Source: Olsenella sp. oral taxon 807 (lineage in GTDB: Bacteria; Actinomycetota; Coriobacteriia; Coriobacteriales; Atopobiaceae). Taken from it: 64,000 nucleotides of DNA. Positions 1 through 64,000 of this stretch are shown piece by piece. The translations under genes and the position numbers were made by a program. Within the stretch, counting starts at the first letter, position 1. Each line of letters begins with the position of its first letter. Below the pieces are notes generated by a model that saw only the letters and a program-made list of their open reading frames with translations, made no database searches and had not been told where the DNA came from. The stretch covers positions 248,001-312,000 of the forward strand of contig NZ_CP012069.2 in assembly GCF_001189515.2 (NCBI RefSeq), read 5' to 3'.

Positions 1-1
1 T

Positions 2-370
2 ACCATCGTTCGCGCACGTGATGGCACAGAGCAAGTCATCCCTAACTCGGTGCTCAACACCTCGGCGCTCACTCAGCGTACGCGCTGGGACGTGGGAGAC
101 TGCGAGGTCAGCTTTGTGGTGCAAACTGGCGCCGACCTCGATGAGGTCGAGCGCGAGGTCATCGGACGTGGGGAGGCCGTGCTTGGCGACAGGCTCGACA
201 AGAGCATTAAGAGCAGCGTCACGTTTGGCGAGATGGACGCAGCGGGCATCACAGGACATGCACACTTTCACCTCAAGGACGGCTGTGCCATGGGTGAGGC
301 TAGAGACAAGGTCGTCCGCTCGATCGCAGCGAGTCCTTGGCTGGCCGGTGCGACGCCTGCAGAACCCTAG
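2..370 (+). CDS. MscS-family mechanosensitive channel, C-terminal part (5' end outside window)
   Basis: The open frame enters from the left edge without a start and ends at TAG 370. Its first residues read VRARDGTEQVIPNSVL, the conserved strand of the beta domain that follows the pore helix TM3 in MscS channels. About 100 residues of the cytoplasmic alpha/beta domain follow. The family forms heptameric inner-membrane pores that release solutes on osmotic downshock. Only the cytoplasmic vestibule portion is visible, so the number of upstream membrane helices cannot be stated. A 132-bp gap separates it from luxS, and no strong terminator was seen there, so read-through into luxS is possible. 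Confidence 0.8.
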   Translation, partial: TIVRARDGTEQVIPNSVLNTSALTQRTRWDVGDCEVSFVVQTGADLDEVEREVIGRGEAVLGDRLDKSIKSSVTFGEMDAAGITGHAHFHLKDGCAMGEARDKVVRSIAASPWLAGATPAEP

Positions 371-502
371 CTCCTGCCGCCGCATTGCCGGTGGCTCTCG
401 CCTTGGTCTATTCCAGACACCACCGCCGGCAGCCTGCTGCGTTGGGTGGCCTGTCGTGCCGAGCCGCGTGGCAGCGGATCAGTCCCACGAAGAGGAGGCC
501 CC

Positions 503-991
503 ATGGAGAAGATAGCGAGCTTTACGGTCGATCACCTGCTGTTGGAGCCAGGCGTGTACGTGAGTCGCGTCGACTCCTGGCAGGGGATCGACGTCACTAC
601 CCTTGACCTGCGGATGGTCGCTCCAAACCGCGAGCCACCGATGGACACCGCTGCCGTCCACGCCATCGAGCATCTGGGGGCGACCTTCCTGCGCAACGAT
701 GCCAGCTGGAAGGAGCGCATCGTCTACTTTGGTCCCATGGGTTGCCGCACGGGCTTCTACCTCGTGCTCTTCGGCCTCGTGACACCTAGGGAGGCCCTCC
801 CCTTGATCGTGCGCCTCTTTGAGCTCATCGCGTCCTTCGAGGGCGAGGTCCCGGGTGCCCAGCCCAAGGAGTGTGGCAACTGGCATGACAGTGACCTTGC
901 GCAGGCCAGATGGTGGGCTAAGCGCTACCTAAAGAACACCCTTCGCGGTATCGACGACGCGCACTTGAGCTATCCAGGGCAGCAGGCATGA
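503..991 (+). CDS. luxS: S-ribosylhomocysteine lyase LuxS
   Basis: This 162-residue protein cleaves S-ribosylhomocysteine to homocysteine and DPD, the precursor of autoinducer-2, in the cytoplasm. It carries the metal-binding HAIEH motif near residue 50 and the downstream Cys of ECGNWHD, the three-ligand Fe/Zn site of LuxS. FGPMGCRTGFY contains the catalytic Cys region. The start is the ATG at 503, preceded by AGGAGG at 493-498; an in-frame start 57 bases upstream has no comparable site. Its stop overlaps the mtnN start as ATGA. This is a two-gene operon in which mtnN makes the LuxS substrate. Length matches the family (about 155-165). Confidence 0.96.
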   Translation: MEKIASFTVDHLLLEPGVYVSRVDSWQGIDVTTLDLRMVAPNREPPMDTAAVHAIEHLGATFLRNDASWKERIVYFGPMGCRTGFYLVLFGLVTPREALPLIVRLFELIASFEGEVPGAQPKECGNWHDSDLAQARWWAKRYLKNTLRGIDDAHLSYPGQQA

Positions 992-1713
992 GGCTGGGCA
1001 TCGTCGGCGCGATGGACAGCGAGCTGGCCCATCTGAAAGGCAAGCTTGCTGACGTGCAGGTCAGCCGTTGGACGAACATGGACTTCTTTGCCGGGACGCT
1101 CGGCAGGACCTGCGCAGTCATCGTCAGGTGTGGTGTGGGCAAGGTCAACGCCGCACTCTGTGTGCAGGCGCTCGCCGATCACTTCGCTGTGACCCACGTA
1201 ATCAACACAGGCGTCGCTGGTTCGCTCGACGGTGCCATCGACATCGCCGACATCGTGGTCTCGACCGATGCGGTCCAGCATGACATGGACGTCACGTCCT
1301 TGGGCTACGCGCCGGGACAGATACCGGACCTTGACGTGCTGGCGTTTCCTGCCGACCCCGCACTTCGGGCGCTTGCGCTCGAGGCCGTCAAGGTTGCCGC
1401 GCCCGCTGCGCGCGCCTTCGAGGGACGTATCGCCTCAGGAGACCAGTTCGTGCACTCCCCAAGCCAAAGGGAGCGCATCGCCTCGCTCTTCAAGGCCTGC
1501 TGCGCCGAGATGGAAGGTGCCGCCTTCGCCCAAGCCTGCTACCTCAACAGCTTGCCCTTCGTGATCATTCGAGCCATCAGCGATAAGGCTGATGGCTCCT
1601 CGAACATTGATTATCCGAGCTTCGAGAAGGCTGCCGCCGAGCGCTGTGCTCGCATCGTCGAGCAGATGGCAGTCCTGCTGGGGAATGCCACCCACAGAAG
1701 AGGGGACGGCTGA
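988..1713 (+). CDS. mtnN: 5'-methylthioadenosine/S-adenosylhomocysteine nucleosidase
   Basis: This 241-residue protein hydrolyses the glycosidic bond of S-adenosylhomocysteine and methylthioadenosine, releasing adenine. The opening RLGIVGAMDSEL, the NTGVAGSLD glycine loop near residue 76, the EMEGAAFAQ motif (ribose-binding Met-Glu) near residue 175 and AISDKAD with the catalytic Asp near residue 200 all fit the PNP/UDP phosphorylase fold subfamily. It starts inside the luxS stop codon (4-bp overlap), so translation is probably coupled. Together the pair recycles SAH and produces autoinducer-2. Confidence 0.95.
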   Translation: MRLGIVGAMDSELAHLKGKLADVQVSRWTNMDFFAGTLGRTCAVIVRCGVGKVNAALCVQALADHFAVTHVINTGVAGSLDGAIDIADIVVSTDAVQHDMDVTSLGYAPGQIPDLDVLAFPADPALRALALEAVKVAAPAARAFEGRIASGDQFVHSPSQRERIASLFKACCAEMEGAAFAQACYLNSLPFVIIRAISDKADGSSNIDYPSFEKAAAERCARIVEQMAVLLGNATHRRGDG

Positions 1714-1773
1714 GGTTAGCCGCCTAGTTGAGGTTAGCCGCCCTTGGTTTTGCCTCGGCCTGAGTCCTTGCCC

Positions 1774-2637
1774 TCACGCTCCCTGCACGCCCATGCCCAC
1801 GAGCTCGGGGCCCGTGTGCACGATGAGGTCGGGTGGCAGGCTAGACGAGAGGAACTCGAGTATCTCTGCCCTCACCTGACTGCGCAGCCTCGTCTCGAGC
1901 AGGCTGCGGACCTTGGACGTCGCCTTGGTGCAGCAAAGGGCAAGGCGCACGCGGTCGAAACCGTTGGCCTTCTCGGCCACGACCCCCACGATCGTGTCGA
2001 GAGCCTTCCCCCAGCCCCGCACCTTCTTGGCTATGGTGTAGTAGCCCTCCTTGCTGCAGGTCAGGATGGGCTTGATGTTGAGGATGCTCCCGAGTCGGTA
2101 GATGGCGCTGTTGATGCGTCCGCCCTTGTAGAGGTACTCGAGCGACTTCACGGCAAAGAAGACGTCGGTTCTCTCGACGCTCTGTGTCAAGCGCTCCTCA
2201 AGCTGTTCGAAGGGTACACCCGCCTCCACGTACTCGACTGCGCGCCTCACGACCATGCCGGCTGCTATGCCTATCGACTTGGAGTCTACGACCAGCACAG
2301 GGAAGCCCTCCATCTCGTTGGCGACCATGCGTGCGGTCTGGTTGGTTGCCGAGAGTGCGCTCGCTATCGTGACAACGACGGCCTTCGTGTAGCCGTCGTC
2401 CCTAGCTTGCTCCAAGACCTTGCGCATCTCGTGGGGGGATGGGAGCGACGTCGTGGGGATCTCTTCGCCAAAGCGACGCACGACCTCATCCGAACTGATG
2501 TCGATGCCGCTCGAGAACGTCGAGCCATCGGAGTAGATGATGCGCAGGGGCATGATGCGTATGTCGTGCTCCTTACGGAAGTCCTCGTCGGTGTCTGTGC
2601 CCGAGTCGGTGATGATGGCGATGCGCTGCTTGTTCAT
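1774..2637 (-). CDS. DegV family fatty-acid-binding protein
   Basis: This 287-residue DegV-fold protein opens with IAIITDSGTD, and has TTSLPSP near residue 63 and SLEYLYKGGRI near residue 165, the usual lipid-contacting signature segments. Related proteins (FakB) present fatty acids to the kinase FakA for phosphorylation and incorporation into phospholipid; whether this copy does so is inference, since no fakA is in the window. It is convergent with mtnN (60-bp gap containing two copies of a 14-bp direct repeat, TGAGGTTAGCCGCC) and divergent from nhaA. A second, longer DegV lies at 31396-32427. Confidence 0.88.
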   Translation of the reverse strand: MNKQRIAIITDSGTDTDEDFRKEHDIRIMPLRIIYSDGSTFSSGIDISSDEVVRRFGEEIPTTSLPSPHEMRKVLEQARDDGYTKAVVVTIASALSATNQTARMVANEMEGFPVLVVDSKSIGIAAGMVVRRAVEYVEAGVPFEQLEERLTQSVERTDVFFAVKSLEYLYKGGRINSAIYRLGSILNIKPILTCSKEGYYTIAKKVRGWGKALDTIVGVVAEKANGFDRVRLALCCTKATSKVRSLLETRLRSQVRAEILEFLSSSLPPDLIVHTGPELVGMGVQGA

Positions 2638-2870
2638 AAGTCCCTCCGCAATGCCTCGATGGTGTACGCGTCGACCAGTGTATGCCTGAGATGGTGAGGA
2701 CGCTACCCCATCCTACCCCCGTTTACACAAGCCTAATGTGTTCAAGCTGGATTTGGGCGGCGCTGCTCAAAAGTCCAAGGTGGTGTCACGTATGCTGAGA
2801 TACGGGGACGAGGTGGGCGGTGGTTTCGGTAGGGTGCGCCCTCGGCGCGCGGTGACGTGAGGTGACGAGC

Positions 2871-4589
2871 ATGTCAGGCAAGGGCTCCATGAGGGAGAAG
2901 CTGGCGCTGGGGCTAAGGAAGGCGCAGGCGCTTGGCTCGGGCGCGACCGGTGGCGCCGAGGCGAGTGCCAAGACCAAGCGGGGGAAGAAGGCCAAGAAGA
3001 AGGCCAAGGCTGCCAAGTCCAAAGGTCAGGTCGAGGAGCTCGCTGGGACCAAGGACCGCGATGATGGCAAGGACCAGTCCGGAACAACGGAGGACCAGGG
3101 TGGGCTCGAGGCACACGGTGGCCCCGGTGTTCCTCAGGCTTCCCTCGAGCGTAGCGAGGACCAAGATAGTCCTGAAAGGTCATCCGAGAGGCCACAGCGC
3201 CCCAGCATCATCCGTGAGCCTAAGGTCCTGCGCCGCTTGGCCCGACGCTCGGCTCTCGAGAGTGTGACCTCCAACGGCACGGTCGCCGCCGCAGTCATGG
3301 TCGTGGCGGCGCTCTTGGCCGTGGTTGTTGCCAACTCCGCCGCCTATGAGCCGCTTCACGAGTTCCTCGAGCTGCCGCTGACGCTGGGAGTGGGCTCTCT
3401 CTCTGCATCCATCACGCTTGAGGGCTTCGTGAACGACTTCCTCATGGCCATCTTTTTTCTGCTTGTCGGCATAGAGCTCAAGTACGAGATGACCGTGGGG
3501 CAGCTTAGGAAGCCGAGACAGGCGGCCCTGCCCATGCTGGCAGCCGTGGGGGGTGTCTGTGTGCCCGCCCTCATCTACCTGACCCTCAATTATGGGGGCG
3601 CCGTGCACGGTTGGGCCACGCCCATCGCGACCGACATCGCCTTCGCCCTGGGCGTGATGTCGCTCCTTGGTGATCGCGTCGCGCCCGCGACCAAGGTCTT
3701 CTTCCAGACCCTCGCCATCGCCGACGACCTCGTGGCTATCGTGGTGCTCGCCTTGTTCTACGGGCAGACGCCCGACATTGCCTGGGTGGCCGCATCGCTG
3801 ATAGTGGTCACGGTGCTCGCGGGCATGGCGCGTGCGCGGGTCTATGCTGCGAGGCCCTACCTGGCCGTGGGGATCGTGTTGTGGCTGTGCATGTACAACT
3901 CGGGTGTCCATGCGACGCTTGCGGGCGTCATTCTCGCCTTCTGCCTGCCCGCCCGCTCTGACGTACGCCTTGGGGGGCTGCGTGGGTGGCTGGGCGACCA
4001 GGCACGCATCCTCGATGACCGTTACAGCGACAAGCACCATGTCCTGGGCCAGCACGACTTCATGGCCTCCGCGACCTACATCGAGCGGATCATGCATCAT
4101 GTGACGCCGCCGTTGCAGCGCGTTGAGCGCAGCATCTCGGTCTCAGTGAACTACCTGATACTTCCGATCTTCGCCTTTGTGAACGCCCAGGTGCGCCTCG
4201 TTGGAATGGACCTGTCGGCACTCTTGGCCGACAGGGTCGCCCTTGGCGTGTTCTTTGGGGCCGTTCTCGGCAAGCCTGTCGGCATCATCCTCACGACCTG
4301 GGTGCTCGTCAGGGTGGGTTTCGCGAGGCTCCCGAAGCGCGTGACCTGGAACCAGGTCGTTGCCGTCGGCATTATGGGCGGCATGGGCTTTACGATGTCC
4401 ATCCTCATCGCAGGTCTCGCCTTCCCCAGTCCGACCGAGGTCATGGCGGCAAAGTGCGCGATCCTCTCGGCGTCGTTCATGGCGGGGTTGTTGGGCATTT
4501 TCCACATGCGGGTGGCATACCCGCTCGTCAGGTCCCTCCGCAGGCGGCGGCGAAGGATGACAGACCAACGAACGGGGCACGTGGCGTAG
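2871..4589 (+). CDS. nhaA: Na+/H+ antiporter NhaA with long charged N-terminal extension
   Basis: This is an inner-membrane antiporter exchanging Na+ for H+ for pH and salt homeostasis. The membrane domain begins about residue 135. The paired aspartates of the ion site are seen in AIADDLVAI (D285, D286), with the preceding TDIAFALGVM helix and the late GGMGFTMSI segment also conserved. Residues 1-130 are an unusual hydrophilic extension, first Lys/Ala-rich and then acidic, absent from E. coli NhaA (388 aa). The ATG at 2871 is chosen because GAGGTG lies about 8 bases upstream; an in-frame GTG at 2862 is the alternative. It stands alone, divergent from degV. Confidence 0.92.
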   Translation: MSGKGSMREKLALGLRKAQALGSGATGGAEASAKTKRGKKAKKKAKAAKSKGQVEELAGTKDRDDGKDQSGTTEDQGGLEAHGGPGVPQASLERSEDQDSPERSSERPQRPSIIREPKVLRRLARRSALESVTSNGTVAAAVMVVAALLAVVVANSAAYEPLHEFLELPLTLGVGSLSASITLEGFVNDFLMAIFFLLVGIELKYEMTVGQLRKPRQAALPMLAAVGGVCVPALIYLTLNYGGAVHGWATPIATDIAFALGVMSLLGDRVAPATKVFFQTLAIADDLVAIVVLALFYGQTPDIAWVAASLIVVTVLAGMARARVYAARPYLAVGIVLWLCMYNSGVHATLAGVILAFCLPARSDVRLGGLRGWLGDQARILDDRYSDKHHVLGQHDFMASATYIERIMHHVTPPLQRVERSISVSVNYLILPIFAFVNAQVRLVGMDLSALLADRVALGVFFGAVLGKPVGIILTTWVLVRVGFARLPKRVTWNQVVAVGIMGGMGFTMSILIAGLAFPSPTEVMAAKCAILSASFMAGLLGIFHMRVAYPLVRSLRRRRRRMTDQRTGHVA

Positions 4590-5078
4590 GGGTGCCTGTT
4601 GTGCCCCACGTACGTGCGTCTGCGGAAGCTTGGGCATGGGGGTCGCTGGAGCACGCGCTCGCCGCACGTGTGCGCTCGTTGCCGGGTTGGGACAGGGTCT
4701 CGTACGCCGGTTGATCGCCAGGCCAAGGGTCCTCAGGCCAATCTGGAGAAGCGGGAGCTCTGGTCCCGCTGTGTTGGGGTCCCGCTGTGTTGACGTTGCC
4801 CGGCCATGCCAGCATTCCCTCGAGCGTACCACTCGACGCCACCGAGTGGCACGCGCGTCGTGCACTCGACGCCACCGAGTGGCGCAGAGATTGGAGAATG
4901 CCCAGTTGCCGGAGAATTTCGTGCCACTCGACGCCACCGAGTGGCACGCGCGTCGCGCACTCGACGCCACCGAGTGGCGCGGTGAGGTTGCATCCAGCTG
5001 AGGTTGCATCCAGCTGAGGCTGCGTCCAGCCCCCTGTCATACCGAGCGGGTTCGCCGGATTACTGCGTGTCGTCGGGC
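4590..5078. other. gene-free stretch between nhaA and a convergent small gene
   Basis: This 489-bp stretch holds no convincing coding sequence. Its centre is the palindromic repeat element at 4829-4979. Downstream of it, GAGGTTGCATCCAGCT occurs twice in tandem (about 4983-5014), followed by a third degraded copy. No strong T-tailed terminator was found. Confidence 0.6.
4829..4979. repeat. 151-bp palindromic repeat element, family A, copy 1
   Basis: Two near-identical half-elements are joined by a linker of about 37 bp. Each half holds two hairpins with stem GCCACTCG / CGAGTGGC around the loop ACGCCAC. The linker contains GAATGCCCAGTTG. The same order of four hairpins and linker recurs at 27967-28116, so this is a defined unit rather than random palindromes. 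Length and hairpin content resemble BOX/REP-type intergenic elements. No ORF inside is credible. Confidence 0.85.
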
Positions 5079-5381
5079 CTAGTACACGGTACCGTAGCTG
5101 TAGCCCCAACCGTGCGCCGTGATGATCGAGTTCATCTGGTCGCAGAGGCGGCGCCTGGTGTAGCGACCTCCCGGCAGCAGATCGACGACCTCACGTAGGT
5201 CGCCACAGATGCCCTCGATGTCGGCGCGTACGAGGACGTCGATCTTCGATACGAGGCGCTTCGGGTCATCCTCAAAGAGTCCGTCTACCAAGTGTTGCAA
5301 CTCACCGTACTCGGGTGCGCCCGTGTCACCTGGCAGGACTGTCTGGTATTGGGAATGTTCGTTGTCTCTCATAGGCATCAT
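5079..5381 (-). CDS. small hypothetical protein, about 100 aa
   Basis: I do not recognise this family. The protein is acidic, with a central amphipathic stretch and a Tyr/Gly-rich end (ITAHGWGYSYGTVY). The segment LLPGGRYTRRRLCDQMNSI looks like a conserved helix-turn region. Codon use is GC3-rich like the neighbours, which argues it is real. The start is ambiguous among three clustered ATGs (5381, 5378, 5372); none has a good ribosome site. The open frame continues upstream into the family C repeats, which are unlikely to be coding. It is convergent with nhaA. Confidence 0.55.
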   Translation of the reverse strand: MMPMRDNEHSQYQTVLPGDTGAPEYGELQHLVDGLFEDDPKRLVSKIDVLVRADIEGICGDLREVVDLLPGGRYTRRRLCDQMNSIITAHGWGYSYGTVY

Positions 5382-5498
5382 GCGAGAGATGGTAGCGTAT
5401 GTCAGGACAGCGTGGAGGACTTCACGCAAACCCCCGCCAAGGAACGCGCTCTTGGCAAATGCCCCCGGCGAGCACTCCCGGCACGTGGCCCTCACGAA

Positions 5499-5635
5499 AG
5501 TGCCCCGCAGATTCTGGGGCACTTTGATCCGAACGCCAACTGGGCAAACGTTCTTGACAAGTGCCCCGCAGATTCTGGGGCACGTTGCGCAGGACTCCTC
5601 TGGGGCACGTTGCGCAGGACTCCTCTGGGATCACC
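5499..5635. repeat. GTGCCCC/GGGGCAC hairpin repeats, family C
   Basis: The hairpin AGTGCCCCGCAGATTCTGGG followed by GCAC occurs twice (about 5499-5523 and 5560-5584). Two direct copies of a unit reading TGGGGCACGTTGCGCAGGAC follow (to about 5635). Together they form a short array just upstream of the small minus-strand gene. The sequence differs from families A, B, D and E, but the architecture (short inverted repeats in a gap) is the same. Confidence 0.75.
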
Positions 5636-5845
5636 TGCGTTGGCCTGGCTCACCAAAGCCTCCAAATTACCTCACACCGCAGATCTGTGTCACGGCTATG
5701 CCTCGCGCAGGGAGTATACTGCCTTATGGCTCTCAGCTGCAGGAGCGTGTTGAGCCATGGACGGGTCAGGGGTAAAGCAGCGGTAGTCGAGGACCGCAGG
5801 TGACACGAGTGTGGTCTATCGCTGGGTATATGAAAGGAAACCAAT

Positions 5846-7147
5846 ATGTCAAAGACGATGAGGCGCAACGCGTATGAGCTGATGTCGGACGAGGAGCTGG
5901 AGCGCGCGATCGCAACGTTGGAGCGTCAGGTGGATGACATCCGCGCCGAGCGACTCTCGCTCGACATGGCCCGAGGCAAGCCCAGCCCCGCTCAGACCGC
6001 CCTCTCCAGACCCATGCTCGACCTCGTGAACTCTACGGCGTCGCTCAGCGACGGAGATGCGATAGTGGACAACTACGGTACACCGGAGGGCCTGCCTTCC
6101 GCTCGCGCCCTCGCGGCCGAGATCCTGGGCGTCAAGGCCGAGAACGTCGTGGTCTCTGGCTCCTCGAGCCTAAATCTCATGCATGATCTTGTGGCTCACG
6201 CATTCACGAACGGTGTCGCGGGCGCAGAGCCCTTCTACCGGCAGGGTGATGTCATATGGCTCTGCCCGTCTCCGGGCTATGATCGCCACTTCAAGATAAC
6301 CGAGGACCTCGGCATCAAGAACGTCGTCGTCCCAATGCGCGAGGACGGCCCCGACATGGACCTGGTGCAGCGTCTCGTTGAGGACGATCCCAAGGTCAAG
6401 GGCATCTGGTGTGTTCCCAAGTATGCCAACCCCACGGGTGTCACCTACTCTGACGAGGTAGTTCGTCGCTTTGCTGCCCTAAGGCCGGCGGCTTGCGACT
6501 TTCGTATCTACTGGGACAACGCCTACGCCGTGCATTGCTTTGGCGAGAAGGACGACGTGCTCCTTAACGTCTTTGACGCTCTTGCGGAGGCGGATGCCGA
6601 CAACCTGGTGTACGAGTTTGGCTCCACGGCCAAGATGACCTTCCCGAGTTCGGGCATCGCGTTTGTCGCGGCGGGCGACGAGGACATCAAGAGGGTCCGC
6701 GCCGCATTCGCCGTCGAGCGTGTGAGCTCCGAGAAGTTCTCTCAGCTCGCTCACCCGCGCTTTCTCAAGAATCTCGCGGGCGTCAAGGCTCACATGGCCA
6801 AGCATGCCAAGATCGTGGGGCCGCGCTTCGCCCTCGTGGAGCAGAAGCTCACGGATGGCCTTGCACAGTTGGGCGTCGCGCACTGGTCACACCCGCATGG
6901 CGGCTACTTCGTCTCGTTCGAGGGGCAGGAGGGCTCGGCTAAGCGAACCGTCGCTCTGATGGCGGAGCTTGGCGTCAAGCTCACGTCGGCAGGCGCCACC
7001 TATCCGTATGGCAAGGATCCCGCCGACTCCAACATCCGCATCGCGCCGACCTACCCCTCCCTCGACGACCTCCGTAAGGCCCTTGACGTCTTTGTGGTCG
7101 CGGTCAAGCTCGTCTCGGCCCAGCTTGCCCGGGAGAGCCGCGCCTGA
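5846..7147 (+). CDS. aspartate aminotransferase, class Ic type
   Basis: This is a 433-residue PLP enzyme transferring the amino group between aspartate and 2-oxoglutarate. Its sequence follows the actinobacterial class Ic AspAT family (Corynebacterium AspT type): RGKPSPAQ near residue 44, DNYGTPEG near 75, CPSPGYDRHF near 140, YANPTG near 193 and WDNAYAVH near 223. The PLP lysine is K263 in GSTAKMTF. Length is as expected. The start ATG has AAAGGA 8 bases upstream. It is monocistronic, with repeats of family C upstream and a 190-bp gap downstream. Confidence 0.92.
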   Translation: MSKTMRRNAYELMSDEELERAIATLERQVDDIRAERLSLDMARGKPSPAQTALSRPMLDLVNSTASLSDGDAIVDNYGTPEGLPSARALAAEILGVKAENVVVSGSSSLNLMHDLVAHAFTNGVAGAEPFYRQGDVIWLCPSPGYDRHFKITEDLGIKNVVVPMREDGPDMDLVQRLVEDDPKVKGIWCVPKYANPTGVTYSDEVVRRFAALRPAACDFRIYWDNAYAVHCFGEKDDVLLNVFDALAEADADNLVYEFGSTAKMTFPSSGIAFVAAGDEDIKRVRAAFAVERVSSEKFSQLAHPRFLKNLAGVKAHMAKHAKIVGPRFALVEQKLTDGLAQLGVAHWSHPHGGYFVSFEGQEGSAKRTVALMAELGVKLTSAGATYPYGKDPADSNIRIAPTYPSLDDLRKALDVFVVAVKLVSAQLARESRA

Positions 7148-7221
7148 ACAGGGTATCCGCGAGTCCAGCCATGCTGACTGGCGATGCGGCTGTGAGGAGC
7201 ATTTGCGCACATTGCCTCTTG

Positions 7222-7251
7222 TTGACGTGTATTCTGTAGAATCAATATCCT
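7222..7251 (+). promoter_or_regulatory. putative promoter for the TPR-protein gene
   Basis: TTGACG at 7222-7227 is followed after 18 bp by TATCCT at 7246-7251. The pair lies about 90 bp upstream of the gene at 7340. The minus-10 match is modest, so this is a candidate only. Confidence 0.35.
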
Positions 7252-7339
7252 GTGTACCGGTATACTGGCACGCACGGATAGGCAGGCGTTGGAACTCTCG
7301 TCGCAATTGACACGTGAGCACGCCAGGAGGGTTTGATTG

Positions 7340-8371
7340 ATGGCTAGCAGGAGGAACAGGCGCGCGGGTGGAGCGGCCAAGGCCAAGCGGACTGCGGGTA
7401 GTGAGGCTGCCGACAAGAGGACGGACAACAGTTCCGATCTCTCGGGCAATCCTAATCGCAAGCGCCTTGCCAGGGCAAAGGTGGTCAAAGGTGGCAAAGA
7501 CGGCAAGAAGCGATCTGTCTTCAAGCCGACCATCGTTGACAGGATGGGCGGTAAGAAGCGCACGAAAGAGATAGCCGTTGCCGTCTTCGCCGTCATCATC
7601 GGCGTCTCGATGATGCTGCCGTCTCTCGCATACATCTTTACCGGCCACGGCCCATCGGGTCAAGGCTCGAACTCCTCTCAGTCGAGCGACTCTACCAACT
7701 CGTCCGAGAGTGCCGGTGATGACGGAGGTTCGACGGACAGTGGCAACACTGACTCTTCGAACGAGGGGGCAAAAAACGACATAGCCAGCATTGATGACAG
7801 GTACCAAAAGCCCATCTCCTCGCTGGAGGACAAGCTCGCGAGCGCGACCGATGACACCAGCAAGCTTCCCACACTCCTGGGTTTGGGTGATGACTACCTG
7901 CAGTGGGCCCTCGCAGCAAGTAGGCAGGCTAGTGACGATGCCGGTAAGGCCCACGTCAGTGAGCTTTACGGTAAGGCCATCGACTACTACAAACAGTATC
8001 TTGCCATCAACGACTCGGGTGCGGTCAAGGTGAAAATCTCCCAATGTCAGCTCTACAGCGGCGATACCGATGCGGCCGTACAGACGCTTGAGGCGCTCAC
8101 GCAGGCCTCGCCCGACTACGGTCCCGCCTGGGTGTATCTTGGTGTTACCTATGTCCAGAAGGGTGATAACACCAAGGCGATCAACGCCTTGAAGCGGGCG
8201 GAGGCGGCAGATCCCAATGACGAGTACGGGGCCAAGACGCTTGCGCAGAAATACGAGGAGTATCTCGCCTCACGATCGAATCCCTCGGGCTCGACGACGG
8301 GTGCCACAGGTTCGGGTTCTTCGGGAGGAATGTCTCTCGTGGACAGACTCAACTCGGGAATGAAGCTCTAG
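7340..8371 (+). CDS. membrane-anchored TPR protein
   Basis: This 343-residue protein has a basic cytoplasmic N-terminus (residues 1-70, Arg/Lys-rich), one membrane helix about residues 76-97 (IAVAVFAVIIGVSMMLPSLA), then a Ser/Asp/Gly-rich linker and tetratricopeptide repeats from about 195 to 300 (for example AWVYLGVTYVQKGDNTKAI). Topology suggests the repeats are extracytoplasmic, as in YfgM/BamD-like scaffolds. The partner is unknown. AGGAGG at 7325-7330 fits the ATG at 7340 better than the TTG at 7337. A Gly/Ser/Thr-rich tail closes the protein. It precedes the STAS and tat genes in the same direction. Confidence 0.8.
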   Translation: MASRRNRRAGGAAKAKRTAGSEAADKRTDNSSDLSGNPNRKRLARAKVVKGGKDGKKRSVFKPTIVDRMGGKKRTKEIAVAVFAVIIGVSMMLPSLAYIFTGHGPSGQGSNSSQSSDSTNSSESAGDDGGSTDSGNTDSSNEGAKNDIASIDDRYQKPISSLEDKLASATDDTSKLPTLLGLGDDYLQWALAASRQASDDAGKAHVSELYGKAIDYYKQYLAINDSGAVKVKISQCQLYSGDTDAAVQTLEALTQASPDYGPAWVYLGVTYVQKGDNTKAINALKRAEAADPNDEYGAKTLAQKYEEYLASRSNPSGSTTGATGSGSSGGMSLVDRLNSGMKL

Positions 8372-8466
8372 GGGTGCGGTAGCCAGGGGCGCGGTGGTGT
8401 CCAGCGGGGGTGGTGACCTCACGGGCGGTGTCGGCGAGCGTCGCATCTCACGGAAACGGAGTGAAC

Positions 8467-8778
8467 ATGAGCATTGCAATCACAACGAGCGAGGGCGTCG
8501 GCGCCACGCGTGTTGCCTGTGCTGGTGAGGTGGACGTGTCTAACGCCTCCGAGCTCAGGGATGCCCTCAATCAGGCGCTCGAAGGGGCGCCTCAGACCCT
8601 TGAGGTCGATCTGTCCGCGGTTTCCTACATCGACTCCACGGGCATCGGCGTCCTTGTGGGTGTCGCGCATCACGCGAAGGATGAGTCCGTCGTCTTCAAG
8701 GTACTGCGCCCGCAGAGGAACGTCGAGCGCATCATGGGCATCCTGGGCGTGGACGCAGAGCTTGGGGTTGAGCGGTAG
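8467..8778 (+). CDS. STAS-domain anti-sigma factor antagonist
   Basis: This 103-residue single STAS domain resembles SpoIIAA/RsbV. These proteins bind an anti-sigma kinase and are switched by phosphorylation of a serine. That serine is visible in SYIDSTGIGVLVG, about residues 57-69. The ATG at 8467 with ACGGAG just upstream is preferred over an in-frame GTG 57 bases earlier. No cognate kinase or sigma factor lies within the window, so the partner is elsewhere. It sits between the TPR gene and tatA/B. Confidence 0.88.
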   Translation: MSIAITTSEGVGATRVACAGEVDVSNASELRDALNQALEGAPQTLEVDLSAVSYIDSTGIGVLVGVAHHAKDESVVFKVLRPQRNVERIMGILGVDAELGVER

Positions 8779-8899
8779 GAGACGTGACTTGTGTGCGGCC
8801 GTCACCGTGCAGCCGCTATGACATACGACAAGGACGAGCCGTCGTGGCGCAATGCTGGAGACACAGCCAGCTTTCGCCGGCGGCAGGAGAGGTGTTCAC

Positions 8900-9769
8900 G
8901 TGTTTGGCATCGGGGAGACGGAGCTGGTCATCATCGTCACCTTCGCGTTTTTGCTCTTTGGTCCGGACAAGCTTCCGGGTATGGGCAGGACGATCGGTCG
9001 TGTGCTCAGGCAGTTCCGTGACGCTCAGGAGGGCTTTACGAAGGTTGTTCAGAGTGAGGTCCTAGATCCCTTGAACGAGGCGATGGGCGATGCGGGTGCA
9101 CAGAACGGTACCAAGCGTACCGCAGCCCTTGAGGAGGATGCGGACCGCAAGAGCAAGAGTACGGGCAAGAGCGTGCCCACAAAGGGTGGGGGCAAAACGT
9201 TTGCCGAGCGCAAGGCACAGGCAAAGACGAAGGACAGGAAGGCTGTCGGGACGGGGGGCGAGCAAAGGGGAGGCGTTGATGCTAGTGCGCTTTACCAGAA
9301 TACGAAGGAGAAGCATCCCTCCTCACGGAAGGGGTCTAAGGAGTCTGGGGGCAGCGCGCCTATGACTGTCGGTGACGTCGGCGCGCCAGCGTCTGTCGCT
9401 GTCCGGCCGACCACGACGGTCTCGACCTCCAAGCGTCTGTGTCTGCTTATGGGGACGTTCGGGCGCCCGCAGGCAGTCTCTGTGCCCAAGCGCCCTTCGG
9501 CGGCGTCAACGCTCACGTCAGCGCGCCTTTGTCTGCTGACGGTTGCGATGCCACCGCACCATCTGACAACGACGCCGCCCAGTCAGCTGGCGCTAGCGTC
9601 CACGCGTCGTCGCCCGCAGGTGGCGTCCACGTGCCTGACGCCCCCAACGTCCAGGCGCCGGCGCCTGCTGGCGGCCATGGCGCCGGCCCGCTGTCTGGCG
9701 GTGGCTTCACCGGAGCGCCTGCACCCGCCAACAATCCCGATGTCGTCCACGACGGGTGAGGGAGAGTAA
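8900..9769 (+). CDS. Sec-independent translocase TatA/TatB-like protein, apparent frameshift in its tail
   Basis: The N-terminus FGIGETELVIIVTFAFLLFG and PDKLPGMGRTIGRV is a classic TatA/B hydrophobic helix, glycine hinge and amphipathic helix. It is a component of the twin-arginine pore with TatC, encoded next. The GTG at 8900 follows GGAGAGGTG. The tail is exceptionally long: a Lys/Thr-rich segment, then a stretch that reads naturally in this frame only to about position 9395-9430. From there to 9759 the minus-one frame has the expected Ala/Pro/Gly composition and GC-rich third positions, ending in a TGA at 9757-9759. The annotated frame instead gives an Arg/Pro/Leu-rich tail to 9769. A one-base deletion, real or a sequencing error, is likely. 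The conserved Tat part is unaffected. Confidence 0.82.
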   Translation: MFGIGETELVIIVTFAFLLFGPDKLPGMGRTIGRVLRQFRDAQEGFTKVVQSEVLDPLNEAMGDAGAQNGTKRTAALEEDADRKSKSTGKSVPTKGGGKTFAERKAQAKTKDRKAVGTGGEQRGGVDASALYQNTKEKHPSSRKGSKESGGSAPMTVGDVGAPASVAVRPTTTVSTSKRLCLLMGTFGRPQAVSVPKRPSAASTLTSARLCLLTVAMPPHHLTTTPPSQLALASTRRRPQVASTCLTPPTSRRRRLLAAMAPARCLAVASPERLHPPTIPMSSTTGEGE

Positions 9770-9771
9770 CC

Positions 9772-12603
9772 ATGCCCATTGGACCAGCACGCATGCCCCT
9801 GATGGATCACCTTGGCGAGCTGAGGCGCCGTCTTGCGATCGTTGCCGTGTCGCTCCTCGTCACGTCTGTCGTGGTCTATGTTGCCACACCCACTCTCATA
9901 GACATCATGCTCGACCCTATCAGGGATGTGTTCGAGTCAAACGAGCTGACGGTCCTCAGCGTACTCGGCGGCTTCACGATTCGCTTCAAGGTGGCCTTCT
10001 TCTTCAGTCTCATCATTTGCACACCAGTCATCGTCTGGGAGGTCATGGGCTTCTTTCTGCCCGCCCTCAAGCCCAGCGAGCGCAGGTGGGTGATACCTAC
10101 GGTGGCCGCGATGATCCTACTCTTCTTTTTGGGCATGGGTTTTTGCTATCTGGTGATCCAGAAGCCTACCATTGGATGGATGGTAGCCCAGAGCCGTGCC
10201 ATCGCAGATGTCATTCCAGAAGCCGAGGACTTCCTCAACATCATGATGCTCCTGGAGATTGGCTTCGGCTTTGCCTTCCAGCTGCCGCTCATCGTCTTCT
10301 ACCTCTCCATCCTGCACGTGGTCCCCTACAAGACCTTCCGCTCGCAGTGGCGCTACGTCTACATCGTGCTGCTTGTGATCTCGAGCGTTGTCACGCCTGA
10401 TGCCTCGCCGGTGACCATGATCCTGATGTTCGCCGCGCTCATTGCCCTCTATGAGATCGCACTTTTGATCGCGCGCTTTGTGCTCATTGCGCGGGACGGC
10501 AAGGAGTCACTCAAGTGGAGCCGGGAGGAGTACCAGGAATATGGGGACTCGATCCGACCCCATGAGGGAGATAAAGGAGGGACCGTAGACGCGCGCGCAG
10601 CTCAAGACTCTGACGCCCGGAGAGGCCGGGGGATCGCTTTGGGTCATCCAGGCCTTACGGTCCTGCGCTTGGTGGCCCTCGCCGCCTGCCTGGTGTTCGC
10701 GATCATGCTGGCTACGGCGCCGCCCCGTGAGGCGCCGAGGGTCGGTACCATCGGCACCGGCTGCTCCTACGAACTCGACACATGGTCTGGCACGCTCACC
10801 ATCTACCCCACGGACGGCGCGTCGGGGGAGATGGCTCGCGTCCGTGACGCGCTGTCTGACGATGGCGACCTCTTGGACGCCATCAGATCGGTAACCGTCA
10901 AGGAGGGCGTCGTGGCGCCCGCAGACTCAAGTTACCTCTTCGGGAGCCTGCGCGCGATGGAGTCTCTTGACCTCTCGGGTCTCGACACCTCGCGGGCCAC
11001 CGACATGAAAGGTATGTTCCAGAGCTGCGGGTCTCTCCGATCCCTGGACCTCTCGGGCCTCGACACCTCGCGGGTCACCGACATGGAGGATATGTTCTCC
11101 ATCTGTTTGTCGATCTCCTCCCTCGACCTCTCGCCGCTCGACACCTCGCAGGTCACAAACATGAAAGACATGTTCTCCAACTGCTTTTCGCTTCGATCCC
11201 TCGACCTCTCACCGCTCGACACCTCGCGAGTCACCGACATGTGGGGCATGTTCCAGGGCTGTTCGTCGCTTCGATCCCTCGACCTCTCGCCGCTCGACAC
11301 CTCGCAGGTCCAGTACATGGGGTACATGTTCTCCAACTGCTCGTCGCTCTCGTCCCTCGACCTCTCGCCGCTCAAAACCTCGCGAGTCACCGACATGGGA
11401 GGTATGTTCTGGGGCTGCTCGTCGCTCTCGTCCCTCGACCTCTCGCCGCTCGATACCTCGAGGGTTACGGACATGAGCAGCCCTATCGGGTTCGGCATGT
11501 TTGAGGACTGCTCGTCGCTCTCCTCCCTCGACCTCTCGCCGCTCGACACCTCGCAAGTCACAAAAATGAGTGGCATGTTCAGGGGCTGCTCGTCGCTCTC
11601 GTCCCTCGACCTCTCGCCACTCAAAACTTCGCAGGTCACGGATATGAGTGGCATGTTCAAGGGCTGCTCGTCGCTTCGATCCCTCGACCTCTCGCCGCTC
11701 GACACCTCGCAGGTCACGGACATGTGGGGCATGTTCGCCGACTGCTCGTCGCTTCGATCCCTCGACCTCTCGCCGCTCAAAACCTCGCAGGTCCAGTCTA
11801 TGGGGGGCATGTTTGATGGCTGCTCGTCGCTTCGATCCCTCGACCTCTCGCCGCTCGACACCTCGCAGGTCCAGCATATGGGGTACATGTTCGCCGACTG
11901 CTCGTCGCTCGCGTCCTTGGACCTCTCGCCGCTCAAAACCTTGCGGGTCGAGAGCATGTGGTACATGTTCTCCGGCTGCTCATCGCTCCGATCCCTCGAC
12001 CTCTCGCCGCTCGACACCTCGCAGGTCAAAAACATGAAAGACATGTTCTCCGGCTGCGCATCACTCCGATCCCTCGATCTCTCGTCGCTCAAAACCTCGC
12101 GGGTCATGGACATGAGTGACATGTTTGATGGCTGCTCGTCGCTCCGATCCCTCGACCTCTCCCGCCTTGACACCTCGAAGGTCACACGCATGGACTTCAT
12201 GTTCTCCGGCTGCTCCTCGCTCGCGTCCCTCGACCTCTCCCGCCTTGACACCTCGAAGGTCACACGCATGGACTTCATGTTCTCCGGCTGCTCCGCGCTC
12301 GCGTCCCTCGACCTCTCGGGCTGGGACACCTCAGAGGTCACCGGCATGTGGGGGATGTTCTTTGGCTGCTCCTCGCTCTCCTCGCTGGCGGTCGGGGAGG
12401 GGTGCGGGGGCGTCCTCTCGGCCGACAGGCACACGGCGCTCCCCGCGGGCGTGGGCAGCAGGGGGTGGTACTCCGAGAGGGACAAGAGGTGGCTCACACT
12501 GGGCGAGCTCTCGTCCTCTCGCCAGGGGGTGGCCGACACCTACACGGCCCCCGAGGCCTGGAGGTCGCTGGTGTCGCCGCAGGCGGCCCAAACGTCGCCG
12601 TAG
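9772..12603 (+). CDS. tatC: TatC fused in frame to a BspA-type leucine-rich repeat surface domain
   Basis: Residues 1-265 are a complete TatC: MDHLGELRRRL (twin-arginine signal recognition region), six membrane helices and the ending LKWSREEYQEYGD. A hydrophilic linker follows, then a seventh hydrophobic helix about 295-315 (VLRLVALAACLVFAIMLA), a globular stretch, 18 DUF285 repeats (residues 399-871) and a short C-terminal cap. TatC is normally N-in/C-in, so a seventh helix would place the repeats outside the cell. AAAGGAGG at 10573-10580 has no start codon after it, and TGA/TAA codons at 10563 and 10572 lie one frame away. This suggests that tatC once stopped here before a separate surface-protein gene. 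No stop or frameshift breaks the fusion. Confidence 0.88.
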   Translation: MPIGPARMPLMDHLGELRRRLAIVAVSLLVTSVVVYVATPTLIDIMLDPIRDVFESNELTVLSVLGGFTIRFKVAFFFSLIICTPVIVWEVMGFFLPALKPSERRWVIPTVAAMILLFFLGMGFCYLVIQKPTIGWMVAQSRAIADVIPEAEDFLNIMMLLEIGFGFAFQLPLIVFYLSILHVVPYKTFRSQWRYVYIVLLVISSVVTPDASPVTMILMFAALIALYEIALLIARFVLIARDGKESLKWSREEYQEYGDSIRPHEGDKGGTVDARAAQDSDARRGRGIALGHPGLTVLRLVALAACLVFAIMLATAPPREAPRVGTIGTGCSYELDTWSGTLTIYPTDGASGEMARVRDALSDDGDLLDAIRSVTVKEGVVAPADSSYLFGSLRAMESLDLSGLDTSRATDMKGMFQSCGSLRSLDLSGLDTSRVTDMEDMFSICLSISSLDLSPLDTSQVTNMKDMFSNCFSLRSLDLSPLDTSRVTDMWGMFQGCSSLRSLDLSPLDTSQVQYMGYMFSNCSSLSSLDLSPLKTSRVTDMGGMFWGCSSLSSLDLSPLDTSRVTDMSSPIGFGMFEDCSSLSSLDLSPLDTSQVTKMSGMFRGCSSLSSLDLSPLKTSQVTDMSGMFKGCSSLRSLDLSPLDTSQVTDMWGMFADCSSLRSLDLSPLKTSQVQSMGGMFDGCSSLRSLDLSPLDTSQVQHMGYMFADCSSLASLDLSPLKTLRVESMWYMFSGCSSLRSLDLSPLDTSQVKNMKDMFSGCASLRSLDLSSLKTSRVMDMSDMFDGCSSLRSLDLSRLDTSKVTRMDFMFSGCSSLASLDLSRLDTSKVTRMDFMFSGCSALASLDLSGWDTSEVTGMWGMFFGCSSLSSLAVGEGCGGVLSADRHTALPAGVGSRGWYSERDKRWLTLGELSSSRQGVADTYTAPEAWRSLVSPQAAQTSP
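10966..12384 (+). repeat. 18 tandem 78-bp repeats encoding DUF285 (BspA-like) units
   Basis: There are eighteen 26-residue units of form LDLSPLDTSxVTDMxxMFxG plus CSSLxS, in register without gaps, except that unit 7 has a 5-residue insertion (SPIGF). The repeats are highly similar at DNA level, notably the ctcgacctctcgccgctc block, so copy number is expected to vary by recombination. Units 16 and 17 are almost identical. Confidence 0.95.
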
Positions 12604-12937
12604 GGACAGCCGGGTTGGGGTCACCCCGGCCCCGGCCGGCGAGGTGATGCCACTCGCGGGTGAGGCACGCGAGGGTTCCGATCACGTCGGGTTCCCCGGG
12701 GTCCTCGGCGGCAGGCGTCCGTCAGGCGGCGGTCCGCACGAGGGTGCAGGCAGGTTACGTGTCGCTCGCTGGCGACAGTACATGTGTGGACAGCTGGCGG
12801 CAAGCTACGTGCAGTCAGCTAGCGACCAGAGGGGGTCTCGGGCCGCAGGTTCGGCGCAATCTGCTATAGTCTCCAACCCATGGGTGGGACCTTATGCCGC
12901 GCCCACCCGACCAAGAGGCACGAAGGGAGCGTGAGCC
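12604..12937 (+). other. 334-bp gap before topA
   Basis: It contains no gene. The first 60 bp hold GC-rich inverted repeats without a T-run. An extended minus-10 element at 12862-12870 is the only promoter-like signal. Confidence 0.5.
12862..12870 (+). promoter_or_regulatory. extended minus-10 promoter element for the topA operon
   Basis: TG-C-TATAGT lies 68 bp upstream of the topA start, with no good minus-35. The same TGC-TATAnT shape recurs upstream of several other genes in the window (28164, 37882, 40296, 51747). Confidence 0.55.
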
Positions 12938-15604
12938 TTGAAGCTCGTTGTCACAGAGAAGAATGACGCCGCACAGCAGATCGCCCGGCTCCTCTCGAGC
13001 GTTGGCAAGCCCAAGGCCGAGAAGGTCTATGACACGCCCATCTACCGCTTCACGCACGATGGGGAAGAGTGGGTCACCATAGGGCTTCGTGGACACATCA
13101 TGGCACCGGACTTCCCGCGCGAGCTGCGCTACAGCAAGGCCGAGGGCTGGTTTGCCGTGAGCGAGGATGGCGAGCTGCTCTCTGCCGCCGTACCCGACGC
13201 CTTGGCAAAGCCCCCCTATGACAGCAAACGCAAGCCCTTTCTCGCCGACGGCATCGACATCAAGGGCTGGAAGGTCCCAAGTCTTCCCTACCTGGTCTGG
13301 GCCCCCATCGAGAAGCTCCCCGCCGAGAAGGGCATCATCCGTGCCCTCAAGAACCTGGCCAAGAAGGCTGACTCCATCGTCATCGGCACGGACTTCGATC
13401 GTGAGGGCGAGCTCATCGGCTCGGACGCCCTGCGCCAGATGCTCGAGGTCGCGCCTGATGCCCCCGTCTCTCGTGCGCGCTACTCGGCCTTCACGAAGGC
13501 CGAGATAGACCATGCCTTTGCGAACCTCGTCGAGCTTGACCAGGATCTTGCCGATGCGGGAGAAAGCCGCCAGTACATTGACCTCATCTGGGGCGCCGTG
13601 CTCACGCGCTACCTCACGATGGCCCGCTTCGGCGGCTTTGGCAATGTCCGCTCGGCAGGTCGCGTGCAGACGCCCACGCTGGCCCTCGTCGTCGAGCGCG
13701 AGCGTGAGCGCGAGGCGTTCGTGCCCGAGGACTACTGGGTACTCTCGGGCATGCTGGCTCCCAAGGGTGTGCAGGACGAGGAGCAGCGCTTCAGGGCCAC
13801 GCACGCGACGGCCCGCTTCAAGGACAAGGCAGCGGCAGACGCCGCGTACGCCCGCGTCAAGGACGCCCGCACGGCCACGGTCAGCGACATCGAGAGGAGG
13901 CGCTTCACGACCAGGCCTCCTGCGCCCTTCAACACGACCTCGCTCCAGGCTGCCTCTTCCTCTGTCGGCCTCACGCCGGCACGTACGATGCGCGTCGCCG
14001 AGTCCTTGTACATGGACGGCCTCATCTCGTACCCACGCGTGGACAACACGGTGTATCCTCCCTCACTCGACCTGCGCGCCTGCGTGCAGAGCCTTACAGG
14101 CGTGCCGCAGTACGCCCCCTACTGCAGGGAGCTCCTGTCCGCAGGCAAGCTCGTTGCCACGCGCGGCAAGCAGGAGACGACCGACCATCCCCCCATCTAT
14201 CCCACGGCTGCGGCCGACCCCGACAAGCTCGACGCGGCCGCGTGGAAGCTTTACAACCTGGTCGCCCGCCGCTTTCTTGCGACGCTCTCGAAGGCGTCGG
14301 TGAGCGAGTCCACGAAGCTCTCCCTCGACGTGGCCGGCGAGCCCTTCAACGCATCAGGCGTCGTTGTCGTGGAGGAGGGCTTCAGGGCCATCTATCCCTT
14401 TGGCCAGAAGAAGGACAAGGTCCTGCCAGCGCTCGCTGTGGGGGATGACTGTGACGTCCACTCGATGGAGCTCGACGCCAAGCAGACCGAACCGCCCGCC
14501 CGCTACAGCCAGGGGCGACTCATCCAAGAGATGGAGAAGCGCGGCCTCGGGACCAAGTCGACCCGTGCCTCCATCATCCAGCGCCTCTTTGACGTCAAGT
14601 ACCTCAAGGGCGACCCCGTGGAGCCAAGCCAGCTCGGCATGGCCGTCATCAAGGCGCTCACCGCCTACGCGCCGCACGTCACGAGCCCCGACATGACCTC
14701 GGAGCTCGAGGCTGACATGACCAAGGTTGCCGAGGGGACAGACAGCCAGGAGCAGGTCGTCATGCACTCTCGCGCGCTCCTCTCGGGCATGGTCGATGCC
14801 CTGATCGAGCACAAGGACGACCTAGGCGAGGCCATCGCCGATGCGGTCACGGCGGATGCCAAGGTGGGAAGCTGTCCTAGCTGTGGCAAGGACCTCGTGA
14901 TGAAGCGCTCTGCCAAGACGCGCGGCAGCTTCATTGGCTGCATGGGCTGGCCCGACTGCGACGTCACCTACCCCGTGCCGTCCAACGTGAAGGTGGAGCC
15001 AATCGAGGGAGAGGCGGGTGTGTGCCCTACGTGTGGGGCGCCTCGCATCAAGTGCAAGCCGTTTCGCTCCAAGGCCTACGAGCTGTGCGTGAACCCCATG
15101 TGCGAGACCAACCGTGAGCCAGACGTGATCGTGGGGGAGTGCTCGAAGTGCAAGGGGGAGGGCCGTCATGGCGATCTTGTCGCCCACAAGAGTGAAAAAA
15201 CGGCCAAGCGCTTCATTCGCTGCACCAACTACGACGAGTGCAAGGTGAGCTATCCTCTGCCACAGCGCGGTGAGATCCACGCCACGGGCGAGACCTGCCC
15301 CGACTGCGGGGCTCCCATCGTCGAGATCGTGACGGCCCGTGGCCCGTGGCGCATCTGCGTCAATATGGACTGTCCCAGCAAAGAGAAGAAGACCGCATCG
15401 GGCCGGAAGGCCGCGTCGGGGCGCACGGGTACGTCGGGCAAGAAGGCCGCGCCGAGCCGGAAGGCCGCGTCGGCTAAAACGGGCACATCAGGCCGCAGTT
15501 CTCGCGCTACCGCAAACAGGCGCAAGACGGGTACGGGCGCGCACAAACCTGGCACAAAGAGGGCAGCCAAGCGCTCCGGCTCTGCAGAGGACTCAAAGTC
15601 ATGA
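12938..15604 (+). CDS. topA: type IA DNA topoisomerase with four C-terminal zinc fingers
   Basis: This 888-residue enzyme relaxes negative supercoils through a tyrosine-DNA intermediate. The TOPRIM domain opens with KLVVTEKNDAAQQIA and holds TDFDREGELIG near residue 150. The active-site region is DGLISYPRVDNTVYP near residue 360. Four Cys4-type fingers follow from about 645 (CPSCG, CPTCG, CSKCKG and CPDCG segments with their second Cys pairs), then a basic Ser/Ala/Lys/Gly tail typical of actinobacterial TopA. Start is TTG, supported by GAAGGGAG 8 bases upstream; no in-frame ATG lies nearby. The stop overlaps tmk by 4 bp. Confidence 0.95.
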   Translation: MKLVVTEKNDAAQQIARLLSSVGKPKAEKVYDTPIYRFTHDGEEWVTIGLRGHIMAPDFPRELRYSKAEGWFAVSEDGELLSAAVPDALAKPPYDSKRKPFLADGIDIKGWKVPSLPYLVWAPIEKLPAEKGIIRALKNLAKKADSIVIGTDFDREGELIGSDALRQMLEVAPDAPVSRARYSAFTKAEIDHAFANLVELDQDLADAGESRQYIDLIWGAVLTRYLTMARFGGFGNVRSAGRVQTPTLALVVEREREREAFVPEDYWVLSGMLAPKGVQDEEQRFRATHATARFKDKAAADAAYARVKDARTATVSDIERRRFTTRPPAPFNTTSLQAASSSVGLTPARTMRVAESLYMDGLISYPRVDNTVYPPSLDLRACVQSLTGVPQYAPYCRELLSAGKLVATRGKQETTDHPPIYPTAAADPDKLDAAAWKLYNLVARRFLATLSKASVSESTKLSLDVAGEPFNASGVVVVEEGFRAIYPFGQKKDKVLPALAVGDDCDVHSMELDAKQTEPPARYSQGRLIQEMEKRGLGTKSTRASIIQRLFDVKYLKGDPVEPSQLGMAVIKALTAYAPHVTSPDMTSELEADMTKVAEGTDSQEQVVMHSRALLSGMVDALIEHKDDLGEAIADAVTADAKVGSCPSCGKDLVMKRSAKTRGSFIGCMGWPDCDVTYPVPSNVKVEPIEGEAGVCPTCGAPRIKCKPFRSKAYELCVNPMCETNREPDVIVGECSKCKGEGRHGDLVAHKSEKTAKRFIRCTNYDECKVSYPLPQRGEIHATGETCPDCGAPIVEIVTARGPWRICVNMDCPSKEKKTASGRKAASGRTGTSGKKAAPSRKAASAKTGTSGRSSRATANRRKTGTGAHKPGTKRAAKRSGSAEDSKS

Positions 15605-16269
15605 GCAAGCGTCGTGGCAGCTTCATCACCTTCGAGGGCATCGATGGCTCCGGCAAGACGACGCAGGCCAGGCGGGTGGCTGACCTGCTTGGGGCGGCGG
15701 GTCTTGACGTCGTGCTGTTCCGTGACCCGGGAGGGACCGTCGTCGGCGAGCAGATACGCGCCATCCTCCTCGATTCCACTTATGCGACGATGTCCGATGC
15801 CTGCGAGCTTCTCCTCTATGAGGCATCTCGCGCCCAGCTCGTGAGCGAGGCCATACGTCCGGCCCTCGAGAGGGCCTCCGTCGTCGTCTGCGACCGCTAC
15901 TTCGATTCGACCTATGCCTACCAGCATGGTGGGCGTGGCCTCGACGAGGATCTCGTGAGACGCTGCAACGAGCTTGGAAGCTGCGGTGTCGTTCCCGATC
16001 TGACGCTCGTGCTCGACCTTGACGTCTCGACCGCGCTCATGCGCACGGAAGGGCGCGACCCAGATCGTCTCGAGGCCGAGGGCCTGCACTTTCAGGAGCG
16101 TATTCGCGAGAGCTACCTCAGGCTTGCCAAATGTGAGCCTGCCCGCGTGCGCGTCGTGGATGGTGACGCGGGTGAGGACGAGGTGTTCTCGCACGTGGTG
16201 ACTCAGCTCGTTGAGGCCTGTCCTCAGTTTTGTTCTGCTTTGGGCGAGGATGCGAGGCCATCCTCATGA
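15601..16269 (+). CDS. tmk: thymidylate kinase
   Basis: This 222-residue dTMP kinase makes dTDP for DNA synthesis. The P-loop FEGIDGSGKTTQARR lies at residues 11-25. The DR-type motif appears as FRDPGGTVVGEQIR (usually REPGGT) and the substrate segment as VCDRYFDSTYAYQ near residue 100. ATG overlaps the topA stop (ATGA), so the genes are co-translated. It is followed by holB and ricT, an order widespread in Gram-positive bacteria. Confidence 0.95.
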   Translation: MSKRRGSFITFEGIDGSGKTTQARRVADLLGAAGLDVVLFRDPGGTVVGEQIRAILLDSTYATMSDACELLLYEASRAQLVSEAIRPALERASVVVCDRYFDSTYAYQHGGRGLDEDLVRRCNELGSCGVVPDLTLVLDLDVSTALMRTEGRDPDRLEAEGLHFQERIRESYLRLAKCEPARVRVVDGDAGEDEVFSHVVTQLVEACPQFCSALGEDARPSS

Positions 16270-16287
16270 GGAGGGCGGGGAGGGGGT

Positions 16288-17463
16288 GTGCGCGAGATGT
16301 GTGCAACAGCGGCTGATTGCGTGGCCTCGACCGTATCTCCGCAGGCACTTCAGGTCCTTGATCAGCAACCCCGCGTGAGGGATTATCTTGCCAAGGCGTA
16401 TGGGGAGGGCAGGATCAGCCATGCCTACCTCTTCGTGGGAGCCCCCGGCTCTGGCATGCACGACGCTGCCCGTGCCTTGGCGCAGCTCATCGTCTGTCCC
16501 CACGGTGGTGATGCGAGCTGCGACGAGTGCATACGCGTGGCACACCGGACTCATCCCGACGTCCGCTACCTCAAGCCCGAGAGCGCCACCGGCTATCTCG
16601 TGTCGCAAGTGCGCGAGCTCATCGATGACGCGGCGCTTGCCCCCGTGCGCGCCAAGGGCAAGCTGTACATCTTAGACGACGCGGGGCTCTTGCGTGACGC
16701 CTCAGCAAATGCCCTGCTCAAGACCATAGAGGAGCCGCCTCGGGGAGTCCACTTCGTCCTCATGGCGCGCTCTGCGGCAGCCGTTCTGCCTACGATCGTC
16801 TCGCGTTGTCAGCAGCTGCCGTTTCGTGTCGTCTCGCCCGGCGTCGCCGAGAGGGCCGTCGAGCTCGCCTCGGGCTCCTGCGGAGGGGACGCCCGCATTG
16901 CGCTTGCGGTGACAGGCTCGCCGGGACGTGCGGCGGAGTTTCTGGCCTCCCCCGACAGGCAGCAGGCACGTCGAGAAGTCGTTCGCGCCCTCGATGAGCT
17001 TGCGCGTGACGACATGTGGGATGTCCTCATCTCCGCGCGTCGGATAGTCGATGCCGTGCGGGTTCCGCTTGACGAGTACAAGCTCTCCCAGCAGGCCTCG
17101 CTCAAGGAGCGCGCAGACTACCTTGCCCCACCGGCGATGAGGCGGATCGAGGCTGCCAACAAGCGCGAGCTCACGGCACGACAGCGTTCGGGTATGATGG
17201 AGGCGCTTGCTGTCGCAGAGTCGCTCCTGCGTGACGTGCTCATTCGTCGCGAGGGGGTGGATGAGTCCCTCGTGAACGAGGACGCGGCGGACGTCGTGGA
17301 CCGCATGGCGCAGGCATCGACAAGCGAGGCCGTGATCAGGGCCCTTGGCTGCGTCTCTGGGGCGGCCTGCGACCTCGCCCACAACGTAACACCTCAGCTG
17401 GTCATGGAGACCATGCTCCTCTCTGTCAAGGAGGCTCTTGCATGCCCACCGTCATACCGGTGA
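16288..17463 (+). CDS. holB: DNA polymerase III delta-prime subunit
   Basis: This 391-residue clamp-loader subunit has the AAA+ core SHAYLFVGAPGSGMHDAARA near residue 45. The Walker A lysine is absent (GSGM in place of GSGK), as normal for non-hydrolysing delta-prime. Zinc-module cysteines (CPHGG, CDECIR) lie near 70-80, ILDDAGLL near 130, NALLKTIEEPP near 145, and the SRCQQ arginine-finger motif near 172. Start may be GTG 16288 or ATG 16297; both have purine-rich sequence upstream. The end overlaps ricT by 22 bp. Confidence 0.9.
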   Translation: MREMCATAADCVASTVSPQALQVLDQQPRVRDYLAKAYGEGRISHAYLFVGAPGSGMHDAARALAQLIVCPHGGDASCDECIRVAHRTHPDVRYLKPESATGYLVSQVRELIDDAALAPVRAKGKLYILDDAGLLRDASANALLKTIEEPPRGVHFVLMARSAAAVLPTIVSRCQQLPFRVVSPGVAERAVELASGSCGGDARIALAVTGSPGRAAEFLASPDRQQARREVVRALDELARDDMWDVLISARRIVDAVRVPLDEYKLSQQASLKERADYLAPPAMRRIEAANKRELTARQRSGMMEALAVAESLLRDVLIRREGVDESLVNEDAADVVDRMAQASTSEAVIRALGCVSGAACDLAHNVTPQLVMETMLLSVKEALACPPSYR

Positions 17464-19004
17464 AGTTCAAATACGTGGCACACGACCTGTGGTTCGATCC
17501 TGCAGATACGGGTGCTGGAGAGGGAGACTACGCCATCTGCGCGACCGAACGCGGACAGGAGATAGGCCTTTGCACCATGGATGCCATGGAGGTGGACGAG
17601 GAGCGCCTCAGGCAGCGGATAGATAAGGCGAGCCTGAGTAGCGTGGTGCGCATCGCATCGGAGTCCGACCTCGATCGTGCCGACAAGCTCGCCCGGCAGG
17701 GTGAGGATGCGCTTCCGACCTTTCGTGATTCTGTGTACAAGCTGAATCTTGACATGAAGCCCATAGGCGTCGAGTACCTCTTCGACGGTGGTCGCGTCGT
17801 GTGTTACTTCTCGGCGGAGGATCGTGTTGACTTTCGCCAGCTCGTGCGTGTGCTCAGCCGTGAACTGCGCAAACGCATCGACATGCGCCAGATCGGGGTG
17901 CGCGAGGAGGCCGCCCTTGTGGGTGGTTTCGCACACTGTGGGCAGGAGCTCTGCTGCGCGCGGCTAGGTTGCAGGCTGGAGCCCGTCTCCATTCGAATGG
18001 CCAAGGAGCAGGACCTGCCGCTCAACACATCCAAGATCTCGGGTGCCTGCGGGCGACTCATGTGCTGTTTGCGCTACGAGTTCGATGCGTACAAGGACTT
18101 CAAGCAGCGCGCGCCCAAGCGTAACGCCGTGATAGAGACGCCGCTCGGCAAGGCGAAGATCGTCGAGTATGACACGCCCAAGGAGCAGATATGCCTGCGT
18201 CTTGAGAATGGAAAACAGGTGCGCATCCCCCTCGCGGAGATGCAGACCTCCGAAGCGGCGGTCAAGAAGAGCGAGGAGCTGCACTGCCCCTGCCGCCCGG
18301 ATATGGTGCCGCGCTCGGCGCTCGAGAGGCTCCAATCGCCCGAGGTGCAGATGGCACTCGCGGAGCTCGATCGGGTCCATGGTGTGGTTCCCAAGGCTGC
18401 CTTCGATTCGGCCGACATATTCGTGGAGAGCAAGCCACGTCGTCGTAGCCGGAGGAGCCGCAGGCAAGATGGTAGCATGAGTGGCGCCCAAGGTGCCGAC
18501 GGCGCCCGCTCAACCTTCCATCCCCGGGGCGCAAAATCTGCGCCCACCCCGCGCGAGGGTGACGAACCGTCCGCGCGGACCCAAAATCGCTCGAAGCGTC
18601 GGCGCAAGAAAGGTGGCGTCGGTGGAGTTTCTGGCGGCAGTCCAACCAAGGAGCGGGTGCAGGAGACGCCGGTTAAGTCCGACGCAAGGCACCGTCGCCG
18701 CCACCATGAGGATGGTGATGTCAGCGACGGAGCAGTGTGGCCGGCTACGACCTTGGTGAGGTCTGATGGCGCAGGCATGCCGCAGGACCGTCCCGTCCGT
18801 CGCCGCCCAGGAGATCGTGGGGGACAGCAGGCAAAGGTCCAGACTCGAGGCCAAGACGGACAGCGCACACAGGCTCAGGGCACGGGAACGCACGAGGGCA
18901 CCAGTAAGCCCAAGAGGCGTCGTCGCAGTGGTCGAGGGCGTGGCAGTGGCGGTGGTGGTCTTGGCACCCAAGGCCCAGGCTCAGATCCCAGTTCCGCCAC
19001 ATGA
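17442..19004 (+). CDS. ricT: PSP1-domain protein, RicT/YaaT family
   Basis: Residues 1-270 form a PSP1 domain with the conserved cysteine cluster CGQELCCARLGC and CGRLMCCLRYE (about residues 167-208). In Bacillus, RicT binds Fe-S clusters within the RicAFT complex that controls RNA processing through RNase Y; that partner complex was not seen here. Residues 300-520 are a basic, low-complexity tail rich in Arg, Gly and Thr, unlike the compact Bacillus protein (275 aa), and could bind RNA. AAGGAGG at 17429-17435 fixes the ATG start inside holB. The tmk-holB-ricT neighbourhood is conserved in Gram-positives. Confidence 0.88.
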   Translation: MPTVIPVKFKYVAHDLWFDPADTGAGEGDYAICATERGQEIGLCTMDAMEVDEERLRQRIDKASLSSVVRIASESDLDRADKLARQGEDALPTFRDSVYKLNLDMKPIGVEYLFDGGRVVCYFSAEDRVDFRQLVRVLSRELRKRIDMRQIGVREEAALVGGFAHCGQELCCARLGCRLEPVSIRMAKEQDLPLNTSKISGACGRLMCCLRYEFDAYKDFKQRAPKRNAVIETPLGKAKIVEYDTPKEQICLRLENGKQVRIPLAEMQTSEAAVKKSEELHCPCRPDMVPRSALERLQSPEVQMALAELDRVHGVVPKAAFDSADIFVESKPRRRSRRSRRQDGSMSGAQGADGARSTFHPRGAKSAPTPREGDEPSARTQNRSKRRRKKGGVGGVSGGSPTKERVQETPVKSDARHRRRHHEDGDVSDGAVWPATTLVRSDGAGMPQDRPVRRRPGDRGGQQAKVQTRGQDGQRTQAQGTGTHEGTSKPKRRRRSGRGRGSGGGGLGTQGPGSDPSSAT

Positions 19005-19065
19005 GCGAGTTCGTGTCGCCTTGCGGATCCTTGGCCCTACGGGGTGCTGCAGAGAGGACAGATCA

Positions 19066-19503
19066 ATGTACGAGCTTTCCACCGAGCATTGCTTTGATAG
19101 CGCCCACTTCCTGACCGACTATCACGGCGCGTGCGAGAACCTGCATGGGCACCGGTGGCGTGTGACGGCATATGTTGCGGCAGACGAGCTGGTCACAAGC
19201 GGTACCGAGAGGGGCATGGTCATGGACTTCGCCCGGTTCAAGCGCATCGTCCGCGAGGAGTGCGATGCGCTCGACCATAGCTTCCTCGTCGAGGAGGGGT
19301 CGCTCAGGCCCGAGACGATCGCTGCACTCGAAGGTGAGGGGTTTGTACTCACGTTGCTGCCCTTCAGGACGACGGCCGAGAACCTCGCTCGTTACCTGGC
19401 CGAGCGTCTTATCGCACGGGGCCTGCCCATACGTCGCGTCGATTGCGACGAGACCCCCAACAACCGCGCGAGCTATGTGCCGCCCAGCTGTGCCTTCGAG
19501 TGA
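19066..19503 (+). CDS. queD: 6-carboxy-5,6,7,8-tetrahydropterin synthase QueD
   Basis: This 145-residue PTPS-fold enzyme of queuosine precursor synthesis has zinc histidines in FDSAHFL (about residue 14) and LHGHRW (about 29 and 31), a catalytic Cys in GACENLHGH, and the Asp-His pair in ALDHSF. RVDCDETPNNRASY carries the pterin-binding Glu. ATG 19066 follows AGAGAGGA. No queC, queE or queF is in the window, so other steps must be encoded elsewhere. A longer open frame extends upstream but overlaps ricT and is not credible. Confidence 0.9.
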   Translation: MYELSTEHCFDSAHFLTDYHGACENLHGHRWRVTAYVAADELVTSGTERGMVMDFARFKRIVREECDALDHSFLVEEGSLRPETIAALEGEGFVLTLLPFRTTAENLARYLAERLIARGLPIRRVDCDETPNNRASYVPPSCAFE

Positions 19504-19865
19504 GCAACCCCCTTAGGTTCCCATGGCGTGCGGCAACGTTGCCGCTGCACGTAACGCCCCGCTTCTTCAGTTGGGCCATTCCTGCTCCAGTCTTCTTGCT
19601 TTTGCGAGGCATCCGTCCTGTCCCATGCGTTAGTATGTACACACATACGCGTCTCTTTTGACCGACGGTCGAACGTACGGAAGGGGATCTGCACAGGCGA
19701 GTGAACCCACAGGCATGCCTGCAGGTGTGATATGTACGAGCAGTGCCTGTCATCAGTCCGTCCCTTGTCTGGGCCCGTCACCTGTCGGCTAGGTTGCGCA
19801 GGTCTGTCGGATCAGGGGACGCGTCATGTAAGGGGTTGGGCACTTTGGAAGAGGAAGAGGCACAC
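19504..19865. other. 362-bp gap between queD and the GH5-like gene
   Basis: No gene is evident. Two inverted repeats stand out: GTATGT-ACAC-ACATAC at 19633-19648 and a GACC-GAC-GGTC palindrome about 19660-19671. They may be operators for the downstream gene. No convincing minus-35/minus-10 pair was found. Confidence 0.45.
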
Positions 19866-20906
19866 ATGGCGGCACGCGTACTTCATGGCGTGAATCTCGC
19901 TGGCTGGCTGACGCTCGAGCCGTGGGTTACCCCCCGGCTCTTCGCGGACTCCGGAGCGCTCGACGAGGACGCCCTCATCGCCTCTATCGGCACCAAGCGC
20001 TATCGCGAGCTTATCAGCGAGCATCGCAGAACCTTTCTCTCCCAGAAGGACTTCACCTCGATAGCGTCTCGTGGCTTCAACGCCGTGCGTCTCGCCGTTC
20101 CCTGGTACGTCTTTGGTGATGCGGGGCCTGACAGCGGTCCCTTTGTGGGCTGTCTCGAGTACGTAGACGAGGCCTTCTTGTGGGCAGAGGACATCGACCT
20201 CAAGATCGTGCTCGCGCTTGCCGTCATTCCTGGGTCGAAGGCCGCCGGCACGGACTTCGCGCATGACCGCGAGGATTTCTCGCGCCGCCGCGAGGCCATG
20301 CTTGTCGTTCTGGGCGCACTCGCAAAGCGCTATTCTTCACGCATGGCCCTTGCGGGCATAGAGGTCGCCGATGGCGTCGTCGCCCAGACGCGCCGGGGGT
20401 TCACGCTTAGTGATGGTGTGCCCCTGCATCAGGTGCGCAACTACTACCGCGAGGCGTACGAGAGCATTCGCACCAATGCGCCGGACGTCACGGTCATCCT
20501 GCCTGACGCGGGCATGCCTGGTTCTTGGCGCAGGTTCATGCCACCAAGGCGCTATGAGAACGTCTGGCTCGATAGTCACCTCTACCACTACCGCGACCAT
20601 ATTGACTCCGTTGGTCCCACGGGTATTCGCATGTTGTCGAACGCGTCTCGCGAGTCGATGAGGCTTGCGAGGAAAAGCGGCCTTCCCGTGATGGTGGGCA
20701 AGTGGTCGGCATCGCTTCCGTTTCCGGACTCCGTCACGACGCCCGAAGGCAGGATCGCGCTCGAGCGCGTCTACATCTCAGAGCAGCTCGCGATCTTCAA
20801 GAGCTGCCCTGCCTGGTTCTTTAACACATGGAAGACGGACAAGCATCTCGACGGCTGGGACGCCCGTGTCGCGCTCTCATCCTTCGAGCGGGCGATGCTC
20901 ACGTGA
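19866..20906 (+). CDS. GH5-fold glucanase-like protein with both catalytic glutamates replaced
   Basis: This 346-residue protein lines up along its length with GH5 exo-beta-1,3-glucanases: GVNLAGWLTLEPWVTPRLF at the N-terminus, GFNAVRLAVPWYVF, PGSKAAGTDF, WLDSHLYHYRD and AWFFNTWK near the end. The acid/base Glu, normally in GIEL-x-NEP, is here GIEVADG (D169). The nucleophile Glu, normally in VGEWS, is here VGKWS (K279). It should therefore not hydrolyse glycosides by the standard mechanism and may be a carbohydrate-binding or regulatory pseudoenzyme. No signal peptide is seen, so it is cytoplasmic. It overlaps rsmI by 4 bp (GTGA). Confidence 0.75.
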   Translation: MAARVLHGVNLAGWLTLEPWVTPRLFADSGALDEDALIASIGTKRYRELISEHRRTFLSQKDFTSIASRGFNAVRLAVPWYVFGDAGPDSGPFVGCLEYVDEAFLWAEDIDLKIVLALAVIPGSKAAGTDFAHDREDFSRRREAMLVVLGALAKRYSSRMALAGIEVADGVVAQTRRGFTLSDGVPLHQVRNYYREAYESIRTNAPDVTVILPDAGMPGSWRRFMPPRRYENVWLDSHLYHYRDHIDSVGPTGIRMLSNASRESMRLARKSGLPVMVGKWSASLPFPDSVTTPEGRIALERVYISEQLAIFKSCPAWFFNTWKTDKHLDGWDARVALSSFERAMLT

Positions 20907-21850
20907 GCCAAGGGGTAGTCGAGGGCGAACCCGTCACCTTCGTGCGTCAGCCGCAGGGAGAAGGGACCCTCTTCGTCGTGGGGACGCCCATCGGCAACCT
21001 CGATGACATCTCGGTGCGCGCCCTACATACACTTCGTGAGGTTGATCTCATCCTATGCGAGGACACGCGGGTGACGGGCAGGCTGCTGTCCCATTTTGGC
21101 ATCCGCGCGGCGCTCAGGCGGGCGGACGAGCACAGTTTGGCGGAGCGCATCGCTCCCGCGCTTAGCCGCATCGAGCGGGGGGAGAAGGTAGCGTTTGTCT
21201 CTGATGCGGGTATGCCGGGTGTGTCCGATCCCGGCCAGCGCCTGGTGGATGCCGTCCTCGATGCGGGGCTTGCCGTCGAGGTCATTCCCGGTCCCTCTGC
21301 CGTCACCTGCGCACTTGTGGCCTCGGGGCTTCCCATGGAGCACTTCTTCTTTGAGGGCTTCCTTCCGCGCAAGAGAGGTGCGCTGCTCACTCGGCTCGAG
21401 GAGCTCGCGGCGGTGCCTGGTGCGCTCGTCATCTATGAGTCACCACATCGCGTGCCCGCGACGCTCGCGGCTATCGCCGACGTGCTCCCAGAGCGCCAGG
21501 TCGCCCTTGCGCGAGAGCTCACCAAGCTCCACGAGGAGGTCGTGCGAGGTCCCGTACGCGAGGTGGCAGACGAACTTATCGCTCGGGAGGACCTCAAGGG
21601 CGAGTGCGTCATCGTGATCGCGGCGCCGAGCGCGGATGAGCTCACGTCCCTGCGCCGGAAGCGACAGGCCGACGTTCCCCTTAACGAGGCCGTGCGCGAG
21701 GGGCTTGTAGCAGGCGAGCCCAAGAGCGCACTTGCCAAGCGCCTCTCCAAGGCCTATGGTGTGTCCCGTGCCAAGGTATACGGTCTGGCTCTCCGCACGA
21801 GCGGAGGATGCTGCGGCCAGGAAAAGTCCGCCGCGTCGACGGGAACCTGA
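20903..21850 (+). CDS. rsmI: 16S rRNA (cytidine-1402-2'-O)-methyltransferase
   Basis: This 315-residue SAM-dependent methylase modifies C1402 in the ribosomal decoding centre. GTLFVVGTPIGNLDDIS, CEDTRVTGRLL, FVSDAGMPGVSDPG, VIPGPSA and YESPHRV follow the tetrapyrrole-methylase-fold RsmI signature in order. GTG at 20903 overlaps the preceding stop. The last 70 residues (from ELTSLRRKRQAD) are duplicated downstream at 22662-22877. Confidence 0.94.
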   Translation: MSQGVVEGEPVTFVRQPQGEGTLFVVGTPIGNLDDISVRALHTLREVDLILCEDTRVTGRLLSHFGIRAALRRADEHSLAERIAPALSRIERGEKVAFVSDAGMPGVSDPGQRLVDAVLDAGLAVEVIPGPSAVTCALVASGLPMEHFFFEGFLPRKRGALLTRLEELAAVPGALVIYESPHRVPATLAAIADVLPERQVALARELTKLHEEVVRGPVREVADELIAREDLKGECVIVIAAPSADELTSLRRKRQADVPLNEAVREGLVAGEPKSALAKRLSKAYGVSRAKVYGLALRTSGGCCGQEKSAASTGT

Positions 21851-22535
21851 CGGGTCCACAAGAAAGGGAGGACGCATGGACAACGATGCCGATATCGCAA
21901 AGATGAGCTCTACCTTCACGAGGATAGGCACCAGTAGCCTTCTGCTGGCGCAATTCACTCGCGTTGCGGGGCCGCTCGGATTCCTACGGACAGCTCTCCT
22001 CGTTGTAAGCGGGGTCTTTCTCATCGCGGCTGCTGTTCTGTTTTTCAGGTTTCCTAACCAAGCTACGTATGGGGACATGAATCCATCCTCCGGCTCTGGT
22101 GGTGTCTACGACTTACAGAATCCTCAATATAACCCGTACACTCAGCGTTCCCTCTATCCCTCCACTCACCTTGACGAGAGATGCGACGCTATGGGGTGGA
22201 TGCAACGCATCAGCCTCGTCATCATGGTGGGGTCGCTCATCGTGGTATCCCTGGTGATGCAGGTCCTGCCGACGTCGCCTGAGGAGCAGTACCCGATAAT
22301 GAAGGCTGCGATGGCCATCGCAGCGATCGGTAGCCTGCTCATGGCTCCGTGCGCGTTTCGTCGAGTCCTCCATGCGCGACGCCTGGGTCTGCAGCCGGCG
22401 GTAACCGAATACTTGTCCTCGCTGATCGGCATGCTGGGCCTGCTCGTCGCCGGGATCGCTTTTCTCTCCTTCTCCATCTACCTGTGACCGTAAGCTAAGC
22501 CCCACCGCAGGAAGTACTGGCACTGGTGTAGAATC
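21635..22535 (+). repeat. tandem duplication unit, copy 1 (901 bp)
   Basis: It runs from the rsmI 3' end (gatgagctcacgtcc) through the first membrane-protein gene to the shared end ggtgtagaatc. Copy 2 lies 1,027 bp downstream. The first 295 bp and the last 350 bp are nearly identical to copy 2, while the middle is clearly diverged. Confidence 0.95.
21876..22487 (+). CDS. four-helix membrane protein, paralog 1
   Basis: This 203-residue protein belongs to no family I recognise. Hydrophobic segments lie about residues 40-58, 113-133, 142-160 and 183-203. A conserved cytoplasmic or loop motif, STHLDERCDAMGWMQRI, precedes the second helix. The start ATG follows AAGGGAGG. Its twin at 22903-23514 shares the first nine residues and the C-terminal 100, but differs strongly between residues 10 and 90. 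It lies downstream of rsmI and is probably co-transcribed. Confidence 0.7.
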   Translation: MDNDADIAKMSSTFTRIGTSSLLLAQFTRVAGPLGFLRTALLVVSGVFLIAAAVLFFRFPNQATYGDMNPSSGSGGVYDLQNPQYNPYTQRSLYPSTHLDERCDAMGWMQRISLVIMVGSLIVVSLVMQVLPTSPEEQYPIMKAAMAIAAIGSLLMAPCAFRRVLHARRLGLQPAVTEYLSSLIGMLGLLVAGIAFLSFSIYL

Positions 22536-22640
22536 CTGACTTCCGCAGCAAATTTCAAACCATGTGATTTGACAAGAGGATGGGTCCTCGAGCAGGGACA
22601 ACGAAAGAAAACCCGATCTCTATACTGCGGAACTACAGGG

Positions 22641-22877
22641 ATGATACTGCGGAACTACGAAGATGAGCTCACGTCCCTGCGCCGGAAGCGACAGGCCGAC
22701 GTTCCCCTTAACGAGGCCGTGCGCGAGGGGCTTGTAGCAGGCGAGCCCAAGAGCGCGCTTGCCAAGCGCCTCTCCAAGGCCTATGGTGTGTCCCGTGCCA
22801 AGGTATACGGTCTGGCTCTCCGCACGAGCGGAGGATGCTGCGGCCAGGAAAAGTCCGCCGCGTCGACGGGAACCTGA
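22641..22877 (+). pseudogene. rsmI C-terminal fragment left by tandem duplication
   Basis: An ORF of 78 codons begins at ATG 22641, and from 22662 is nearly identical to the last 71 residues of RsmI. It lacks the whole methylase domain. Just upstream, ATACTGCGGAACTAC is repeated at 22622 and 22644, the only sequence added between the two duplication copies that looks structured. It is most likely a by-product of the duplication. Confidence 0.85.
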
Positions 22878-23562
22878 CGGGTCCACAAGAAAGGGAGGAC
22901 GCATGGACAACGATGCCGATATCGCAAAGTTGAGCCTTATCTTCGCGAGGATAGGTGTCGGTAGCATTCTGGTGGCACAATACAGCCACATGACCGAGCC
23001 ATCCGGGCCCCTATGGCTGCTTTTCTTCGCTGTGAGCATGAGCACCTTCCTCGCGTCCGTTATCCTCTTTTTCAGGTCTCGCAGCCAGGGCACGTATGGG
23101 AATGTGAACCCAGCCCCCGGCTTTAGTGGCAGCTACGATCTCCAAGAGACGCGACGTCGCCTGCATACTCAGCGCCTCCTCCATCCCTCCACTCACCTTG
23201 ACGAGGGATGCGACGCTATGGGGTGGGTGCAACGCATCTGCCTCGTCATCATGGTGGGGTCGCTCATCGTGGTATTCTGGGTGGTGCGGATCCTGCCGAC
23301 GTCGCCTGAGGAGCAGTACCCGATAATGAAGGCTGCGATGGCCATCGCAGCGATCGGTAGCCTGCTCATGGCGCCGTGTTCGTTGCGCCAAATCTTCCAG
23401 GCGCGCCGCGTGGGCCAGCAGCTGGCGGTAACCGAATACCTGTCCTCGCTGCTCGGCATGCTGTGCCTGCTCACCATCGGGATCTTTTTTCTCTTCTGCT
23501 CCATCTACCTGTGAGCGTAAGCTAAGCCCCGCCGCAGGAAGTACTGGCACTGGTGTAGAATC
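22662..23562 (+). repeat. tandem duplication unit, copy 2 (901 bp)
   Basis: It is the counterpart of 21635-22535, holding the rsmI tail fragment and the second membrane-protein paralog. The junctions are sharp: unit ends coincide at gaatc in both copies. Confidence 0.95.
22903..23514 (+). CDS. four-helix membrane protein, paralog 2
   Basis: This 203-residue twin of the protein at 21876 has the same four hydrophobic segments and the loop STHLDEGCDAMGWVQRI. Residues 100-180 are nearly identical to the twin. Residues 10-90, including the first helix and a following Gly/Pro/Tyr/Arg loop, differ at most positions. Equal length despite this divergence argues that both genes are maintained. It carries the same AAGGGAGG ribosome site from the duplicated segment and lies just upstream of metG. 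Confidence 0.7.
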   Translation: MDNDADIAKLSLIFARIGVGSILVAQYSHMTEPSGPLWLLFFAVSMSTFLASVILFFRSRSQGTYGNVNPAPGFSGSYDLQETRRRLHTQRLLHPSTHLDEGCDAMGWVQRICLVIMVGSLIVVFWVVRILPTSPEEQYPIMKAAMAIAAIGSLLMAPCSLRQIFQARRVGQQLAVTEYLSSLLGMLCLLTIGIFFLFCSIYL

Positions 23563-23607
23563 GAACGCTGCACCCTGCAATCAATTCCGTTATCAGGAGA
23601 GCGGCAC

Positions 23608-25248
<1,641 letters not shown>

Positions 25249-25254
25249 GGGAGC

Positions 25255-26187
25255 GTGCCTGGGGCAGGGGAGGCTCCGTACTCCTATCTGGCGAATGTCC
25301 GTGAGACACGGGCGACGCTTGCGCGCTTCGGGCTTGTCACCAAGCATCGGCTGGGACAGAACTTCCTGGTAAGCGATGCGGTGGTGGGGAAGATCCTGGA
25401 CCTGGCCGAACTGGTGGGGGATGATGTCGTCCTCGAGGTGGGTCCGGGCATCGGCACGCTTACGGTTGCACTGCTCGCTCGTGCTCGTGAGGTCATTGCC
25501 ATCGAGGCCGATCGCGCGCTTGAGCCGGTGCTTGCCACGACCTGTGCGCAGGACGCCGAGCGACTCACCCTGTTGTGGGGAGATGCGCTCAGGCTCGTCC
25601 CTCTCGTTCCTTCGGCCACCGCGGCACCCATCGGCTCCCCGTCCCCCCCTTCGTCCCTTTCGGGAGTGGGTTTCGTGCCCAACAAGCTTGTCTCGAACTT
25701 GCCCTACCAGGTGGCGGCAACTCTCATCCTCAAGCTGCTTCAGGAGCTTCCGAGCGTGGGGCGGCTTGTGGTCATGGTTCAGGCGGAGGTAGCCGATCGC
25801 ATCTGTGCGGGTCCCGGGTCACGGGTCTATGGTGCCTATACGGCAAAACTTGCGCTCTGGGGCCAGGTCACGGGTCATTTCGAGGTCGGACGGGGCAGCT
25901 TCTTGCCGCCCCCGCACGTGGACTCCACTGTCGTGCGCATAGACCGCGCGCCCATGGCGGACCCCAAGACGGGGCTGGACCTCACGCCCTCGCAGCTCGA
26001 CTGGGTCGCTCATGTCATTGATGCGTCCTTTGCCCAGCGCAGGAAGACGATTCGCAATTCCTTGTCAGCAGGCGGCTTCGAGCGGTCCCGGCTCGACGAG
26101 GCTTTTGCGCGCTCTGACATCGCGCCAACCACCCGCGCGGAGTCCCTCTCGCCCTCGGACTTTGTGCGCCTCGCAGACGCGTTGTGA
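25255..26187 (+). CDS. rsmA: 16S rRNA adenine dimethyltransferase RsmA (KsgA)
   Basis: This 310-residue enzyme dimethylates two adjacent adenines near the 3' end of 16S rRNA during 30S maturation. LGQNFLVSD, LEVGPGIGTLT (SAM motif I) and the catalytic NLPY motif in SNLPYQVAA are present, followed by FLPPPHVDSTVV. A short Pro/Ser-rich insertion precedes NLPY. Start GTG 25255 has GGGGAG close upstream, 6 bp after the metG stop. Immediately downstream begins repeat array D1. Confidence 0.94.
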   Translation: MPGAGEAPYSYLANVRETRATLARFGLVTKHRLGQNFLVSDAVVGKILDLAELVGDDVVLEVGPGIGTLTVALLARAREVIAIEADRALEPVLATTCAQDAERLTLLWGDALRLVPLVPSATAAPIGSPSPPSSLSGVGFVPNKLVSNLPYQVAATLILKLLQELPSVGRLVVMVQAEVADRICAGPGSRVYGAYTAKLALWGQVTGHFEVGRGSFLPPPHVDSTVVRIDRAPMADPKTGLDLTPSQLDWVAHVIDASFAQRRKTIRNSLSAGGFERSRLDEAFARSDIAPTTRAESLSPSDFVRLADAL

Positions 26188-26192
26188 CGCCA

Positions 26193-26690
26193 CCCGTGAG
26201 CCCAACCTCCCATAATGCGCTTTTCCGTGACCCCGGCCTCACAGAATGCGCTTTTCCGTGACCCCGGCCTCCCAGAGTGCGCTTTTCCGTGAGGAGGTAC
26301 CCCCAGAATGCGCTTTTTCGTGAGGGGTCACACGCAGAATGCGCTTTTCCGTAGAGTGCGCTTTTCCTCACCTGCGCAAACGTCGAGACACCTCACGGAA
26401 AACCGCATTCTGAGTCCGCACCCTCACGGAAAACCGCATTCTGAGTCCGCACCCTCACGGAAAGGCGCACTCTATGGTCGACGCGGGTTGCAGAATGCGA
26501 CTTTGGTGACAACGCTTGGGCAAACTGCGCTTTTCCGTGAGCCCAACCTCCCAGAATGCGCTTTTCCGTGAGCCCAACCTCCCAGAATGCGCTTTTCCGT
26601 AGAATGCGCTTTTCCTCACCTGCGCAAACGCTGTGACGATTTACCGAAAACCGCATTTTGTCTCATCGACCTCACGGAAAAGCGCACTAT
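26193..26690. repeat. inverted-unit repeat array, family D, locus 1 (498 bp, two cores)
   Basis: Units of about 20 bp (AGAATGCGCTTTTCCGTGAG) separated by 11-18 bp run forward into a core, and as reverse complement after it. Core a spans 26336-26411 and core b 26584-26659, both reading on the minus strand relative to loci 2 and 3. A core consists of a doublet of units, then CTCACCTGCGCAAACG, then an inverted unit. A forward run and a reverse run flank each core, so each module is a large imperfect palindrome. It fills the gap between rsmA and tatD. ORFs through it are repeat artefacts. Confidence 0.9.
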
Positions 26691-26790
26691 GGACAAATGG
26701 GCGGGTAGCCGTGCGGTCGCTGGATCGCCCCTCGCTAACGTTTATCTTCTTACATCGCGGCTGGTGTGAGAGGTGGAGAGGTGTTGTTCG

Positions 26791-27780
26791 ATGGCAGGTT
26801 TCGTGTTTCGCTCCAAAAAGGGCAAGGATATCGAAGTTCCCGTACCGCCAGCACCGCTTGCGGACACTCACGGACATCTGACCTGCTTTCGTACGCTTGA
26901 CGTCGCAGACGCGCTCGCTCATGCCGCCCTCGCAGGCCTGCGCCTCCTTGTGGTGCCCATTGACATCGTTGATGACTTTGGCGAGAGGTGGAGGACTGCA
27001 GGGGATTTGCTCGCATGGCTGGACACGCAGGTTGAGCGCGCGCATACGTCGCTTGACGATACGGCTGGAGAGGGCCTGGAGCCTCCGACCTTCAACGGTT
27101 GGGGAGTTCCGGAACTTCTCGACAACGTGCACATCGTGGCGGGGGCGCATCCCTACGGTGCGGACTGCTTGGACGAGGCAGCGCTCACTCGCCTTGGCGA
27201 CCTCCTTGCCAGTCCGCGCTGTGTGGGTGTGGGCGAGATCGGACTCGACTTCGGTCCCCACAACAAGCTTGGTGCCGATGTTCAGGAGAGGGCCTTTCGT
27301 CGCCAGCTTCGGTTTGCTCATGAGCGGCAGCTCCCCGTTGAGCTGCATCTTCGCGATGGCGAGGACGATACGGCGGCGCACGATCTCGCGATTCGCGTGC
27401 TCAGAGAGGAGGGAGTGCCCGAGCGAGGCTGTGACTTGCATTGCTTCACCCAGTCTCTTGAGGTCATGGCACCGTTTGTGGAGCTTGGCTGTCACATCGC
27501 CTTTGGTGGTGCCGTTACCTTCAGGCGCTCGGACGATATCAGGTCCGCAGCTTGCGCATGTCCGAAGAACCTACTGCTCTCTGAGACGGACTCTCCCTAC
27601 ATGGCGCCGGTGCCCCTGCGTGGCTGGGAGTGCGAGCCGGCGATGGTCGCCTTCTCCGCAGCGCTTCTTGCCGACGTGCGCAAGGCTACACTGGACGCAC
27701 CGCGCGAGGAGACCTACCGCGCCCTCTGGGAGAACGCCTGTACGCTCTTTGGGCTTTCTCCCATGTGCGCAGCAGGGTAG
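26791..27780 (+). CDS. TatD family metal-dependent hydrolase
   Basis: This 329-residue TIM-barrel protein has all metal ligands: DTHGHL near residue 25, GEIGLDFGP near 150, ELHLRD near 183, LHCFTQS near 217 and SETDSPYMAP near 265. TatD enzymes act as 3'-5' DNA/RNA exonucleases or D-aminoacyl-tRNA-type deacylases. The metG-tatD-rsmA association is common in Gram-positives. ATG 26791 follows GGAGAGGTG; the upstream in-frame GTG lies inside that ribosome site. A roughly 25-residue extension precedes the barrel, which itself has an insertion between the first and second strands. Confidence 0.9.
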   Translation: MAGFVFRSKKGKDIEVPVPPAPLADTHGHLTCFRTLDVADALAHAALAGLRLLVVPIDIVDDFGERWRTAGDLLAWLDTQVERAHTSLDDTAGEGLEPPTFNGWGVPELLDNVHIVAGAHPYGADCLDEAALTRLGDLLASPRCVGVGEIGLDFGPHNKLGADVQERAFRRQLRFAHERQLPVELHLRDGEDDTAAHDLAIRVLREEGVPERGCDLHCFTQSLEVMAPFVELGCHIAFGGAVTFRRSDDIRSAACACPKNLLLSETDSPYMAPVPLRGWECEPAMVAFSAALLADVRKATLDAPREETYRALWENACTLFGLSPMCAAG

Positions 27781-27966
27781 CGTCGCTGCGCTGGGTACTG
27801 CTGCGCGGGGTGGCGCAGCTCACGCTGCTGTGCACTCGTACGGCGTCCTGTGAGTCAGGTGGGCCTTGCGCTCATTTGAAGGGTTGGACGAGATCACCAA
27901 AGGCGTGCTTGTTCGACCTTAGTTGCCGTTGGTGGCCCGCACGGTGCAACGCCTCCTGATTGTGCG

Positions 27967-28116
27967 CCACTCGACGTCACCGAATGGCACGCAGGACGCG
28001 CACTCGACGCCACCGAGTGGCACAGAGGCCGAAGAATGCCCAGTTGTCAGGAGATTTCGTGCCACTCGACGTCACCGAATGGCACGCAGGACGCGCACTC
28101 GACGCCACCGAGTGGC
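27967..28116. repeat. 150-bp palindromic repeat element, family A, copy 2
   Basis: It has the same architecture as 4829-4979: two halves, each with two CCACTCG/CGAGTGG (or CGAATGG) hairpins, and a linker containing GAATGCCCAGTTG. Several stem changes (C to T and G to A) convert perfect into G-T-type pairs in the first hairpin of each half. The changes are identical in both halves, pointing to internal homogenisation. Confidence 0.85.
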
Positions 28117-28163
28117 AACAGCCTGACAGCTACCACCACCCATGCCACAGTGTCCTGCTGTGG

Positions 28164-28172
28164 TGCTATGCT
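28164..28172 (+). promoter_or_regulatory. extended minus-10 promoter element for comFC
   Basis: TG-C-TATGCT lies 45 bp upstream of the comFC start. Just before it, CCACAG-TGTCCTG-CTGTGG (28144-28162) forms a hairpin that could be an operator. Confidence 0.45.
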
Positions 28173-28216
28173 ATAGACGATGCTTCGAGCTACGGGAGAG
28201 CGCTCAGGGGAAACTC

Positions 28217-28996
28217 ATGTCACAGGTGGACGCGCACATCGAGGATGTCACCCATGACTCTCGTGACCGGATGGCGGGTGCGTTCGAGGACATGGAACAA
28301 CGTGTTGCCGAACTGCTTTGGCCGACCCGCTGTATTGGGTGTGACAGGCCGGGAGAGCTTCTTTGTGCCGAGTGCCGATCGCGGCTCCCTTGGATCGAGC
28401 AACGCTGGGCCTGTCCGGACTGTGGGGCACCCTTTGGGAGTCTCGCCTGTACGGAGTGTGAACATGACTGGGAATCGCGCACGATCGTTTGCGCGCTTCC
28501 CTTTGGTGGAACGATTTCTCGTCTCATCACGATCTTCAAGGATCATCACGAGCGGCGCCTTGCTTCGGTGTTGGCTGCGGCGATGGCAACCTCACTCGAC
28601 GAGGCGGCCGCCTGGCCTGCCCAAGATGGCCGTTCACGCTTTGAGCCCGAGGAACTCGACGCGATCTGCTTCGTTCCGGCAACCGCTGGAGCCTACGCCC
28701 GGCGGGGCTTCGACCACATGGAGCTTGTGTCCCAAGAGCTTGCGGCGCTCACGGGCATCCCCCTCGCGGACGTCTTGGCGCGAGCCTCGGCCCGTGACCA
28801 GCGCCAGCTTGACAGATGGGAGCGCAGGGAGAACATCAGAGGTACGATCGGTCCCGTCACAGACGTCTCTGGACTCAGGTTCCTTCTGGTCGATGACGTC
28901 ATCACCACGGGCGCAAGCATGCGAGAAGCCACACGTGCGCTTCTGGATCGTGGGGCCGCCGAGGTGAGCTGTTGTGCCTTCGCACGTGTCTGGTAG
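28217..28996 (+). CDS. comFC: ComF-type phosphoribosyltransferase-fold protein
   Basis: This 259-residue protein has an N-terminal zinc ribbon (CIGC, LCAEC, CPDC, CTEC pairs, about residues 36-85) and a C-terminal phosphoribosyltransferase fold with the PRPP loop LLVDDVITTGASM near 225. ComFC takes part in uptake and handling of transforming DNA in competent bacteria; other competence genes are not in the window. ATG 28217 with AGGGG 6 bases upstream is preferred over an earlier in-frame start in the leader. comFC next to hpf, with an RNA between, is the typical neighbourhood of the raiA RNA. Confidence 0.9.
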   Translation: MSQVDAHIEDVTHDSRDRMAGAFEDMEQRVAELLWPTRCIGCDRPGELLCAECRSRLPWIEQRWACPDCGAPFGSLACTECEHDWESRTIVCALPFGGTISRLITIFKDHHERRLASVLAAAMATSLDEAAAWPAQDGRSRFEPEELDAICFVPATAGAYARRGFDHMELVSQELAALTGIPLADVLARASARDQRQLDRWERRENIRGTIGPVTDVSGLRFLLVDDVITTGASMREATRALLDRGAAEVSCCAFARVW

Positions 28997-29264
28997 TGTT
29001 CCCTCTTCCTCACTTCCCCTGTCATCACGATTACCCGGGCAGCACTCTCGGTCGGCGTTCGTTCGGTGCCTGTCTGGCACAGCTTCATCCGGGTGCTGCC
29101 CCGTCCGATGCGCGCCCACTCCAAGAGGCAGCCAAACGACTGGCCAGCCACGATCTCTTGGTGTCCTCACCGATGTAACCACTCCGCTCGCAGGGCGTGA
29201 CGCTCAAACTAAGTGATGTGCGAGGTATGGTGTGGCGTATCACAGATAGTCCATAAAAGAAGGC

Positions 29265-29273
29265 TGGTATAAT
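29265..29273 (+). promoter_or_regulatory. extended minus-10 promoter of the structured RNA
   Basis: TG-G-TATAAT is a near-perfect extended minus-10. The predicted start (about 29280) coincides with the 5' strand of the RNA closing helix. Confidence 0.7.
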
Positions 29274-29280
29274 CTCAGGC

Positions 29281-29560
29281 GTTTTACCCAGGTCTGTGGT
29301 TGCGGGATTCGGCCCCTGCCTTTTCTAGGCGGTCGGTTGATACCCTAGTCCATGACAGACGAGGTCAAAGGGATCCACGTAAGCCGGACGTGAGCGTGCC
29401 GGCGAGCATGGCTCGTCCTAGGAGTAAGTCGCACCGCCCGACGATAAGCAAGGACGTGGGGTCCTGCGGGCGAGAGAGCCCACGGTGGGGGGCCGTAGCC
29501 CCGAAGCCAAAGCCCCGGTGCGCGAGTGTGGGGGAAAATACCAGGTCAGCTGGGTAAGAC
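29281..29560 (+). ncRNA. structured noncoding RNA, probably the raiA motif
   Basis: This roughly 280-nt stretch is GC-rich, with many local hairpins and no coding frame. Its two ends pair: GTTTTACCCAG at 29281-29291 with CTGGGTAAGAC at 29550-29560 (11 bp with one G-U), giving a closing P1 helix that begins at the predicted transcription start. Internal stems include the GGACGTG-GGGTCC region and GGGGCCG-TAGCCCC. The raiA RNA is known from Actinobacteria and Firmicutes, between comFC and the hibernation factor gene (raiA/hpf). Both genes flank this site in that order, with one lipoprotein gene inserted. Identity rests on context and fold, not on a covariance-model hit. Confidence 0.65.
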
Positions 29561-29587
29561 ATGAGTTGTACAACCATGGGAGAGAAG

Positions 29588-30583
29588 ATGATTACGAGCA
29601 GGAAGAAGATACTTGCGCTTGCCAGCATGTTGACGCTCACGGCGGCACTGTTCCTCAGCGGATGTAACCTTCCGGCCTCCCCTGGGGGCGAACCCTCGAA
29701 CGACACATCATCCCGGACTCAGGTCCAGCAGACGGTGCAGGACAGCGCCCTCGTTAACGCTGGTACGCTTACCGTAGGCGTTAACCTCGATGCCGCTATG
29801 GCGCCGCTGTGCTACGAGCAGGATGGGGATGCCCGTGGCCTCGACGCAGACCTTGCGTCCGCACTCGCGGGCCAGATGGGGCTTAAGGTCAAGTTTGTGA
29901 ACGTCTCGAGTCCGGCAAGCTCGCTTGGCACCGTCTGTGATGTCGTTATGGGCCAACGGGCAAGCACCGAGGGTGTCTACACGTTGGCCGGCACATACGC
30001 AGAGTCTGCGTCGGCCTTCTTCCACAAGGGTGATACCGGCATCGCCAAGGTTGACGACCTGTCCTCAAAGCGTCTTGGCCTTCAGGGTGGATCGGTGTCT
30101 GAGGCTGCGCTCGACCGCACGGGCCTCACGGTCGAGAAAAAGGGTTACGGAAAGGTCAACGATGCCTTTGCAGCCCTTGAGAGTGGAGACGTCGACTATG
30201 TGCTCTGCGAGGCCTATGCAGGGGCCTACCTCGCTCACTCCGCCTACGAGGACGTACGCTTCGTGGGCACGCTGAATCGTCCCGAGGCTGAGGGCATCGC
30301 CTGCTCGAACTCAAACACAGAGCTGTCCTCGGCCGTATCGAGTGCCCTCGATACCCTCAAGGGTAACGGTGTCTATAGCCTGATCCGAAGCCGTTGGCTG
30401 GGAGACTTCGACTCGATCGAGGCGGAGACCGACCAGGTCAAGAACATTCCCACAAAGCAAGAGGGGACAGCGGGTGCCACGACAACGGGTTCCAGCACCG
30501 CTGGCACGGCCGCTGGCTCCAACGCGGCGGGCTCCAACGCCGCTGGTACCACGACAACGGGCTCCAATGCTGCAGGTACCTAG
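29588..30583 (+). CDS. solute-binding lipoprotein (amino-acid ABC type)
   Basis: This 331-residue protein has a lipoprotein signal ending LTAALFLSGC (lipidated Cys near residue 26), then a bacterial type 3 solute-binding fold: LTVGVNLDAAMAPLCYEQDG, GLDADLASALAGQMG, LGLQGGSVSEAAL and IRSRWLGDF. Such proteins deliver polar amino acids to an ABC importer from the cell surface. No permease or ATPase is adjacent, so it is an orphan component. The tail from residue 290 is a Gly/Ala/Thr/Ser/Asn low-complexity repeat. ATG 29588 follows GGGAGAGAAG; an upstream ATG (29576) is the alternative. It begins right after the structured RNA. Confidence 0.85.
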   Translation: MITSRKKILALASMLTLTAALFLSGCNLPASPGGEPSNDTSSRTQVQQTVQDSALVNAGTLTVGVNLDAAMAPLCYEQDGDARGLDADLASALAGQMGLKVKFVNVSSPASSLGTVCDVVMGQRASTEGVYTLAGTYAESASAFFHKGDTGIAKVDDLSSKRLGLQGGSVSEAALDRTGLTVEKKGYGKVNDAFAALESGDVDYVLCEAYAGAYLAHSAYEDVRFVGTLNRPEAEGIACSNSNTELSSAVSSALDTLKGNGVYSLIRSRWLGDFDSIEAETDQVKNIPTKQEGTAGATTTGSSTAGTAAGSNAAGSNAAGTTTTGSNAAGT

Positions 30584-30783
30584 TGTTTTGCAGCAAGCGT
30601 AGGGCCTGCGGTCCACTCGGGGCGAGAGGCGCGTGCGTGTGGCTACGTAGCTACAGAAGCCCGACCTCCCGAGTGGTTCGGCAGTGCCCTTTTGGCGATT
30701 GGGGAAACCAGCCGTGAGTGTTTGGGTAAGAGATGGATACGAGATGCCCGTATGGGGCCTCACATCTGACACAGGAGGAATCG

Positions 30784-31380
30784 ATGGTTGACATCAAGAT
30801 CTCGGGACGCAAGGTCTCGGTCTCAGACGGCATGCGCGATCGTGTGACCGAGAAGATAGGAGATGCGCTCAAGGTCTTTGACATCCAGCCCATGAACTGT
30901 GATGTCGTCCTGCGCATGGGGAGGAACCGCACTAAACCCGAGCGCACGACCTGCGAGGTGACCGTGTTCGTGCGCCACAACGTGGTGCGTGTCGAGGCGA
31001 ACGCAGAGGACATGTACACCGCGATCGACGAGGCGGCATCCAAGGTTTCGAGGCAGCTACGCAAGTACAAGACGCGCGTCGTCGACAGAAGGCAACGCAG
31101 CGTCCGCTCCATTCGCACGAACGGAGCGACCGAGACGCCCAAGGACCTCAGCTCCCTCATCGAGTCTCCGGAGGACGATGACAACCAGCTCGTACGAGAG
31201 AAGGTCATCGAACTCACGCCCATGACCGAGGAGGAGGCACTGATCCAGACGGATCTTCTTGGCCATGACTTCTACGTCTTCATGAACTCGACGACGGGCC
31301 TCATCAATGTCATCTACCATCGAAACAACGGTGGCTATGGCATCATCAAGCCCAAGGACGAGACCAATGGCAGAGCCTAA
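30784..31380 (+). CDS. hpf: ribosome hibernation promoting factor, long form
   Basis: This 198-residue protein has an N-terminal S30AE/YfiA domain (VDIKISGRKVSVSDGMRDRV) that binds the 30S decoding site, and a C-terminal dimerisation domain (FYVFMNSTTGLINVIYHRN near residue 165) that joins two ribosomes into inactive 100S dimers. The long form is normal for Actinobacteria. ATG 30784 follows ACAGGAGGAATCG. It belongs to the comFC-raiA RNA-hpf neighbourhood. Confidence 0.94.
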   Translation: MVDIKISGRKVSVSDGMRDRVTEKIGDALKVFDIQPMNCDVVLRMGRNRTKPERTTCEVTVFVRHNVVRVEANAEDMYTAIDEAASKVSRQLRKYKTRVVDRRQRSVRSIRTNGATETPKDLSSLIESPEDDDNQLVREKVIELTPMTEEEALIQTDLLGHDFYVFMNSTTGLINVIYHRNNGGYGIIKPKDETNGRA

Positions 31381-31395
31381 GCGGGAGACGGGCAT

Positions 31396-32427
31396 ATGTC
31401 CAATGACTTCAGTAAGACCGTCGGCGGCCTTGATGGTGTGATCGGGGCGCAGGGCGACGGTCGAGACCTTCATCAGAGGCGCGGCGTGCGCATCATCGTA
31501 GACTCCACGGCTGACTATGCCCCCGAGGTCGCCGAGCGGCTGGGGGTCGAGGTGATCCCCTTCACCTACGTCACGCCCGAGGGCGAGCAGGTCGATGACC
31601 TCTGGAAGACGAGCGATTCTCACGCGTTCTACGAGCGGATGCGGCAGAATCCGGACATGCGTCTCACGACCTGTGCCGTCACGCCGGGTCGCTACTTCGA
31701 GGTGTTCGAAAAGGCCGCCAAGGCTGGCCTACCCACCATCTACATGGGTCTTCCTGCGGGTCTCTCGTCGTCCATCGACTCGGCGCGCCAGGCGGCGGAC
31801 ATGATCCGGGAGCGTTACCCCGGCTTTGAGCTTTACGTCCTCGATAATCGCTGTGATTCGGCTGCGGGCGAGCTGCTTGCCATCGAGGCCGCGCATCAGG
31901 CATCCATGGGACTCTCGGCCAAGGAGCTCTATGCTTGGGCGAGGGATGCGCGCTACTTCGTCCACGGCTACTTTACGCTGGAGAGCTTTGACGCCCTTGC
32001 TGCCGGTGGGCGTATCCCGCCGGCTGCCGCGAGCGTGGGCAGCAAACTCGACATCAAGCCCGAGCTATCCTACGACCTCAACGGTGCCCTGACGCTCCGG
32101 GGCATGTGTCGAGGGCGCAAGAAGGCGCTCCGGGCCATCATGCAGGACTTTCGCGAGAACTACGCCCATGACACGTCGCTGCCGCTGAGCATCGTCTCAT
32201 CCGATGCCGAGAGGGACGCTGACTGGCTCGAGAAGGAGGTTCGCAAGGAGAAGGGATGTGAGGACGTGACCATCATCAGGAGTCAGGTCTCTCCCATCTT
32301 GGGCTGCCACGTGGGTCCTGGCATGGTCGCGCTCTGCTTTTGGGGTACCGACCGTCGCGAGAAGCTCTCTCTTACCGATCGTATCACGCGCAGGGTCAAG
32401 CGGGCGGGGGCCAGTGGTGCGCGGTAG
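31396..32427 (+). CDS. DegV family protein, second copy
   Basis: This 343-residue DegV-fold protein has a 30-residue N-terminal extension; the fold starts at VRIIVDSTADY. LTTCAVTPGRYFEVF replaces the common TSQP loop, and SFDALAAGGRIPPAAA is the usual signature region near residue 200. The ending MVALCFWGTDR matches the family end. It probably binds fatty acids like FakB. It lies 15 bp after hpf, presumably in one operon. It is clearly diverged from the DegV at 1774. Confidence 0.85.
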   Translation: MSNDFSKTVGGLDGVIGAQGDGRDLHQRRGVRIIVDSTADYAPEVAERLGVEVIPFTYVTPEGEQVDDLWKTSDSHAFYERMRQNPDMRLTTCAVTPGRYFEVFEKAAKAGLPTIYMGLPAGLSSSIDSARQAADMIRERYPGFELYVLDNRCDSAAGELLAIEAAHQASMGLSAKELYAWARDARYFVHGYFTLESFDALAAGGRIPPAAASVGSKLDIKPELSYDLNGALTLRGMCRGRKKALRAIMQDFRENYAHDTSLPLSIVSSDAERDADWLEKEVRKEKGCEDVTIIRSQVSPILGCHVGPGMVALCFWGTDRREKLSLTDRITRRVKRAGASGAR

Positions 32428-32514
32428 TGCTCGACATGTGATCTCAACAAGAAGTGCTCAGGTCGCTGTGACGTGGGTACCAGAAAGGCTATAAGAAAGG
32501 CTATAGTGACGCGT

Positions 32515-33504
32515 ATGGCAAGCACCGCGATTCGTAAGGTCTCCTTCATCGGCACTGGTATCATGGGTGCCCCCATCGCAGGGCATCTCATGGATGCTGG
32601 CTATGAGCTGACGGTTTACACCCGCAGCGGCGAGAAGGCCAAGGGCCTTATCGACAGGGGCGCTCGCTGGGCCCCCGATGTCGAGTCTGCCGCTCTCGGG
32701 GCTGACGTGGTCTTCACCATGCTGGGCTATCCGGAGGACGTCGAGGACGTCTACCTTGCCACGGATGGCCTCATACGCAGTACGAAAAAGGGTGCTTGGA
32801 TGGTCGACCTCACCACCAGCTCGCCCGGACTTGCCCGTGACATCCACGATGCCGCCGAGGTCGAGGACAAGCATGCCTTCGACTGTCCCGTTACAGGTGG
32901 CGAGCAGGGAGCGATCGACGGCACGCTGACGCTCATGGCAGGTGTCCGTAAGGATGACGCCACGGTGCTCCAACCCCTGCTCGAGAGCTTCTCGTCTAAG
33001 ATCTACTATTTGGGTGGCGCGGGTAGGGGGCAGATCGCCAAGCTCTGCAACCAGGTGTCTCTTGGTGCCGCGATGATGGGCTACGCCGATGCCCTTGCGC
33101 TTGCTGGTAGGGCGGGTATGGACAAGGCGCAGGTGCTCGACATTATCTCGCATGGCCTCGGGGGATCGGTTGCGCTCTCGCAGTTGGGGCCCAAGTCCGT
33201 GGCAGGAGACTACAAGCCTGGTTTTCTTGCGGAGCACCTGCGCAAGGACCTCGGGCTCGCAATCTTCGAGGCAGACGACCTCGACATCGCCCTGCCGAGC
33301 GCCGAGGCGGCCTATGGGCTCTACGATATCCTCTGCCAGGTCGGTGGCTCGAGGCTGGGCACGCAGGCCGTCACGCTGCTCTATGCAGATGATGACACCG
33401 GTACCGCTGCCGGACTCGACTGGTCGAAGCTCGATGTGCCCGACTACGACCACGATGAGTACGACCATGGAGGTCACGAACATCACCATCACCACCATCG
33501 CTAG
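32515..33504 (+). CDS. NAD(P)-dependent beta-hydroxyacid dehydrogenase with a natural His-rich tail
   Basis: This 329-residue member of the 3-hydroxyisobutyrate dehydrogenase family has the Rossmann glycine loop VSFIGTGIMGAPIAGHL at the start, the substrate motif DCPVTGGEQGAIDG near residue 125, and the catalytic lysine in GQIAKLCNQ near 175. Substrate is not determinable; tartronate semialdehyde and 3-hydroxyisobutyrate reductases share these motifs. The last 21 residues are Asp/Tyr/His-rich and end in six histidines and Arg, which could bind nickel or zinc. GTG 32506 with AAAGG 5 bases upstream is an alternative start. A 12-bp direct repeat AGAAAGGCTATA precedes it. Confidence 0.86.
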   Translation: MASTAIRKVSFIGTGIMGAPIAGHLMDAGYELTVYTRSGEKAKGLIDRGARWAPDVESAALGADVVFTMLGYPEDVEDVYLATDGLIRSTKKGAWMVDLTTSSPGLARDIHDAAEVEDKHAFDCPVTGGEQGAIDGTLTLMAGVRKDDATVLQPLLESFSSKIYYLGGAGRGQIAKLCNQVSLGAAMMGYADALALAGRAGMDKAQVLDIISHGLGGSVALSQLGPKSVAGDYKPGFLAEHLRKDLGLAIFEADDLDIALPSAEAAYGLYDILCQVGGSRLGTQAVTLLYADDDTGTAAGLDWSKLDVPDYDHDEYDHGGHEHHHHHHR

Positions 33505-33585
33505 ACGACGCGCGGACAGCGTGGCCTCGCAGGTCCTGTACCTCGGGCCCAAGGAGGTTTGCGCCGCGAAAGGAACCCATGCACC

Positions 33586-34362
33586 ATGAACGAGAACACC
33601 CAGAGTTCGCTCGCAGTCCTCATTGACTACGAGAACCTTGCGCTTGGAACGGGCAAGAGAAAGCGCAACGGCCATCAGGAGGCGGGACCCAGGCCGGACG
33701 TCAAGCGCATCTTGGAGCGGCTCGTCGACAAGGGTAGGATTGCCGCCAAGCGCGCCTACTGCGACTGGCAGCGCTTCGATAATGCCATAACCCCCCTACA
33801 CGAACTGGGCATCGAGCTCATTGAGATACCAGATCGGGCCTTTACGGGCAAGAATTCAGCCGACATCCGCTTGGCGGTCGACGCGGTGGAGATGTGCCTC
33901 ACAAAGGAGCATATCGATACCTTCGCGATCCTCTCTGGTGACTCGGACTTCTCACCGCTTGTCGCCAAGCTCAAGGAGTTTGGCAAGATGGTCATCGGCG
34001 TCGGCATGAAGGAGTCAACGAGCAGCCTGCTCACCGAGGTCTGCGACGAGTTTCTCTTCTACGAGGACATCGCAAGTTCAGGCGGCGTGCCTGACTTCGC
34101 GGCTAAGGTGAGCAAGGACAAGCACGACTGCTATCAGTTGCTCTTCGAGACGATCGACGCACTTCAGGGCGAGAGTGACAGCGCCATCCTCGCCTCGCGC
34201 CTCAAGGACACCATGAAGCGCAAGCGACCGCAGTTCACCGAGCGCGGCTACGGCTACCGCTCGTTCTCGAACCTGCTGCGAGAGGCGGCCAAGCTCGGTT
34301 TCATAGAGATCCACCAGGACTCGCGCAGCGGTACGGTCATGGTGGACGGCTTTAGCGAATAG
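33586..34362 (+). CDS. NYN-domain nuclease with C-terminal OST-HTH/LOTUS-like domain
   Basis: This 258-residue protein starts with the PIN-like NYN domain: acidic residues in VLIDYENL (about 13), SADIRLAVDAVE (about 100) and ILSGDSDFSPLV (about 120) form the metal site of this RNase fold. Residues 175-255, with RGYGYRSFSNLLREA, match the LOTUS/OST-HTH domain that binds structured RNA or helicases. Similar two-domain proteins are widespread and poorly characterised. AAAGGA lies 11 bases before the ATG. The HEAT-like gene follows 8 bp later, so the two likely work together. Confidence 0.82.
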   Translation: MNENTQSSLAVLIDYENLALGTGKRKRNGHQEAGPRPDVKRILERLVDKGRIAAKRAYCDWQRFDNAITPLHELGIELIEIPDRAFTGKNSADIRLAVDAVEMCLTKEHIDTFAILSGDSDFSPLVAKLKEFGKMVIGVGMKESTSSLLTEVCDEFLFYEDIASSGGVPDFAAKVSKDKHDCYQLLFETIDALQGESDSAILASRLKDTMKRKRPQFTERGYGYRSFSNLLREAAKLGFIEIHQDSRSGTVMVDGFSE

Positions 34363-34370
34363 GGGAGATC

Positions 34371-34961
34371 ATGGCGGATAGCGATGTGGAGGCTGTGCGC
34401 CTCAAGGAGCTGGTTGGCGAGCTGGGCGGAGCAAACCGTCGGCGGCGCCAGGATGCTGCGCACGAGATCGCCCGGCTGGCAAAGAAGGACGTTGATCAGC
34501 TCTTTGACTATGCCGGAGACATCATCGACGGGCTCGATCGCCCCGAGGCCCAGACGCGCTGGGAGCTGCTCGACGCTCTCTCAGAGATGGCGCGGGTTGA
34601 TCCGGGCTGCGTCGAGGAGGCTTTCGGCGGTGCCGAGGCGTCCCTCTTCGACGAGGACTCATCGATCGCGCGACTCGCCGCCTTCCGCTTCCTGACCAGC
34701 TATGGAGCAACGTCTGGCAAGCGCTCGGATCAGGTCTGGAAGATCCTCGAGGAGGCGATCCAGTGCTACCACGGCGATCCCGAGTACCGTGACATGCTCG
34801 GCTGCCTGCTCGAGATGGCCAAGGGCACGATCTCAGACCAAACGGCTCAAGTCATGCGCTCTAGAGTTGACTTCGACGCCAGGCACGGGAGAGGCTACAT
34901 CAAGGCCTTCTCGGCCGAGATCGTCGAGGCGATAGACAACCGCTTGTTAGGTGCTGGATAA
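34371..34961 (+). CDS. HEAT-like helical repeat protein
   Basis: This 196-residue all-helical protein has alternating Ala/Leu/Arg patterns (RRRRQDAAHEIARLAKKD, TRWELLDALSEMARVDP, IARLAAFRFLTSYG), consistent with four to five HEAT-type helical pairs, normally protein-protein adaptors. No enzyme motif is visible. The ATG has AGGGGAG directly upstream. Tight linkage to the NYN gene is the only clue to function. Confidence 0.7.
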   Translation: MADSDVEAVRLKELVGELGGANRRRRQDAAHEIARLAKKDVDQLFDYAGDIIDGLDRPEAQTRWELLDALSEMARVDPGCVEEAFGGAEASLFDEDSSIARLAAFRFLTSYGATSGKRSDQVWKILEEAIQCYHGDPEYRDMLGCLLEMAKGTISDQTAQVMRSRVDFDARHGRGYIKAFSAEIVEAIDNRLLGAG

Positions 34962-35143
34962 GTGCTGAGGATACGGCGTTTTCATGCGCGATCGCCGAAG
35001 TGCCCTTTATGCTCCGGTGGCTGAACTACCATTTAGCACGTTTTACATGATCGGGCATGCCGTCACGTGAGCGCGTGTGCATGGAGCGTGTCCGCAGGAT
35101 GATATGCCCCGGATATGGGCAGGGCAGCACGGGAGGTTATATC

Positions 35144-36268
35144 GTGGCAGACAAGAAGGACGATAAAAAGCAGGACGATAAGAAGCGTGACGATGAGGTC
35201 AAGGCGACCGATGGGGCGGATGTGACCGACAAGAGCGAGACGTCAAAGGACGAGTCGGCAGACAAGGATAAGACGGACACGTCCGCAGACAAAACCGAGG
35301 AGATCAAGAGCGACTCCAAAGACGAGTCGGCGAACAAGGTCAAGGACTTTGGGACGTCCGCGCGCTCTGGCTCTAGGAGCTGGAAGGAGGAGCACGATTC
35401 CAGACGGGCGGCTCGGTCCTCGCGACGGGGCCTCTCCACGCCGGTCTGGATCGCTATCACCGTGGCGGCCCTTGTCGTGGGCGTCGCCTGCGGCCACTTC
35501 CTGCTTGCGGGCGTCGCGGGTGGAACCGTCTTGGGAGATTCTGTAGCCGGCAAGACCTCCCTCACCGAGGCCGACCTCGACAAGCCGATGGGTAGCTACA
35601 ACTATGCCGGATCGAGTTATTCCATAACGGCCCGCGAGGTCATCGAGTCTTCCTCCTCTCTTGACGCTGCGAAGAAGGATGACCAGACATACAAGGTTCC
35701 TTCGGCGGACAGCGTCATCTCCGTCGCGCGCAACCAGATCTTTTCGAAGATCTGCGATGCCAAGAACATTACCGTGAGTGACGAGGAGATCAGTGAGTTT
35801 GCCCAGAAGATGGTGGGTACCTCCGACTTCTCGACCATCGCCTCCAAGTACGGTATAGGAGAGGATTCAATCAAGACCCAGATCACTGCAGCGGCGAGGC
35901 TCTCAAAGCTTCGCAGCGAGACCGTGAAGGCCAAGCTCCCCGTCCAGCCGACCGCGCCGACCGCTCCGTCTGACGGCAACAATAACGCCGAGAATGGAGA
36001 CTACGCCACCTACATCATCGGACTTGCGGGCGATGAGTGGGACAGTTCGACCGGTTCTTGGAAGAGCAGCGACAGTGCCTACGCCACCGCGCTGGCAGAT
36101 TACAAGATCACGAACGAGTCCGCATCCTATGCGGCAGCCCAGGCAGCCTACTACGTGGCAACCCAGAAGTATCAGGCTGAGGCCAATGCGTATAGCAGCG
36201 AGTGGAACGGCTACCTAAACGAGGAGCTCTGCAAGGCCAACCTCACCCTATCTACCTTGGTTTCCTAG
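35144..36268 (+). CDS. membrane-anchored SurA_N-like chaperone/foldase-type protein
   Basis: This 374-residue protein has a highly charged Lys/Asp cytoplasmic region (residues 1-95), one membrane helix about 102-125 (VWIAITVAALVVGVACGHFLLA) and an extracytoplasmic helical region. ISVARNQIFSKICDAKNITVSDEEISEFAQ resembles the SurA/PrsA N-terminal chaperone fold. No PPIase domain follows; the C-terminal part is Ala/Tyr/Ser-rich helix. GTG 35144 follows GGGAGG. The role is inferred from fold only. Confidence 0.65.
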   Translation: MADKKDDKKQDDKKRDDEVKATDGADVTDKSETSKDESADKDKTDTSADKTEEIKSDSKDESANKVKDFGTSARSGSRSWKEEHDSRRAARSSRRGLSTPVWIAITVAALVVGVACGHFLLAGVAGGTVLGDSVAGKTSLTEADLDKPMGSYNYAGSSYSITAREVIESSSSLDAAKKDDQTYKVPSADSVISVARNQIFSKICDAKNITVSDEEISEFAQKMVGTSDFSTIASKYGIGEDSIKTQITAAARLSKLRSETVKAKLPVQPTAPTAPSDGNNNAENGDYATYIIGLAGDEWDSSTGSWKSSDSAYATALADYKITNESASYAAAQAAYYVATQKYQAEANAYSSEWNGYLNEELCKANLTLSTLVS

Positions 36269-36289
36269 GGCTAGGGCGGGGCGCAGACG

Positions 36290-37495
36290 ATGCGCGTGCT
36301 GGTGAGCGATTGCCTGCGCGGAGTTGCCTGTCGCTTTGACGGGAGTTCTAAGCCGTCTCGCTCTGTCAAAAGGCTCTGTGAGAAGGTCGAGGTCGTGGGT
36401 GTCTGTCCAGAGATCGCCGCCGGACTGAGTGTGCCGCGTCCCCCTGCGGAGCAGGTGGGCGACCGTGTGAGACTCATCGATGGCAGCGATGTGACCGAGG
36501 ACTTCAGGCGCGGGGCAGAGCTCTCGCTCGATCGGGCACGCTCGAGGGGCGCCCTCAAGAAGGGGGCGCCCCTCGCCGTCCTCAAGGGAAGAAGCCCATC
36601 GTGTGGTGTTGGTCTCGTCTACGATGGGAGTCATTCGGGAAGGCTCATCAAGGGAGACGGCGTGTTCGTGCGCCTTCTCAAGAAGGAGGGGGTTTGTGTG
36701 GTGAGCGAGGATGTCGTCAAGGCCTGTGAGCCGTCGGTGGAGCATCCCGTTGCCTTGGTCCTGGGATCGGGGCTTGGGCACCTGGCAAAGCTCGTGAGGC
36801 CCGTACGCCGCATCGACTATCATGACATCGATGGCTTTCCCGCAGATGCGACACCCGTGCGCGACCACCGCTTCGAGCTGACCATTGGCACCATCGACGA
36901 GGTGCCTGTGGCGGTCTATCCGGGACGCATCCATCTCTACCAGGGCTACAGCGCGGCCGAGGTGACATCCCTCGTGCGTCATGCCAGACATCTGGGCTGT
37001 CGTGACATCGTCTTTGCCTGCGCGACGGGTGCAGTGACGGGAAATGCCCATGTCGGTCTTGGCATCCTGACCGATCAGATCAACCTCACCGGACGAAATC
37101 CGCTCATCGAGTGGGACGGCATCCGTGACGTCGAGACGCCGTTCGTGGGCATGGTGGACGCCTATACGCCCTACCTGCGCACACTTGCGCGTGGCGTTGC
37201 CGATGACTTGGGCATCGCGGTGGACGAGGGCGTCTACGCAGGAGTCCTGGGGCCCTGCTTCGAGACGCCGGCCGAGATCGGGATGATGCGGGCGCTGGGC
37301 GTCTCGTACGTGGGCATGTCCACTGTGAACGAGGTCATCATGGCCCATGCCCTGGGGATGAACGTGCTGGGACTCACGCTCGCGACCAATGAGTCGGGGG
37401 ATCCCGATACCTCTCACGAGTCCGTGCTCGAAGTTGCCGGACGCTATGCGAGTGACTTTGAGCGTCTGGTGCGTGGCGTGCTGCACCTGCTCTAG
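36290..37495 (+). CDS. fusion of DUF523 (TudS-like desulfurase) and purine-nucleoside phosphorylase
   Basis: Residues 1-145 are a DUF523 domain with the cysteines expected to hold a [4Fe-4S] cluster: SDCLRGVACRFDG (C8, C14) and the late KGRSPSCG, plus GVCPEIAAGL. DUF523 includes the thiouracil desulfurase TudS. Residues 150-401 are a trimeric-type purine nucleoside phosphorylase: VLGSGLGHLA (phosphate loop), GRIHLYQGYS, GPCFETPAEIGMMRALG and GMSTVNEVIMAHALGM. Fusion suggests coupled removal of sulfur from a thiolated base and salvage of the nucleoside; that coupling is inference. It lies 21 bp after the SurA-like gene. Confidence 0.86.
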   Translation: MRVLVSDCLRGVACRFDGSSKPSRSVKRLCEKVEVVGVCPEIAAGLSVPRPPAEQVGDRVRLIDGSDVTEDFRRGAELSLDRARSRGALKKGAPLAVLKGRSPSCGVGLVYDGSHSGRLIKGDGVFVRLLKKEGVCVVSEDVVKACEPSVEHPVALVLGSGLGHLAKLVRPVRRIDYHDIDGFPADATPVRDHRFELTIGTIDEVPVAVYPGRIHLYQGYSAAEVTSLVRHARHLGCRDIVFACATGAVTGNAHVGLGILTDQINLTGRNPLIEWDGIRDVETPFVGMVDAYTPYLRTLARGVADDLGIAVDEGVYAGVLGPCFETPAEIGMMRALGVSYVGMSTVNEVIMAHALGMNVLGLTLATNESGDPDTSHESVLEVAGRYASDFERLVRGVLHLL

Positions 37496-37555
37496 GAAGG
37501 GCGAAGCCAAAGAGAGATACCCCGTCGCTCGCAAGCAGGGCCGTTCCAGCGTTCC

Positions 37556-37797
37556 GGCCGCACTGCCACTCGGCCCCGAGCGTTCCAACATGGTACGCTC
37601 ACCCCCGAGTGGCAGTGTACGGAGCGCTGCCCGGTACGCTCACCGCCGAGTGGCAGTGTACGGCGCACTGCCACTCGGCCCCGAGCGTTCCAACACGGTA
37701 CGCTCGACATCGAGTGGCAGTGTACGGCGCACTGCCACTCGCCCCTGAACGTTCCATCCTGTACGTTCATCTCCGACTGGCAGTGTGAGACGCACTG
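37556..37797. repeat. palindromic repeat array, family B (three full and one partial units)
   Basis: Units of about 60 bp form nested hairpins: an outer stem CACTGCCACTCGG with CCGAGTGGCAGTG and an inner stem GAGCGT with ACGCTC around TTCCAACATGGT. Units repeat in direct order, and the last has compensated changes (for example GAACGT with ACGTTC). The outer stem shares CCACTCG/CGAGTGG with family A, but the arrangement differs. It lies between the DUF523-PNP gene and the lipoprotein gene. Confidence 0.85.
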
Positions 37798-37881
37798 TCG
37801 AGCACCCCTGGAGGTCCTTTTGGTCTGTTCCGCGCGCCTCCCGGGTCCACATTAGGATTGGCCCGCCAGTTCCTTGCCCCT

Positions 37882-37890
37882 TGCTATACT
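37882..37890 (+). promoter_or_regulatory. extended minus-10 promoter element for the lipoprotein gene
   Basis: TG-C-TATACT lies 42 bp upstream of the start at 37932. TTGCCC upstream is a poor minus-35. Confidence 0.5.
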
Positions 37891-37931
37891 GAGAGAGATT
37901 ATGTGAGGCACGTTACGGGTGGGAGGTCCCC

Positions 37932-39056
37932 ATGCCTAGGTGCGACGGCATCGTAGCGCGTATGCGCCTGGCCTGTGCCCTTGGCGTCGCTGCGCTTTGC
38001 GCAGCCATCCTTTGCGTTGGCTGTGGCTGGCGCGAGAGTGTGGGCAGTGGCGTCGAGGAGGGTTCGCCAAAGTCGACGGTCGGGACTGCGCCAGTCGCCG
38101 ACGGGGATGGTAGTTCGGCAGACGACAGCTCGGCCGAAGATGGATCGACCGATGACCCCACCGCCTATGAGCCACAGGGTTTTTTACTGCAGGAGGACTG
38201 GAGCGACAGACACGGCTATAGCCACACCAGGCACCGCTACACCCATGATGGGGCCGAGCAGGTGGATGCCTACGGTCTCAGGCTCTGGACTCAATTCTGG
38301 GTGGAGTATCCACAGCTTTCGGGGGACTTCGAGCATCTGGACGAGATCAATCGCACCATCAAGGACTGCGCGATGGAGACGGCGCGCGATCTGTACTTCA
38401 ACCCGACGCCTGCCATGATCGAGGCCGTCAGGTTGGCCGCGGCAGAGCTCAAGGATGGAAGCCGTGCGTCTGCGCATGCAGCCATGCCCGACAGCGAGTG
38501 TACTGCCATGATAGGGAGCGTCGTCTCATATGCGATCACCTACAACAACGATACCTTCATCAGCATCTGCTTTGCCGACAACTACACTGTGGGCATCCCC
38601 ACCAACTTGTGTTGCCGTCTTCGTACGGTCAACATAAACCTTCAGACAGGGGAGAGTTACTCGCTGGGTGACATCTTGACGCCCAACCAGGATATCGCAG
38701 ATAGCTTTGTCGACGGTTATACCAAACATATCAATCGCTTGTATGAGGAAACGGAAGCATACGGGGACATTAGAGGCAAAGACAAGCGCCCAGCGCCTGA
38801 GGATGCGATCGGTGGTCTGAGCCGTGAGGAGTTTAAGAGGGCGCTTTTGGGACAGGACGATGGTGCGGGACGTCTCTCGGTGGTCTTCTTTGTGACAAAG
38901 ATGGGCAGGGTGCATTTGGGCTTCAATTTCCAGGGGAACATGAATGAGTATTCCTACGGCAAATGGTGGGAGATGATGCTCACGAGCAAGCAGGTTGCCG
39001 CCACTAAGAAGGACTCAAGCCTCTGGGACCTCTTGCCAGCGCGTACGACAAGCTAG
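37932..39056 (+). CDS. putative lipoprotein, DUF3298/RsiV-like C-terminal region
   Basis: This 374-residue protein has a signal with lipobox CAAILCVGC (lipidated Cys near residue 31) and an acidic Ser/Asp/Glu linker (about 45-80). The globular domain that follows has a TVNINLQTGESYSLGDIL segment near residue 235, which resembles the DUF4163/DUF3298 pair found in anti-sigma RsiV and other surface proteins; this is a tentative family call. GGGAGG lies 5 bases before ATG 37932. A second ATG (37962) starts the signal peptide directly. Confidence 0.68.
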   Translation: MPRCDGIVARMRLACALGVAALCAAILCVGCGWRESVGSGVEEGSPKSTVGTAPVADGDGSSADDSSAEDGSTDDPTAYEPQGFLLQEDWSDRHGYSHTRHRYTHDGAEQVDAYGLRLWTQFWVEYPQLSGDFEHLDEINRTIKDCAMETARDLYFNPTPAMIEAVRLAAAELKDGSRASAHAAMPDSECTAMIGSVVSYAITYNNDTFISICFADNYTVGIPTNLCCRLRTVNINLQTGESYSLGDILTPNQDIADSFVDGYTKHINRLYEETEAYGDIRGKDKRPAPEDAIGGLSREEFKRALLGQDDGAGRLSVVFFVTKMGRVHLGFNFQGNMNEYSYGKWWEMMLTSKQVAATKKDSSLWDLLPARTTS

Positions 39057-39256
39057 CGCGGAGCTTTCGCAGTACGAGGCCATCCTGAGCGACCGGATAC
39101 CCCTGAGCGAGAGTCCTTCAGCTTCCGGAGTACTCAGCGACAGGTTCTTGACAACGTCGCCTGACAGATTTGCCCTTGAAATTGCCCCATGGGTTCGTCT
39201 ACAATCTATGGCTGCGCCTGCGGGGTTTGCATGCCGCTGGGGCGCACAGCCTAGAG

Positions 39257-39332
39257 GCCAGCTTAGCTCAGTCGGTAGAGCACCGCTCTCGTAAAGCGGG
39301 GGTCATCAGTTCGAGTCTGATAGCTGGCTCCA
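39257..39332 (+). tRNA. tRNA-Thr (anticodon CGT)
   Basis: A complete cloverleaf is seen: acceptor GCCAGCT with AGCTGGC, D arm GCTC/GAGC, anticodon stem CCGCT/AGCGG with loop CTCGTAA, T arm ATCAG-TTCGAGT-CTGAT. Discriminator T and encoded CCA end at 39332. It reads ACG threonine codons. Confidence 0.96.
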
Positions 39333-39341
39333 CGAAAAAGC

Positions 39342-39378
39342 ACAGGTCATCCAGGGTATTTGGGTGATCTGTTTTCCT
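39342..39378 (+). terminator. rho-independent terminator after tRNA-Thr
   Basis: ACAGGTCATCC (39342-39352) pairs with GGGTGATCTGT (39362-39372), with two wobble positions, followed by a T-rich tail TTTCCTTTCTT. Confidence 0.75.
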
Positions 39379-39440
39379 TTCTTGACAGGCCGCCGAGAAG
39401 CCCTAGAACACAATGCGAAATGGGACGCAACAGCGCCTTC

Positions 39441-39781
39441 TCAGGCGTTGATTCGTGCTGGCAGCCCTTCGTTTGTCTCGCTCGGGTTGTAAGGCATGGC
39501 CTTCACGTCCAGTCTGTAGCCTAGGGCCCTTACCGCCTTCTGTACTGCTGCGAAGGACGGGTTGCCCGTGGGGGAGAGCGCCTTGTAGAGTCCGTCGCGC
39601 GTGATTCCCGTCTTGCGCGCGAGCTGGGTACACCACTTCTGGAGAGTCTTGGTCGCTGGTAGTTGCCGCCGTCAGATATGCCGACAGCGACCGCTTTGTC
39701 GAACGCGCTGATCATGTTGTATTCGTCGCAACGCCCTCTAAGTGCGCACGTACCCACGTTTTCGCGAAGTGAGTGATCCAC
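39441..39781 (-). pseudogene. frameshifted HigA-type addiction-module antidote gene
   Basis: On the minus strand, residues QLARKTGITRDGLYKALS then PTGNPSFAAVQKAVRALG, ending NEGLPARINA, match the helix-turn-helix of HigA-like putative addiction-module antidotes. The expected N-terminal part (YNMISAFDKAVAVG) lies in another frame upstream, and a TGA interrupts the C-terminal frame at 39672-39674. No toxin gene is adjacent. The gene is therefore a remnant. It sits downstream of tRNA-Thr in a degraded region. Confidence 0.75.
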
Positions 39782-39939
39782 TCACTTCCCTTTCGCGAAG
39801 TGAGTGATTTTCTCGCCAAAATCGGCAGACGTCGAGAGGACAAAATTACATACATGCAGGTAGAAGCCCTATTGAAGGAAAACTAGAAGTGAGTGATCCA
39901 CTCACTTCGTCCCCATGATGTGAGTGATTCACTCACTTC
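39766..39939. repeat. GAAGTGAGTG palindromes, family E (three palindromes, one half-site)
   Basis: GAAGTGAGTG-ATC-CACTCACTTC is perfect at 39766-39788 and 39886-39908. A near-copy lies at 39917-39939 and a half-site at 39797-39806. Between copies lies a mini-ORF of ten codons (39854-39886), the possible start of a lost gene. The 23-bp perfect dyads look like operators of a dimeric regulator. Confidence 0.85.
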
Positions 39940-40295
39940 GCGGCACGCGCGGGCGGGCGGGACAAGACGGCGCAGGCGGGCGGGACAAGATAAAGCGCTC
40001 AAGATCGCCCCTCTCGTCACATACGTCACATACGATAAAACCTCATGCTACCTCTTGGCCTGTATGACGGCATGTGGAACCAGGACCTGAGGCACGAGCC
40101 TGCGGGTCGTCACCTCGCCATGCGCATCACTATGGCACCTACCCTACCTAGAAAAACGCGGACACCGCGGTAGTCTGGCCGCTGTCTGTCCGACGCGCGC
40201 GACCAAGACCGCCATCAAAGTCATCCACCTTGCGTCTGTCGCGTAGTGTCACGAGTTGACGGCAAGCGTATTGGGGTGGATCTGAGCAAGCGCAA
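39940..40295. other. decayed gene-free stretch before the pilus locus
   Basis: No gene is supported. It contains the GC-rich direct repeat GCGGGCGGGACAAGA, twice near 39950-39990, and a CACATACG repeat near 40019-40034. A short frame reading RIGVDLSKRNAI near 40270 looks like the N-terminus of a transposase but ends at once. Confidence 0.5.
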
Positions 40296-40304
40296 TGCTA
40301 TATG
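40296..40304 (+). promoter_or_regulatory. extended minus-10 promoter element for the first pilin
   Basis: TG-C-TATATG lies about 110 bp upstream of the pilin start. No clear minus-35 at standard spacing. Confidence 0.4.
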
Positions 40305-40415
40305 ATGGGGCAAGAAAGAGTACGCCGTGCATCGGGTACAGGGACGCAGGCGCCTTGAGTGAGTAGATATGGGACGGTGTATGGCTTTATGCGCAGACAG
40401 AGATGGGGCAGAGAG

Positions 40416-42752
40416 ATGACGGCAAACCTAGCGACGAGTTGCCACACGAGAGGACTAAGAACGCTGGTGGGGTCGCTCCTGGCGCTTATGACATTCCTTG
40501 TCCTCTTGCCAACCAGGGTCCAGGCCACTACACCGGTGGAGCATGTCGACGATCTGCTTGGCTCAATCGGCGGTACCGTCTACATCAACGAGAACATCGA
40601 TTGGAACCACATCGGCCAGTATTATGGCAACGACGGCCAGTGGCACAACATACCTGATCTCAGGCCCGCCGACCCCGCTAAGGAGGGGGATGCCGTCGAC
40701 CTGCAGAACGGCTGGAAGATCAAGTGGTGCCCCCCGTATAATACGGACTACACGAGTGGCTACAAGACAGGTGTGTACATGGTGTTTCGCGCCCCTGACA
40801 ACGGCAAGCTGGACTCAACGGGTTCCGACTGGGGTGGCTTCAAGCTGCGCTTCAACAGGATCGGCTATACGACCTCAGGCGAGGACATCGACTCGATCAT
40901 CGAGTTCACGGCAGTGCATGCGCGGCAGTCGGACAACACGGCGCTCAATGAGCCTAAGCTCATATGCCCCTTCCACATCGGCGATAAGTACGGCGCTGCG
41001 GTGGCTGCGGTCTCGACCAAAGACAAGGAGTGCATCAGCATAAAGTCAACCTTCACGACTACCCTGGTCAAGACCGGCACCGAGACCCAGATCGACCCAA
41101 GCAACGAATTCGACACCGTCTACGCGGACATCGATCAGTCCTTCCACTACCAGGACGGCGGGACTAAGCGCGATCCTACCTATAACTCTCCCTGGAGGGA
41201 GGCCGTAGGGTTGGCTGATGGCTATAAGTCTGCCCTCTTGGGACCGGTTGGGGTGACGACCGTCAAGGTGGACGAAGAAAACGGGGTTACGTGGTTCAGG
41301 TCGTCCCAGAACGATGACGCAAATGCGGCGAACAACATCTCCACGGTCGTGGCAAAGGCGGGACCTAAGTTCGTCACCGGATGGGTGGGTGACGGATGCG
41401 AGACGAGCATAGGATATGCGTCCTTCGTCCGCGTATATCCCGAGTGGCCAGATCCAAAAAAGTCACCGGAGACCCAGGTCAGGAAGCGTGGGGAGATAGC
41501 CTCGTTTGACATCACCCAAGCGTTTCCTTATGTGTCCGAGAAGAACAAGGCGACGTCCATCGTCGTGACCGACACGCTCGATTCGGCCCTCGATGCGTCG
41601 CACGCGACCGTCCAGGTCTTCAAGGGTGGCGTGGACGTCACGGACAACTGGACGATCAACGTCTCCGGCCAGGTTGTGACCGCAACGGCAAAGAACACCG
41701 GGCACGGCTTTGCTGAGGGTGAGCATACGTTCAGGATCACCGCCCCCGTCTCCCAGACGGCCGCGCTCGACACCTATGAGACAGAAAAGAACCAAGACGG
41801 CACGTTCAGGAAGGTCCCAAACCAGGCGTCCGTTGCCATCAACGGGACAGCCAAGACGACCAACACGACGCACGTCTTGGTGCCCTACGAGGCGAGTGGG
41901 TCGGTCCAGATCAGTGCCAAGAAGTCCCTCAAGGGCAAGCAGCTTGAGGACCAGCAGTTCACGTTTCGGCTGACGGATGGCCAGGGCGCAGTGGTAGGCG
42001 AGAAGAAAAACGATGGGAACGGTGATGTCACATTCGACACCATCGACTTCGACCAAGATGACATCGGAAAGACGTACACGTACACCATCACCGAGCTCGA
42101 CGACGCGAAGCAGGGCTATACGTATGACGCCCATACAGAGACGGTCAAGGTGAAGGTGGAAGACGCTGGGGAAGGCAAGCTCAACGTAGTCACTGAGTAT
42201 GACGCCGATGGGGCGCAGTTCGAGAACAACTACGCCCCGAACGTCGGGTTTGCCATCCTCAAGCATGATGAGAACGACCAGCCGCTCGGAGGCGCGAAGT
42301 TCACGCTCTACCTAGACGATGGCGACAACAAGTTCACCAGCATGGATTCTCCTGCCACGATATATGAGGACCAGACATTGCAGAGGCGTATCGAGGGTGC
42401 CGTTATGACTACGGATGGTCAAGGGAAGGCACTCTGCTACGGCTTGGATTGGGGCAAGACGTACTGGCTCAAGGAGACGACTGCGCCTGCGGGCTATACC
42501 CTCGACCCCGACGCCCACAGGGTCGTTGTCGGGGAGGATGGGTCCATCAGCCTGGTTGATGAACAAGGGGTCTCTGCTAAGCTTCCTGTCAAGGATGGCG
42601 TCTCGACTATGACGATCAAGGACACGCGGGTCGCTTCGCTTCCGAGCACGGCGGGCACAGGCATAACGCCCATTCTGTTTGTCGGGTTTGCCTTGGTTCT
42701 CGTCGGAGGCGGCTCGATCCTTCATGTTGTCAGGCGCAGGAGGTATCTGTAG
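40416..42752 (+). CDS. sortase-anchored pilin/adhesin 1, LPSTAG signal
   Basis: This 778-residue secreted protein has a signal peptide ending PTRVQA near residue 37, then an N-terminal region of about 300 residues of unknown fold. A TDTLDSALDASHA domain (about residue 380) follows, then a Spy0128/FctA-type isopeptide pilin domain (KKSLKGKQLEDQQFTFRLTD to YEFNNYAP-like end, about 500-610) and a SpaA/Cna-B prealbumin-like domain with the E-box LKETTAPAGYTL near 685. It ends in the sorting signal LPSTAG, a hydrophobic helix and RRRRYL. The start is uncertain: ATG 40389 would extend the signal by nine residues. Its paralog at 44789 has the same domain order. Confidence 0.85.
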   Translation: MTANLATSCHTRGLRTLVGSLLALMTFLVLLPTRVQATTPVEHVDDLLGSIGGTVYINENIDWNHIGQYYGNDGQWHNIPDLRPADPAKEGDAVDLQNGWKIKWCPPYNTDYTSGYKTGVYMVFRAPDNGKLDSTGSDWGGFKLRFNRIGYTTSGEDIDSIIEFTAVHARQSDNTALNEPKLICPFHIGDKYGAAVAAVSTKDKECISIKSTFTTTLVKTGTETQIDPSNEFDTVYADIDQSFHYQDGGTKRDPTYNSPWREAVGLADGYKSALLGPVGVTTVKVDEENGVTWFRSSQNDDANAANNISTVVAKAGPKFVTGWVGDGCETSIGYASFVRVYPEWPDPKKSPETQVRKRGEIASFDITQAFPYVSEKNKATSIVVTDTLDSALDASHATVQVFKGGVDVTDNWTINVSGQVVTATAKNTGHGFAEGEHTFRITAPVSQTAALDTYETEKNQDGTFRKVPNQASVAINGTAKTTNTTHVLVPYEASGSVQISAKKSLKGKQLEDQQFTFRLTDGQGAVVGEKKNDGNGDVTFDTIDFDQDDIGKTYTYTITELDDAKQGYTYDAHTETVKVKVEDAGEGKLNVVTEYDADGAQFENNYAPNVGFAILKHDENDQPLGGAKFTLYLDDGDNKFTSMDSPATIYEDQTLQRRIEGAVMTTDGQGKALCYGLDWGKTYWLKETTAPAGYTLDPDAHRVVVGEDGSISLVDEQGVSAKLPVKDGVSTMTIKDTRVASLPSTAGTGITPILFVGFALVLVGGGSILHVVRRRRYL

Positions 42753-42861
42753 GGAGGCGAGAGTCCCTCACCTGAGGTCACCAAATCGCGCGAGATCTTG
42801 CTGCGCAACGCGAGGCGGCCATGCGCGTTGATCGCCTACTCACCATCGTTCCCTCATCAGG

Positions 42862-42867
42862 TATAAT
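42862..42867 (+). promoter_or_regulatory. consensus minus-10 upstream of the DUF4236 gene
   Basis: TATAAT is found in a 300-bp gap, 188 bp upstream of the start codon. No matching minus-35 at 16-18 bp. It could give a long leader. Confidence 0.4.
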
Positions 42868-43054
42868 CAGCCCGTGATCCGCAGAGAGGACCATGCGTGG
42901 CAGCCTGCGGGGGCCGGTGCCGCGCGTGTCAGCGAGGTCTCGTGAGGCTTCGCACAACGGGCGTTCGCGTCGCCCTAAGGACGGGTGTGCTCGCGTGCCC
43001 ACGATGGGTTCCAGAGCGGCTCGCCCGAGCGTCCGCATGCGAAGGGAGTGGGGA

Positions 43055-44059
43055 ATGGGATTTCGATTCTTCAAGTCAAAGAGCATCGCCAAGGGCCTGC
43101 GCATCGGCATATCGAAGAGGGGACTCAGCGCAAATATAGGAGGTAGGGGTCACTCAATCTCGCTTGGCTCCCAGGGTGTCTATCTGAACCTATCGATCCC
43201 AGGAACCGGCATCTCCTACAGGACAAAGCTCAAAGGCCCGGGCTCGGGCGCGTCAAGCAAGTCAGGCGGGGCCGCGCGTGAGATGCCCAAAGGAGTGCAG
43301 GTCATCCTCAGGGAGGACGGGACGTACGAGTACAGCGACCAGTCAGGCGAGCCCATACGCGACCAGACCCTCGTTCGCAGGATCAGCGCCCTGCCTGAGG
43401 TCAAGGCCAAGAAGGAGGAACTCTCCGCTCAGTACAGGCAGGACCAGCAGGATAAGGCCAAGCAGCTGAACTCGCAGATGGACTCGTTCGTCAACATCGC
43501 CTCCCTCTCCCCCAAAGTGCGCCGGAGCCTGTCGCAAGACACGAGCTCCAAAGATGACCCAGAGACGATCATGAGAGGCATCGACGAGTGTATAGACTCA
43601 ATGACGCTTCCTGTCGAGATTGCCGTGAGCTACGAGCTCAGGGGCAGCGAACTGTGGGTTGACCTCGATCTACCCGAGCTGGAGGATCTTCCCGACAAGG
43701 AATACGTGACGCTTGCGAGTGGCGCCCTCAGGCAGAAGAATCGGACACAAGAAGCGCTGAGGGGCGACTACGCGAAGTGCGTCTATGGGGTGAGCATCTT
43801 CGTCGCGGCGTCGCTCTTCGATTCCTCACCTGGAATCGAGCGGATCGTGGTCTCGGGTCGTACGCAGCGACGTGACAGGGAGGGCAGGATATGCGACGAG
43901 TACATCATCTCGGTGAAGTACACGCGCCCGGCCTTCGAGACCACCGACCTCACGTCGATAGATCCAGAGGCCTTCTTCCTCAGCTTCGAGAATCGCTGCC
44001 TGACAACGAAGACGAAGCTTTTCAAGGCTATACGACCCTTCGACCCACATGAGGGATAG
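43055..44059 (+). CDS. DUF4236 domain protein
   Basis: This 334-residue protein has the DUF4236 signature at residues 1-60: GFRFFKSKSIAKGLRIGISK and NIGGRGHSISLGSQGVYLNL, ending SIPGTGISYR. The rest (about 90-334) is charged and helical, then an alpha/beta region, with no motif I recognise. DUF4236 has no established role. GGGAG 8 bases upstream supports ATG 43055; the frame is open further upstream but without a ribosome site. It separates the first pilin from the rest of the pilus cluster. Confidence 0.75.
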   Translation: MGFRFFKSKSIAKGLRIGISKRGLSANIGGRGHSISLGSQGVYLNLSIPGTGISYRTKLKGPGSGASSKSGGAAREMPKGVQVILREDGTYEYSDQSGEPIRDQTLVRRISALPEVKAKKEELSAQYRQDQQDKAKQLNSQMDSFVNIASLSPKVRRSLSQDTSSKDDPETIMRGIDECIDSMTLPVEIAVSYELRGSELWVDLDLPELEDLPDKEYVTLASGALRQKNRTQEALRGDYAKCVYGVSIFVAASLFDSSPGIERIVVSGRTQRRDREGRICDEYIISVKYTRPAFETTDLTSIDPEAFFLSFENRCLTTKTKLFKAIRPFDPHEG

Positions 44060-44236
44060 CGAGTCCAATCGACCCATGAGGCCCAGTACTCTGCCGGGTT
44101 TTGTCAGATTATTTTGAGATAGACTGATCGGTGAGCGGTAGGTCAGAGGTGCCTCAAGATGGTGTTCGTGTGTGGAGAAACCCAACCATTTTCAGTGAAC
44201 CACTCTAGAGTCTTACCCCTAGAGGCCGTCTGTGAT

Positions 44237-44265
44237 AAGGCCATCGCCAATGCAGCGATGGCCTT
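44237..44265 (-). terminator. hairpin terminator after tRNA-Gly
   Basis: A perfect 11-bp stem AAGGCCATCGC / GCGATGGCCTT encloses a 7-nt loop, 9 bp beyond the CCA end of the minus-strand tRNA. The T-run is weak (CCTTAT), but position and perfection of the stem support termination. Confidence 0.6.
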
Positions 44266-44273
44266 CGATCTCG

Positions 44274-44349
44274 TGGAGCGGCGGACGGGACTCGAACCCG
44301 CAACAGGCAGCTTGGAAGGCTGCTGCTCTACCAGTTGAACTACCGCCGC
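44274..44349 (-). tRNA. tRNA-Gly (anticodon TCC)
   Basis: On the minus strand: acceptor GCGGCGG pairs with CCGCCGC, D arm GTTC-AACTGGTA-GAGC, anticodon loop CTTCCAA, T arm TGCGG-GTTCGAGT-CCCGT-type stem. The discriminator is T and CCA is encoded. It reads GGA glycine codons. It is transcribed against the flanking pilus genes. Confidence 0.95.
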
Positions 44350-44416
44350 AGATGCCAAGACAACTTTTACCGGTCTGAAGGTCCTTTTTCGGAGCTGTCC
44401 TACACCCGTACGCTCA

Positions 44417-44445
44417 CGTATCCGGACCATGTCTCGGACTGTCAA
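44417..44445 (-). promoter_or_regulatory. promoter of tRNA-Gly
   Basis: On the minus strand, TTGACA (44445-44440) and GATACG (44422-44417) are separated by 17 bp, about 68 bp upstream of the mature tRNA 5' end. Confidence 0.5.
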
Positions 44446-44788
44446 AGTTGACGACTAAACCATCTATTTATGGTATCAATGCTCCTCTGCTCTGTCAAGT
44501 ACCATCCGGCGTTCGCGGTGAGCGTCTCGGGGTCGCCCACGCTGACAATTTAGTATATGATACATGTTAGCAGGCTTTCCTAGTGGCGACATGTGCACCT
44601 AACTATGGTACAGTCGAATGCGCTTTGTCGTAGAGTGGCAGGTCTGCTGCGTGATCAACAGGTGGGAGGATCGCTTTGCCAGGAGAGCGCTTGAGGAAGA
44701 CGTAGGGATGAGCTGGCTCTCCGATGCATAGGGGCACCCCTTGTGATGCAGTCGGTGTATTTGGTATGAGAACGTGAAAGGAACGATC

Positions 44789-47140
44789 GTGGCCGCAATG
44801 TTGAAGCGACTCCCCAGATGTCCAAGCAAACATGTCCTGCTCAGCTTCCTGCTTATTGTTGGGGCGCTTGTCTGTTGCCTCATACCAGGCGTGGCGCGTG
44901 CCGACACGGTGACAAAGGTCGATAACCTACTTGACCACATTGGCGGTGATGTCTATATCACAAAGGAGCCAAGCGCCAAGCCAGGTGCCGAGCAGGGCCA
45001 GTACTGGTCGGAGGGTCAATGGAAGAACGTTAGCGATGTCCCGAAGGACGGTAGTTCGCGTGCTATGGAGAATGGATGGCAAATATACTGGTGGAAAGGC
45101 AAGTGGGGTGGATGCTACGCAGTCTGGCGCTATACGACCGGACCGGACACCCTGTCGGAGAACGCCAAAGCATTTCCTGGCTTTAAATTTAGATTCAATG
45201 ACATAGGCTACACGAGCACGGGGGAACGAATTGACTGGATTATTGAGTTTACGCAGGTAAATGCATGGAAATGGAACAGGCATCATGTGGGTTGGTTTAC
45301 CCCGTTTGAGATAACGACTAATTTTGGCATCCAGTTGGCTGCTGAGGCTTATGAAGGAGATCTAAAGGCAAAACCGCAGATACCACCAGACCGTGTTGGG
45401 GTTGAGAGTACATATAGGACTCGCGTCGTGAAGCACGGCACAGAAGATCTCATTGATCCAAACAGTGAGGTTGACACGCTGTACTGGGACATCGATCAGC
45501 CGGCTGACTGGAACGAAGTAACCAACGCTACAAATTACACAAGTGATTGGCGCGAGAGCATATGGAAGGTGAGCGGCTACAAGGACGAGGCGCTCATACG
45601 TAAGGATGCAATCCCAAACTGGCTTGAGGTCAAGCCGGACGGGAGGGGCTTTCTCTCGAAGCAGAATGATGGTACGCAAAACGCACGGGATAGTCGTAGC
45701 GAAGTCGTCATGAAGTCAGCTCCGGAGTTTATGACCAAATGGCGTGGGTGGTCCTGCTCAACAGCTATGGGCTTTGACACGGTCGTACGGGCCTACCCAA
45801 AGTGGTCCGATCCGGTGAAGGATCCCCCGACGCAGGTCAAGAACCGCGGTGAGGTCGCGGAGTTCAACGTCAAGCAGACCTTCCCCTTTGTGGTGGAGGC
45901 CAACAAGGCGAAGTCCATTGTGATGACCGACACGCTCGACCCGGCCCTTGACGCCTCGAAGGCAGAGGTCAAGGTCTACAAGGGTGGCACTGACGTCACG
46001 AGCAACTGGACGATCAGCGTCTCTGGCCAGACCGTGACCGCGACGGCAAAGAACACGGGGCACGGCCATGTTGAGGGCGAGCACACGTTCAAGATACGCG
46101 TGCCGGTCTCAGAGACCGCCGATCTCTCCTCCTACGAGCAGCAGGACGACCAGGGCAACAAGTTCTGGAAGGTCCCGAACCAGGCGTCCATCGCCATAAA
46201 CGAAGAGTCCAAGCCAACCAACACGGTGCACGTCCTTGTGCCCTATGAGGCAACGGGTTCTGCCCAGCTCAAGGCCACGAAGCGGCTTGATGGAGGCCAG
46301 CTCAAGGACGGGCAGTTCACGTTCCGCCTGAAGGACGAGCAGGGCAGCGAGCTCGACGTCAAGACGAACGACGCCGACGGCAACGTCACGTTCAGGGCGC
46401 TCGACTACACGCTGGCCGACGTCGGAAAGACCTTCACCTACACCATCACCGAGGACGGTGGCGCAGAGTCGGGCTATACCTATGACACGCATTCCGAGAC
46501 CGTGACCGTCAAGGTGGAGGACGCGGGCCAGGGCAAGCTTAACGTGGTCGTGACCTATGATGCGGACGGTGCGGCGTTCGTGAACAGTTATGCCCCAAAG
46601 GTTCCGCTTGCCGTCCTCAAACAGAACAGCGACTCTCATGCTCCCTTGGGAGGTGCTCAGTTTACCCTCTACCTAGATGACGGCGACGGGTCCTTTACGA
46701 GTGCGGATCAACCTGCCGTGACCTACAGCGACGAGGCTCTGCAACATCCCATCGCAGGCTCGGTGGTGACTACGGGTCTCTTGGATGGAAAGGCTATCTA
46801 CTACGGACTTGAGAGGGAAAAGACGTACTGGCTCAAGGAGACGGGCGCGCCGCTCGGCTTCAATCTCGACTCGCAGGCCCATGAGATCATCGTCGGGTCG
46901 GATGGGGTCATCAGCACCCGCGACAGCAACGGGGTTGTTGCGCCGCTTTCGACCCCCGACGGCGTCTCGACCATAACGATCGTGGATGTCCCCATCCCCA
47001 TCCTTCCCGGCACGGCAGGCGCGGGTATTACGGGTATCCTGCTCGTGGGTGCGATCTTGGCTCTTGGGGGAGGTGGTCGTGCTCTCTATATCAAGAAACG
47101 CAATGGATACATGTATAGGCATAATGGATACTATAGGTAG
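44789..47140 (+). CDS. sortase-anchored pilin/adhesin 2, LPGTAG signal
   Basis: This 783-residue paralog of the protein at 40416 has the same order: signal peptide (ending PGVARA near residue 38), N-terminal domain opening with VDNLLDHIGGDVYI, TDTLDPALDASKA domain, FctA-type isopeptide domain (ATKRLDGGQLKDGQFTFRLK), Cna-B domain with LKETGAPLGFNL E-box, LPGTAG, membrane helix and a basic Tyr-rich tail. The C-terminal half is strongly similar to pilin 1 and the N-terminal half is much more diverged, as expected for a tip or ligand-binding face. GTG 44789 is chosen because AAAGGA lies 6 bases upstream. It is the first gene of the pilin 2-pilin 3-sortase run. Confidence 0.86.
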   Translation: MAAMLKRLPRCPSKHVLLSFLLIVGALVCCLIPGVARADTVTKVDNLLDHIGGDVYITKEPSAKPGAEQGQYWSEGQWKNVSDVPKDGSSRAMENGWQIYWWKGKWGGCYAVWRYTTGPDTLSENAKAFPGFKFRFNDIGYTSTGERIDWIIEFTQVNAWKWNRHHVGWFTPFEITTNFGIQLAAEAYEGDLKAKPQIPPDRVGVESTYRTRVVKHGTEDLIDPNSEVDTLYWDIDQPADWNEVTNATNYTSDWRESIWKVSGYKDEALIRKDAIPNWLEVKPDGRGFLSKQNDGTQNARDSRSEVVMKSAPEFMTKWRGWSCSTAMGFDTVVRAYPKWSDPVKDPPTQVKNRGEVAEFNVKQTFPFVVEANKAKSIVMTDTLDPALDASKAEVKVYKGGTDVTSNWTISVSGQTVTATAKNTGHGHVEGEHTFKIRVPVSETADLSSYEQQDDQGNKFWKVPNQASIAINEESKPTNTVHVLVPYEATGSAQLKATKRLDGGQLKDGQFTFRLKDEQGSELDVKTNDADGNVTFRALDYTLADVGKTFTYTITEDGGAESGYTYDTHSETVTVKVEDAGQGKLNVVVTYDADGAAFVNSYAPKVPLAVLKQNSDSHAPLGGAQFTLYLDDGDGSFTSADQPAVTYSDEALQHPIAGSVVTTGLLDGKAIYYGLEREKTYWLKETGAPLGFNLDSQAHEIIVGSDGVISTRDSNGVVAPLSTPDGVSTITIVDVPIPILPGTAGAGITGILLVGAILALGGGGRALYIKKRNGYMYRHNGYYR

Positions 47141-47295
47141 TCGGGCATTGCCCCGGCGTCACGTAAGGAGGTGGTGCCATAGGACGCAGAGTCCGTAACA
47201 GGGGACTTACCCTGGTCGGTTCGCCGAGACAGGCACGTGCGGGCTGTTCAGGTAAGTGCAGTGCGACAACAATAACAGAGCGAAAGGAATCACAC

Positions 47296-48729
47296 ATGAA
47301 CGGAAAACCGATGGCAATACGCAGCAGGTTGGGTACCCTGCTTGCGTCCATTGCCCTGGCGGCGTCTTTGGCGCCCACGGTGGCTCTCGCTGACCCGACT
47401 AGCCCCACGGATGTCGCGGACAGCAAGGTGACCATTACCGACCTAGTAGACGGTGATGTGGTCAGTGCGTACCAGATAGCTGATGCCGATATTGATGCAA
47501 CAGGCAACCTGACATACAAGATGGCCAACAATTTGCCTGCAGACTACAACGAGATTGGCAAGTTCGGGGCGATCGCATCGGACGGCACCACTTTCGTGCA
47601 GAACTCTGAGATACAGAAGGTGGCATCGGCGGTAGCAAAGTCGTTCTCCGATGCGAGCGTCGCTGCGAAGGCGACCGCGACCGCAGCAAATAAGTCGGCT
47701 GATCTCACCCTTGGCAGTGGCTACTACCTGATTCGTGTCACGAGCACGAGCGGCACGGCGCGGGTCTACCAGAACATGATCATCGACGTGAGTCCCGTGG
47801 TCAAGGACGGAAAGTATGAACCTCATGCTGACCAGTCCCTTGCAGTCAAGAAGACCGATGTGGGTCTCACGAAGACGGTCGTGAACGAGCAAGACAAAAA
47901 GACTGATGGATATAGCGTGGGCGACTCTGTGCCCTTCACGGTAAAGACCGCCATCCCCAGTTACCCGGCAGACTCCAAGGACGCCACGTTCGTGATCACC
48001 GATACGCCCACGAATGGCCTTGAGATTGACCCTACGTCCATCATGATCAACGGAACGCCTGCGGCGAGTGGTTCTGACTACACGATTACGGCCGCTGCGA
48101 CCGGCTACACTATCACCTTTAAGAAGGACTATGTCCTCTCACGTTTCGGCCTACCTATCGTGGTGACATATAAGGCAAAGGTTACCTCAGATGCTTTCTC
48201 GAAGGCTGGAAGCGTGACGGGGAACACCGCAAAGGTGACGTTCAATCCGAACCCCTATACAAGTGACACTGCCGAGCCGAGTGACAAGACTGAGGTCAAG
48301 ACCTATGGCTATGTGTTCAAGAAGGTTGATCCACAGGGCCAGCCATTGCCTAAGGCCGTCTTCACTCTCACGCTCGCGAATGGCACGGTGCTCACCTCGG
48401 AGTCTGACCAGCAGGGCTACGTGTACTTTAGTGGCCTTGCAGCCGGTAGCTATACCGTCTCCGAGACCGGCGTTCCCGCAGGGTATCAGAAGGCTCCCGA
48501 CCAGAAATTTGAGCTCAATGAGGGCGCTTGCAAGGGGGATAATCCTGCGACGGCGGACGTAGAGGACAACTATCTCGTTTCAACCGTTGACGTCATGGAT
48601 CCCATTCAGGCTGCGTTGCCCGCCGCAGGTGGTCCCGGCACTTTGATCATCACCGCCGCCGGTGTCATCCTGCTTGCGGTTGGTGGCGTTGTGCTCGTCC
48701 GCACCCAGGGTAAGAAGAACGCCGAGTAG
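47296..48729 (+). CDS. major pilin backbone (SpaH/EbpB-like), LPAAGG signal
   Basis: This 477-residue secreted protein has a signal peptide ending PTVALA near residue 32. The fimbrial isopeptide-forming domain has KTAIPSYPADSKDATFVITD near 218, where pilin-motif lysines normally lie. A Cna-B domain follows with YVFKKVDPQGQPLPKAVF and the E-box TVSETGVPAGYQ near 395. It ends in LPAAGG, a hydrophobic helix and GKKNAE. Size and order fit the shaft subunit that a class C sortase polymerises. ATG 47296 follows AAAGGA, 155 bp after pilin 2. Confidence 0.86.
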   Translation: MNGKPMAIRSRLGTLLASIALAASLAPTVALADPTSPTDVADSKVTITDLVDGDVVSAYQIADADIDATGNLTYKMANNLPADYNEIGKFGAIASDGTTFVQNSEIQKVASAVAKSFSDASVAAKATATAANKSADLTLGSGYYLIRVTSTSGTARVYQNMIIDVSPVVKDGKYEPHADQSLAVKKTDVGLTKTVVNEQDKKTDGYSVGDSVPFTVKTAIPSYPADSKDATFVITDTPTNGLEIDPTSIMINGTPAASGSDYTITAAATGYTITFKKDYVLSRFGLPIVVTYKAKVTSDAFSKAGSVTGNTAKVTFNPNPYTSDTAEPSDKTEVKTYGYVFKKVDPQGQPLPKAVFTLTLANGTVLTSESDQQGYVYFSGLAAGSYTVSETGVPAGYQKAPDQKFELNEGACKGDNPATADVEDNYLVSTVDVMDPIQAALPAAGGPGTLIITAAGVILLAVGGVVLVRTQGKKNAE

Positions 48730-48779
48730 ATGTAACGGTTCTCTTGGACTTTGGAAGCGAGGATAGGCGCATTCGCGCC

Positions 48780-49706
48780 ATGTTGGTGGGAGGGGGCCTG
48801 TACCCTCCCACCTCCTTCTATCACAGGGAGAGGAAAAGGCGTTCCCGTATTCAGGTAGCGATCGCCGTTTTCGTCTTACTTGCGGGCATTTTTCTTATCT
48901 GCTATCCGTTTGTAAGTAACGTTCTGAATCAGCTCGAGCAGGACAAGGTCAGCGTCACTCAGCAGCAGGTGGTAGAACAGCTTGAGCCAGAGGACCTGTC
49001 TGCCCAGAAGCAAGCTGCCCTCGATTACAATGCGCGCCTCTTTGCAGGTAGCGTCAGGGTGGTCGATCCGTTTGACACGGGAGATTACGTACCAGGTAAC
49101 GCTGAGTATGAGCAGATGCTCAACTTGGCGGGAGACGGTGTGATGGGACGGTTGGTGATCCCCAAGATAGAGGTTGACCTCCCCATCTATCACTACACGA
49201 ACGACGCGGCGCTAGGCCATGGCGTCGGTCATGTCGTGCAGACCTCCCTGCCCATAGGTGGAGCGTCATCGCATTGCGTCCTCGCGGGGCACACGGGTCT
49301 TCCGACAGCGCGAATCTTTGAGCAGCTTGACAGGCTCACCGTTGGTGACTGGTTTGTCATACAGGTCCTTGGCGAGAATCACGCATACAGGGTGATCAAG
49401 ACTGAGGTCGTTCTGCCCGAGGAGGTATCCAGCCTTGCCATCGAGCCTGACAGGGATCTTGTCACGCTGGTCACCTGCACTCCCTATGGGGTGAACTCGC
49501 ATCGTTTGCTCGTGCACGCGGAGCGCTGCGAGGTTCCGAGCGAGTGGGATAATGGGAGCGAGACCGTCGTGCGCTCGGTGAGTCCCCTCGCTACTCCTGG
49601 GCTACCCATTTGGGTCTGGTCGCTCGCCGGCGCTGGGGTCGCCCTCGTGATCGTGGTTGTGGCCCTCATTGTTCAGTGGAGGAGACGACGTGGTTATGGG
49701 CGCTAA
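48780..49706 (+). CDS. class C (pilin-polymerising) sortase 1
   Basis: This 308-residue membrane transpeptidase joins pilin subunits by isopeptide bonds. It has an N-terminal helix (AIAVFVLLAGIFLICYPFV), the lid motif RVVDPFDTG, catalytic H171 in AGHTGL, C233 in LVTCTPYG, R242 in NSHRLLV, and a C-terminal membrane helix, all class C features. ATG 48780 is chosen; an in-frame TTG at 48744 is possible. Its last 17 bases overlap the second sortase. Confidence 0.9.
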   Translation: MLVGGGLYPPTSFYHRERKRRSRIQVAIAVFVLLAGIFLICYPFVSNVLNQLEQDKVSVTQQQVVEQLEPEDLSAQKQAALDYNARLFAGSVRVVDPFDTGDYVPGNAEYEQMLNLAGDGVMGRLVIPKIEVDLPIYHYTNDAALGHGVGHVVQTSLPIGGASSHCVLAGHTGLPTARIFEQLDRLTVGDWFVIQVLGENHAYRVIKTEVVLPEEVSSLAIEPDRDLVTLVTCTPYGVNSHRLLVHAERCEVPSEWDNGSETVVRSVSPLATPGLPIWVWSLAGAGVALVIVVVALIVQWRRRRGYGR

Positions 49707-50826
49707 TGCGAGGCGGAATATGACAGCGGGCGCTAATGCGAGGCGAGGCTCGGTGCGTGTTGTTGTAGGATCTATTATGTTTCTGGTCGGTGCGCTTATC
49801 TTCATTTTGCCTGGGCTTACGACCTTGCAATCTCAAGAGAAATACGATCGCGAGCTGACGCGCTTCTATGCCGATGTCTCTTCTGATACCAAAGCTCCCG
49901 CCGACGCCAGTGCCCCCGTTGCAACCGGCGGCACTCCTCCTGCCGATACCAGTGCCCCCGCGACCGGCGGCACTCCTCCTGCCGATACCAGTGCCCCCGC
50001 TGCGACCGACGGCACTCACCCCGCTGATGGAGGGACATCCTTTGATGCGGCCTACCAGTTCCTGTTGGCCTACAACGAGAGGGTCATCGCTGGGACTGCT
50101 GGTGTCGTGAATGATCCGTGGGGTATCGGGAGCAATGAGGATGCGTTCAAAGGTGTGGGTCTCGATAATGCGGTCGTGGGTGTGCTGCGCGTGCCGCGCT
50201 TGAATGTCGAGGCCCCCCTGCTCCTCGGGGCGTCGAACGACCATTTGGCTCGCGGGGCATGCATCATCTCTGGAACCTCTGCCCCTTTGGGGCAGGAGAG
50301 CTCGAACGTCGCGATAGCGGGACATCGGGGAGATATCTTCAGAGATATTGAGGACATACAGCTGGGAGACACTCTCACCATCGAGACAAGGTGGGGCACC
50401 TTAGAGTATCGAGCGGTGGAGTTTCGCGCCATCGCTCCGGATGACACCGCCGCCGTGGGAGTACAGCCACATCGCGACCTGGTGACGCTCCTCTCCTGTC
50501 ATCCCTATGGCATCAGTGACCAGCGCTACCTTGCAATTTTCGAGCGCTCTTACGCCGATGAGGGGACGACGACGCCCTCTAACTTTAACTTTAACGCCGT
50601 TGACACCTTCAGTCCCATGGCGGCGCTTTCCAAGGCGCTCATGCACTGCGACTCGCCCCAGCTGTATGTGGAGCGTTGGCTTAGGGTGGTAGGTTCCGTT
50701 CTTCTCGTGCTTGTTCCCCTTGGCTCTTGCGTGCATCTGGTGCTGCCCATGTTCCAAGAGGGTGGTGTCTTTCGGGGACGGGGGAGGCATATGAGAAATC
50801 GCACGTATGGTAAAGGGCGAGGTTGA
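49690..50826 (+). CDS. class C-like sortase 2 with Pro/Thr/Ala repeat linker
   Basis: This 378-residue protein has an N-terminal membrane helix (VVVGSIMFLVGALIFILPGL), then about 45 residues of tandem Pro/Ala/Thr/Gly repeats (three copies around GGTPPADTSAPA) not found in sortase 1. The catalytic domain follows: lid-like VNDPWGIG, H212 in AGHRGDIF, C270 in LSCHPYG and R279 in DQRYLAI. It ends in a second helix and a basic tail. GTG 49690 has AGGAG at good spacing; ATG 49696 is the alternative. It may anchor the finished pilus or handle the other LPxTA substrates. Confidence 0.86.
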   Translation: MVMGANARRNMTAGANARRGSVRVVVGSIMFLVGALIFILPGLTTLQSQEKYDRELTRFYADVSSDTKAPADASAPVATGGTPPADTSAPATGGTPPADTSAPAATDGTHPADGGTSFDAAYQFLLAYNERVIAGTAGVVNDPWGIGSNEDAFKGVGLDNAVVGVLRVPRLNVEAPLLLGASNDHLARGACIISGTSAPLGQESSNVAIAGHRGDIFRDIEDIQLGDTLTIETRWGTLEYRAVEFRAIAPDDTAAVGVQPHRDLVTLLSCHPYGISDQRYLAIFERSYADEGTTTPSNFNFNAVDTFSPMAALSKALMHCDSPQLYVERWLRVVGSVLLVLVPLGSCVHLVLPMFQEGGVFRGRGRHMRNRTYGKGRG

Positions 50827-50935
50827 TCCTTGCATAGTACAGCGGCGGCGATGGAATGCAAGGTTGTGTCCCTCTCCGCTGCTTCGTCCTTTGGGACTGC
50901 GGTAGGAATCCTAGACCCGAGACCTGCTGAGCCAT

Positions 50936-51410
50936 CTTACGGAAAAGCACATTCCACAACCCATCGGTTGGACAGACTGCGCTTTTCCGTGAGGGGTCAC
51001 ACGCAGAATGCGCTTTTCCGTGACCCGCAGGAGCCAGAATGCGCTTTTCCGTGAGGAGGCTCGACGTTTGCCCAGGTGAGGAAAAGCACATTCTACGGAA
51101 AAGCGCATTCTGGCTACAGTCCTTCACCAAAAAGTGCACTTTGTGATTGTGACATCACGCAAAGGTGCACTCTGGCTACGTCCCTTACGAAAAAGTGCGC
51201 TCTGTATGTGCGCTGGGGCATAGAATGCGTCTTTACGTAAGTGGTGGGTCTCAGAATGCGCTTTTCCGTGAGGGGTCACACGCAGAATGCGCTTTTCCGT
51301 GAGGTGGCTCGACGTTTGCCCAGGTAAGGAAAAGCGCATTTTATGGAAAAGCGCATTCTACGATTGCTGTGACACCAAAAAGCGCATTCTGTGCGTCTCT
51401 TACGGCAAGT
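50936..51410. repeat. inverted-unit repeat array, family D, locus 2 (475 bp, two cores)
   Basis: It has the same design as locus 1 but cores read on the plus strand: core a 51036-51111, core b 51284-51359. Each core reads unit, then GTGAGG, GGCTCGACGTTTGCCCAGGT, GAGG and a unit doublet. The spacer GAGGGGTCACACGC before a unit occurs twice here and once in locus 1, so loci share sequence beyond the units. Some units right of core a are decayed. It lies between the second sortase and the Rpn gene. Confidence 0.9.
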
Positions 51411-51745
51411 CGCACGTTTCGCAATCATTCCGCTGTCAAACTTACTGTCATGCCTTCATGCGTGCAGCTTGGCAGGCATGACTTCCTAGAATCGTATGTC
51501 CCACGCTTCTCGCCCACGGTCGTGAAGATGGATGCGCGCAGGGAGAGTCTGGGATGCTGGGGCAAGTACCACACTGGTTTCTCCCTATGATCAAGGCGTA
51601 GTCGCGAGGCCTTTCGTAGCGTGCCATAGGTGGTGTACCGTCAGGTCATTGGCCCAACTGACGTGTCTGTAGGCACTTTGTTTGATTAAAGGTTTGGAGA
51701 GTGACTTCACACGTTTGAGTTTGTAAGAACATAAGTTCTTATGCT
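51411..51745. other. gene-free stretch between array D2 and the rpn promoter
   Basis: No supported gene. The perfect dyad TAAGAAC-ATAA-GTTCTTA at 51724-51741 sits just upstream of the extended minus-10 at 51747 and could be an operator or early hairpin. Confidence 0.5.
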
Positions 51746-51746
51746 G

Positions 51747-51755
51747 TGCTATGAT
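51747..51755 (+). promoter_or_regulatory. extended minus-10 promoter element for the Rpn-type gene
   Basis: TG-C-TATGAT lies 46 bp upstream of the start codon, immediately after the TAAGAAC dyad. Confidence 0.5.
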
Positions 51756-51800
51756 AAAGGGTAAGACACGGCGGGGGACGAGTGGAGGGGCGGTGGCCGG

Positions 51801-52592
51801 ATGGCGCAGGCGAGACGGGACATGGGCGGGCTGAGGCCCATAGACGACCTGATGTTTCGGGTGATGGCGAGGGACAAGGCCTTCTGCGGGGAGCTCCTGA
51901 GGGTGCTGCTCCAGGACAAGGGGCTCACGGTCGTGGAGTGCGAGCCGCAGTCCACCGTCACGAACCCCCACGGCCGCTCCGTGGTCCTCGACGCCCTCTG
52001 CGAGCTCTCGGGCGGCAGGTTCGTGGACGTGGAGGTGCAGCGCACCGACAGGGACGACCTCCAGAGGAGGGCGCGCTACCACGCCTCGCTCGTGACGGCG
52101 GACAGGACGAGGCCGGGCGGGCGCTTCGCCGACGTCCCGGACGTCTGCGTCGCGTTCGTCTGCGAGTTCGACCCCCTCGGGGAGGGCAGGTCGCTGTATC
52201 ATGTGGACAGGGTCGTGAGGGAGAGCGGGCGGACGCTCGAGAACGGCCTCTCGGAGGTGTACGTGAACGCCCTGGCGAGGGACGGCACGGACGTCTCCGC
52301 CCTCATGAGGGTGTTCACGGAGGCCGAGGCGTACGACGAGGGGCGCTTCCCGGAGACGTCCAGGGTGAAGAGAAGGCTCAGGGAGACGGAGGAGGGGCGA
52401 AAGGACATGGGCAGCGTCATAGAGGAGATCCGCGCGGAGTGCATCGCGGAGGGCAAGGCCGAGGGGAGGCTCGAGATGCTCGAGGCGCTCGGCCGGCTCG
52501 TGCGCGACGGGCTCGTGAGCGTGCAGGACGCCGCCGCATCGGCGGGGGTGGACGCCGACGAGATCAGGCGCACGCTCGCTGCGGAGGGGTGA
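51801..52592 (+). CDS. Rpn-type PD-(D/E)XK nuclease / putative transposase
   Basis: This 263-residue protein opens with PIDDLMFRVMARDKAF, the typical start of the Rpn/PDDEXK_2 family. Metal-site residues D64 (VVLDALCEL) and E78-x-Q80 (VDVEVQR) are present. The C-terminal third (EEGRKDMGSVIEEI, then an EG-rich helix and RLVRDGLVSVQDAAASAG) is the variable regulatory end. Family members promote RecA-independent recombination in E. coli, and some act in phage defence with a small C-terminal protein as inhibitor. ATG 51801 has GGAGGGG upstream. Two partial copies of its 3' end follow. GC content is even higher than in its neighbours. Confidence 0.86.
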   Translation: MAQARRDMGGLRPIDDLMFRVMARDKAFCGELLRVLLQDKGLTVVECEPQSTVTNPHGRSVVLDALCELSGGRFVDVEVQRTDRDDLQRRARYHASLVTADRTRPGGRFADVPDVCVAFVCEFDPLGEGRSLYHVDRVVRESGRTLENGLSEVYVNALARDGTDVSALMRVFTEAEAYDEGRFPETSRVKRRLRETEEGRKDMGSVIEEIRAECIAEGKAEGRLEMLEALGRLVRDGLVSVQDAAASAGVDADEIRRTLAAEG

Positions 52593-52680
52593 GGCCGGCC
52601 GCAGGGGGTGACGCGCCCCGCCCGCCGGCGGCCGGAGGCTGTCGGGGCCCGCACGAGCGCGCCGTGTGGCCCCCGCCCTC

Positions 52681-52983
52681 ATGAGGGTGCTCACGGAGGT
52701 GGAGGCGTACGACGAGGGGCGCTTCCCGGAGACCTCGAGGGTGAAGAGAAGGCTCAGGGAGACGGAGGAGGGGCGAAAGGACATGGGCAGCGTCATAGAG
52801 GAGATTCGAGAGGAGATCCGCGCGGAGTGCATCGCGGAGGGCGAGGCGAGAGGCGAGGCGAGAGGGACGCTCAAGACGCTCGTCCGGCTCGTGCGCGACG
52901 GGCTCGTGAGCGTGCAGGACGCCGCCGCATCGGCGGGGGTGGACGCCGACGAGATCAGGCGCACGCTCGCTGCGGAGGGATGA
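52681..52983 (+). CDS. free-standing copy of the Rpn C-terminal domain
   Basis: About 100 residues starting MRVLTEVEAYDEG are almost identical to the last 96 of the Rpn protein (internal Met at 52305), with a short EEIRE and ARGEARG expansion in the Glu/Gly/Arg helix. The nuclease domain is absent. An in-frame GTG at 52666 would add five residues. The duplicated segment starts exactly at the CCGCCCTCATGAGGGTG context and includes about 60 bp after the stop. In E. coli, small C-terminal Rpn proteins made from internal starts bind and restrain the full nuclease, so an antitoxin role is plausible. It could also be a non-expressed duplication. Confidence 0.6.
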   Translation: MRVLTEVEAYDEGRFPETSRVKRRLRETEEGRKDMGSVIEEIREEIRAECIAEGEARGEARGTLKTLVRLVRDGLVSVQDAAASAGVDADEIRRTLAAEG

Positions 52984-53044
52984 GGCCGGCCGCAGGGGGT
53001 GACGTGTCCCGCCCGCCGACGGCTGTCGGGACCTCGGTAGGGCC

Positions 53045-53137
53045 CGTCCGGCTCGTGCGCGCCGGGCTCGTGGACGCGCGCCGCTGCGGCCTTGCTGGAG
53101 ATAGACCCTGACGAGGCCGAGCGCATGCTTGTGTAGG
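53045..53137 (+). pseudogene. third, decayed copy of the Rpn 3' end
   Basis: The sequence reading GTCCGGCTCGTGCGCGCCGG and onward resembles the last 30 codons of the two copies upstream, but with indels and no start. It shows that the 3' end has been copied at least twice in tandem. Confidence 0.65.
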
Positions 53138-53174
53138 GGCCGGCGCGCACCGCGTCCACCTCTGGGAGGGGCGC

Positions 53175-53840
53175 ATGAGACGGACAAAGGAAGAGAGTGC
53201 CGACACGAGGCGCGCCCTCATCGCTGCGGCGACGCTGGAGTTTGCCGAGCGCGGCTACCAGGGAGCGTCGCTGCGCAGCATCTGCGCGGCGGCCCACGTG
53301 ACGACGGGCGCCCTCTACTTCCTATTTGCGGGCAAGGGGGAGCTCTTTGAGCGCACGGTCGGTCCTACCTTCGACCAGGTGGAGCTGTCCTTGCGCGCCC
53401 ACTACCGGCGTGAGCGCGCCCACTTGGGGGATGGTCAGCTGCGTGACCTTCCGGAGGGCGAGGACCTCGCCGCCGGGCTCGACATATACGACATCTGCGC
53501 GAGACGACCCCAGGTCGTCGATGCCGTGCTCGCGAACCGCGAGCACCCCTACGTTCGGGGGAGGTTGGCTGTGCTGACCCAGATGGCATCCGAGCAGGCC
53601 TACCTCACGCTGGGCGAGGATGCGCTCAAGAATACGAGTATGCACGGAATGGATGGGCATACCATCGAGTGGCTCGCGCAACTGCAGATCGACTCCGTTC
53701 TGGGCATTCTGTCAGAGCACCTCTCTCGTCAGGAGTTCATGACGAGGCTGAGTACTGTGGTGCGTTTCCTGCGAGGGGGAGCCATCGCCGTCGTGATGGG
53801 TGAAGACTTGACTGACCTCCTGACAGGCGCTGTCATGTGA
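53175..53840 (+). CDS. TetR family transcriptional regulator
   Basis: This 221-residue protein has an N-terminal helix-turn-helix typical of TetR: RRALIAAATLEFAERGYQGA, SLRSICAAAHVTTGALYFLF and GKGELFERTV (residues 13-62). The C-terminal ligand domain is individual, as usual. GGGAGG lies upstream of the ATG. The ABC exporter genes start 215 bp downstream in the same direction, behind a terminator and a palindrome at 54002, so it probably controls them. Confidence 0.9.
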   Translation: MRRTKEESADTRRALIAAATLEFAERGYQGASLRSICAAAHVTTGALYFLFAGKGELFERTVGPTFDQVELSLRAHYRRERAHLGDGQLRDLPEGEDLAAGLDIYDICARRPQVVDAVLANREHPYVRGRLAVLTQMASEQAYLTLGEDALKNTSMHGMDGHTIEWLAQLQIDSVLGILSEHLSRQEFMTRLSTVVRFLRGGAIAVVMGEDLTDLLTGAVM

Positions 53841-53963
53841 TTGCTCACGTTGAGAGGCGGTTGACGTGCGCGCGCATGTGGGTGTATCCTTTTCCCGAAG
53901 GGAGGAGTTAGTCATGGTTATTATGAGTCCGCCACGGCGGGTATATGCTTCATGGGTAGTCAG

Positions 53964-53984
53964 AAGGGCCATCGGCCCTTTTTT
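53964..53984 (+). terminator. rho-independent terminator after tetR
   Basis: Stem AAGGGCC / GGCCCTT with 3-nt loop ATC is followed by TTTTC. It separates tetR from the exporter genes. Confidence 0.85.
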
Positions 53985-54001
53985 CATAACGATAGGATAA
54001 C

Positions 54002-54012
54002 AACGTTACGTT
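54002..54012 (+). promoter_or_regulatory. candidate TetR operator
   Basis: AACGT-T-ACGTT, an 11-bp dyad, lies in an AT-rich patch 43 bp upstream of the ABC ATPase start. Position fits an operator for the regulator at 53175. Confidence 0.4.
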
Positions 54013-54054
54013 TAATGGAGGCATTCCAGAAGGGGTGCCTGAGAGGAGCAATGT

Positions 54055-54807
54055 ATGAGAGACGCAACGAAAAGGTGCTGTCAGAATCAGGACGGGGCCG
54101 TGCGCGGGCACTTCGTGAGCGTGCAGGACGTCTGCAAGAGCTATGGCTCAGGCGAAGGCAAGGCGCAGGTACTCAAGGACCTCTCGCTTGAGGTCGCGCA
54201 GGGGGAGTTGTGCGCCATCTTGGGAGCCTCAGGTTCCGGCAAGTCGACGCTTCTCAACGTCGTTGGCGGGCTTGACGAGGTGGACTCGGGTCAGATCTGC
54301 GTGGGCGGGTGCGACGTCACGGCGCTTGGACCATCGCAGCTTCTGGAGTACAGGCGGGACTTCCTAGGCTTTGTCTTTCAGTTCTATAATCTGGTGCCCA
54401 ACCTCACCGTACGAGAGAACATCCAGGTCACAAGCTATCTGTCGGCAAACCCGCTTGATATGCAAGAACTCATCGGGACCCTGGGGCTCTCAGCGCACGC
54501 CGACAAGTTCCCCTCGCAGCTCTCGGGTGGGCAGCAGCAGCGCTGTGCCATCGGACGTGCCCTGGTCAAGAAGCCGCAGCTGCTGCTCTGCGACGAGCCG
54601 ACAGGCGCCCTCGACTCTGCGACATCGCTCGAGATACTGGGTCTGCTCGAGCAGGTCAACAGGAGCTTTGGTACGACGATGCTCATCGTGACCCACAACG
54701 AGGGCATCACGGCCATGTGCGATCAGGTGGTGCGCATAAAGGACGGCAGCGTTGTGTCGAGTGTGGGCAACGCGCACAAGCTGCCCGCGTCTGAGATCGA
54801 ACTGTAG
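54055..54807 (+). CDS. ABC transporter ATPase, MacB/LolD type
   Basis: This 250-residue ATPase has Walker A GASGSGKSTLLN (about residue 52), Q-loop region FVFQFYNLVPNLTVREN, signature LSGGQQQRCAIGRAL (about 155) and Walker B LLLCDEPTGALD (about 178). These are typical of exporters working with FtsX-like permeases (macrolide, lipoprotein or peptide export). A 20-residue polar N-terminal extension precedes the domain. ATG 54055 has GAGAGGAG 6 bases upstream; ATG 54051 is out of frame. It pairs with the permease 9 bp downstream. Confidence 0.93.
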   Translation: MRDATKRCCQNQDGAVRGHFVSVQDVCKSYGSGEGKAQVLKDLSLEVAQGELCAILGASGSGKSTLLNVVGGLDEVDSGQICVGGCDVTALGPSQLLEYRRDFLGFVFQFYNLVPNLTVRENIQVTSYLSANPLDMQELIGTLGLSAHADKFPSQLSGGQQQRCAIGRALVKKPQLLLCDEPTGALDSATSLEILGLLEQVNRSFGTTMLIVTHNEGITAMCDQVVRIKDGSVVSSVGNAHKLPASEIEL

Positions 54808-54816
54808 GTGGTCGCG

Positions 54817-57333
54817 ATGCAAAGACTGCTGCTCAGAAGGACCCTTCGCGACCTTCGCTCCAACCTCATCCGCTACCTGGCCCTTCTTGCTGTGGTTGCG
54901 GCGTGCATGGTCATCGTCACGTCTATCGGGGTCTCTGCCCAAAGTGTCATCAGAGGTGTGAGTCAGACGGCCCTGGCCACGAACGTCGAGGACGGAGAGT
55001 TCTCTACCCTCGTGCCGCTTACGGACGCGCAGCTGGCCAAGATTCACGACAGGGGCGTCTCTCTGGAGGCGGAACCCTACCTTGACTTCATGCGTACGGA
55101 CGGCTCAACGCTGCGCGTCATGGCGACGCGCGACTCCATCAACAGGGTCACTCCCAACTCGGGAAGGTTGCCCCAGGCAGATGACGAGGTCCTGATCGAG
55201 CAACACTACGCGAGGGCACATGGCCTTAGCCTGGGCGATACGCTCGATGTGGGCGAGAGGCGCCTTGCGATCGTGGGGATCGGCTCCAGTTCCGACTACG
55301 ACATGTGTGTGGCAAACATGTCGGACGCTTCTGTCGACCACGATGCCTTCGGCACGGCGTTCGTCACGTCGCCCACCTACGCGCGACTGCTCGAGGGGGG
55401 TGGGGCCGCAAAGGCCGAGACCTGCCTCTATGCCTACACCCTGCCCGCCGGACACTCCTCGCAAGAGCTCAGGGAGCTTTTGAAGAACGAGGACTTCGAC
55501 GTCGCCATAGATCAGGTGAGCGACCCATACTTCCAGGAGTACGTGGGCCGCAAGTTGGCAGATAGGCGCAACGTGGAGGATGCGCTGGGTAGGCTTACGG
55601 ACGGGGCACGGAGCCTGCAAGACGCCCTCGGCGCGTCCGGCCTCGCGACGCGTGCGCAGACGCGACCTTTGGCACAGGCGGCCCAGGGCCTTGCCGATGG
55701 CGTCGACGCGTTTCACGACAAGGTGGAAGGTGTCCTCGACGAGCACCTCTCGCTGAAAATAGATAACCTGACCAGCTTCGTCGAGCAGGCGGACAACCCG
55801 CGTATCAAGGCGTCCGCCTCCGACGTTCAGATCAACATCGCCGTCAGCCAGCTGGCTGGTGTCATCGTCGTGGCGCTCATCGCGTACGTCGTCTCCGTCT
55901 TTGTGGTACATTCCATCGAGTGCGAGTCCACGATCATCGGCACGCTCTATGCCCTGGGCGTGAGCCGACGCCAACTCGTGCTGAGCTACGCCATGCTGCC
56001 GGTCCTCGTGTGCCTCGCCGGCGGAGCCATGGGTACGGTCTGGGGATCCTCTCCGTGGATGGTGCATGCGCTTGCCACAAACACGCTCACGTATTACTCG
56101 CTGCCTCCCATCTCCTTCGAGGTGGGGCCATGGGATGTCGCCTTTGGCGTCGTTATGCCTGCGGTGATGGCACTCGTCGTCAACGGGGTGCTCATCAGGC
56201 AAAAGCTCTCCCGTCCCGTGCTCTTGCTGCTGCGCAACGAGCCTGACGCAGGCAGGGTCTCCACGGCGCGCATCCGCGATTGGGGCAGTCGCGGCTTTGT
56301 GCGGACGTTTAGCCTGCGGCAGCTCCTGCGTGAGAGGCGCAGCGTGTCCGCCGTGCTCGCAGGCATGTTCGTGTGTCTGCTCATTCTCTTTCTCGCCCTC
56401 GATGCGGACGCCTTCTGCGAGAACAGCGCCCAGGCGGCAGAGCGGGACACGTCCTTTGGGTATCTCTACACCGTCAGGTATCCACCCGCTACGGTGCCCG
56501 AGGGGGCCCACGAGGCATACCTGAGGAGTCTCTCCGTGAGCAAGCTCGGCTACACGCTCGACGTCTCGCTCCTGGGGCTAAGGGACGACAACCCCTTCTT
56601 CCCAAGGATCGCAGCCTCGGGCGAGGGGGAGCTGTCGATCTCGTCGGCGATGGCGTCCAAGCTTAACCTTTCCGTAGGCGACAGCGTCGTTCTCACCGAC
56701 CAGACGCAGGATCGTCCCTATGCATTCACCGTGCGCGAGGTGGTGCGAGACGACGCGAGTCTCCGCTGCTTCATGCGCATCGAGGACATGCGAGCGCTCT
56801 TCGGCGAGGACGGCGACTGCTACAACGCGCTCCTTAGTGACCATGCGCTCAACATAGAGGCAGGACGCCTCGACGGCACGCTCACGAGGGAGAGGGTCAT
56901 CGAGAGCACGGTCGTCTGGCACGAGATGATAGGGCCGATGGTGATCTTGCTCGTCACCCTGTCGTCCGTCATCTTCATCGTCGTCACGTACCTCATGGTC
57001 AAGGTGACGATCGACCGCGCCGCACGCCCCATCGCCCTCATGAAGGTCTTCGGTTACCGCAGGGGGGAGTTGCGCAGGCTCTACCTTGACGGCAATCTCG
57101 TCGTCGTGGCGGCAGGGCTTCTTGTGCTCGTGCCTCTCTGCAAGCTGCTCATCGACCTTGCCTACCCCTATCTTGTGGCAAACGTGGGCGGAGGCCTTGA
57201 CGTCACGTGGCCGCCCTCGTGGTATGCCGTCGCCTATGTCGGTGCGCTCGTCTGCTACCTGGTGGTCGAGGCGCTCCTGATGCGCCGCGTCAACAGGATA
57301 GCGCCCACCGAGGCACTCCAGACGCGTGAGTAG
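54817..57333 (+). CDS. FtsX-like ABC permease with two FtsX modules
   Basis: This 838-residue membrane protein has a helix at residues 18-38 (RYLALLAVVAACMVIVTSIG), a long extracytoplasmic MacB-type domain (about 40-340), three helices about 350-470 (first FtsX module), another helix near 520, a second periplasmic domain, and three helices about 700-825 (second FtsX module, ending ALLMRRVNRIAPTEAL). The double-module layout fits single-gene permeases that dimerise internally. Substrate is unknown; neighbouring TetR regulation suggests response to a toxic compound or peptide. AGGTGG 5 bases upstream supports ATG 54817. Confidence 0.9.
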   Translation: MQRLLLRRTLRDLRSNLIRYLALLAVVAACMVIVTSIGVSAQSVIRGVSQTALATNVEDGEFSTLVPLTDAQLAKIHDRGVSLEAEPYLDFMRTDGSTLRVMATRDSINRVTPNSGRLPQADDEVLIEQHYARAHGLSLGDTLDVGERRLAIVGIGSSSDYDMCVANMSDASVDHDAFGTAFVTSPTYARLLEGGGAAKAETCLYAYTLPAGHSSQELRELLKNEDFDVAIDQVSDPYFQEYVGRKLADRRNVEDALGRLTDGARSLQDALGASGLATRAQTRPLAQAAQGLADGVDAFHDKVEGVLDEHLSLKIDNLTSFVEQADNPRIKASASDVQINIAVSQLAGVIVVALIAYVVSVFVVHSIECESTIIGTLYALGVSRRQLVLSYAMLPVLVCLAGGAMGTVWGSSPWMVHALATNTLTYYSLPPISFEVGPWDVAFGVVMPAVMALVVNGVLIRQKLSRPVLLLLRNEPDAGRVSTARIRDWGSRGFVRTFSLRQLLRERRSVSAVLAGMFVCLLILFLALDADAFCENSAQAAERDTSFGYLYTVRYPPATVPEGAHEAYLRSLSVSKLGYTLDVSLLGLRDDNPFFPRIAASGEGELSISSAMASKLNLSVGDSVVLTDQTQDRPYAFTVREVVRDDASLRCFMRIEDMRALFGEDGDCYNALLSDHALNIEAGRLDGTLTRERVIESTVVWHEMIGPMVILLVTLSSVIFIVVTYLMVKVTIDRAARPIALMKVFGYRRGELRRLYLDGNLVVVAAGLLVLVPLCKLLIDLAYPYLVANVGGGLDVTWPPSWYAVAYVGALVCYLVVEALLMRRVNRIAPTEALQTRE

Positions 57334-57350
57334 CAAGAGAAGGGCCTGGC

Positions 57351-57386
57351 AAGGCGGCCGCATGCCATCGCGTGGGCATGCGGCCT
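57351..57386 (+). terminator. hairpin downstream of the permease gene
   Basis: AAGGCGGCCGCATGCC pairs with GGGCATGCGGCCTT, with one bulge, across a 6-nt loop. The stem is very strong, but no T-run follows, so efficiency is uncertain. Confidence 0.55.
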
Positions 57387-57574
57387 TGTCACGTCATCGA
57401 GGCCGCCCACGGGAAGACGCAGAGACGTCGGTTTCTCGTGAGCGGCCCGTCCCATTGAGGTGCGGTGGTGTAGACTGAGCGGGTCTGCGTGACGTCCTGT
57501 CCACCTGCCTTGGGCAGGCCAGCCCCATCACGCCCGGTCGTCCCGTCTTCTGTCAGAGGAGAGGTAGTTCAACC

Positions 57575-59341
57575 ATGAAGGCACTGTTCAACGACGGTCA
57601 CGTCGACGAGATCCCCAAGGATGAGGAGCTCCACGTCATCCGTCACTCCGCCGCCCACATCCTAGCCCAGGCCGTCAAGCGGCTGTATCCCGAGGCCGAC
57701 TTTGCTTACGGCCCTGCCACCGACAACGGCTTCTACTATGACATCGAACTTCCCGAGGGCACGAAGCTCTCGGAGGAGGACTTTCCCGCGATCGAGGCCG
57801 AGATGCGCAAGATCGTGAGGGAGAACCTCAAGTTCGAGACCTACGAGCTCCCGCGTGAGCAGGCTATCGCCCACATGGCCGAGCGTGGCGAGAAGTACAA
57901 GGTCGAGCACATAGACGACCTGCCAGAGGACGCCCGCATCACCTTCTACAGGCAGGGCGAGTACGTTGACATGTGCGTGGGGCCGCACATCCTCTACACC
58001 AAGGCCCTCAAGGCCTTCAAGCTCACGGGCGTCTCGGGCGCCTACTGGAAGGGCGACAAGAACAACAAGATGCTCACGCGCGTGTATGGCACCGCCTTCC
58101 GCAACAAGGAGGAGCTGGCCGAGCACGAACGCCTGCTCGCCGAGGCCGCCAGGCGCGATCACCGCAGGATAGGCCGGGAGATGGAGCTCTTCATGACGAG
58201 CGACGCAGGTCCGGGCTTTCCCTTCTGGTTGCCCAACGGCATGCGTGTCAAGAACGCCCTCATGCGCTATTGGCAAAAGATGCAGGATGACTATGGCTAC
58301 GAGCAGGTGCAGACGCCCGTCATCCTCTCGCGTTCCCTCTGGGAGACCTCCGGTCACTGGGATCACTACAAGGACAACATGTACACGACCCAGATAGACG
58401 ACGAGGACTTTGCCGTCAAGCCCATGAACTGCCCCGGCGCCTGTCTCATCTACAAGAGTCGTCCACGCAGCTACCGTGACCTGCCACTCAAGCTCGCCGA
58501 GGCCGGCCTCGACCATCGCCACGAGCTCAAGGGGACGCTGCACGGCCTCTTTCGCGTGCGTGCGTTCACGCAGGATGACGCCCACCTCTTCATCACGCCC
58601 GAGCAGATCTGTGAGCAGGTCATCGACACCGCGCGCCTGATCACCACCTACTACGAGCAGTTTGGCTTTCCCTACAGGGTCGAGCTTTCCACCCGTCCCG
58701 AAGACTCCATGGGCTCGAGCGAGGATTGGTCCCTTGCCGAGGCCGGTCTCAAGGAGGCGCTTGAGACCATGGACACCGACTACACGCTGAACCCCGGCGA
58801 TGGCGCGTTCTATGGTCCCAAGATAGACTTTCACCTTAAGGACTGCCTGGGGCGCACCTGGCAGTGCGGTACCATCCAACTTGACTTCCAGCTGCCCGAG
58901 CGCTTCGAGCTCGAGTACACCGCCGCAGACGGCAGCAAGCGGCGTCCCATTCTCATCCACCGCGCGGGCTTCGGAAGCTTCGAGCGCTTTATCGGCATGC
59001 TCATCGAGCAGTACGCGGGCAAGTTTCCCACCTGGCTCTCTCCCTGTCAGGTCAAGGTCCTGCCTGTCTCCGAGAAGAGTCGCGACTACGCGCGTAAGGT
59101 GGGAGAGAGGCTTCGCGAGGCCGGCCTGCGCGTCAAGGTGGACGAGCGCGACGAGAAGATAGGCTACAAGATCCGTGAGGCCCGCTCCATCGATCGCGTT
59201 CCCTACATGCTGATCCTCGGCGAGCGGGAGGTTGAGGCGGGCAACGTCTCTGTGCGCGACCGCAGTGGCGAGACGACCCAGCACGAGCTCGACGAGTTCA
59301 TCGCTTCCATCAAGGACGAGGTCGCGGAGCGTCGCGGCTGA
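57575..59341 (+). CDS. thrS: threonyl-tRNA synthetase lacking the TGS domain
   Basis: This 588-residue class II synthetase keeps the N2 editing domain: HSAAHILAQ (HxxxH, residues 24-28) and the second site DMCVGPHIL (Cys and His). The catalytic core has RVKNALMRYW, GPGFPFWLP, VKPMNCPG, RVRAFTQDDAH, TWQCGTIQLDF and GSFERFIGMLIE, and the anticodon domain follows. It starts directly at the editing domain, without the roughly 60-residue N-terminal TGS domain of the E. coli enzyme (642 aa). ATG 57575 has GAGGAGAGG upstream. TAGACT at 57471 within GGTGTAGACT resembles the element before metG. Confidence 0.95.
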   Translation: MKALFNDGHVDEIPKDEELHVIRHSAAHILAQAVKRLYPEADFAYGPATDNGFYYDIELPEGTKLSEEDFPAIEAEMRKIVRENLKFETYELPREQAIAHMAERGEKYKVEHIDDLPEDARITFYRQGEYVDMCVGPHILYTKALKAFKLTGVSGAYWKGDKNNKMLTRVYGTAFRNKEELAEHERLLAEAARRDHRRIGREMELFMTSDAGPGFPFWLPNGMRVKNALMRYWQKMQDDYGYEQVQTPVILSRSLWETSGHWDHYKDNMYTTQIDDEDFAVKPMNCPGACLIYKSRPRSYRDLPLKLAEAGLDHRHELKGTLHGLFRVRAFTQDDAHLFITPEQICEQVIDTARLITTYYEQFGFPYRVELSTRPEDSMGSSEDWSLAEAGLKEALETMDTDYTLNPGDGAFYGPKIDFHLKDCLGRTWQCGTIQLDFQLPERFELEYTAADGSKRRPILIHRAGFGSFERFIGMLIEQYAGKFPTWLSPCQVKVLPVSEKSRDYARKVGERLREAGLRVKVDERDEKIGYKIREARSIDRVPYMLILGEREVEAGNVSVRDRSGETTQHELDEFIASIKDEVAERRG

Positions 59342-59361
59342 CGCCAGGGTAGGTCGCGGCC

Positions 59362-60075
59362 ATGTCTGACGCCCTCGAGAGACTCTGTGCCGATCAGTCC
59401 AAGCGGCTGGGCGCTGCCCTCACGCGCCTTGTAGATGCGGAAGCTGCCGACGAGCTCGTCTCTGGCCTTGCCCAGAGACGAGCCGCTGTTTGGATTGAGA
59501 GTCTGGGCGATATGCCCATCGGCTTTGCTGACCTGCGGGCGCAGGCGGCAGACGCCCACGGGCGGGGTCTTCCTCTTGTGGTGGAAAACTCCCTCGCCAC
59601 GTCGTTTGGCTGTTCCGCCTGCCGCCTCGGCGCGGATGTTGTCGTGGAGCGCTTTACACGCGCCTGGCCCGAGGGAACGGGGCGCTGCGTTGCCCTGTCC
59701 GCCTCAAAGGCGTGTCCGTCTGACCTTCGCGTAGCGCTTGCGGTGCTGCCGTCTGCGGTCTTTGATGACACGGCCGTGGCCTCGCTTGTCGCAGCCCTTG
59801 TGGCCTTTCCCGCCCGCCGCCGCAGGGAGGATGACGCCGCCCAGGTGGTCGCGGCCTACCTCTCGTGCCATCCGCTTGTCGTGGCTGTGAGCTACCCGGG
59901 ACTCAAGGCGAACCCGAGCTTCAGAGCTGCCGCGTCCCAGCTCACGGGAGGCTTCGGGCCGGTTGTGGACTATCGCGTACGGGGCGCTGCCGCCTGGGAG
60001 CGCGTCCGCTGTGACGCTGGCGACCCGAAGGCGCAGGTCGTCTCGCTCGAGGGGCGGCTCTCACAGCTGTCATGA
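59362..60075 (+). CDS. degenerate Cys/Met-metabolism PLP-fold protein lacking the PLP lysine
   Basis: This 237-residue protein is a shortened relative of cystathionine gamma-synthase-type enzymes. VWIESLGDMPIGFADLRAQA, AHGRGLPLVVENSLATSFG, LGADVVVERFTRAW and HPLVVAVSYPGLKANPSF, with the GGFG end, align in order with VESPGNP, VVDNTFATP, GADIVVHSATKY and HP-V-YPGL of the family. The PLP lysine of SATK is Arg (R100), and the N-terminal substrate/cofactor segment is missing. It should not bind PLP covalently. It lies 20 bp after thrS, so is probably co-transcribed. Confidence 0.68.
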   Translation: MSDALERLCADQSKRLGAALTRLVDAEAADELVSGLAQRRAAVWIESLGDMPIGFADLRAQAADAHGRGLPLVVENSLATSFGCSACRLGADVVVERFTRAWPEGTGRCVALSASKACPSDLRVALAVLPSAVFDDTAVASLVAALVAFPARRRREDDAAQVVAAYLSCHPLVVAVSYPGLKANPSFRAAASQLTGGFGPVVDYRVRGAAAWERVRCDAGDPKAQVVSLEGRLSQLS

Positions 60076-60209
60076 TGATGCTCGCCGCAGCCCGGGTGAT
60101 CGCGGTCTTGGGGACGTAACCGCGACCTCGCTCACGACCGCACGCTCGCCTACGATCACGGTCTCGCTTACAGGAGCGGGATGCGTGGATCAGGAGCAGC
60201 TGCCTGCGG
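60076..60209. other. short gap with CTCGCT/ACGATCACG direct repeats
   Basis: It contains a near-repeat, GTCTTGGGGACGTAACCGCG with GCGACCTCGCTCACGACCGC and CACGGTCTCGCTTACAGGAG. No gene is seen. Confidence 0.35.
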
Positions 60210-60480
60210 TCAGGGAGCCAGACTCCTGATGGGAATCACGTAGATATCCTCCTCTACCTCACGCGCATAGAGAAATGTCACCGTAAGCACTCCCACGAAG
60301 GCGGGGGAGCGGATGCGCGCTTTGGGATTGTCACCGACAATCTTATCGTGCCTGCGCTTGAGGGAGGCAATGGCGCCAGGAGCCTTTTTGTCGCCTGTCT
60401 TTGCTTCGTGCGCGGCCCGACGTCCATCGACGAGCTCTATGAATATGCGTGCGATCCTCCTTACATCAACCGTGAGGGTG
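60210..60480 (-). pseudogene. 3' remnant of an unrecognised gene cut off by repeat array D3
   Basis: On the minus strand a clean coding frame reads RRIARIFIELVDGRRAAHEA then KTGDKKAPGAIASLKRRHDK and ends EVEEDIYVIPIRSLAP with TGA at 60210-60212. Codon use is natural, but the frame runs straight into family D repeats upstream (about 60480), with no start or body. I do not recognise the family. It is either truncated by insertion of the array or a residue of deletion. Confidence 0.55.
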
Positions 60481-60486
60481 CCACCC

Positions 60487-61490
60487 CCAGAGTGCGCTTT
60501 TCCGTGAGGGCGGCGTCACGCGGGCGCCCAGAATGTACTTTTCCGTGAGGCTCCAGCTCCAGAATGCGCTTTTCCGTGAGGTGGCTCGACGTTTGCCCAG
60601 GTGAGGAAAAGCGCATTCTACGGAAAAGCGCATTCTGTGCAGACGCCCTCACGAAAAAGCGCACTCTGACCCACCACCCTCACGGAAAAGCGCACTCTGC
60701 ATCCGCAGGGTCACGGAAAAGCGCACTCTCCAACCGACGTCTCACGGAAAAGCGCACTCTCCAACCGACGTCTCACGGAAAAGCACATCCTACCCTCGCG
60801 TCGGTGGCCAAACTGCGCCTTTCCGTGAGGGCCCACAGTCAGACTGCGCCTTTTCGTGAGGCACCACGGCTATAATGCGCTTCTTCGTGAGGCACCAACT
60901 CCAGAATGCGCTTTTCCGTGAGACGGCGCCACGTTTGCGCAGGTGAGGAAAAGCGCACTCTACGGAAAAGCGCATTCTGCGCAGGCGACCTCACGAAAAA
61001 GCGCACTCTGCATCCGCAGGGTCACGGAAAAGCGCATTCTCCAACCGACGCCTCACGGATAAGCGCATCCTGCCCTCGCGCCGGTGGCCAAAGTGCGCCT
61101 TTCCGTGAGGGCGTTACGGAAAGGCGCAACCTGCGATCCCTAAACCACCCAAAGTGCGCTTTTCCGTGAGGGCCCACAGTCAGACTGCGCCTTTTCGTGA
61201 GGCACCAACTCCAGAATGCGCTTTTCCGTGAGACGGCGCCACGTTTGCGCAGGTGAGGAAAAGCGCACTCTACGGAAAAGCGCATTCTGTGCAGACGCCC
61301 TCACGAAAAAGCACACTCTGACCCACCACTTTCACGGAGAAGCACATTCTGCGTGCGCGACTCACGAAAAAGCACATTCTGCGTGCGCGACTCACGAAAA
61401 AGCGCATTCTGCGTGCGCGATGTGACGAAAAAGCACATTCTGGATGGGCGACGCGATTACGGCGACGCGACGAAGAGGCGCACTCTGCGC
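60487..61490. repeat. inverted-unit repeat array, family D, locus 3 (1,004 bp, three cores)
   Basis: It holds three successive modules with cores 60561-60637, 60903-60979 and 61213-61288, all on the plus strand. In each, forward units (GCGCTTTTCCGTGAGG) lead to the core and reverse units (CCTCACGGAAAAGCGC) leave it; modules meet near 60800 and 61090 around GGCC. Spacers are shared between modules (TGCATCCGCAGGGT, CCAACCGACG, GGGCCCACAGTCAGAC, TGACCCACCAC). The last three reverse units share the spacer GCGTGCGCGA. Core spacer is GGCTCGACGTTTGCCCAGG in module 1 and GGCGCCACGTTTGCGCAGG in modules 2 and 3. Confidence 0.92.
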
Positions 61491-61659
61491 AATTCGACTC
61501 CCTCGACCAGAGGCGCACAATCGACAACGAAGACCAAAGCTGGGGCGGTGGCCCAGGTGGTGCCGCCGCCCCACGCAGCCGCCCCACGCAGCCGCCCCTC
61601 GCTGCCGCCCTACGCAGCCGCCCCTCGCTGCCGCCCCGTGCCGGCCGGTTCCCTACGCT
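61491..61659. other. gap between array D3 and mtlA, with CGCCGCCCC-type simple repeats
   Basis: It holds a low-complexity run of GCCGCCCC/ACGCAGCC repeats (61561-61640). No terminator with T-run for the minus-strand PTS gene was recognised. Confidence 0.4.
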
Positions 61660-63552
61660 TTAGCCCAGCACGCTCAGCAGCCAGTCGACGTCCGTGGTGG
61701 TCCTCATCTTCTCGATGACCGACTCGTCCTCGAGCGCCTTGGCGACGTTTGCGAGTACCTGTAGGTGTTCGTCGCCGGTACCGGCAATGCCAAAGACCAG
61801 GTACGCCTTCTCGTCACCCCACAGGACACCCCCTGGGTACTGATGCAGCGTGACGCAGGTCTTTTTGACGCTGCCCTTAGCCTCGTTGGTCCCATGTGGG
61901 ATAGCGACGCCCATGCCCATATAGACGCTCTGCTCGCGGTCACGCTCGAGCATCGCATCGACGTAGGAGGGGTCAACGGCGCCATGCTCGACAAGCAACT
62001 GGCCGGAGGCCCGTATGGCCTTCTCGCGGGTGACGGAGGGGCAATCGAGCTTGATGCCGTCGCGGTCGATGGCGACCGCACGCTCGCGGCTCTCGATCTT
62101 CTCGGTGGCCTTCTCGACGTCGGTCTCTCCGACGCCCGATTCGGCCTCGGTTGCGACGAGCGCATCATAGAGGCCGTCCAACGCCGGATCAGAGAGGAAG
62201 TTGTTGATGATGATGAACTGTGCATCTGGGGCGCTCTTCTGCGCACGTCCGGCGAGGCTCTTCTGGACCACGACGATGTCTGTGTCAGCAGGTACCTCGT
62301 CCACACTGGCGTGAGTCACGACGATGTCCGGACGGTCGAGCTTGATGCGGTTGTGGAAGCGGGTGGCACCCATGGCCGAGGACCCCATGCCCGCGTCGCA
62401 GGCGAAGACAACGTGTTGGCCGAACTTTTTGTCGACGTTTGTAGCAACCGCCTGTCCGCCCTTGAGTGCGCCCATCTCGTCTTTAGCCTCATCGAGGCTC
62501 TTGATCTCGGCGCGGGCGACGATGGGAGACGCGATGGCAAAGGAGACGCCCGCCGCAAGCGCGATACCTACGAGGGTCGTGATGATAGAGCCCTGGGGCG
62601 TCATGCTGAGGATGGCGATGACGGAGCCAGGAGACGCAGGGGCAACCAAGCCACCGCCCGCGAGGGAGAACCAGAGTATCGCAGCGGCGTTGCCAACGAT
62701 GGGGGCGATGATCACCGTGGGGTTCATGAGTACGTAGGGAAAATAGATCTCGTGGATCCCGCCCAAAAAGTGGATGATGACGGCACCGGGCGCAGACTGG
62801 CGGGTCGTCTCGTCCTTGCAGAAGAAGCAGTAGGCCAAAAGCACGCCAAGGCCTGGACCTGGGTTCGCCTCAAGGAGGAACATGAGTGACCTGCCCGTGT
62901 TGGCAACCTGCTCAAGACCTATGGGCGTGAAGATTCCGTGGTTTATGGCGTTATTGAGGAAGAGCACCTTGGCGGGCTCGATGAAGATGGCGAGCAGTGG
63001 CATCAGGCTGTACTGCATGAGAACCTGGACACCTGCCTGCAGCACGGCGAGGATGCCGAGCATGAGGGGGCCTATGACCAGATACGCCACGATCGCGAGC
63101 ACGAGGCCGCCGATGCCGAGCGAGAAGTTGTCGATGAGCATCTCGAAGCCCGCAGGCGTGTGCCCTTCGATCAGCTGGTCGAACTTCTTGATCAACCAGC
63201 CGGCGGCGGGTCCGACGAGCATCGAGGCCATGAGCATCGTTGTGACCGTCGTCTCGCCCGTTACGGGATCAACCGTGATGCCCGAGACGATGGCGCCCAT
63301 GACGGCGATGGTGGCGATGATGCGCCCGCGCTTACCCGCGATCAGGTAGCCGCCCTGTGAGGCGATGAGGATGGGGATGAGGTAGGTGAGCATGGGGCTT
63401 GCGATGGCAGCCAAGGTCTTGTTGGGAAACCATCCGGTTGGTATGAACATTGCGGTCATGAAGCCCCACGCGATGAATGCTCCGATGTTGGGCATGACCA
63501 TCGAGCTGAGAAACTTGCCGAACTTGGACACCGACTCCCGTGCGTTGGCCAT
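61660..63552 (-). CDS. mtlA: mannitol-type PTS permease EIICBA
   Basis: This 630-residue protein imports and phosphorylates a hexitol, probably mannitol. The EIIC membrane domain (residues 1-340) contains GGIHEIYFPYV near 260. EIIB has the phosphocysteine C385 in VVFACDAGMGSSAMG. EIIA has the phospho-histidine H553 in GVAIPHGTNEA and ends at LLSVLG. Fusion of all three domains resembles E. coli MtlA. ATG 63552 is preceded by GGAAAGGGAGAG. It is divergent from a zinc dehydrogenase gene across an AT-rich 320-bp region, so both may be hexitol-induced. Alternative hexitol substrates cannot be excluded. Confidence 0.92.
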   Translation of the reverse strand: MANARESVSKFGKFLSSMVMPNIGAFIAWGFMTAMFIPTGWFPNKTLAAIASPMLTYLIPILIASQGGYLIAGKRGRIIATIAVMGAIVSGITVDPVTGETTVTTMLMASMLVGPAAGWLIKKFDQLIEGHTPAGFEMLIDNFSLGIGGLVLAIVAYLVIGPLMLGILAVLQAGVQVLMQYSLMPLLAIFIEPAKVLFLNNAINHGIFTPIGLEQVANTGRSLMFLLEANPGPGLGVLLAYCFFCKDETTRQSAPGAVIIHFLGGIHEIYFPYVLMNPTVIIAPIVGNAAAILWFSLAGGGLVAPASPGSVIAILSMTPQGSIITTLVGIALAAGVSFAIASPIVARAEIKSLDEAKDEMGALKGGQAVATNVDKKFGQHVVFACDAGMGSSAMGATRFHNRIKLDRPDIVVTHASVDEVPADTDIVVVQKSLAGRAQKSAPDAQFIIINNFLSDPALDGLYDALVATEAESGVGETDVEKATEKIESRERAVAIDRDGIKLDCPSVTREKAIRASGQLLVEHGAVDPSYVDAMLERDREQSVYMGMGVAIPHGTNEAKGSVKKTCVTLHQYPGGVLWGDEKAYLVFGIAGTGDEHLQVLANVAKALEDESVIEKMRTTTDVDWLLSVLG

Positions 63553-63875
63553 CTCTCTCCCTTTCCGACATGTCCGGCGCAGGTGCGCCAAGACCCTTGT
63601 CTTCTCCGCGATGACGAAAAAGACAAATGACAGTAACTATTGAAACAACAATACATTTTGTTGTAATAAAAATCTATCTTGTTCTGTGAACGGTAGAATT
63701 TTCTCCATAAACGGGTGTTCACCAACGATGATGCTAAAAAATATGTCTCAAAATAGAGCTTGACAATATTCCCACTATTGTTATAGTAACAGCCAAGAGG
63801 TGTTGAACCAATAGTCTACGCTACTGACGGGCAGCACGCAGCCAGGTCGCGCGGACGCACGAGAAGGGACATGGG
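63553..63875. promoter_or_regulatory. AT-rich divergent regulatory region
   Basis: This 323-bp region is far more AT-rich than the surroundings. It contains related motifs AACTATTGAAACAACAATA (63636-63654) and ACTATTGTTATAGT (63774-63787), which share CTATTG and may be sites for one regulator acting on both genes. Confidence 0.55.
63760..63787 (+). promoter_or_regulatory. promoter of the zinc dehydrogenase gene, overlapped by a palindrome
   Basis: TTGACA (63760-63765), 16 bp, TATAGT (63782-63787). The dyad ACTAT-TGTT-ATAGT covers the minus-10, a typical repressor position. Confidence 0.75.
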
Positions 63876-64000
63876 ATGAGGGCAAGGGCAGCACGACTCC
63901 ACGCGGCACACGACATTCGCATCGACGAGTTCGAGCTTCCGGACATCAAGGACGATGAGATGCTCGTGCGGGTCATCTCGGACTCGATGTGCATGTCAAC
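63876..64000 (+). CDS. zinc-dependent dehydrogenase, N-terminal part (cut by window end)
   Basis: The visible 41 residues (MRARAARLHAAHDIRIDEFE then LPDIKDDEMLVRVISDSMCM) match the start of medium-chain zinc dehydrogenases of the hexitol/sorbose-1-phosphate reductase type. The Cys in DSMCMS is the usual catalytic zinc ligand position. GAAGGGAC lies 8 bases before ATG 63876; the ATG at 63871 is followed at once by a stop. Divergence from mtlA supports a role in sugar-alcohol use. Confidence 0.7.
   Translation, partial: MRARAARLHAAHDIRIDEFELPDIKDDEMLVRVISDSMCMS

Follow-up and report, generated by a model that had tools for sequence, protein, structure and literature searches.

The window, by which we mean the whole 64,000-nucleotide stretch of DNA analysed here, contains a tatC gene that continues in frame into a repeat-rich gene of the surface-protein type. 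We consider it likely that the fusion is real and specific to its lineage, with a TatC that has kept its function and bears an extracytoplasmic domain of repeats. Judged by sequence comparison, a promoterless surface-protein gene has become attached to the 3' end of tatC, bringing its own anchor along as the "seventh helix" of the product.

The reading frame and its modules

Translation of the plus-strand frame at 9772-12603 gave a single ORF of 943 aa without internal stop, the modules of which are collected in Table 1. Pfam TatC matches residues 12-220 (E 4e-50, 170.9 bits against a cut-off of 25.1), and the NCBIfam model TIGR00945 (tatC) scores 137.3 against a cut-off of 132.7. The same protein matches Pfam DUF285 (PF03382) with 339.8 bits and NCBIfam TIGR02167, "PARCEL repeat", with 530 bits in 17 stretches. 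Counting the units individually gave 18 repeats, mostly of 26 aa, at residues 395-867, followed by a C-terminal region. The ORF, the Pfam and NCBIfam matches and the unit count thus bear out the original prediction of 18 DUF285 repeats in one frame with TatC. An intact TatC had also been claimed, and this part stands, but not its end at residue 265, since homology to other TatCs stops at about residues 257-258.

The AlphaFold model of the fusion (34 sequences in the alignment, mean pLDDT 77) consists of the TatC helices, a low-confidence linker at about 262-292, a helix at 293-314 and a repeat region at fair confidence. Hydropathy places the peak of the seventh hydrophobic segment at residues 295-313, so that the predicted helix at 295-315 is recovered by both approaches. 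Foldseek matched the first part to solved TatC structures (4b4a with a TMt of 0.83, 4hts and 9e01) with their six-helix fold, and a sequence search against structures returned TatC as well as leucine-rich-repeat structures. With regard to dyad symmetry of the repeat coding units, the folding z-scores of single units ranged from -1.97 to +1.79. Opposite the repeats lies an antisense open frame of 535 aa (10932-12539, minus strand); many PARCEL coding regions are reported to have antisense frames overlapping them (PMC2996958).

Table 1. Coordinates of the fusion modules and neighbouring genes in the window
Feature	Position	Strand	Evidence
TatC module, residues 1-258, six helices	9772..10545	+	Pfam/NCBIfam, O. 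profusa identity, dN/dS, Foldseek
Junction zone, few bases separating tatC-like from repeat-gene-like sequence	10546..10553	+	DNA alignments
PARCEL/BspA-type gene's former 5' leader, including its ribosome-binding site, now part of the translated frame	10554..10584	+	Paralogue leader identity
Site of the former start codon (GTA here, ATG in paralogues)	10585..10587	+	Paralogue alignments
Seventh transmembrane helix, residues 293-314	10648..10713	+	Hydropathy, AlphaFold helix, paralogue alignment
N-terminal cap domain (GCSYELD...LTIYPTDG...), common to paralogues	10714..10953	+	Alignment, strands in model
18 DUF285/PARCEL (TIGR02167) repeats, mostly 26 aa	10954..12372	+	Profile matches, unit count
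C-terminal region, DNA ~96% identical to p3036	12373..12603	+	DNA comparison, dS
tatB-like gene, directly 5' of tatC	8852..9769	+	Pfam TatA_B_E
Topoisomerase gene, separated here from tatC by the repeat gene	12938..15604	+	Pfam, gene order in relatives

The junction and the source of the repeat gene

The genome, 3.21 Mb in one contig and 99.4% complete, has 45 DUF285 matches, grouped at about a dozen sites. The second half of the fusion has paralogues at about 3.036, 3.040, 3.046, 1.477 and 1.481 Mb, the first three of which are referred to below as p3036, p3040 and p3046. The alignment of the window to the 3' end of tatC from Olsenella profusa stops at about 10538, and DNA homology to the nearest paralogues begins at 10554 and ends at the stop codon at 12603. 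Window positions 10554-10584 are identical to the leader of p3036 at 27 of 31 bases and to that of p3046 at 26 of 31, an agreement far beyond chance. The leader reads CCGACCCCACGAGGGAGACGGAGGAGGGACC-ATG in p3036 and CCGACCCCATGAGGGAGATAAAGGAGGGACC-GTA in the window.

The original prediction had placed an orphan AAAGGAGG at 10573 and off-frame stops at 10563 and 10572, and had taken them as traces of two merged genes. The coordinates are correct (AAAGGAGG occupies 10573-10580, and the stops are TGA 10563 and TAA 10572), and the merger holds. Because the paralogues carry GGAGGAGGGACC-ATG where the window has AAAGGAGG and GTA, AAAGGAGG is, on the evidence of these alignments, what was once the ribosome-binding site of the second gene. 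Residues ~262-271 are encoded by the former leader of the repeat gene, so the two off-frame stops belong to that leader, and their reading as relics of the tatC end does not hold. The SD-like AAAGGAGG is intact though apparently unused, which suits either a young fusion or some hidden use.

In all five paralogues a TATACT motif stands ~45-85 bases 5' of the ATG; upstream of the repeat part the window lacks this promoter-like motif, and a search of 10300-13000 gave no sigma-70-like promoter. The alignment further shows homology between helix 7 and the anchor helix with which the paralogues begin. The topology argued from the odd number of helices, with the repeats outside the cell, is therefore workable. 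On the 3' side of the stop codon the window and the paralogues show no clear alignment; the 3.036 and 1.477 Mb paralogues share their 3' flanks. Alignment to relatives revealed no leftover tatC 3' end downstream of the repeat gene, and only the start region of the topoisomerase gene, including the promoter-like motif TCTGCTATAGT, aligns to them there.

Conservation and history of the two parts

A genome search returned a single tatC match and no second copy. One tatA is located elsewhere in the genome, and Tat has likely clients, as seven Tat signal-peptide matches score above cut-off. The TatC part is 78% identical to that of the nearest named relative, O. profusa F0195, whose TatC ends SREEYQEHRYEEGTE. 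Its dN/dS of 0.15-0.19 is the same as between relatives, the invariant columns of the alignment include P5, R20, F176 and D210, and at 106 conserved columns there are four departures, all conservative. The terminal branch is the longest in the genus (0.28 versus 0.18-0.19 for two others), indicating a mild acceleration. Being the only copy and under normal constraint, TatC is most likely still active in Tat export.

To place the fusion among relatives, 140 Atopobiaceae genomes were searched, of which 135, including the window's own, gave a TatC match; no comparable TatC fusion was seen among the 134 others. The open frame with TatC spans 947 codons in the window versus 259-341 in nearly all others, a few fragmentary matches on broken contigs being uninformative. 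Six relatives have TatC frames of 420-522 stop to stop, yet TatC proper stops at 259-271 aa, and these were rejected as further fusions: it ends at 262-263 aa in G122, G155 and G100, at 271 aa in G006, and at 259 and 263 aa in the named loci corresponding to G035 and G008. Across 80 named loci taken from public genomes, TatC frames end at 253-306 aa with a single exception, which is broken at residue 80. The comparison of tatC 3' ends proposed with the original prediction thus found ordinary short TatCs in the relatives and the fusion only in the window's species. At most Atopobiaceae loci the topoisomerase gene lies within about 330 bases 3' of tatC.

The C-terminal third of tatB (9320-9760) encodes an odd Arg/Pro/Ala/Ser-rich tail unlike that of relatives, and an alternative-frame ORF at 9439-9759 also looks coding. 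A tatB frameshift, considered as a sign of poor assembly, was rejected: the frame has the highest GC3 throughout and closes, as it does in O. profusa, at the stop adjoining the start codon of tatC, so that no clear error emerges.

The repeat part runs for 673 codons without stop or frameshift. Its N-terminal region, compared with the four closest paralogues, gave a dS of 0.40-0.56 and a dN/dS of about 0.35-0.46, and it has 14 private amino-acid changes versus 11 silent ones. For the repeat part, dN/dS to these four was 0.35-0.42, lower than among the paralogues themselves. The last ~235 bases, in contrast, are ~96% identical to p3036, and dS to this paralogue is 0.036 over the last 72 codons versus 0.42 in the N-terminal region. 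This 3' identity probably arose by gene conversion, and the locus probably still exchanges sequence with its family. The coding variant GACCTCTCGCCGCTC, of the SPLDTS/SPLKTS type, occurs 10 times in the genome, always at the fusion locus, and no source of SPLDTS-type repeats was found elsewhere in the genome. These values indicate that the repeat copy has a long separate history; the fusion itself stays undated by these comparisons.

Some features of the family were seen in passing. Locus L040 (G000:C1:3034000-3049000) is made up of repeated cassettes in which a PARCEL gene stands beside an oppositely oriented gene for a hydrophobic, probably multi-helix protein of ~320 aa; two of these proteins have no NCBIfam match. 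Within it, p3040 (L040 about 5160-6790, minus strand) is broken by a 2-base insertion (p3036 has TACATGAGC where p3040 reads TACATATGAGC) and is disrupted again towards its 3' end. Two giant PARCEL proteins of 1868 and 2039 aa (L041 2087-7693 and L042 763-6882) look nearly identical over long non-repeat stretches, contain proline-rich segments and end in putative S-layer-homology modules.

Formation, working and comparison with known systems

The pieces of the fusion come from sequence comparison, and from them we infer the sequence of events. A copy of one of this genome's PARCEL/BspA-type surface genes would have landed behind tatC, ahead of the topoisomerase gene. The joint would have cost tatC its last few codons and its stop, and the surface gene its promoter, while 31 leader bases were kept in frame. 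The change of the surface gene's ATG to GTA would have been costless once the gene was read through from tatC. The tat operon would then be transcribed and translated in full into one 943-residue protein. By homology and the model, this protein would consist of a six-helix TatC, a cytoplasmic C-tail, a helix 7 derived from the former anchor and inserted N-in, and an extracytoplasmic solenoid, so that the repeat domain would ride on TatC. By rough estimate, 18 coils stacked at ~5 angstrom each make a solenoid of just ~9 nm, and the domain of this walled Gram-positive cell would therefore probably sit in the wall zone without protruding from the surface. That TatC can tolerate C-terminal cargo is plausible, since in E. 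coli TatC with mCherry fused to its C-terminus can take over the function of TatC (PMC3732296); the mCherry cargo is cytoplasmic, however. A membrane-anchored extension could also impair Tat, since the TatC C-tail is important for export in Bacillus subtilis (review PMC6708511). Most likely the tethered domain is tolerated, with wall-zone binding as a possible side use. That the fusion is maintained as useful, the domain for example gripping the wall or capturing or chaperoning emerging Tat substrates, seems to us improbable.

The alternative that touches the junction itself is a sequencing or assembly error, in which tatC truly stops near 10563-10588, the repeat gene is separate and a one-base indel fakes the fusion. 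The species is represented by one genome, a base-calling indel in about 10540-10562 could falsely join the genes, candidate sites are present (GGGG 10543-10546 and CCCC 10558-10561), and TGA 10563, TAA 10572 and TAG 10586 stand nearby in the other frames, so that a shifted tatC frame would close at TGA 10563 or TAG 10586. The 253-306 aa at which the TatCs of relatives end, and the two disruptions of p3040, which reveal frame errors or decay in this genome, point the same way. An indel, however, leaves unexplained the two base changes from ATG to GTA, which are expected under read-through from tatC. The SD has no ATG, GTG or TTG at a workable spacing, so that a separate repeat gene would also be startless. 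The contig is single and 99.4% complete, tatC and the topoisomerase gene are intact, and we regard such an error as unlikely. A real fusion is also compatible with a decaying passenger, a functionless leftover translated behind TatC and possibly degraded, and this we hold to be possible though doubtful. The loss of its own promoter motif and start codon, its presence in only one species and the excess of private amino-acid over silent changes favour decay, whereas the 673 open codons, a dN/dS below 0.43 against the four closest paralogues, the private repeat variant spread across the array and the recently homogenised 3' end speak against it, though indirectly, as most of this latter history may predate the fusion.

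The remaining alternatives concern the product. Helix 7 derives from an N-terminal targeting sequence, and signal peptidase could cleave after it; TatC would then keep seven helices, and the repeat domain would be set free into the wall or medium. More distant paralogues have an apparently clear A-x-A site (SATPARA-EVKTG, L041), but in the subfamily of the fusion the corresponding stretch is LATAPPREAPRV, which is proline-rich with proline after the candidate alanines. Proline in that position disfavours signal-peptidase cleavage, and we think little of the chances of a split product. It is less probable still that the repeat protein is additionally made on its own, initiated internally at a codon like TTG 10639. 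This codon is in frame, retains the whole anchor helix and has GGGGGA a few bases 5', but the SD is weak, the ATG of the paralogues stands 18 codons earlier and a promoter was not found. If the continuous fusion is real and expressed, it would show in a natural setting that the core Tat receptor, encoded by one gene only, can accommodate a seventh helix plus a large domain across the membrane. It would also exemplify the grafting of a repeat-rich surface gene onto a housekeeping gene, with the leader translated, the start and promoter lost, and the 3' end of the grafted gene still exchanging with its family. Should selection keep the fusion, the Tat machine would have an unexpected accessory domain.

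Among known systems, the TatC family (PF00902, TIGR00945) shares with the fusion the whole conserved six-helix core, the linkage to tatB and the position before the topoisomerase gene. Elsewhere in the Atopobiaceae, TatC ends at ~258-278 aa, whereas the fusion has about 685 further residues including the seventh helix. The BspA-like paralogues of its own genome (about 3.036, 3.046 and 1.477 Mb) have the same anchor, cap domain, repeats and C-terminal region, and those at 3.036 and 3.046 Mb also the leader; unlike the fusion, they are free-standing, with an ATG start and the upstream TATACT promoter-like motif. A literature search found no natural TatC-repeat fusion: "TatC" does not occur in the PARCEL paper (PMC2996958), and the text of a TatC diversity survey (PMC3827258) does not contain "fusion", "fused" or "extension". 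PARCEL/DUF285 proteins (TIGR02167, PF03382; Roske et al. 2010, PMC2996958) resemble the fusion in their tandem ~25-26-residue repeats, membrane targeting, lineage-expanded paralogues, within-genome variation and shuffling, and overlapping antisense ORF. They differ in that the membrane part of the fusion is a housekeeping translocase subunit and the dyad symmetry of its units appears weak. The same paper includes, as its category G, PARCEL proteins that have more than two transmembrane segments, and dissemination and shuffling of the repeats among membrane-protein genes have been described (PMC2996958). The event thus falls into a known class, in which PARCEL repeats are carried by a polytopic membrane protein, with TatC as a host protein new in the searched literature.

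Follow-up and report, generated by a model that had tools for sequence, protein, structure and literature searches.

The window, meaning the whole stretch of 64,000 nucleotides that was analyzed (bases 248001-312000 of the single-contig, 3,213,585-bp genome), carries three intergenic arrays of short repeats, which the initial annotation had described as sharing one design with seven cores in all (Table 1). A search with the repeat unit AGAATGCGCTTTTCCGTGAG, allowing up to three mismatches, returned 46 matches in the window, every one of them inside the three named loci, where 100 shuffles gave an expectation of 0.00, and the seven cores lie at the places and on the strands that had been described. 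At the center of each core is a sequence that we call the heart, with the 16-bp consensus CGTTTGCCCAGTTGAG and, in the type A cores of the window, the variant CGTTTGCSCAGGTGAG. Two hearts lie on the minus strand in array 1, two on the plus strand in array 2, and three on the plus strand in array 3; an additional eighth match at position 5534, with three mismatches, looks like chance. No terminator T-run was seen at the window cores.

Table 1. Arrays, type A cores and hearts, in positions of the window
Feature	Position	Strand
Array 1: units and two type A cores	26212..26690	minus
Type A core 1 (unit, heart, short unit, unit)	26336..26411	minus
Heart of core 1, ACGTTTGCGCAGGTGAGG	26366..26383	minus
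Type A core 2; single-side unit 26640-26659 decayed	26584..26659	minus
Heart of core 2, GCGTTTGCGCAGGTGAGG	26614..26631	minus
Array 2: units and two type A cores	50936..51410	plus
Type A core 3	51036..51111	plus
Heart of core 3, ACGTTTGCCCAGGTGAGG	51064..51081	plus
Type A core 4	51284..51359	plus
Heart of core 4, ACGTTTGCCCAGGTAAGG	51312..51329	plus
Array 3: at least 26 units, three type A cores; final ~60 bp decayed	60489..61490	plus
Type A core 5; genome's top match to the core profile	60561..60636	plus
Heart of core 5, ACGTTTGCCCAGGTGAGG	60589..60606	plus
Type A core 6	60903..60978	plus
Heart of core 6, ACGTTTGCGCAGGTGAGG	60931..60948	plus
Type A core 7	61213..61288	plus
Heart of core 7, ACGTTTGCGCAGGTGAGG	61241..61258	plus

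In the plus orientation, the type A module has its direct units AGAATGCGCTTTTCCGTGAG first, one or several of them at a 31-bp period; a 9-bp spacer separates them from the heart CGTTTGCSCAGGTGAG, after which the units are inverted. A shortened inverted unit, GAAAAGCGCAYTCT, is fused directly to the end of the heart, and beyond it come ACGGAAAAGCGCATTCTG and further inverted units, again at 31-bp steps. The asymmetry of the core, noted earlier as a single unit on one side and a doublet on the other, is exact: the unit begins 29 bp ahead of the heart, the shortened inverted unit adjoins the heart's end, and a full inverted unit comes 17 bp further on. Of the 103 outward-facing junctions where two modules meet, 91 measured exactly 38 bp; palindromes in the 38-bp junctions were only weakly above shuffles (4.26 vs 3.81 pairs). 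Neighboring cores of the same cluster were co-oriented in 38 of 39 cases. The strict 31-bp period and the 38-bp junctions add to the initial annotation, as do the 171-175 bp type B junction and the genome-wide counts given below.

Three other features of the window were observed in passing. A GC-rich 13/26-bp tandem repeat occupies positions 61565-61637, directly after array 3 and just downstream of a PTS-like gene; the gap at 29283-29558 holds a raiA RNA (Rfam RF03072, 160.5 bits); and positions 10962-12380 contain about 18 copies of a 78-bp tandem repeat in a long open frame that looks like a leucine-rich, BspA-like protein.

Copies, arm systems and unit spacing in the genome

The further copies that the initial annotation had looked to in the rest of the genome are abundant. 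With up to two mismatches allowed, the chromosome holds 288+297, that is at least 585, units, and the core pattern matched 60+56 = 116 type A cores, while the same pattern read backwards matched none. From the 107 type A cores whose surroundings were read, we count about 68 intergenic loci across the chromosome, and all types together bring the element to well over 150 copies; these genome counts come from pattern searches, which miss diverged hearts, and only stretches around the matches were read. With genes called by a simple codon-based script, type A loci were found in tandem, convergent, and divergent gene gaps, and the cores showed no significant preference of orientation relative to genes (25 against, 17 with). 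Clustering of core orientation along the chromosome was likewise not significant (runs z -1.6); judging by the GC skew of the sampled stretches, the origin lies at about 3.0 Mb and the terminus at about 1.4 Mb.

Elsewhere in the genome a second type of inward junction, 171-175 bp long, has a different core and the same heart. This type B element reads GGTTGC-TCGAGC-GCATTTGCCCAGTTGAG-NCATTYTCCATAGTG between two copies of the GC-rich box CCCCGCAGNCTGGCGGGGGGTTGC, is present in 52 copies, and sits inside or beside the same units as type A. In type C, the palindrome TAGTGCCCCAGAATCTGCGGGGCACTA stands about 9 bp to either side of CGTTTGCCCAGTTGAG; we put it at about 15 copies (the heart search gives 15 exact copies, of which at least one is type B and nine others were read). 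One locus (L423) is a B/C hybrid in tandem. Thus, one genome surrounds the same heart with three arm systems. At G000 C1:3106700-3118400 (L147, L148), three type B hearts stand in dense GC-rich repeats (GCGGGCGGTTGC, CCCCGCAGGCTG) and lack AGAATGCGC units, perhaps as an older form.

Comparison between arrays gives 84% identity for the units. For the inner 8 bp of the spacers the identity is 34.7%, where base composition alone would give 35.0%, and therefore selection acts on each unit. Unit positions 4, 9, 10, and 14 are degenerate, with restricted variation, and most other positions are nearly fixed. The spacing of neighboring units is 31 bp in 387 of 472 cases and 30-32 bp in 438 (93%). Among the 29 spacings longer than 33 bp, 24 fall at 41-42 bp, two at 52 bp, and three at 34-40 bp, and 26 of these 29 exceed 31 bp by one or two turns of the helix (Rayleigh about 2e-10 for independent spacings, a value that is overstated if the 41-42 bp spacings descend from a few copied events). 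The 31-bp steps and whole-turn deviations keep the units on one helical face, which is the arrangement that proteins stacking along one side of a DNA duplex need.

The heart in Atopobiaceae

The initial annotation had proposed a search of relatives. The core sequence of the window is absent from four genomes in the genus and from about 400 in the order, AGAATGCGCTTTTCCGTGAG-type units were not found in the relatives searched, and the exact core had no match in a genome-contig collection. The heart behaves differently: its 14-bp center, TTTGCCCAGTTGAG, occurs exactly in 33 of about 140 genomes of the family vs 4 among 258 elsewhere in the order (Fisher 1e-12). The extended 16-mer was found in only one genome among 395 others sampled across the phylum, a draw with few family genomes in it, and a gapped heart pattern run against the genome-contig collection gave mostly chance matches in unrelated phyla and one real Atopobiaceae locus. 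Relatives carry 0-8 copies per genome, vs more than 150 here.

Thirty of the 32 heart positions examined in relatives are intergenic, and strong inverted arms flank 11 of 29 sampled heart loci vs 2.5% of random places (6e-11). The same arms recur within a genome, but they differ from one genome to the next, for example GTGTACGGAACTCG; GACAGCATT..AATGCTGTC; CTTTTGCGGCCGCAAAAG; GGTGCCAATAACG; and ACGTCGAACGCGT, the last repeated at steps of about 30 bp like the units of the window. A genome of the same genus (G004) carries its own analogous families, among them CGTGTGGGTGCGAATCGGGC units with a 20-bp period around CACAAAATGGCAGGTCGC. The same plan was recovered by profile search in another genus, beside rpmB, with units AGATTGCGACTTTTCCCGC and heart CGCGTTTGCCCAGGAAG, and by the gapped pattern in two species of a third genus, in the same gap before a putative cysS. 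Conserved presence at orthologous gaps, which the initial annotation had named as a point to check, was found in sister species: the heart is identical at 14 of 14 positions and the arm blocks are kept, while the intervening letters have changed. This pattern is the footprint of a function and not just of recent copying. The heart is family-wide, shared by many Atopobiaceae genera, and only the arms are local.

Two further structures were met in this genus. G004 has a MITE-like element of about 165 bp (L152:749-909, L161:5516-5676, L162:6403-6554 and 18203-18353, L165:11394-11544) with 28-bp inverted ends around GGCCCCAAGTGCGTGC; its arms do covary (AAACGG/CCGTTT, AAAAGG/CCTTTT), and a possible distant heart, AAAAGCCCAGGAT, lies in its interior. 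A near-perfect hairpin of about 20 bp, GTCCTGTC.CTAATTTTGCG, is located some 600 bp beyond the end of a gene in a further genome of the genus (L126); its loop TTTCCCCAGGATT resembles the heart.

Readings of the arrays

The arrays combine a repeated anatomy, selection on heart and units, and a heart that occurs across the family. We propose, at about even probability, that they are composite double-stranded docking sites for proteins, multiplied and retained in this genome. A family-wide factor would recognize the heart (consensus CGTTTGCCCAGTTGAG; type A variant CGTTTGCSCAGGTGAG), and a second, fast-changing and lineage-specific factor would bind the inward-pointing units on one face of the helix, facing each other across the heart. 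Together the two factors would assemble a directional complex that might recombine or copy the element or else organize the chromosome. The copies would have multiplied by gene conversion or some form of copying in trans, together with tandem duplication on a local scale, and selection on heart and units would retain them. Among the ideas of the initial annotation, that of a binding platform for a nucleoid or segregation protein fits best. Against the docking-site reading, no binding protein and no gene tracking the heart by its presence was found, and the low copy number in other genomes (0-8) would suit a mobile element more than a chromosome organizer. More tentatively, the arrays could belong to a DNA-site system of the whole Atopobiaceae, in which a conserved protein reads the 16-bp directional heart and a partner reads the species-specific, helically phased inverted units, with a job for the host such as directing recombination or chromosome folding. 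The specificity of this partner would be repeatedly replaced, even inside a single genome, as with the three arm systems seen here.

The main rival is a REPIN-like, non-autonomous mobile element read as a single strand, in which the arms pair, the heart lies in the loop, and a non-RAYT nicking or recombining enzyme copies it in trans. We regard this as rather unlikely, though it accounts for inverted arms around a heart as the common denominator of most loci, for the large burst in one genome, and for the nearly exclusively intergenic location. It would also agree with the folding of type A cores when single-stranded (z -4.5 to -8.3), which is, however, what any inverted repeat shows. Over 107 type A cores, comparison of the left unit with the two inner right units revealed no arm-to-arm covariation (1.94 and 1.86 mismatches vs 1.85 and 1.85 when shuffled), and covariation was absent in type B too. 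The numbers of units to the left and right of a core are uncorrelated (rho -0.11). Because there is neither pairing covariation nor a balance of unit counts, the arrays are not one long selected stem, and the cruciform that the initial annotation had suggested is not supported as the selected feature of the window arrays. Many tandem units of the same direction have no partner, and the helical spacing points to duplex recognition. In low-copy elements and those of types B and C the arms are themselves palindromic and would fold strongly (one at z -6.8), and here a hairpin may have a role; among 25 arm columns, three orthologues show three possible paired substitutions. One conserved orthologous element does not fold (z -0.7).

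Control of transcription, by operators or terminators that have a promoter-like heart in common, would suit the intergenic location and the palindromic arms that adjoin some genes, one of them by a LacI-type regulator (L112). We consider it improbable, since convergent, tandem, and divergent gaps are all used, orientation relative to genes is not significantly biased, and the window cores are without a T-run. A structured noncoding RNA whose loop is conserved and whose stems vary is more improbable still; a conserved heart with differing arms and the strong folding of some copies would agree with it, but Rfam gave no match at the arrays even at permissive E-values, and at 17 loci of relatives it returned only neighboring tRNAs and sub-threshold chance matches. 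The lack of covariation, the occurrence in both orientations relative to genes, and the number of copies also speak against an RNA.

Least probable of all, and in our view to be rejected, is the classical REP/REPIN (BIME) driven by a RAYT transposase, which the initial annotation had raised as mobilization in trans and coupled to a RAYT gene tracking the arrays. Intergenic position, high copy number, alternating orientation, and composite clusters would all agree with it. Yet the only two Y1 transposases of this genome are IS200-type TnpA copies (G000 C1:1897213-1897560 and 2547829-2548131; L041, L042; open frames of 158 and 155 aa) that share the hairpin end GATCCCCCGGCGTAGCCGGGGGCTT, and no unit, at up to five mismatches, lies beside them. 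Classical REPINs are thus excluded here because the genome has no RAYT. In heart-bearing relatives, 20 RAYT-like genes had no heart within 1.5 kb, and neither G106, with three hearts, nor G025 is among the genomes with a Y1 match. The RAYT reading fails in this genome and, as regards proximity, in relatives, and no other driver emerged. RAYT-like genes of about 260 aa are widespread in Atopobiaceae (L398-L417), and the three that were read closely are flanked by palindromes of their own, such as TGATCCAAAAGGGGACAGACCCCTTTTGGATCA; in G014, REPs like those at RAYT-like genes also adjoin two heart elements (L357, L362).

Comparison with known repeat systems

The arrays are undescribed, as the initial annotation had held, and no layout of a CRISPR, a catalogued RNA, or an IS was seen in them. 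Rfam had no match at the arrays, and plasmid and phage collections gave none either. Core and unit had no match in viral contigs, and the 17 matches of the heart there are about chance by a rough estimate. The literature search found no text with the heart sequence and no description of such repeats in this group. CRISPR repeats are 23-47 bp long and identical, with unique spacers of similar length, and go with cas genes, whereas here the units are 20 bp, the spacers 11 bp, and the halves inverted. Integron attC sites have R'/R'' boxes and go with an integron integrase and its cassettes; no cassette-like layout was seen at the arrays.

REP, BIME, and REPIN sequences associated with RAYTs are short intergenic repeats of alternating orientation that form composite clusters, are lineage-specific, and persist vertically (PMC3116915, PMC2817692), and the arrays resemble them in all of these respects. 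They differ in that the type A unit is no tagged palindrome, the heart is constant across genera while the arms are replaced, there is no RAYT, and the units are phased at 31 bp. REP units measure 20-40 bp, form imperfect palindromes, and bear a tag of the GTAG or CGTC type; here the unit of type A, AGAATGCGCTTTTCCGTGAG, is non-palindromic, and types B and C are palindromic with no such tag apparent at one end. Pneumococcal BOX elements, in which boxA and boxC ends enclose a variable number of tandem boxB modules (PMC3049150), are similarly modular, interspersed, intergenic, and variable in the number of tandem modules, but in the arrays an asymmetric constant module sits in the middle, with inverted repeated modules outside it, which is not the BOX arrangement. 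Staphylococcal STAR elements, described as a direct repeat (PMC3532100), are likewise short, interspersed, and intergenic; here the arrays are inverted around a heart. MITEs also have inverted arms around a short interior and many copies per genome (PMC3049150). Their ends are conserved because a transposase reads them, whereas here the center is conserved and the array ends vary, and neither a parent element nor a target duplication was seen in the stretches read around matches.

The arrangement of lambda attP, with its arm and core sites, and of the Tn7 ends places a core-type site among repeated, phased arm-type protein sites. The arrays share this plan; they differ in having more than 100 chromosomal copies and in that no recombinase or autonomous element was identified.

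Taken together, the element is undescribed and belongs broadly to the interspersed intergenic repeats, with their logic reversed: the center is conserved and the arms are exchanged. What defines the interspersed repeats known from bacteria is conserved ends or palindromes, and often a single type of transposase. A center conserved across genera, with arms exchanged wholesale, points instead to two predicted recognition proteins, of which one would be stable and the other fast-changing, and the 16-bp heart offers a direct handle on its putative factor and on the many copies here relative to the few in relatives.
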